Source: a virus. Taken from it: a stretch of DNA of 20,651 nt. Under the pieces are notes generated by a model. That model did not search any database, was not told where the DNA came from, and was given only the letters and a program-made list of their open reading frames with translations. The stretch's first letter is position 1. The number at the start of each line of letters is the position of its first letter. Positions 1 to 20,651 of the stretch are shown here, piece after piece. Location of the stretch: positions 1-20,651 of the IMG/VR virus record IMGVR_UViG_3300030012_001092; one strand, 5' to 3'. Made by a program: the position numbers and the translations under genes.

Positions 1-1035
1 CATTTCTTCTGTTATAAATTCTTCTGACACTTCTTCTTCGTCTTTTTCTTGTATAATCTCTATTTCTTCGTATTCTTCGTCAATAACCTCTAATTCTTCT
101 GGATCGCCACAATCACCCCTGGCAACAGCTTCGTCAGTAGCAAAACATTGATCGCCGTAAAGCTCTTGGTTTTTCGTTCTTTGTTGATCTCTTTCTGCGT
201 CCCCTTGTTCAATTTGTTCTTCTGTGTATTCTTGTTCTTCACCACCTATAATTACCACAACTATTTCTGGTTCTGGTTCTGGCTCTGGTTCTGGTGCAAT
301 ATATATATCTGGTTCTGGCTCTGGTTCTGGTTTAGGTGGCAAAGTAGTTGTAGTAGTAGTTGTAGTTGGCGGTATAGTTGTTGTAGTCGTTGTAGGTGGT
401 ACTGTTGTCGTCGTAGTGCTTGTTGTAGGCGGTACAGTCGTAGTTGTGGTACTTGTTGTAGTAGTTGTTGTTGTAGTGCTTGTAGTCGTTGTTGTACTGC
501 TTGTAGTAGTTGTTGTGCTACTTGTAGTAGTTGTTGTAGTAGATGTGTCGTTACAAGTGTCAGTTGGTGCAGTCCACTCACCAAGATTTATAAACGGTAA
601 TTGATTTGGTATTGATATTGTCTGTTCTGCCGTAAGTGTACTAAAGCTGTTGTCTGTATCGTTATCTGATCTAATCTTTGTTCTAAATGTACCGTATGGA
701 TTTTCAAAGTAATATTGTAAATCTTCCAAAGAAAAAACATGATACTGCCAAGTTAGATTTGTACCGTGTCCAAAAGACGTAGATACACAAAATGACGTAG
801 TTGTATCAATAGCGTTATCGCTTATCGTAAAGAATATTGTATATTTTTCTGGTGGACTTTCCTCAAAACCGTCTGAAGAATATATACCAATAGTTAGATC
901 ACCTGTTGATGTATCAAGTGCTATTGATTGATTGTATGCAGGTTGCGTTGGTACATGATCTGCAAATGACTGTCCAGGATAAATTAAAAAAACAACTAAC
1001 GATATTCTTAAAAAAGTAAAGAATTTATCAAGCAC
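1..1035 (-). CDS. Secreted Thr-rich, Pro-Glu-repeat protein, 3' end outside the window
   Basis: The frame is open from a GTG at 1035 to the window edge (345 codons, no stop). A GGGGGA Shine-Dalgarno lies 9 nt upstream of the GTG. Residues 1-26 form a signal peptide: a short basic start, the hydrophobic stretch LRISLVVFLIYPG, then a possible cleavage near SFA-DH. Residues 27 to about 160 look like a beta-rich domain with two cysteines. A Thr/Ser linker follows (about 163-230), broken by VPP, VPP, IPP and LPP, then PEPEPEP blocks, a short hydrophobic IVVVII segment, and a very acidic tail with two more cysteines. Thr-VPP linkers are frequent in exoproteins of marine actinobacteria and Acidimicrobiia, which hints at the host. 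The position after the fibre and holin-like genes would fit a late exported protein acting at the cell surface, in lysis, or in superinfection exclusion. I do not recognise a family, and a virion role is also possible. Confidence 0.8.
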   Translation of the reverse strand, partial: MLDKFFTFLRISLVVFLIYPGQSFADHVPTQPAYNQSIALDTSTGDLTIGIYSSDGFEESPPEKYTIFFTISDNAIDTTTSFCVSTSFGHGTNLTWQYHVFSLEDLQYYFENPYGTFRTKIRSDNDTDNSFSTLTAEQTISIPNQLPFINLGEWTAPTDTCNDTSTTTTTTSSTTTTTSSTTTTTSTTTTTTTTSTTTTTVPPTTSTTTTTVPPTTTTTTIPPTTTTTTTTLPPKPEPEPEPDIYIAPEPEPEPEPEIVVVIIGGEEQEYTEEQIEQGDAERDQQRTKNQELYGDQCFATDEAVARGDCGDPEELEVIDEEYEEIEIIQEKDEEEVSEEFITEEM

Positions 1036-1041
1036 AATTTA

Positions 1042-1089
1042 TTATCCCCCGCAACTACAAAAACCTGCTTGACAAGTTTGATTACACAT
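1042..1089 (-). CDS. Possible 15-aa Cys-rich micro-protein
   Basis: An ATG at 1089 opens a 15-codon frame, MCNQTCQAGFCSCGG, ending in TAA. Four of the 15 residues are cysteine, spaced C-x3-C-x4-C-x-C. An AAAGG Shine-Dalgarno precedes the ATG by 6 nt. Its last two codons (GGG GGA) form the ribosome binding site of the next gene, so translation could couple the two. It could be a metal-binding or disulfide micropeptide, a leader peptide controlling the secreted-protein gene, or chance. The good ribosome binding site and its place in a 79-nt gap are the only support. Confidence 0.4.
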   Translation of the reverse strand: MCNQTCQAGFCSCGG

Positions 1090-1114
1090 ATAATGCCTTT
1101 CTTTTAAGTGTGAA

Positions 1115-1303
1115 TTAAGACATTATACTATTTATTATTGCACCCAAACTTGCTACTGCTATTAGCCAACCTGTTATCTCTGATCGTGTTGGCCTTTGAT
1201 TTATACGTTGATGAATTTCTGATAATTTATCGTCAAATTTTTTTTGATTTGCGATTACCTCTAATAAGAGTTCCTTTTGAGTAAATCCGTTCGGATTGTT
1301 CAT
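1115..1303 (-). CDS. Small one-helix membrane protein, holin-like or XhlA-like
   Basis: This 62-aa protein has a hydrophilic, probably coiled-coil N-terminal half (about residues 8-43, with KKFDDKLSEIHQRINQ). One predicted membrane helix follows at the C-terminus (about residues 45-61, WLIAVASLGAIINSIM). That layout resembles hemolysin XhlA-type or small holin-accessory proteins found next to tail fibre and lysis genes. The ATG at 1303 overlaps the stop of the upstream gene. No endolysin is visible in the window, so a lysis role is inferred from topology and position only. It could instead be a small membrane-anchored accessory protein. Confidence 0.75.
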   Translation of the reverse strand: MNNPNGFTQKELLLEVIANQKKFDDKLSEIHQRINQRPTRSEITGWLIAVASLGAIINSIMS

Positions 1304-1617
1304 TACTCTGGTTTAGGATTATCGTCTTTTATTTTTTTGATAGCTTTGTACCACTCACCCGTTTTATCGCCTTTGCCCGAAGTCATATCATGGTACAACA
1401 TATCTAGTTGTTCACCTAATGCAGGATAACTTTCTTGTCTTGCAGAAATATATCCGAATTGTTGTGCTTCCCATTTTGAGTTCCCTAAATCAATTTTTGC
1501 TTGATCGTAGTCAGCGTCAGTAAATTCAAGTCTTTCGTTGTTGACTTGCTTGTACATTGGCTTTGCAGCTTCTATTTCTGCGTCGGCTTGGGTTTGTAAT
1601 TCTTCTTTTGTTGCCAT
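1303..1617 (-). CDS. Small conserved phage protein with a YPALGEQLDMLYHD motif
   Basis: This 104-aa soluble, charged protein carries an ARQESYPALGEQLDMLYHD block (about residues 59-77) and a TGEWYKAIKKIKDDNPKP tail. The pattern 'YP.l.eQLDmlyhD...W..AI..iKd..PKP' recurs in many tailed phages, as a small protein beside tail fibre genes or as the C-terminus of fibre proteins. It is usually left unnamed or called tail-fibre-associated. The gene follows six fibre-like genes here, in keeping with that. Its biochemical role is not known to me; assembly chaperone or structural protein are both possible. Confidence 0.8.
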   Translation of the reverse strand: MATKEELQTQADAEIEAAKPMYKQVNNERLEFTDADYDQAKIDLGNSKWEAQQFGYISARQESYPALGEQLDMLYHDMTSGKGDKTGEWYKAIKKIKDDNPKPE

Positions 1618-1620
1618 GTA

Positions 1621-1647
1621 TTTATACTATCTTTCTAATGTTTTCAA
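1621..1647 (-). promoter_or_regulatory. Weak candidate promoter upstream of the 104-aa gene
   Basis: On the minus strand TTGAAA (1642-1647) is followed after 15 nt by TATAAA (1621-1626), which lies 3 nt upstream of the ATG at 1617. The 15-nt spacing is shorter than ideal. If used, the transcript would begin at or inside the start codon, so it would be nearly leaderless. The nearest Shine-Dalgarno-like AGAAAG is 13 nt from the ATG, which is far. The -35 hexamer is the same as in the stronger promoter at 11180-11208. Confidence 0.28.
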
Positions 1648-1662
1648 TCTTGTTGTTTGATA

Positions 1663-2184
1663 TTATTTGACAAGTCCATACAACTTAAATGTTCCACTAG
1701 AAAAATTAGCTGAACTTTCCCAGAAGAATTCGAAACCATTTCTTGCACCAACAGCTTTCAGCGCACCACCACCCTGCCAACCAAATATTCTTTCTACAAA
1801 ATCAAACATTGTAATTTCCATTGTTATATGACTAAATTCACCTGTGTTATTAAAGTTAAAAGCGTAAATATTTCCATTACATGCTTCACCTGTACCTGTT
1901 CCTTGTCCAGATATATTTACGGGTAATGATGTTTGTCCTGTTGCACCCCTATTTACATGTGTACTATCAGCTCTAAGTTCATAAACTGCATATTCATAAT
2001 TAGCTGAACTATCAGCAGTTCCACTAGCTGTAAATCTAAAGTTTAAATCTTTATCATCTGTATCACAACGAACATTATTAAATTGTAAAAAGTAAACATC
2101 AAAACTTGTATCAGTAAAAGTAATATTTGCAGTAGCACCACTTGTTGCATTAACTTCACTTAAAAGAATAAGACTACTTGACAT
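1663..2184 (-). CDS. Fibre-like beta-rich protein, paralogue C2
   Basis: This 173-aa protein is one of six tandem paralogues. It has the shared core: FTDTSFDVYFLQFNNV, then a LNFRF strand, a YEYAVYELRA segment, an IYAFNF strand, and the closing SGTFKLYGLVK. The block GWQGGGALK followed by GFEFF and SGTF.LY matches only the 168-aa paralogue at 3348-3854, so I pair these two as type C. The closing 'LYG' strand is typical of small fibre or decoration proteins in uncultured marine phages. A role in receptor binding or decoration at the tail tip is inferred. Its ATG overlaps the stop of the upstream paralogue (TAATG). Confidence 0.82.
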   Translation of the reverse strand: MSSSLILLSEVNATSGATANITFTDTSFDVYFLQFNNVRCDTDDKDLNFRFTASGTADSSANYEYAVYELRADSTHVNRGATGQTSLPVNISGQGTGTGEACNGNIYAFNFNNTGEFSHITMEITMFDFVERIFGWQGGGALKAVGARNGFEFFWESSANFSSGTFKLYGLVK

Positions 2185-2708
2185 TATTTAACACCAAAGA
2201 CTGTAAGTTTTGTTCCGTCATCTATTGCGTTATCGGAATTAAATATTTGTAATCCTGTTATTGTTTCTGCTGATTTATGTACACCAACAAATTTAGCACC
2301 TCTAACTGCTCCAGAGCCGTTCATACTTACACCTTGTGCTAAACAGTAAGTAAATTTTGAACTACTTGCAGGATTGAATAAGTATAATATTCCTGTTGCG
2401 GGCTCTGGATCATTGTCATTTGTACAAAATGGCCTATCCCAATTTGTATCAGAAGTAGAATTTACTTCATTGTATGAAGCGTTACTTCTTAATTGTAATC
2501 TTGCGTAAGTATATTCACTATCTGAAATAACGCTATCGCTACTATCAATTAATCTAACATCAACTTGTCTTGCTAAATCTGAATAAGTATTTGCTAGACA
2601 ATGAACAACAAAAACTTCATAATTACTTGGAAAACAATCCGTAATAGAAAAAGTTGTAATTCTTCCAGAAGTGTTTTCAACTGTTTTTAAAAATTGTAAA
2701 CTAGACAT
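2184..2708 (-). CDS. Fibre-like beta-rich protein, paralogue B2
   Basis: This is 174 aa and belongs to the same six-member family. The N-terminus MSSLQFL matches MSNLRFL of the protein at 3854-4384. Both carry an FNP-x-SSS motif in the strand before the C-terminal third (here YLFNPASSSKFTY). I call these two type B. It ends LTVFGVK, the family's usual terminal strand. There is no signal peptide or membrane helix. Start and stop overlap the neighbours by TAATG, so translation is likely coupled through the array. It is probably a tail-tip or fibre component; the precise role cannot be read from sequence. Confidence 0.82.
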   Translation of the reverse strand: MSSLQFLKTVENTSGRITTFSITDCFPSNYEVFVVHCLANTYSDLARQVDVRLIDSSDSVISDSEYTYARLQLRSNASYNEVNSTSDTNWDRPFCTNDNDPEPATGILYLFNPASSSKFTYCLAQGVSMNGSGAVRGAKFVGVHKSAETITGLQIFNSDNAIDDGTKLTVFGVK

Positions 2709-3340
2709 TATAAACCTCTAATACCATACAAAGAAAATGTAGCTCTTGAAATGTTATCGCCACTTGTACCAAATTCAATTCCATTGACTTGATTAGCTAC
2801 CCTATAAACTGCCATTGTAAAATTAGAATTTTGGTTACTATCTTTATTTATATTTGTGTATTGAGTAGTTATATAAGTAAATTTATTACTATCCCCTGCA
2901 TTGTAAACATAACAATAACCATGTGCAGTTTCATTAGTAGCTGATCCTGTACTGTAAACTTGCCACATCTTAGTATCACCTGCTGATTTTAATTCTGATC
3001 CTGTTGAGGCTGTGTTTCTCTGCATGGCATATTCGTAATTACTACCTGTGTCAGTTGTACCTGCGTTTTTAAATCTTATCCTTATGTGTCTATTATCAAC
3101 AGTTGGAACGTAATCGCTCATTGTGATAAAGTGAACTTTGTATTCTGTTTCTTTGATATTATCAAAAGATAAAGTTGAAACATCACTTGCAGTTTGTGTT
3201 TGTATGTGTTCAAGTTGTCCAAAAGTACTGTATTTATTTTCTTGATCTAGCTCAATAATATCTTGTGGTGTAAAAATACCTTTATTATCAAAAAAAGCCT
3301 GTGTAACTTCTTTACCTATGTAGCCATATTCTTTACTCAT
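2708..3340 (-). CDS. Fibre-like beta-rich protein with N-terminal anchor, paralogue A2
   Basis: This is 210 aa. Residues 1-55 form an extension absent from types B and C: MSKEYGYIGKE, KGIFTPQDIIELDQ, then GQLEHIQTQTASDVSTL. It matches the extension of the protein at 4381-5010 (GYIG, KGI-T-Q, LE-I--QT-S-VS). The rest is the shared beta-rich core, with GSATNE, YCYVYN and the closing FSLYGIRG. The extension may attach the protein to the tail tip or to a trimer partner, with B and C types assembling on it; that is inference. A GAGG Shine-Dalgarno precedes the ATG. Confidence 0.83.
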   Translation of the reverse strand: MSKEYGYIGKEVTQAFFDNKGIFTPQDIIELDQENKYSTFGQLEHIQTQTASDVSTLSFDNIKETEYKVHFITMSDYVPTVDNRHIRIRFKNAGTTDTGSNYEYAMQRNTASTGSELKSAGDTKMWQVYSTGSATNETAHGYCYVYNAGDSNKFTYITTQYTNINKDSNQNSNFTMAVYRVANQVNGIEFGTSGDNISRATFSLYGIRGL

Positions 3341-3347
3341 CTATACC

Positions 3348-3854
3348 TCATATTATTTTGTAAAGTGTAAAAGTTCCACTTTCAATATTTCCTGTTCCTG
3401 CAAAAAAATGTAATCCGTCATGTGCCTCTGCAACTTTATAAGCTGCACCACCCTGCCTACCCTGTAATTGTCCTGAACTATTAATAAAAGCTACTTCATT
3501 TGATATAAAAGAAAATTCATCTGATTTATAAAAATTATATAGATACAAAATTAAATTTGATTGTTCATTTGCAGCACTTCCAATGGCATTTGCAAGATAA
3601 AACGCAGCTTGTGTATTACTATCATTTGAAAAAGAAGCACTAGCATTTAGTGTTTTATTAGCTCTTTGATAATTGCTTGTTGTTTGTTCTGTTCCACTTA
3701 CAGTTACCTTTGCTCGTAAAGTTGTTCCGTCACTAACAGATACAAAATTATTTACAGTTACCATATAAACACAATCCTCTGTATCTATACCTGTTAAAGT
3801 AACACTTGCTACTTCACTTGTAACTGTACTTGTTGCTACTTGTAATAATCCCAT
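3348..3854 (-). CDS. Fibre-like beta-rich protein, paralogue C1
   Basis: This 168-aa family member lacks the A-type extension. Its GRQGGAAYK, then GLHFF and SGTFTLY, pair it with the protein at 1663-2184. It also shares LANAIGSAANE with the A-type protein at 4381-5010 (IANAIGNATNE), so the cassette members may have exchanged segments. It ends LYKII rather than LYG. The start overlaps the upstream stop as TAATG. It is probably a structural component of the adsorption apparatus. Confidence 0.82.
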   Translation of the reverse strand: MGLLQVATSTVTSEVASVTLTGIDTEDCVYMVTVNNFVSVSDGTTLRAKVTVSGTEQTTSNYQRANKTLNASASFSNDSNTQAAFYLANAIGSAANEQSNLILYLYNFYKSDEFSFISNEVAFINSSGQLQGRQGGAAYKVAEAHDGLHFFAGTGNIESGTFTLYKII

Positions 3855-4384
3855 TATGTGTCAACCCTTAATCCATAAGTCCTTATTTTTGAACTATCAA
3901 ATGGTCTAGTTTGACTAATTGCATGTAAACGAAACCCTGTAACGCTTGACAACTCTGTTAAAACTCCAATACCTTTCCCCCCGCCTTTACCACTTCCAAA
4001 AGAAAAACTATCCTGCCAAATTACAAAAGTATAACTTGAACTTGAAAAAGGATTAAAAATATAACTTACAATACTTGTTCCCTCTGGCTCTTGGTCGGCT
4101 TGTCCAAATTTTTGTATATATACATCATTATCATCTCTTTCATCTAAATATGTTGTATATGCCCTTATTCCTCTGTTTGCCCAATCATATTCACTTGCAG
4201 TTATAATACTTCCACTAGAATTTATAAACCTCATAGCAACATCTGTTGAGGCTGTTCCATTTGTAACCATTTGAGGTACAACAATTTTATAAATATCAAA
4301 ATCACTTGTAAAAACATCTGTAACATCAACAGTAGATACAGAACTACCAACAGTTGTTTCGTTTAAAAATCTAAGATTACTCAT
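3854..4384 (-). CDS. Fibre-like beta-rich protein, paralogue B1
   Basis: This is 176 aa. MSNLRFL at the N-terminus and FNPFSSSSYTF in the core pair it with the protein at 2184-2708. A Gly-rich insert, FGSGKGGGKGIGV, lies near residue 135, and the C-terminal strand is IRTYGLR. The ATG at 4384 overlaps the upstream stop by four nucleotides (ATGA), which favours translational coupling. It is inferred to be a tail-tip, decoration or receptor-binding protein from its family and position downstream of the tail genes. Confidence 0.82.
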   Translation of the reverse strand: MSNLRFLNETTVGSSVSTVDVTDVFTSDFDIYKIVVPQMVTNGTASTDVAMRFINSSGSIITASEYDWANRGIRAYTTYLDERDDNDVYIQKFGQADQEPEGTSIVSYIFNPFSSSSYTFVIWQDSFSFGSGKGGGKGIGVLTELSSVTGFRLHAISQTRPFDSSKIRTYGLRVDT

Positions 4385-5010
4385 TGTTTCACACCAAAAA
4401 GTTTTATTGTGCCTGTAATATTAGAACTGTCATCAAGTAAAACTTGTATTGCGTTTATAGTTTCTGCAACAGGATAAACACCAATACCATAATCAAAATT
4501 AAAAACAGTTGTATTGTTAACTAAAACTGAATGCGTAGTTGTAAAACTAAATTTTGATGAATTATTTAGACTATATAAATAACAATATGAGTGTCCTTTT
4601 TCATTTGTCGCATTACCTATTGCGTTTGCTATTGTGATTGCATCAGCAGATGTTGATTTTAATTGATTAAAACTTCCACTAGCATTACCTTGGTCTCTGG
4701 CACTATGGTAGCCACTTGCCTCATAACTGCTACCACTATCATTAGAAAATCTTATTTGTATTTCTTCATTATCATCAGAGGTAGAAATATTTAATAACTG
4801 TAAAAAGTGTACATCAAACTTTGCACCTTTTATATTTGTAAAATTTACAGAGCTTACTCCCGATACAGTTTGTTCCTCAATAAGTTCTAAGCTACCACCT
4901 AGAAAACCTTGTCGTTCTAAATCAAAGCTCTCTTGTGTAGTTAATATGCCTTTATTCTTAACCTTTTGCTTGACACTTGTAGATGTGTCGCCAATATAAC
5001 CAAATGACAT
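4381..5010 (-). CDS. Fibre-like beta-rich protein with N-terminal anchor, paralogue A1
   Basis: This 209-aa protein is the first of the six paralogues in the direction of transcription. The N-terminal extension MSFGYIGDT, NKGILTTQESFDLE, then GGSLELIEEQTVSGVSS resembles that of the A2 protein. The core has FDVHFLQLLNI, IANAIGNATNE, CYLYS and the terminal IKLFGVKQ. The 'SLELIEEQT.S...V.FTNI' pattern recurs in small fibre proteins of uncultured marine phages, from memory of that group. It likely begins the adsorption cassette. Confidence 0.84.
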   Translation of the reverse strand: MSFGYIGDTSTSVKQKVKNKGILTTQESFDLERQGFLGGSLELIEEQTVSGVSSVNFTNIKGAKFDVHFLQLLNISTSDDNEEIQIRFSNDSGSSYEASGYHSARDQGNASGSFNQLKSTSADAITIANAIGNATNEKGHSYCYLYSLNNSSKFSFTTTHSVLVNNTTVFNFDYGIGVYPVAETINAIQVLLDDSSNITGTIKLFGVKQ

Positions 5011-5017
5011 AGAACAC

Positions 5018-5347
5018 CTATGTTTGTTTCAAATAGTTAATTGTAAAATCTATGCTTGAAGCTGCTGAACACAATCCTTGTATTTTATCACCTGTTGTCA
5101 AAACTACCTTTGTTTCCCAAACAAGCGTTGTACCTGCGGGTACAGTTACATCATTTAACAAATGTGGTGTAGTTGATCCACCAGATTTAACTATTTCAAT
5201 ATCAATGGTAACGTCTTGACTGCTTGAATTAACATTAGCAAAAGACATACCAATAATTGTTTCAGTTGTACTTGAACCTACTGCGTCAAGTAAGTCGGCG
5301 TTGCTAGTTCCTAATGTTCCTACAACACCCTCTAATACGTCGGCCAA
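5018..5347 (-). CDS. Small tail-tip or minor tail protein
   Basis: This 109-aa protein is all beta in appearance. It contains the pattern 'VPAGTTLVWETKVVL-x3-D-x-I' followed by SAASSIDFTINYL. Phages of Actinobacteria and marine phages commonly carry such a protein near the tail fibres ('P.G..l......kivL..gD.I...as....vd..i...'). It probably folds as a compact beta-sandwich that decorates the tail tip or helps fibre attachment. The gene lies between the 158-aa fibre protein and the six-paralogue array, spaced by 7-14 nt. No enzymatic motif is visible. Confidence 0.75.
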   Translation of the reverse strand: MADVLEGVVGTLGTSNADLLDAVGSSTTETIIGMSFANVNSSSQDVTIDIEIVKSGGSTTPHLLNDVTVPAGTTLVWETKVVLTTGDKIQGLCSAASSIDFTINYLKQT

Positions 5348-5361
5348 TTTACTTTCCTTTC

Positions 5362-5838
5362 CTAGCTAAGTGCTAAAACTAAACCTAATGTAACACCACC
5401 CGCTAAATTAGCTATATCCTGTGCTGTTGTTCTTTTTAAATTATTACTATCGTCTGCGTCCCCGATCAAAACAATATCCGATCCTGCGACTGTTGCGGAA
5501 GTTGCTTGACTTGGTGCTATAACTAATGTTGATGAAAAAGCACCAGAAGTTGCAGCTGCACCACCAGATAAACCAGAAGTGCTACTTGTTGTGATCGTAA
5601 CACCTGTAATATCACCCTCACCAATAAAATCAACAAAAGATGATCCGTCGTAGAATTGTAATGTATTACTATCTTTTAAAAAGACAAATTGCCCTTCTTC
5701 TCTTTTACTAGATGTTATACCTGCGTCCCTAGCGGTACTGTCAGCGTACACCATAATTACTTGCATAAGGTGATTATTTACGTTAGCCGCAGTTAATACT
5801 TCACCTGTTGAAAATTCTTTATATCCAGATAATGCCAT
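5362..5838 (-). CDS. Tail fibre or tail-tip protein with a GYKEFSTGEVLTAANVN head
   Basis: This is 158 aa. The N-terminus GYKEFSTGEVLTAANVNNHL and the downstream EEGQFVFLKDSNTLQFYDGSSFV match a very common phage fibre motif ('F..G.vLtAadVN.yL...' and 'eG....l.Dt..l..YdG..W'). The second half is low complexity, rich in Ser, Thr, Ala and Gly, ending with a possibly fibrous or trimerising segment. It acts outside the cell as part of the adsorption apparatus. It follows the tail-tip gene and precedes the small fibre-related proteins, as usual in actinophages. Confidence 0.85.
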   Translation of the reverse strand: MALSGYKEFSTGEVLTAANVNNHLMQVIMVYADSTARDAGITSSKREEGQFVFLKDSNTLQFYDGSSFVDFIGEGDITGVTITTSSTSGLSGGAAATSGAFSSTLVIAPSQATSATVAGSDIVLIGDADDSNNLKRTTAQDIANLAGGVTLGLVLALS

Positions 5839-5883
5839 GTTTTTAGTTTATTCCTTTTGTTTCTTGTGTTTGTACGTGTGTCA

Positions 5884-7113
5884 TTAGTAACCCAACTTAT
5901 CTGTATCTAAAATACCAAATAACGTATTATCTAAACGTAAAAATGCTTGTACGTCTGCATTTGATAATTTGTATGAAACTACAAAAATATCTGGTGTAAT
6001 ATTGTAAGAAATACTGTCAATAATTTCATTAGCTGTTATTTGACTTGGACTACCACCACCAGGCGGTGTAAGCTCTATTTTTATAATATCTGTAACATCA
6101 CGATCTAATATTGTATTTTGATTAGATGTACTTTGTTCAGTTATATCTACAACTAAATTGTCAAACCTTATTAAAGCGTCTTTAAATTTACCAAGTAAAA
6201 AGTTTGCTGCGTCTAAAACTTCTGTATCTGAATTATTAAATAGACCTGTTCTATTAAGTGTACGTATTAAATATTTACCTTGACTTCCTGCGTCCTCTGC
6301 TGTTTGTGTTGTTCCGTTTAATCTTTGCAAAGATATAATGTTAAATATTTCGTTATCGTCGTTTATATAATCAACTTTTAAATATGGTATATCTGATCCG
6401 TCGTCTGAAAACGTAGCTGCAACAGAACTTGGGAACGTTGTATGCCTTGATTTAAAAGTAAGATCACCAGACTTTGACATAAACAATGATCCATTTTCTG
6501 ATCTCTCTACCGTTTGTAATACCGACAATGTATTTTCTGTTATACCACTTAATGACTGCATTGTACTTATTCCTGTTTCAATATCTCTATTTGCACCAAA
6601 TTTAACTTGTGTATTATCTAATATTGACGTAATTAGGTTGCCACTTGTTGCAGAAGAAAAACTTTGATTTATAAGTTTTGTATTTGCTATCTTCATAAAT
6701 GCGTCAGAAGCAACAAAATCTGCAAAAGAGTTGTTGCCGTCTGGATAAGATAAATTAATATCAGTTACAAAACCTACAAATAAATCTTTGTAAGTTGATC
6801 CACCGTCTGTTGTTGCGTCCACATGAATTTCTATCAATGGTTCTATACCAGGCGAAAATGCACTAGATGTGTTTGTATTTTCGTATTTACGTTCGTTATT
6901 AAGTAATCTTACGCTACATGACCCTGTAAAAAAGCTGTCTGTATCTCTTGATCTACCTCTATTTATACTTACAGATTGTACGTCAGAAGTTACATCACTA
7001 AGTGTTGTAGCACCACCAAGTTTGCCTGTATCTAAAACACCACGTATTAAATCATCAAGCGTAAATGTATCTGGTGTAAATCCAATTCTCACTCTAAGTG
7101 TTGGTGCTGCCAT
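5884..7113 (-). CDS. Minor tail protein, probable baseplate hub or tail-tip protein
   Basis: This 409-aa protein is encoded directly after the tape measure, where siphophages keep distal tail and tail-tip proteins. It is beta-rich, starting MAAPTLRVRIGF, with an RGRSRDTDSFFTGSCSVRLLN segment near residue 55 that resembles the tail-associated hub proteins of marine and actinobacterial phages. Related short segments occur at both ends: GVLDTGKLGG near residue 27 and GILDTDKLGY at the C-terminus. The C-terminal 'LDNTLFGILDTDKLGY' ending is typical of this group from memory. It probably closes the tail tube. An AAAGGA Shine-Dalgarno serves the next gene downstream, not this one. Confidence 0.8.
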   Translation of the reverse strand: MAAPTLRVRIGFTPDTFTLDDLIRGVLDTGKLGGATTLSDVTSDVQSVSINRGRSRDTDSFFTGSCSVRLLNNERKYENTNTSSAFSPGIEPLIEIHVDATTDGGSTYKDLFVGFVTDINLSYPDGNNSFADFVASDAFMKIANTKLINQSFSSATSGNLITSILDNTQVKFGANRDIETGISTMQSLSGITENTLSVLQTVERSENGSLFMSKSGDLTFKSRHTTFPSSVAATFSDDGSDIPYLKVDYINDDNEIFNIISLQRLNGTTQTAEDAGSQGKYLIRTLNRTGLFNNSDTEVLDAANFLLGKFKDALIRFDNLVVDITEQSTSNQNTILDRDVTDIIKIELTPPGGGSPSQITANEIIDSISYNITPDIFVVSYKLSNADVQAFLRLDNTLFGILDTDKLGY

Positions 7114-7119
7114 TAGAAA

Positions 7120-9480
7120 CTAAATTGCCCTATTAATTATTCTGTTTATATCGCCCTCTGTTCTGTTAAATTCATTTATTCCACCAACAACAACATTTTT
7201 CATTTCTTCTGGATTGGTTACAGTACCGTGAAAATTAATTGTAACTTCCCCAAATCTAGCTGCACCACCCATTGCTTCAGCTCTTGCCAATCCACGTGCG
7301 GCATTAGCTGTTCTTGATAAATCACGTGCATTTGCTGCAATTAAATCTTCAACTACTTTTGGTGGTTTTTTTCCTGTTGTATCATCTACAAGTTCATCTA
7401 TTGTATCGTCATCAAATGGTGTGTCATCACTATCTGGTGTACCACCACCACCACCAGAAGTGTCAGCACCAAATAAACCACTTAAATTACTCATTGCGTC
7501 TTTTGCTAAATCACGAATATGTTGTAACGTTTGTTCTAATTTGCCGTTGCCTAATTTCGCCAATGCTTCGTTATAACTTTCTTGGGCAGAAGCTAATTCT
7601 AGTAAAACATCAACATTGCTTGTATGTGATTTATTAAGATCATCTTGTTTTTCTTTTACTTTCTCTGTTAAATCTATTTCCCTAAGACGTAATTTTTCTT
7701 TTTCTTCTAATAATCTATTTATTTTTTCTTGGACACGTTCTGCTTCTCTTTGTGCTTCTGATAAGTTTCTTTCTGCTTCTTCTACATTTCTATCAATACC
7801 AACACTTTGATCTCTTAATTCAGACAATCTTTCAACTGCTAAAGCAAGTTCAATAGTTTTAATTTCTGATCCGTCTTGTTCTTCTGATAATCGTTGTACA
7901 GCTTCTTCTTGACGTAATATTGCCAAACGTTCTTCATTAGTTACTTCTTTTGCTTTTATCTTTGCTTTTTCAACATCTTCTTCTGCTTGTTTGATTTTTT
8001 CATTAGCTTTAACAAGTTCATCATTTGCACCAAGTAAATCTTCGTCAATATCTAAAAGTTCTTTATTTGCGTCAATTAATTCTTCTTGTGCTTTTTTAAG
8101 TGCTTTTTCAGCTTCAATTTGTCTTTCTTGAATACTTAGTATTTTTTGTCTAGCCGATCTAAGTTGTTGTAATGCAGGGACAGTTTCTTTCATTAATGCT
8201 TCTGCTTCTTTCCTTGCTACTTCAGTAGCTTCTCTTTTGCTCTCAATCATACTTTCAAGGGTGTCTTGTTCTTTTTCTATTTCTGTTCTTGCGTCTACGT
8301 GTGCAGGTGTATATTGATCTTTGTAAACTCTTGAATAATATTCTGTCATTGCGATACCACGTTGTATTAAATTGTTTTTTAATTTTTCTTTATCTGCTTG
8401 TTCTTTTGTAGCTTTACTTGTTCCGTAAAGACTTGTAGTTACATCTTTATTTGTAAGACCGTATTTTTCTAAAAATGTGTTACCTTGATCTATTGCGTCA
8501 TTGTTATCATTAAATACACCAACGCCAAATTCAATAATAGATACAACAATATCAAATACTTTTGCTAATGCTTTAAATCCGTTTTCTAACATTGGCAGTA
8601 ACACAGGTGCTAATACTTGAAATAAATCAACCACCCTTTGTATAATCGGTGCAAGTTCTTGCATAATTGGTGCAAAACCCTCTGCTAAATCTTCTACTAA
8701 TTCACTTATTATTGGTAGTAATTCAGAAGCAACAGGTAATAATTCTTTACCTAAATTTGCTTGTACTTCTTTTAATTCAGCAGATACTTTACGACTTACG
8801 TTTGCAAAACTCTCTTGTGTTCTATTGAGATCGCCCTGTTGGACTTTTGTTTTTTGCAAAAGTAATTCATACGTTGCTAATGCTTTTTCTTGTTTGGTAA
8901 GTTCTTTTGCACTTGTCTTACCTGTCATTATGAACGCTTGTTGCTGTACGTCAGCTTCAAGTATTGCTATACCAAATGTTTTAAGACTTTCACGTTCACC
9001 TAAAAGTGCTTTTGTAAATGCTTGTAAAACAGGTTCAGCACCACCCTGGACGTTACTAAATGACGCAACATCACCTGCTAAAGTCGCTAGTTTTTGTGAT
9101 AAGTCTGCCGATCCCTCTGCTGTAAAGTTAATACCTTGTAGAACTGCACCAGAAGTAGCAAGTAATTGTTTTAGTTCAAAGTCTGCTAAACCCGCCTTAT
9201 TTGCAAAATCCTCAACAAACTCACCTGCACTTTTAGCTGCTGTGCCAAACGTTTCATCAAAGGCCGCCCCCGCTTCATTAGCGTCAGACGCTACTTGTAC
9301 TGCTTGTACACCTGCGGCGACAGCAGCTGCACCAACAACTGCAAAACCTGTGGCAGCTGCCGATCCAACTCTTGTTACACCTTTTGCAAATTTACCAACT
9401 GCTGTATCTGATCTACGAATAGCTTTTAATAAACTTGTTTCATCACCAAGAAATACATACCGTAATTTTTTATCTGCCAT
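7120..9480 (-). CDS. Tail tape measure protein
   Basis: At 786 aa this is the longest protein in the window, placed right after the chaperone G/GT and gp10-like genes, as expected. Residues 40-65 hold an Ala/Gly/Val-rich hydrophobic segment (AAATGFAVVGAAAVAAG), and residues 245-325 a second hydrophobic region. A long charged coiled coil spans about 400-640. A Gly-rich acidic linker (SGGGGGTPDSDD) lies near 675, followed by a C-terminal head with GEVTINFHGTVTNPEEM. The protein sets tail length and is thought to move with DNA during injection. With the usual 1.5 angstrom per residue the tail would be near 118 nm; this is an estimate. No lytic domain is recognised. Confidence 0.94.
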   Translation of the reverse strand: MADKKLRYVFLGDETSLLKAIRRSDTAVGKFAKGVTRVGSAAATGFAVVGAAAVAAGVQAVQVASDANEAGAAFDETFGTAAKSAGEFVEDFANKAGLADFELKQLLATSGAVLQGINFTAEGSADLSQKLATLAGDVASFSNVQGGAEPVLQAFTKALLGERESLKTFGIAILEADVQQQAFIMTGKTSAKELTKQEKALATYELLLQKTKVQQGDLNRTQESFANVSRKVSAELKEVQANLGKELLPVASELLPIISELVEDLAEGFAPIMQELAPIIQRVVDLFQVLAPVLLPMLENGFKALAKVFDIVVSIIEFGVGVFNDNNDAIDQGNTFLEKYGLTNKDVTTSLYGTSKATKEQADKEKLKNNLIQRGIAMTEYYSRVYKDQYTPAHVDARTEIEKEQDTLESMIESKREATEVARKEAEALMKETVPALQQLRSARQKILSIQERQIEAEKALKKAQEELIDANKELLDIDEDLLGANDELVKANEKIKQAEEDVEKAKIKAKEVTNEERLAILRQEEAVQRLSEEQDGSEIKTIELALAVERLSELRDQSVGIDRNVEEAERNLSEAQREAERVQEKINRLLEEKEKLRLREIDLTEKVKEKQDDLNKSHTSNVDVLLELASAQESYNEALAKLGNGKLEQTLQHIRDLAKDAMSNLSGLFGADTSGGGGGTPDSDDTPFDDDTIDELVDDTTGKKPPKVVEDLIAANARDLSRTANAARGLARAEAMGGAARFGEVTINFHGTVTNPEEMKNVVVGGINEFNRTEGDINRIINRAI

Positions 9481-10136
9481 TATGCTGCCTTTGGTACTCT
9501 TGCTAGACCTGTTGTACCGCTACTAGATATTCGTATTGGTATATCAACAACTTTATTCATTTCTAATGTTTTTTCTATTGCACGATTTACTTTGTTCAAA
9601 TAATCTTTTTGTATCTCTGGTAATGCGTTTTGTATAGTTACACCAACAACATAACCACCTTTTTGCGTATCAAATGCTTTTGCACCTACATATTTTCTAT
9701 AAAGGGGTCTTGCCCCTGGTCTTGAACTTGGTAAACGACCAATAAGGGTTTGTGAAACTGCTCTATTGTTTTTAAGTTTTTTAGATCGTGTTGGAACATT
9801 AATATATTTACGACCAAACTCTAAAGATAATACAGCGTCATTTTTTTGTCCTTGAATTTCAACACTAGCTTGATTTTGTCTTGCTCTGCCTTTTATACCA
9901 CGCACGGCTAAATCCCGCCTATGAACAGGGCGACCTAATACGTTTTGTGTACGCCCTCTTTTTACTGCGTCATTTGCAACTTCTTTAGAAATTTCAATAT
10001 TGACACGTCTAATTGCTTTACCAATTTCTGGTTCAACTTTTTTCCAATTACGTACAAATTCATTAAGACCTGCAACGCCAACTGCACCACTTATAGCAAG
10101 TTGCCGTCCACGTCCTGTTTGTTCAATCGTCGCCAT
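9480..10136 (-). CDS. HK97 gp10-like or minor tail protein
   Basis: This 218-aa protein is basic. The N-terminal part, GLNEFVRNWKKVEPEIGKAIRR followed by VNIEISKEVANDA, resembles HK97 gp10-type head-tail or tail-completion proteins, where a 'GL.el...l.....'-type helix leads into a basic domain. A motif SSRPGARPLYRKY sits near 140, close to the 'R.G..P' seen in some tail completion proteins. It lies between chaperone GT and the tape measure rather than before the tail tube genes, which is unusual for gp10. The GT stop codon overlaps its start region (10123-10136), so it may be translated by reinitiation after GT. Family assignment is tentative. Confidence 0.6.
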   Translation of the reverse strand: MATIEQTGRGRQLAISGAVGVAGLNEFVRNWKKVEPEIGKAIRRVNIEISKEVANDAVKRGRTQNVLGRPVHRRDLAVRGIKGRARQNQASVEIQGQKNDAVLSLEFGRKYINVPTRSKKLKNNRAVSQTLIGRLPSSRPGARPLYRKYVGAKAFDTQKGGYVVGVTIQNALPEIQKDYLNKVNRAIEKTLEMNKVVDIPIRISSSGTTGLARVPKAA

Positions 10137-10511
10137 TTTGTAATGTTAAGACATTAGCGATAGCAGTAATTAATTCTATTGGTGTATCTAAAAGATCGTT
10201 TGGGCTTATACCTGTCCTAGCACTTAATCTTGCAACTAAGTCTAGGATTTCGCTTTTGGGTCATCACCTTTGGTGTATTCTTTAATACCCACGACGTTTT
10301 CTAAAAAGTTATCAAACTCATTAGTTTCGCCTTTACGTTTAGCACCTAGCCAAGCCAAATACGCAGCGTGTTCATAACGTGCTTCATTTGGATCAGCTAA
10401 GACACTAAAACCAACGTCAAATTTTCTTTCAAACTTTATTAGATCAATAGGCCTAATATCAGCTTCAATTTCTTTACCGTCTTGATATTCAATTACATAT
10501 CCGCTTTGCAT
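10123..10511 (-). CDS. Tail assembly chaperone GT, made by -1 frameshift
   Basis: This is the -1 frameshift product of the chaperone gene. The zero frame runs from 10511 to the slippery site CCCAAAA (10254-10260), giving 86 residues ending DDPK. Reading then continues in the -1 frame from 10254 for 43 residues, beginning SEILDLVARLSARTGISP, then NDLLDTPIELITAIANVL, to a TGA at 10123-10125. The total is 129 aa. The T part contains 'TGISPNDLLDTP', a motif of actinophage G-T chaperones. In lambda the equivalent GT binds the tape measure and recruits tube subunits. A strong stem-loop 6 nt past the slip site supports the frameshift; see the separate entry. The stop lies inside the next gene's start. 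Confidence 0.9.
10215..10260 (-). promoter_or_regulatory. Programmed -1 ribosomal frameshift signal
   Basis: Three parts occur in order on the minus strand. A slippery heptamer C CCA AAA (10254-10260) has the X XXY YYZ form in the G frame. A 6-nt spacer GCGAAA (10248-10253) follows. Then comes a stem-loop (10215-10247): TCCTAG-ACTTA pairs with TAAGT-g-CTAGGA, giving 11 base pairs with one bulged nucleotide at 10221 and a 10-nt loop. Spacer length and stem match known -1 frameshift sites. Both the G stop codon and the T reading frame lie within the stem. Confidence 0.9.
10242..10511 (-). CDS. Tail assembly chaperone G, zero-frame product
   Basis: This 89-aa protein starts MQSGYVIEYQDGKEIEADIRPIDLI. 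It is acidic and mostly helical in its C-terminal two thirds, with AAYLAWLGAKRKGE and FDNFLENVVGI. Its position immediately after the tail tube gene and before the tape measure, plus the overlapping -1 frame, identify it as the G-type chaperone that keeps the tape measure soluble. It ends KAKS at a TAG at 10242-10244, which sits inside the frameshift stem. Terminating ribosomes make G, and slipped ribosomes make GT. Confidence 0.88.
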   Translation of the reverse strand: MQSGYVIEYQDGKEIEADIRPIDLIKFERKFDVGFSVLADPNEARYEHAAYLAWLGAKRKGETNEFDNFLENVVGIKEYTKGDDPKAKS

Positions 10512-10527
10512 AAGTAGTTATCCTTTC

Positions 10528-10935
10528 TTATGATGTTGCTCTTGTAATTGTACCAGAAGTAGGAAATGCCACACTCATAGTTGCTAATTCACCCACACCG
10601 TTTGCAACAGGTAAGTGTTGATTTACCAACACATTACCAGAATACGCCGGGTTTGTAGCACTTGTTGATCCTGCGTCTGCTTTAACAATAAATGCAGTCG
10701 TAGTACCTAACAATGGAAACAATGTTGCGTCTACTTCAGAACTTGCAAAATCTTGATGAAACTCTATTGATAGTGTTCCGTCTTTTAAACCACCTGTACG
10801 ACTTTGAAATGTGTCGCCCATGGCGGTTGTTACGATTTCGTCAGCTGTAATATCAAGAGTAACTGAACTAACATGATCTGATAAATCAACGCTGTTTAAA
10901 GTTACACTTGCATTATTTAATACAAATTTCGCCAA
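10528..10935 (-). CDS. Second tail tube paralogue, TTG start
   Basis: This is 135 aa. The N-terminus MAKFVLNNASV, with DLSDHVSSVTLDITADE and SRTGGLKDGTLSIEF, aligns with the larger tube protein at 11214-11939 (MAKFVFNDGKV, DLSSNITSVNLDISADE, SRLGGLKDSTLNM). The start is TTG at 10935, preceded by AAGGA; the paralogue alignment fixes this start. It is a shorter single-domain tube protein. It may be the main tube subunit, a tail completion protein, or a minor tube variant. It lies just upstream of the G/GT chaperone gene, the usual position of the major tail protein, so the roles of the two paralogues are uncertain. Confidence 0.83.
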   Translation of the reverse strand: MAKFVLNNASVTLNSVDLSDHVSSVTLDITADEIVTTAMGDTFQSRTGGLKDGTLSIEFHQDFASSEVDATLFPLLGTTTAFIVKADAGSTSATNPAYSGNVLVNQHLPVANGVGELATMSVAFPTSGTITRATS

Positions 10936-11002
10936 TGTAATACCGTCCTTTCTATCTATATTTTATTAAGAAAGAACCACGCTTAGTTGTGTGTGATATT
11001 AC

Positions 11003-11140
11003 TTAAACAACAATTTCTTCAGACGGTACATCACCGTTCTTTTGTCGTTCAACCAAACAATCAGCACAAGTTTGTATTCTTACGCTTTCATAAACAGGTT
11101 TGGATTTACGACAGTAAAAACAGATAAATTTTAACCACAT
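11003..11140 (-). CDS. 45-aa zinc-ribbon-like small protein
   Basis: An ATG at 11140 opens a 46-codon frame inside the gap between the two tube genes. The product contains ICFYC (Cys7, Cys10) and TCADC (Cys25, Cys28), a CxxC-x14-CxxC spacing compatible with a small zinc ribbon. The remainder is hydrophilic and ends DVPSEEIVV. AGAAAGCGGG lies about 12 nt upstream of the ATG as a possible ribosome site, and a consensus-like promoter sits 40 nt upstream of the ATG. Nucleic acid binding or a protein-interaction role is possible. No larger family is evident, and the function is unknown. Confidence 0.7.
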   Translation of the reverse strand: MWLKFICFYCRKSKPVYESVRIQTCADCLVERQKNGDVPSEEIVV

Positions 11141-11179
11141 ATCTTTTTTTCCCGCTTTCTTTATTTTTACTTTTTTTTA

Positions 11180-11208
11180 ATTATACCACACTTTGGTAAT
11201 TTTTTCAA
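11180..11208 (-). promoter_or_regulatory. Strong sigma70-type promoter with extended -10
   Basis: On the minus strand TTGAAA (11203-11208) is followed after exactly 17 nt by TATAAT (11180-11185), with TGG just before it that fits an extended -10 element. The predicted start of transcription is near 11173, about 33 nt upstream of the 45-aa gene. The element begins 6 nt after the stop of the large tube gene. The spacer holds a short inverted repeat, TACCA/TGGTA. This would boost the downstream tail genes independently of read-through from the head genes. Confidence 0.75.
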
Positions 11209-11213
11209 TTACC

Positions 11214-11939
11214 CTATTCTATGCCGATTGTTGCATGTATGCCGAAAGCAGGGTTTGTACCTGTGATTGTGTAATTCAAACGCCAATACTGATCTGTGAT
11301 TGCACCCGATACACTTTGGAAAGCAGAACCGATTGCTGTTATGCCTGTAAATGTAATACGGTCAGTTGGACTTGTAAAACTTGAATTATCGTCTGATTGT
11401 AATTTAAAAGTAATTGTTGGTGTTGATGTACCACTTACACTATAACAATGGATTGCTGCATAACATTTTTCTGTTGCTGCAACCGCCCCTAATTGTGTTC
11501 CTGTGCTGTTACCAGAAGTTGTTAGCGATCCGTCTAATTGGATCGTACCACGTACAACAACATCACTTGATTGTGATTTAGAAACTGTAAATGGTGTTAT
11601 TTCACCTATTGATCCAAGTATGTTGTAGCTAAATAAAGTTGATTTCATAAAGTAAGCAATGTTACCTACCCCTGCGTCTGGTACTGTTGTAACAACTAAT
11701 TCATTGCCCACAGAAGCACCTAGTAGTGCGTCTGGCTTATTTGCCCCTGCTTCAAAAAATCCGTCCATGTTAAGTGTGCTATCTTTCAATCCGCCAAGCC
11801 TTGAACGAAAGCCACCACTATTTATTGTTGTTGCGTCTAATTCGTCTGCGGATATATCAAGGTTTACACTTGTAATGTTTGAAGATAGATCATATCCACC
11901 TGCAAAAACTTTACCGTCGTTAAATACAAACTTTGCCAT
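11214..11939 (-). CDS. Major tail (tube) protein with extra C-terminal domain
   Basis: This is 241 aa. Residues 1-115 form the tube domain: MAKFVFNDGKV, then DLSSNITSVNLDISADE, SRLGGLKDSTLNM. Residues about 115-241 add a beta-rich domain, including AAIHCYSVSG and a YWRLNYTITG strand. Such C-terminal domains decorate the tube exterior in some siphophages and can help adhesion. It lies upstream of a 135-aa paralogue that lacks the extra domain. As two tube-type genes are present, the larger may be a decorated tube subunit or a minor component. Confidence 0.85.
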   Translation of the reverse strand: MAKFVFNDGKVFAGGYDLSSNITSVNLDISADELDATTINSGGFRSRLGGLKDSTLNMDGFFEAGANKPDALLGASVGNELVVTTVPDAGVGNIAYFMKSTLFSYNILGSIGEITPFTVSKSQSSDVVVRGTIQLDGSLTTSGNSTGTQLGAVAATEKCYAAIHCYSVSGTSTPTITFKLQSDDNSSFTSPTDRITFTGITAIGSAFQSVSGAITDQYWRLNYTITGTNPAFGIHATIGIE

Positions 11940-11942
11940 ATC

Positions 11943-12098
11943 TTACTTTTTACCTTTTTTTGGTTCTTTTTTTTCAGCGATTGGTTCTATGTGTCCTGCT
12001 TTTATAAGTGATTTTGCTTGTTGTTCGTCTTTGACTGTGATTATATCGCCTTTGACTTTTTCCATTACTTTTTTATTTCCGATAATTTTATATTTCAT
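11943..12098 (-). CDS. Lys-rich small conserved protein, 51 aa
   Basis: An ATG at 12098 abuts the stop of the putative tail terminator gene. The protein is 51 aa: MKYKIIGNKKVMEKVKGDI, then ITVKDEQQAKSLIKAGHIEP and a Lys-rich tail. The pattern 'GdiitV.deQA.sLI.aGHiep' is shared by small proteins next to head-tail joining genes in several phages, from memory. The function is unknown; a role in head-tail joining or regulation is possible. Confidence 0.75.
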   Translation of the reverse strand: MKYKIIGNKKVMEKVKGDIITVKDEQQAKSLIKAGHIEPIAEKKEPKKGKK

Positions 12099-12521
12099 CT
12101 AACTTGTACCTTTTGTTATTACTTGGATTTCAATATTAGCCCCGATTGCGTCAATCCCATTTACGGTAACGTCGGCACTTATATTTGATACTGACACAAC
12201 CCTTGCGTCTGTATCAGTTAAACCAAGTGTTCTATTATTAAATATAATCTGTCTTACACTACTACTACCCTGCCCTGTTATAAATGTATGTAATTTGTCT
12301 TGTCCTGTACGGGTATCGGAACGTTGTACTGCAAGTAAACAATCAAACGTGTATTGATCTGTACCACGTTGCATTGCTAAATCAAACTCAATATTCGTAG
12401 GTATTATAAATGCAGCAGGAAAATTTATTGCATAATCTGGTACTGTGTCAAAACATCTAAGACCAGAAATGTTACCTAATGTTGTTTTTAGACCGTCTGT
12501 GATTTCGGATAGTGTCGCCAT
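12099..12521 (-). CDS. Probable tail terminator or head-tail completion protein
   Basis: This 140-aa protein starts MATLSEITDGLKTTLGN, then has RCFDTVPDYAINFPAAFIIP and RGTDQYTFDCLLAVQRSD. The form 'r.fd..P....P.aa.i.P......f..g.d.....v.vq..d...a....l...i...g...i...i' is shared with tail terminator or connector proteins of actinophages. It sits after the head-tail connector and before the tube gene, the right position for a protein joining tail to head or capping the tube. Exact family not proven. Confidence 0.65.
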   Translation of the reverse strand: MATLSEITDGLKTTLGNISGLRCFDTVPDYAINFPAAFIIPTNIEFDLAMQRGTDQYTFDCLLAVQRSDTRTGQDKLHTFITGQGSSSVRQIIFNNRTLGLTDTDARVVSVSNISADVTVNGIDAIGANIEIQVITKGTS

Positions 12522-13154
12522 TTAGACAACCCCTAGAACTGTGCCTTTACGAAATGGTGCGATCAGTCTAGTTATTTCTCTGTTTTGTTGTATGTTTACA
12601 ACTCCAAAATCACCCACCCCGGCAACACCTAAAGGTGCATTACGCATTGCAAATAATTCTGAAGCCAACATAAGTGTTGCTTGTCTAATTGGTTCTGGTA
12701 CGCTTGGAAACCCCCATTTTGCCGTAACTTCGGCACGTGGTCTATTGCTTGAAAAATCTAACGGCCACTCTTGGCTACCACCAGAAAATAATTCAACAAC
12801 ATAAAATGGACTTACTAAAATACCGCCCACTACACCGTTTATAGGTAATAGTTGGAACTCTGTACTAGCTACTGTAACTTCGTATGTGCCGTCATCATCA
12901 TCATCTAATTTAACGACTAAACCTGTATCTGTTGATATATCATCAACTAATAATCTGTAAGGGTGATTTGTAAAAAACTTTCTAGCGGTTGCATTTGTTT
13001 GGGCATAAAATATTCTGCCGCAAAATGCGTCAATTTGCCGACTAGCGGCGTTTACAGCGTCATCAAGTAAGTCATTATCAACACTATCACTTGTAGGTAT
13101 TCCGATAAATGCTTTGAGTTGATTTTGGTTGCAATAGCCATTTGTAATAGCCAT
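12522..13154 (-). CDS. Head-tail connector protein (HK97 gp6-like)
   Basis: This 210-aa protein has the connector pattern: NGYCNQNQLKAFIGI near the start, DAVNAASRQIDAFCGRIFY around residue 32-50, then VPEPIRQATLMLASELFAMRN at about 155, and the closing REITRLIAPFRKGTVLGVV. These features match the HK97 gp6-like head-tail adaptor that sits on the portal dodecamer. Five Asp residues, encoded by repeated GAT/GAC codons, lie near residue 84. Its ATG overlaps the stop of the 22-aa gene (TAATG). Confidence 0.85.
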   Translation of the reverse strand: MAITNGYCNQNQLKAFIGIPTSDSVDNDLLDDAVNAASRQIDAFCGRIFYAQTNATARKFFTNHPYRLLVDDISTDTGLVVKLDDDDDGTYEVTVASTEFQLLPINGVVGGILVSPFYVVELFSGGSQEWPLDFSSNRPRAEVTAKWGFPSVPEPIRQATLMLASELFAMRNAPLGVAGVGDFGVVNIQQNREITRLIAPFRKGTVLGVV

Positions 13155-13222
13155 TACCTACCCCTACGGCCTTTCTTCTTCTTTTTCTTGCCTTTCATAG
13201 GCTTACCGTAATGATAGGGCAT
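13154..13222 (-). CDS. 22-aa highly basic micro-protein
   Basis: The frame opens at ATG 13222, two nucleotides after the TAA of the 59-aa gene, and ends in a TAATG overlap with the connector gene. The product is MPYHYGKPMKGKKKKKKG followed by RRGR, with 13 of 22 residues Lys or Arg. Tiny 'MPY.YGK..KGKKK' proteins occur near capsid genes in marine phages, from memory. It may bind DNA or the capsid interior, or may just couple translation of its neighbours. Tight spacing supports it being translated. Confidence 0.65.
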   Translation of the reverse strand: MPYHYGKPMKGKKKKKKGRRGR

Positions 13223-13224
13223 GA

Positions 13225-13404
13225 TTACTTCTTAGCTACTTTTTTTTCGGCTTTAGGTTTTTTACTTGCTGTTTCAAGTTTTCCACCCATTTTTGCAATT
13301 TCTTTTTTAACTGCTTCAGCACGTTTTTTATCTTTATTAACTTCATAACCTTTTAGTTCTGCTTTTAAACTTTCTATATATTCTTTTTTTTGTTCTTTAT
13401 TCAT
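13225..13404 (-). CDS. 59-aa Lys-rich small protein after the capsid gene
   Basis: An ATG at 13404 follows AAAGGA at close distance. The 59-aa product is charged and helical: MNKEQKKEYIESLKAEL, KGYEVNKDKKRAEAVKKEI, then AKMGGKLETA and a Lys-rich tail. Similar small 'L.aEL.gY....k.RA.av..ElkrlG' proteins lie directly downstream of the major capsid gene in many actinobacterial phages, from memory. Roles suggested for such proteins include capsid assembly or decoration; none is demonstrated here. Confidence 0.75.
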   Translation of the reverse strand: MNKEQKKEYIESLKAELKGYEVNKDKKRAEAVKKEIAKMGGKLETASKKPKAEKKVAKK

Positions 13405-13424
13405 TTCTTTTTCCTTTAATGTGC

Positions 13425-13452
13425 TGTGTGCCTAGCCACAGATAGGCACACA
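13425..13452. other. Perfect 10-bp hairpin downstream of the capsid gene
   Basis: TGTGTGCCTA (13425-13434) pairs with TAGGCACACA (13443-13452) around an 8-nt loop. It lies 21 nt past the capsid stop on the minus strand and upstream of the 59-aa gene. There is no T-run after it on the minus strand, so it is unlikely to be a strong intrinsic terminator. An RNA-stability or partial attenuation element protecting the abundant capsid mRNA is more likely. Confidence 0.6.
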
Positions 13453-13462
13453 TACACAAATA

Positions 13463-13478
13463 TTCTAATAAATTAGAA
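13463..13478. other. Inverted repeat spanning the capsid stop codon
   Basis: TTCTAAT (13463-13469) and ATTAGAA (13472-13478) form a 7-bp inverted repeat with a 2-nt centre that includes the capsid TAA at 13473-13475. With the hairpin at 13425-13452 this makes two adjacent structures in the capsid 3' region. They may slow exonucleases or reduce downstream read-through. The AT-rich stem is weak and its role is inferred. Confidence 0.4.
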
Positions 13479-14807
13479 AGTAGGTGTTACTAGACCTGTA
13501 CCTTGTATCTTTGTCATACCCGCTGGGTATCTTCCAGAAGCAAAGGCAGAGTAACCATACACAACCATTTTTGTTGTTAATGATCCTGCGTTGGTTTCTT
13601 CAAATTTAAGTTGGAAGATATTATCTTCAAACAAAATGTGATCGTCCACTTTCAATACGTAAATCTGATCTTGGTCGTTTCCGCCACCGTCAGTTGTAGT
13701 AATGTTTGCGTCTGTAATAACAGGTAGTCCAAGTATGTTTCCAACTACTGCTCCGTAAGCAGCTGCGTCCCCGATACCAACTGCGTTGTCTGGGTTATTT
13801 CCCGCAGGTGTGATTAACGGTCTTGAATTTCCGTCTACTCCTGCTGTAAAGAAACCCCAACGTCTTGGGTGCATAAGGATTGCAGTTGCAGGTGCAAAAC
13901 GATTTGCATTGATCTGCTGTACTGCGTCAGCTATTTTAGGGAACGCTTCACCAACAGTTGGTGTTGCGTCTGTGTAAGTAACCGTATTTTGTCCGCTTAC
14001 GTTTCTAATTCCCAAAGGTTGTCCAGATGATCCCGAACCCTCAAACATTAAGCTATCTAATTTACCGTAATATGCAGCAATTAAGTCTTGGAAAATAATA
14101 TTTTCAAGACTGAAACCTGGTTGTCCCCCTCTTTCAAGTGCTTGTCTTGATACGTCTTGCTGTCCTGCAATAGTATCAACATTGACTGTCAATAAGGTGT
14201 CGTCCATATTTGTTTCTTGTACTGCTGAATTTTGGCTTGATTGCTCTGCTGCTTCAGAACCCGTTGTAATTCTAGAAACTTCTACTTTCATACCGTATGC
14301 AGGTAATGGTTTTTTAGGAACAGCGTTATATAATGCCGAACCAGCTCTTGCGATTGGTGCGTACTCATCTAAAAGATATTGAGGTACGACTAATCCTGCA
14401 AAAGCACCTGTGCCTACATCTCTAGCTTCAAATTCTTGGTGTCTGTTAAGTCTTTCTTGTGCTGCACCGTTACCAGAACGTGATTGCCAAGCGTCAGATA
14501 TAAATGAGTGTTCGCCACCCTTTCTATATATATCTGGCTCATTGACTTCAACGATTGCTTCTTGTTCAACAACTTCTTCGTCCTCAACGCCAAGTTCTTC
14601 TCTGCTTTCTTTAACTGCTTTTAGAGTTTCAGCAGCTTCTCTTGCGTCGGTAATTTTTTCTTCTAAATCTTTGATTTCAACGTGTAAATCTTTTGATCTT
14701 GCAAGTTTGCCGTCAAATTCTTCACCCTCTGTCATCTCATCTAGTTCTTCTAAAAGACCGTCAAGTTCTGCTACTTTACTATCTCTAGCTTCAATTAACT
14801 TTTTCAT
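13473..14807 (-). CDS. Major capsid protein (HK97 fold)
   Basis: This is 444 aa, with the layout of an HK97-type precursor. Residues 1-90 form a charged coiled-coil scaffold (delta) domain, e.g. SKVAELDGLLEELDEM and VEIKDLEEKITDAREA. An acidic linker precedes the mature shell beginning near residue 125-140 (GAFAGLVVPQYLLDE). The shell part has AIARAG-type and QQDVSRQALERG helices, LIAAYYGKLDSLMFEG, and GQPLGIRN. The protease encoded upstream is expected to remove the delta domain. A 90-nt gap with repeats precedes the gene and two hairpins follow it, suggesting separate control of this abundant product. Confidence 0.95.
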   Translation of the reverse strand: MKKLIEARDSKVAELDGLLEELDEMTEGEEFDGKLARSKDLHVEIKDLEEKITDAREAAETLKAVKESREELGVEDEEVVEQEAIVEVNEPDIYRKGGEHSFISDAWQSRSGNGAAQERLNRHQEFEARDVGTGAFAGLVVPQYLLDEYAPIARAGSALYNAVPKKPLPAYGMKVEVSRITTGSEAAEQSSQNSAVQETNMDDTLLTVNVDTIAGQQDVSRQALERGGQPGFSLENIIFQDLIAAYYGKLDSLMFEGSGSSGQPLGIRNVSGQNTVTYTDATPTVGEAFPKIADAVQQINANRFAPATAILMHPRRWGFFTAGVDGNSRPLITPAGNNPDNAVGIGDAAAYGAVVGNILGLPVITDANITTTDGGGNDQDQIYVLKVDDHILFEDNIFQLKFEETNAGSLTTKMVVYGYSAFASGRYPAGMTKIQGTGLVTPTF

Positions 14808-14846
14808 AGTATGTATTTCCTTGTACTTTTTTCTTATACTTCTGCG

Positions 14847-14871
14847 TAAGGTGTGATAGGTAAGTGTGATA
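14847..14871. repeat. Two direct repeats TAAG(G)TGTGATA before the capsid gene
   Basis: TAAGGTGTGATA (14847-14858) and TAAGTGTGATA (14861-14871) are near-identical copies, about 14 bp apart start to start, in the 90-nt gap between the protease and capsid genes. A TATAAG on the minus strand (14833-14838) lies beside them but no good -35 is correctly spaced. They could be a regulatory site for capsid expression or chance. I see no ORF in this gap. Confidence 0.3.
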
Positions 14872-14897
14872 CACGGCTTTTACCACGGCGTTACGTC

Positions 14898-16787
14898 TTA
14901 GCGAATACCGTCCCGTTCTAACTTTAATTTTAAAAGCTCAACTTGTGCGTTACTTCGCTTTTTATCAACACCGTCGTTATCTTCAACTTTGTTAATAAAA
15001 TCTTCTAAAACTTCTGCTGCCTGTTCACCAGACCTAGCTTCAACAAGTGATCTATGTAAATCTTCAATATCAAGACCACGTAATTTTGCCCCTGCCCACG
15101 GATTTGCAGGATATGTTACAACGCTTACGTCATACAATCTTGCTTCCGATACTGTTCTTTCGTCCCCGTTTTGGTTGAAGTCATCACGCATTGCTGCAAA
15201 CGCAAATGACATTTCGTTTAGATCGCCACGCTTCATTGCACTTGCGACTTCTGCAACGGTTGGATTGCTAGGATCAAGCTCTGCCCTAACAAACAAACCG
15301 TACTCATCTTCTTCTAAATTTAAAGTACCGCTTGATGTTCTAGCTAGTGGTATACCGTCGTGATTAACTAAAAATCTTACGTCGTCTTGTTCTTGTAATG
15401 TTTTCTTAAATGCACCTGGTTTGATAGTTTCGTTGTATTGTCCTCTACTATCTCTTACACCATAAGGTTTATCAAAGACAGAAGCATAACCTGTAAATAA
15501 TAATGTATCGCTGTCTTGATCTTGACGTTCTTCTACTGCTGCAAAAGTAAAACTTCTATTTTCTGTAAGTCTATCCATTTCTTTTAGATTAGTGTTGTTT
15601 TTTTGTAGTTCTATCGTTTGTGATATAGCAACAACCCTATCAAACACTTCTATGTGTTGATCTTGTGATTTTTTTTCTTTTGCAGAATATCTAGGGTGTT
15701 CTTTTGGCAATAAATCATTATCTGTAATGTATTTTGCATTTTTTGGTCTATCGTTTTTTAACAAATAACTAAAAGCACGTAGTCTAGCTAAACCCCAAGC
15801 GTTTCTTGAAACTCCAGGGCGGTGTGATGTACTATATGCCCCAAAACCTCTACGTACAACACTTTTTGCTGTTCCCATACCTAAACGTCGCCATGAAGCC
15901 ATATTTGATACTTCTTCATTATGTTCATCAACAACAGTCTTTATTGACTTTGTAGTTGCTTCTGAAAACTTTATACCACCTGCTTTACCTTTTGCACTTC
16001 CGGGTTTGTTTTTCTTAGAACCTTTTATTTGGTCTTTTTTTGGTGCAGGTGTAGAACTTTCACTTTGTCTAGGTTCTAGCTCACCCTCATTAATAAGTTG
16101 TGCAACTTTCCTTTCTGCCCAATCAGCTGCTTGTAGTGGATCAGTCCAAGGATTAGAACCCCACAATAAAAAAGCGATATCTGATCCTCGCCAAGTATCT
16201 GGATCATTAGGATTAGATTTTTCTCTATCAAGATCAGATAAATGTCTTTTATGCCAAGGTGCTATTTTTCTAATTTTTGCTATGCTAAGTTGTTCACCTC
16301 TTGCCATAATCCTTGCTTGTCTTACAGTTTCGTCTACTAAACCGTCCCCTGCTTTGTTTAAATTATCCAAACCACGTTGTGCGTTTTCTTGCATAAATTT
16401 AGGCGGTTTTCTATCTACTGCCCTTTGTTCGCTGTTATAACTTACTAATGTTGTATCATCTTCGTCTTTGTGTTTCATACCTGTTATTTCTTCATAATCT
16501 GACATTTTGTCGCAGGGCATAAAATACGTCTTGCCGTTTATTTCGTGTGTATGTGATCCAACACAACCTATTTCTTTTGCTTTTTCTTCAGCTTCCTCTT
16601 GTGTTTCGTAAATATCTTGATCTGGGTTTGCTTGTCTTTTGTATTCTGTTTCAGCAATATTTAGTGCTGTTATCTGATCTTTTGCTTTTTCTTCAGTTTC
16701 ATGGCAACCCATAATTGTTTTGTCATCATCTTTAATTACTGCAAAACCGTTGCAATCTTCAGCGTCTGTACTTATTGAATAAGGCAT
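14898..16787 (-). CDS. Head maturation protease (S78) fused to N-terminal accessory domains
   Basis: This 629-aa protein is much longer than usual S78 proheads (about 180-250 aa). Residues 1-50 (MPYSISTDAEDCNGFAVIKD with MGCHETEEKAKDQI) match a short domain often fused to actinophage proteases. Residues about 74-105 have HTHEINGKTYFMPC. Two related segments follow: about 135-235, with RGSDIAFLLWGS, and about 270-370, with RRGFGAYSTSHRPGVSRNAW and a DLLPKEHPRYS block. The C-terminal S78 protease covers about 428-580: FTGYASVFDK, RFLVNHDGIPLA with His476, and GDLNEMSFAF with catalytic Ser527. It processes capsid and scaffold in the prohead. The overlap with portal (TAATG) suggests coupling. An internal start near MDRLTENRSFTF (residue 404) could yield protease alone. 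Confidence 0.92.
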   Translation of the reverse strand: MPYSISTDAEDCNGFAVIKDDDKTIMGCHETEEKAKDQITALNIAETEYKRQANPDQDIYETQEEAEEKAKEIGCVGSHTHEINGKTYFMPCDKMSDYEEITGMKHKDEDDTTLVSYNSEQRAVDRKPPKFMQENAQRGLDNLNKAGDGLVDETVRQARIMARGEQLSIAKIRKIAPWHKRHLSDLDREKSNPNDPDTWRGSDIAFLLWGSNPWTDPLQAADWAERKVAQLINEGELEPRQSESSTPAPKKDQIKGSKKNKPGSAKGKAGGIKFSEATTKSIKTVVDEHNEEVSNMASWRRLGMGTAKSVVRRGFGAYSTSHRPGVSRNAWGLARLRAFSYLLKNDRPKNAKYITDNDLLPKEHPRYSAKEKKSQDQHIEVFDRVVAISQTIELQKNNTNLKEMDRLTENRSFTFAAVEERQDQDSDTLLFTGYASVFDKPYGVRDSRGQYNETIKPGAFKKTLQEQDDVRFLVNHDGIPLARTSSGTLNLEEDEYGLFVRAELDPSNPTVAEVASAMKRGDLNEMSFAFAAMRDDFNQNGDERTVSEARLYDVSVVTYPANPWAGAKLRGLDIEDLHRSLVEARSGEQAAEVLEDFINKVEDNDGVDKKRSNAQVELLKLKLERDGIR

Positions 16788-17998
16788 TATTGTTCATTTA
16801 CTATATTTGTCGGATCATGTTCATCAACACCTTGTGGTGGCAATGTAGGATCAATTAATGCACCTTGTAGCCCTATATAGAACTTGTCGCCACCCTCATA
16901 AGGTTCTAAATCTAATTTTGACCGTGCTTCGTTTGGTGTCATCATACCCGAAGATATTGCAACTTGAAACGACCTTACACGACTTAATTGATCGCCCCTT
17001 GCATATTCGTCTGTATCTAATCTAACAACTTGTTTTCCGGGTAAAAGTGTAGTAAAACTATCTTCTATTCTTCTGATCCAAGGCAAAAGAGTATGACGTA
17101 TAAATGCAAGTCCGTTACTTTCTAAATTTGAATATACGTTTGATCCGTCTTTTGCCAATAGTAAATGTGCAGGTATTCTAAACACTCTTGCTATTTCATG
17201 TGTGATTTGATCTCTTGCTGCAATAAGCTCATCACCTGCTGCCGCACTTATTGCTTTCCATTTAAGGCCACCTGTCAATACTGCGGGTTTTCTATTTCTA
17301 TTATGATTACCAAGCCATGTTTCTTTCAATACAGTTGCCTGTTCCGCAGTCAAATCTCTATCAGTTTCTAAAACACTTGACGGTGTACCACCTTGACCGT
17401 AAAACTGTGATAAATGCCTTTCCATTGCTAATGCTAAACCGTATGTATTTCCGTTTGCTCTTAATGGACTTACCCCAACAAGTTGCCCTGGATATTGATA
17501 CCATATCAAATGCAACATATTGTACGTAGTTATCTTTCTATCGTAACTACCTCTTTTTGTTTGAAGCATAAAACATTTTTTACCGTTATCCATTTCAACT
17601 TTTACTTTTTCTGGGTGTATTGGCGTAAGTTGTACAGGCCTACCTTGTCTATCTCTATCAACCAAGATAAATGCGTTACCGTGCATTGCTAATGTAGATA
17701 TTGTTTGATGAACAAGAGAAAACATTGAAATATCTTGTGCAACATTTGGTTTTTCTAAAAATTTAGGTTTTTCTGTATGTATTACTTTTTGGCCGTCATA
17801 TCTCATTGTTTTAAGTGGAAGTAAAGCAATACTGTCTGCTAGTAAAGATATTGCACTAAAAACTGTTGATATACCAAGTGCGGATTGTTCATTGACTTCT
17901 TCACCGCTATAATTTCTTAGGCCGCCCTCTCTAAGGGCTAATAAGTCTGTAAGATTGCCTAAAGCTGCGTCCCTGTTTTCTCTTTTGAATAAACTCAT
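16787..17998 (-). CDS. Portal protein (HK97 family)
   Basis: This 403-aa protein has the HK97 portal signature. It includes VNEQSALGISTVFSAISLLADSIALLPL near residue 38, HGNAFILVDRDRQG near 108, a Pro-rich YPGQLVGVSPLRANG, and EIARVFRIPAHLLL near 267. It forms the dodecameric channel for DNA packaging and the base of the neck. Length is normal. The ATG at 17998 shares an ATGA overlap with the stop of the 46-aa membrane protein gene upstream. The protein closes with a Pro-rich acidic tail. Confidence 0.95.
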   Translation of the reverse strand: MSLFKRENRDAALGNLTDLLALREGGLRNYSGEEVNEQSALGISTVFSAISLLADSIALLPLKTMRYDGQKVIHTEKPKFLEKPNVAQDISMFSLVHQTISTLAMHGNAFILVDRDRQGRPVQLTPIHPEKVKVEMDNGKKCFMLQTKRGSYDRKITTYNMLHLIWYQYPGQLVGVSPLRANGNTYGLALAMERHLSQFYGQGGTPSSVLETDRDLTAEQATVLKETWLGNHNRNRKPAVLTGGLKWKAISAAAGDELIAARDQITHEIARVFRIPAHLLLAKDGSNVYSNLESNGLAFIRHTLLPWIRRIEDSFTTLLPGKQVVRLDTDEYARGDQLSRVRSFQVAISSGMMTPNEARSKLDLEPYEGGDKFYIGLQGALIDPTLPPQGVDEHDPTNIVNEQ

Positions 17999-18135
17999 CT
18001 AACTGTCAAATAACTTCCTATAATTAAAAATATTCCTGCAATTATTATTGCAAACGAAACATTTATTGTATATACCCCATAAATTATAAGACTTGCCCCG
18101 ACTACTTCTATCAACGTTGTTATAATGTTTTTCAT
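17995..18135 (-). CDS. Two-helix small membrane protein between terminase and portal
   Basis: This 46-aa ORF is linked to both neighbours by 4-nt ATGA overlaps, with terminase at its start (18132-18135) and portal at its stop (17995-17998). It encodes two hydrophobic stretches, LIEVVGASLIIYGVYTI and FAIIIAGIFLIIGSYL, joined by a short turn and ending TVR. Small two-helix proteins in this spot occur in other actinobacterial and marine phages, from memory. It might anchor packaging parts to the membrane or act in lysis or exclusion, but no function is known. Confidence 0.8.
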   Translation of the reverse strand: MKNIITTLIEVVGASLIIYGVYTINVSFAIIIAGIFLIIGSYLTVR

Positions 18136-19580
18136 AAATTTATAATAGCAACGTCTGGTTCATTACTCTCTGGATCGGGTGCAGTTATACGATCCAACAT
18201 CATCACCATTGCTATACAACTATCAATCTTTCTTTTTGATCTACCTTTTGATAATCGCCAACCCATATCAGTTACACGTTGTGCAGCAGACATAACTTGA
18301 TCCGAAAACGTTGGGTCGCCGTCGTGTCTTACTCTTGAATTCGCAATTAGATCATAAGCGTTGCCACACGCAGGTATCATACGACTATGTGTTTGTGGAA
18401 AGTTTACCATTGGCACGCCACGATCAAGTAATACCTGTGCAGATCGTTCAAAAAAGGCAGGATCGTATGCAACTTCTTTTACATTGTATTTTTTCATAAG
18501 TTCTACAACAAATGCTTCTATTTCTTGGTAGTCCATATATTTTTCATCATTTGGCAACCATATCTTTGATTTAACACTTATAACTTCATTTTCATCTTTT
18601 TGACCGTAAACTATGCCAACGCTATCGTGTCGTAAGGCCATATCAATACCAACAAATGTATCAAGGCCTTTTTCTAGTTCTAGTTCTTCATCTTGACACG
18701 CCGACCATTGTTCTGCGGTTATCCAACTTTCTTCTTCTGTTCTAGTCCATTGGTTTAGGTGATAACGTTGAAATTCATGTATTGGTAAACTTTTATATCT
18801 TCTATCTAAGTTTTCAATAGGCCACCAATCATTTTGTACTGCGGGATTGACTTTTGCCCATAGTTCTTTGTCGCTTGGATCGTCTGTATCTTTTGCACCA
18901 ATCCATTTAAAATAAAATTCTGGATCGTCTGATTTACCACTTTCTTTAAGTAAACCCCTTTGATATAAACGACCTGCAAGACTATCAAGATCATAACCTG
19001 CTGTTGTAATGCTAATAACCAATCCGTCTTGTCTTTTAGCCGTATTGTTTGATAAAACGTAATAAACTCTTTCTAGGTTGATGTTATTCCACTCATGTAT
19101 TTCGTCTGCAATAAAACAACTGTTTCTTCCACCGTCAGCTGTTCCCGCCTTTGCCGCAACTCTAAAAGCTCTACCCGGTGCATTTTTCACTTGTATTTCG
19201 TTTTCGTATGTTTCAACCATATCTCTAAGTAATGGACTTTCATTACACATAGTTTTCATTGTGCCAAAAACAAGATTTGCTTGTTCATAAGACGCAGCTG
19301 CTACCGCAACAAGTGGTGAAGTAACACCTGCACCCAAAAGTTCATAAAGTCCAAGTGCAGCGATCAACGCAGACTTGCCGTTGCCTTTTGGCAGACCAAT
19401 CATGCTTTCACGATATTTTCTACGTTTTTTGTCATCAAGCTCATACAGTTCGTAAATTAATGCTTTTTGCCAATCATCTAATTTAAAAGGTTCGCCAAAA
19501 AAGTCGCCCTCACCGTGTACACAAAACTTCTCAATAAACTTTACAACCCTTGATCCTTTTGTTTCTGGTAATTCAATCAT
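18132..19580 (-). CDS. terL: Terminase large subunit
   Basis: This 482-aa protein has both terminase domains. The ATPase shows Walker A GLPKGNGKS (residues 62-70), Walker B CFIADEIHEW (155-164), and a coupling-type VISITTAGYDLDS near 190. The nuclease shows Asp313 in VGIDMALRHDS, Asp373 in AYDPAFF, and Asp453 in RKIDSCIAMVM, fitting an RNase H-type fold. It cuts and drives genome packaging, powered by ATP. The Walker A has Asn before Gly-Lys-Ser (a PKGNGKS form), common in actinophage terminases. The ATG at 19580 overlaps the 31-aa gene's stop. Confidence 0.97.
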   Translation of the reverse strand: MIELPETKGSRVVKFIEKFCVHGEGDFFGEPFKLDDWQKALIYELYELDDKKRRKYRESMIGLPKGNGKSALIAALGLYELLGAGVTSPLVAVAAASYEQANLVFGTMKTMCNESPLLRDMVETYENEIQVKNAPGRAFRVAAKAGTADGGRNSCFIADEIHEWNNINLERVYYVLSNNTAKRQDGLVISITTAGYDLDSLAGRLYQRGLLKESGKSDDPEFYFKWIGAKDTDDPSDKELWAKVNPAVQNDWWPIENLDRRYKSLPIHEFQRYHLNQWTRTEEESWITAEQWSACQDEELELEKGLDTFVGIDMALRHDSVGIVYGQKDENEVISVKSKIWLPNDEKYMDYQEIEAFVVELMKKYNVKEVAYDPAFFERSAQVLLDRGVPMVNFPQTHSRMIPACGNAYDLIANSRVRHDGDPTFSDQVMSAAQRVTDMGWRLSKGRSKRKIDSCIAMVMMLDRITAPDPESNEPDVAIINL

Positions 19581-19675
19581 TATTCTTCTTCATCTTTTAC
19601 TTCTTCAAATTCTGTATCAATCCAAGAAATATGTACTTTTGATCCGTCGTTAAGATAAATCCATTTTTCGGACAT
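19580..19675 (-). CDS. 31-aa acidic micro-protein
   Basis: An ATG at 19675 overlaps the SET-gene stop by one nucleotide (TAATG), and its TAA at 19580-19582 overlaps the terminase ATG in the same way. The product begins MSEKWIYLNDGSKVHISWID and ends in an acidic EEVKDEEE tail. Perfect packing with both neighbours argues for translation, if only to carry ribosomes on to the terminase gene. No family is recognised. Confidence 0.6.
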   Translation of the reverse strand: MSEKWIYLNDGSKVHISWIDTEFEEVKDEEE

Positions 19676-19980
19676 TATTCTTCTTCTGGGTTGTAAGTGT
19701 TATATTTTACTGTAAGTTCTTCACCTGGCATTATTTGTTCAGTTGTAAACAAAAAGTACAAATGCGTAAACGCTTGATCTATAACAATCATACAGTTTGG
19801 CTTATCACTATGATTTACAAAACCACCTACGGGTGTTCTGATCCATATTGACGGATCATTTAACATAACGTGTGAAATGCCTATATTTGTATTTTCTTTA
19901 ATTATTTGTTTAGCAAACAAGCCTTTGCCGTCAATCTCACTATCTTGTATATCTATAAAGTCTGGTAATGGTTTATACAT
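19675..19980 (-). CDS. Minimal SET-domain protein, putative lysine methyltransferase
   Basis: This 101-aa protein fits a minimal SET domain. It has DGKGLFAKQIIKENTNI near residue 17-33 (GxG-type SAM loop), FVNHSDKPNC near 54-63 (the NHS..PN motif that binds SAM), and PGEELTVKYNTYN near the end (the GEEL...Y motif). SET enzymes transfer methyl from S-adenosylmethionine to a lysine. Here the post-SET cysteines are absent and the length is short, so the target may be a phage protein rather than a chromatin protein. It lies between the small and large terminase subunits with TAATG overlaps on both sides, a position that suggests a packaging-related target, which is inferred. A non-catalytic role is possible. 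Confidence 0.85.
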   Translation of the reverse strand: MYKPLPDFIDIQDSEIDGKGLFAKQIIKENTNIGISHVMLNDPSIWIRTPVGGFVNHSDKPNCMIVIDQAFTHLYFLFTTEQIMPGEELTVKYNTYNPEEE

Positions 19981-20498
19981 TATTCTTCTTCCAACATTAA
20001 CAGTCTAGGATCATCAAGTTCTTTTTCGTCATCTTCTTGTAAAAGTTGTTGAAGTTGTTTAAAGCCCATTTGTGCTTCACCAAAGGCAATACCTAGCCTT
20101 TGACGTGCAAGTGGTGTTAAACCTAGTTCTTGCTCTAGTTTTAGTATTTTTTCTTCAAGTTTTAATGTAAGTGTAATTAAGGGATTTATTGTTGGTTGGC
20201 CTGTTGATCCAATACCCAAAAGCCCCTCTGATCCCATTTTACGTATTGTTCTGTTTGCTCTTTCTGTTTCGTCGTAATATTGGAACAATCTATAAAAAGC
20301 AGGGTGATCTACTTCTTGTGCTGTGCTTGATAGATCGCTTTCCCAATAGTTTTGCCAATATGTACGTGTTTTAGCTAACCAATTATAGTTTGGTTTAGGT
20401 GGCTTACTATTACGGCCACCTGGCAACACAGATATATTATTATCTCTATGACCGACAGTACGGTTAGCTTGTTTTGGTATGCGACCACGTTTACCCAT
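19980..20498 (-). CDS. terS: Terminase small subunit (P27-like)
   Basis: This 172-aa protein starts MGKRGRIPKQANRTVGH, the basic head typical of P27-type terminase small subunits. It has LAKTRTYWQNYWESDLSS and DHPAFYRLFQYYDETERA, which match the 'W...' and helix pattern of the family, and closes with LTPLARQRLGIAF followed by an acidic tail. It binds the packaging site and stimulates the large subunit. No strong Shine-Dalgarno precedes the ATG at 20498, and a second out-of-frame ATG lies 5 nt upstream, so initiation may be inefficient or leaderless. Confidence 0.88.
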   Translation of the reverse strand: MGKRGRIPKQANRTVGHRDNNISVLPGGRNSKPPKPNYNWLAKTRTYWQNYWESDLSSTAQEVDHPAFYRLFQYYDETERANRTIRKMGSEGLLGIGSTGQPTINPLITLTLKLEEKILKLEQELGLTPLARQRLGIAFGEAQMGFKQLQQLLQEDDEKELDDPRLLMLEEE

Positions 20499-20651
20499 AC
20501 ATTAAAGATACCATAATGTACGTCAATTACCCTTATTACACATAACGCAATACAAAAAAGCATTTTTGACATATTTTGGCCTATTTTTGACATATTTTAA
20601 AAACAAAACGTCAATAAAATTAGGCTAAATTTGGGCAAAAAAAAAGAAACG
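20499..20651. other. Noncoding AT-rich segment upstream of terminase
   Basis: No supported ORF is present. The stretch is rich in A and T and contains the paired 16-bp repeats listed separately. A TTGACG box on the minus strand (20520-20525) is followed by no good -10 at 16-18 nt. A position just upstream of the small terminase gene is typical for a pac or cos recognition region or an early-late junction, but this cannot be proven here. Confidence 0.5.
20562..20598. repeat. Two 16-bp direct repeats with 21-bp period
   Basis: ATTTTTGACATATTTT occurs at 20562-20577 and again, identical, at 20583-20598. The period of 21 bp equals two helical turns, so both copies would face the same side of the DNA. 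The spacer is GGCCT. They lie 64-100 bp upstream of the terminase small subunit start. A protein-binding pair, such as an operator or terminase recognition site, fits this geometry. Confidence 0.65.

Follow-up and report, generated by a model that had tools for sequence, protein, structure and literature searches.

A three-gene cassette of fibre-like paralogues, present once or twice in marine phages, as a candidate heterotrimeric receptor-binding tail head

The heads of phage fibres are classically homotrimers, tandem paralogues are common at phage fibre loci, and the tail tips of siphophages form platforms of 3- and 6-fold symmetry. A heterotrimeric viral tail encoded by three genes has been demonstrated experimentally in the virophage DSLV2 (PMC12724248). 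In the literature that we searched, a split three-chain head has no earlier description in tailed phages.

A close relative of the phage studied here lies on a contig of the single-cell genome AG-919-G14 (Candidatus Actinomarina). It is near-identical to the phage of the window, the whole 20,651-nucleotide stretch of viral DNA that was analysed: the two share 95.9% DNA identity over 15.8 kb, an identical capsid protein and the same six-gene layout. The window phage is associated with Candidatus Actinomarina, and a search for prophage copies in bacterial genomes returned none besides this contig. In the available part of the paper describing the AG-919-G14 phage, its variable region is interpreted as serving sialic acid removal, and the triad organisation that we describe below goes unmentioned in that text (PMC7771536). 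A related triad is found in HTVC019P, a cultured phage of Pelagibacter, in which three consecutive genes (35604-37439, AGE60622-AGE60624) belong to the same protein family. As in the window, this triad is downstream of a homologue of the small protein p109, which in HTVC019P comes next after an annotated tail fibre ending in ...AIALG. Unlike those of the window, all three HTVC019P triad genes have N-terminal extensions and are mutually 49-57% identical, suggesting that this triad perhaps arose by independent triplication, and p109 is separated from the triad by further genes.

Organisation and kinship of the six genes

The window carries six paralogous genes on its minus strand, at 1663-5010, in the order A1-B1-C1-A2-B2-C2. 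This is the A-B-C, A-B-C arrangement that the first-pass annotation had proposed, with the same coordinates. The features of the locus, all on the minus strand, are as follows.

5884-7113, minus: conserved tail protein of 409 aa (phrog_5313), upstream of the fibre locus and used as a flank marker
5362-5838, minus: p158, shaft- or adaptor-like, immediately upstream, with C-terminus ...LGLVLALS
5018-5347, minus: p109, small putative adaptor of 109 aa that accompanies two-cassette loci
4381-5010, minus: A1, putative anchor subunit of cassette 1; ORF of 209 aa, A clade, N-terminal docking segment and jelly-roll body
4897-5010, minus: putative docking anchor of A1, residues ~1-38, delimited by DNA identity to relatives and by position signature
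3854-4384, minus: B1, second subunit of cassette 1; ORF of 176 aa without anchor, B clade
3741-3889, minus: conserved DNA island at the B1/C1 junction, within the hypervariable region, defined by DNA identity to relatives
3348-3854, minus: C1, third subunit of cassette 1; ORF of 168 aa without anchor, C clade
2708-3340, minus: A2, putative anchor subunit of cassette 2; ORF of 210 aa, A clade
3221-3340, minus: putative docking anchor of A2, residues ~1-40, of a sequence type unlike that of A1
2184-2708, minus: B2, second subunit of cassette 2; ORF of 174 aa, B clade
1663-2184, minus: C2, third subunit of cassette 2; ORF of 173 aa, C clade
1303-1617, minus: d104, directly 3' of every cassette array; phrog_1787/9114 (E 4e-15), function unknown

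The six ORFs overlap or abut, resembling translationally coupled genes. They follow the genes for the tape measure, the 409-aa tail protein and p158, precede d104 and, in relatives, lysis-type genes, and are far away from the capsid gene. The listed start of p109 is a TTG, and an internal ATG would give a protein of 76 aa; its homologues in cultured marine phages are annotated as virion structural proteins. A possible role for d104 is that of an assembly factor.

The bodies of the six proteins are homologous, with pairwise identities of 20-36% and alignment scores 5.5-22 SD above those of shuffled sequences, and profile-profile comparison joins the classes (A versus B, 5.8e-29; C versus B, 3.3e-35). 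By body identity the best partners are A1-A2 (36%), B1-B2 (32%) and C1-C2 (32%). Trees that span dozens of marine phages separate the A, B and C proteins into clades of their own, and the arrangement that would speak against the three-gene unit, a clade of A1, B1 and C1 among the window genes, is rejected (p-AU 5.7e-45). The signatures noted earlier for B (MS.L.FL and FNP.SSS) and for C (QGG and SGTF.LY) are genuine class features that recur in relatives. The N-terminal extension is indeed confined to A1 and A2, although it exceeds the length of B and C by ~38-40 residues and not by the 55 first given. A profile of function unknown, phrog_14820, matches A1 (6.1e-7), A2 (1.8e-5) and C2 (4.1e-5) and gives no match for B1, C1 or B2; it is matched by 10/47 A proteins.

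Two parts of the proposed history require revision. The block shared by A1 and C1 (NAIGNATNE / NAIGSAANEQ), which had suggested exchange between them, is a family motif carried by 26/99 A proteins and 36/97 C proteins. A1 and C1 are not linked in the DNA by any long, nearly identical direct repeat, so that the block is not a DNA-level exchange tract, and gene conversion between the two was rejected on both grounds. As for cassette duplication, the three-gene unit is real and occurs once or twice per locus. The two cassettes are, however, an ancient pair with position-specific termini, common to 31 distinct loci, and are now inherited as independent modules; a recent duplication in the window phage is therefore excluded.

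Structure prediction for single proteins bears out the beta-rich core, a jelly roll of ~170 aa. The AF2 model of B1 (pLDDT 94) begins its first strand at residue 4, and that of A1 (pLDDT 87, body mostly >93) places low-confidence helices at residues 9-20 and 25-33. The docking extension is found only in A; in B and C the chain opens directly with beta strand 1. A Pfam search of the cassette proteins gave no significant match, including to PF07484 and to sialidases, and searches of the PDB by sequence and by fold revealed no convincing relative; the best fold matches had E ~3e-3 and TM <0.45, with T4 gp37 absent among the matches listed and the TNF/C1q-like class of trimeric jelly rolls represented only by a weak match to a TNF-like lectin. 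Fold relatives in BFVD (TM ~0.6-0.76) include proteins that bear the name tail fibre and others in which the domain is joined to Stf-repeat, collagen or Gly-rich segments. These share with the window proteins the predicted jelly roll and the fibre context, but many occur within longer single proteins, presumably homotrimers, whereas the window head would be split among three paralogues.

Cassette number and divergence among relatives

The collection was scanned with flank proteins and single genes as queries, the six-gene alignment being too diverse. Among 68 distinct complete loci, 37 have the order ABC and 31 the order ABCABC, which answers the earlier call to search viromes for other cassette numbers: single cassettes exist, and the remaining loci carry two. 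Relatives thus have one or two whole sets and almost never partial ones, and d104 lies 9-63 nt downstream of the array in 68/68. Apparent exceptions had other causes. An ABCBC order (L285) conceals a full second triad whose A2 has diverged beyond the reach of the profile, an ACABC order (L296) lies on a contig with broken reading frames, and the lone C-like gene of L157 and L158 represents a separate single-chain architecture. Genes now called hypothetical can accordingly be annotated by a simple rule, ABC or ABCABC before d104.

Wherever they are visible, the anchor type, the p158 C-terminus and p109 divide the 31 two-cassette from the 37 one-cassette loci. A strict rule that p109 implies two cassettes is broken by L170, which has p109 and one cassette, and was restated as p109 implying anchor type; in two single-cassette loci, what looked like p109 proved to be a shortened (truncated) p158. 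The cassette slot is occupied in L153 and L157 by Gly-rich fibre-like genes. The module also occurs on viruses without a match to the window phage's capsid protein and is spread over several virus backbones; the Actinomarina phage that carries it has a host among the smallest free-living bacteria of the sea.

In close relatives the flanks are ~95% identical and the six bodies ~36-53%; the 409-aa tail protein, for example, is 99% identical to those of L086 and L087, whose fibre genes differ. DNA identity to relatives is ~95% up to 4867-4877 and, past the A1 anchor, ~50%. Conserved DNA reappears at the A2 anchor region (3216-3347) and at the B1/C1 island, which has 81-87% identity to L178, L086 and L087 and ~50% on either side. 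Cassette 2 alone is shared as a block with L167 (84% DNA identity) in a diverged background, and some bodies have been swapped singly, as in L142, whose A2 and B2 come from different sources.

The position signatures of B and C reside in the ~10 residues at the N-terminus and the 5-9 at the C-terminus. When the single-cassette B and C of L110 are compared with B1 and C1 of L142, the bodies are similar (66% and 75%) and the termini unlike (17/40% and 42/38%). Distances between genes are correlated within a cassette (r 0.39-0.56, p=0.002 each) versus -0.01 to 0.10 (~0.05) between cassettes, with 0.05 for the adjacent pair C1-A2. Recombination at conserved junction DNA could lie partly behind this co-divergence and the conservation of termini, since four-fold site identity is also raised at most termini (mostly 60-80% versus ~50% in bodies); at some C-termini it is only 44-54%.

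A three-chain head and the alternatives

Three features expected of receptor-binding fibres are present at this locus: a position among the tail genes, ahead of those for lysis, a conserved N-terminal attachment part joined to a hypervariable distal part, and a slot held by other fibre-type genes in relatives. We consider it reasonably likely that each triad is one heterotrimeric receptor-binding tail head docked via A. The A, B and C chains, three homologous jelly rolls, would form a head at the tail tip, probably 1:1:1, and with the docking segment on A alone, B and C would depend on assembly with A to enter the virion. A position-specific address code in the two terminal strands of each chain would make A1 pair with B1 and C1 and not with set 2, and the exposed bodies would vary and be swapped among phages, changing the receptor recognised. 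In the window phage, two heads with different anchors would sit on a shaft of p158 and p109. We infer the heterotrimer, its stoichiometry, its docking place and receptor binding. The gene counts, the class clades, the anchor in A only and the co-divergence together make the hetero-oligomeric adsorption protein, one of the roles first suggested, the best reading. It is further favoured by class-specific, chemically complementary residues in equivalent columns of the three chains (A153 K/S/E, A160 H/Q/E and A174 F/K/Q). The single-gene swaps of bodies, the possible share of junction recombination, the HTVC019P triad and L170 count against it.

Alternatively, A, B and C may each form a separate homotrimer, B and C docking in series or on A, with up to six specificities per virion. 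Such an arrangement would keep the classical state of fibre heads and fits both the related single-chain protein of L157 and the HTVC019P triad, which, being mutually similar and extended in all three chains, could itself comprise separate homotrimers. We nevertheless find it improbable for the window, where B and C have no docking segment, the number of genes is always a multiple of three across loci, and independent homotrimers would need neither position-specific termini nor cassette-wise co-divergence. Less probable still is an A-B-C hetero-oligomer of another stoichiometry or shape, for example a pseudo-hexameric ring or collar round the tail tip. The genetic evidence that speaks for an obligate triad favours it as well, as does the symmetry of siphophage platforms, but the fold relatives sit in fibre-like proteins, suggesting trimeric heads.

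The sialic-acid reading in the available text of PMC7771536 concerns the variable part of this same phage lineage, and one Asp-box-like motif (SNDGGSSF) does occur in 16/51 A proteins. It occurs in no B or C and never in more than one copy, there is no sialidase Pfam match, and the predicted fold is the jelly roll and not a beta-propeller. An Asp-box sialidase was rejected on motif and fold; our analysis gives the published reading, as far as that text presents it, no support, and removal of sialic acid from the host surface is very improbable. Equally slight is the case for capsid decoration, also suggested at first: heterotrimeric decoration proteins are known from phage T1 (PMC11945409) and the cassette proteins are likewise small and beta-rich, but their genes lie in the tail and lysis region, between the tail genes and d104 and remote from the capsid gene, Gly-rich fibre-like genes fill their slot in relatives, and the module also occurs on viruses in which this capsid protein has no match. 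Serial duplication yielding spare adhesins without an obligate triad or complex, commonplace as tandem paralogues are, is contradicted by the A, B and C clades and by counts of exactly 3 or 6, and is the least probable of all.

Heterotrimeric heads would resemble the DSLV2 tail (PMC12724248) in having three consecutive genes of similar length, a position-specific phylogeny and a variable receptor-binding region. The DSLV2 complex was identified as a heterotrimer, not a homotrimer, by co-purification, whereas that of the window is deduced from genes; its proteins are similar to the tip of T4 gp37, with PF07484 as the collar, unlike the jelly rolls without Pfam match found here, and the window triads differ further in belonging to tailed phages, in coming as one or two cassettes and in having a single anchored chain. 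More tentatively, and with doubt slightly outweighing confidence, we propose that in marine tailed phages the fibre head, normally homotrimeric, has been split into three obligate, address-coded chains, kept in one or two mutually orthogonal copies as a swappable combinatorial receptor code, a logic comparable to that of the heterotrimeric heads of C1q. If true, an obligate three-gene head would permit asymmetric receptor sites and chain mixing, and two cassettes would give two independent specificities per virion; HTVC019P, as a cultured relative, makes the triad model testable.

Gene layout and the three classes

The window, a 20.65-kb virus record, derives from a tailed phage. It encodes terminase, portal, an HK97-type protease and capsid protein and, for the tail, a terminator, a pair of tube proteins and a tape measure. 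Downstream of these head and tail genes lie, in order:

5884-7113, minus: tail protein, 409 aa
5362-5838, minus: p158, a shaft- or adaptor-like protein
5018-5347, minus: p109, a small putative adaptor
5010-1663, minus: A1 B1 C1 A2 B2 C2, six paralogous jelly-roll genes
1303-1617, minus: d104 (phrog_1787/9114, unknown function), directly after the array

Elsewhere in the window, adjacent paralogous major tail proteins of 135 and 241 aa (10528-10935 and 11214-11939, minus; both PHROG major tail protein), the longer bearing an extra C-terminal domain, possibly form a mixed tail tube. A 101-aa SET-domain protein, unusual for a phage, adjoins terminase (19675-19980, minus; Pfam PF00856, E 5e-11). 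The product of 1-1035 (minus, running off the window end), which resembles one encoded at L170 6131-7999, begins with a signal-like sequence, contains acidic segments and long runs of threonine, and perhaps plays a cell-surface or lysis-stage role.

Homology is common to all six array genes and is highest between like positions (A1-A2 36%, B1-B2 32%, C1-C2 32%). In a FastTree tree of 152 members the A proteins form one clade, as do B and C except for two very divergent rows. IQ-TREE SH-aLRT support is 99% for A and 98.8% for B; an enforced C clade was not rejected and fitted better than the free search, and in a smaller set each class is a single clade at 98-99%. The first-pass annotation had proposed a duplicated A-B-C cassette, to be abandoned if A1, B1 and C1 grouped together and A2, B2 and C2 did likewise. 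Forcing an A1+B1+C1 clade costs 223 log units (p-AU 5.7e-45), and the proposal survives.

Array composition, anchors and adaptors

Scans with the capsid and tail proteins, two A1 sequences, A2 and an anchor pattern of one-cassette loci yielded ~300 loci. Members in these were identified by class profiles, and an array was retained only if DNA flanked it at either end. Counting as distinct those sharing <60% of 5-mers, we found 37 ABC and 31 ABCABC arrays, with searches seeded by members, detection requiring E <1e-5 and many contigs stopping within arrays. No complete A-only, AB or clearly intact four- or five-gene array was seen among these flanked arrays. The d104 gene, which may encode an assembly factor for the heads, follows within 9-63 nt in 68/68 distinct loci, and therefore no extra member is hidden there. 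Four further arrays were inspected individually: L285 has an ABCABC array whose A2 has diverged; that of L170 is ABC, likewise diverged; frame-broken L296 (6001-8525) reads A-C-A-B-C, the sole candidate for a non-multiple of three and possibly a sequencing artefact; and L157 has a different single-chain arrangement amid Gly-rich genes, keeping one family member (14680-15336). Gly-rich fibre-like genes replace the triads in related phages (L153 11626-12890, L157 11962-14201). The module also occurs in viruses lacking the window capsid protein, such as L299. Across loci, genes abut or overlap by 4 or 1 nt (medians -4, -1, 0).

AlphaFold2 models A1 as a low-confidence N-terminal two-helix segment, the anchor, and a confident all-beta body; B1 is a body of the same kind beginning at residue 4. 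The 31 two-cassette loci all combine a helical-type anchor with a p109-like gene; their p158, wherever visible, ends in GLVLALS or similar. One-cassette loci have an MPLGA[AS]RFGL anchor (37/37), no p109 (0/37) and, where visible, a p158 ending like LLNALQNFS. L170 combines a single cassette with p109, a GLVLALG ending and a non-MPLGAARFGL anchor; the pairing is therefore of anchor with adaptor. The annotated tail fibre of cultured HTVC019P has the C-terminus AIALG; a p109 homologue (E 1e-4) comes next and, further downstream, three consecutive family members, a layout that supports, by inference, p158 as a fibre shaft or adaptor.

Variation and possible recombination

Between the window and the phage on an Actinomarina single-cell-genome contig, DNA identity is ~95.5% from the tail protein gene to position 4867 within A1; beyond it, identity drops to ~50%, interrupted by short conserved islands where genes meet, and recovers at ~1668. 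Identity breaks at 4877 against L086 and slightly later, at ~4788, against L087. L167 shows the reverse pattern, only cassette 2 (3347-1687) being 84% identical on a diverged background. Position-specific residues occupy the A anchor and, in B and C, the first ~10 and last 5-9 residues. B and C of single-cassette L110 share bodies, not termini, with L142 B1 and C1. The mosaic L142 array (6598-9601), in which A2 also resembles L094 and B2 resembles L103, is a naturally occurring case of shuffled chains.

In 28 two-cassette loci, body distances are correlated for genes of one cassette (0.39-0.56; every p at the permutation floor of 0.002) and not for genes of different cassettes (-0.01 to 0.10; adjacent C1-A2, 0.05), the picture also obtained in an initial 13-locus run; one-cassette loci give 0.52-0.59. 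Because four-fold sites are likewise more alike at most termini, linkage and recombination at conserved junctions could contribute.

Head model and host

Solved structures gave no good match to the family proteins; predicted viral structures gave strong ones, including proteins that are named tail fibres or that carry Stf repeats, Gly-rich or collagen segments as fusions. At equivalent columns each class carries residues of its own, chemically complementary to those of the others, which is what an asymmetric interface would require. On the best reading, each cassette would form one heterotrimeric head, docked through A. Its weakest step is the heterotrimer itself, which we infer from genetic and sequence evidence. 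Virophage DSLV2 is a demonstrated case of a viral tail formed as a heterotrimer from three genes, with a different fold (PMC12724248).

An identical copy of the window capsid protein occurs on CACMQN010000011.1, a contig of Candidatus Actinomarina AG-919-G14 that shares the six-gene layout and bears a WhiB-domain gene. PMC7771536, which described the AG-919-G14 phage, assigns sialic acid removal to its variable part; in the window comparison the variable part is the six genes. Sialidase hallmarks, looked for in the six genes, were absent. The WhiB-domain protein, of 215 aa, is encoded at 2927-3574 of L171, the Actinomarina phage contig; PMC7771536 describes it as fused to an ADP-ribosyltransferase-like domain.
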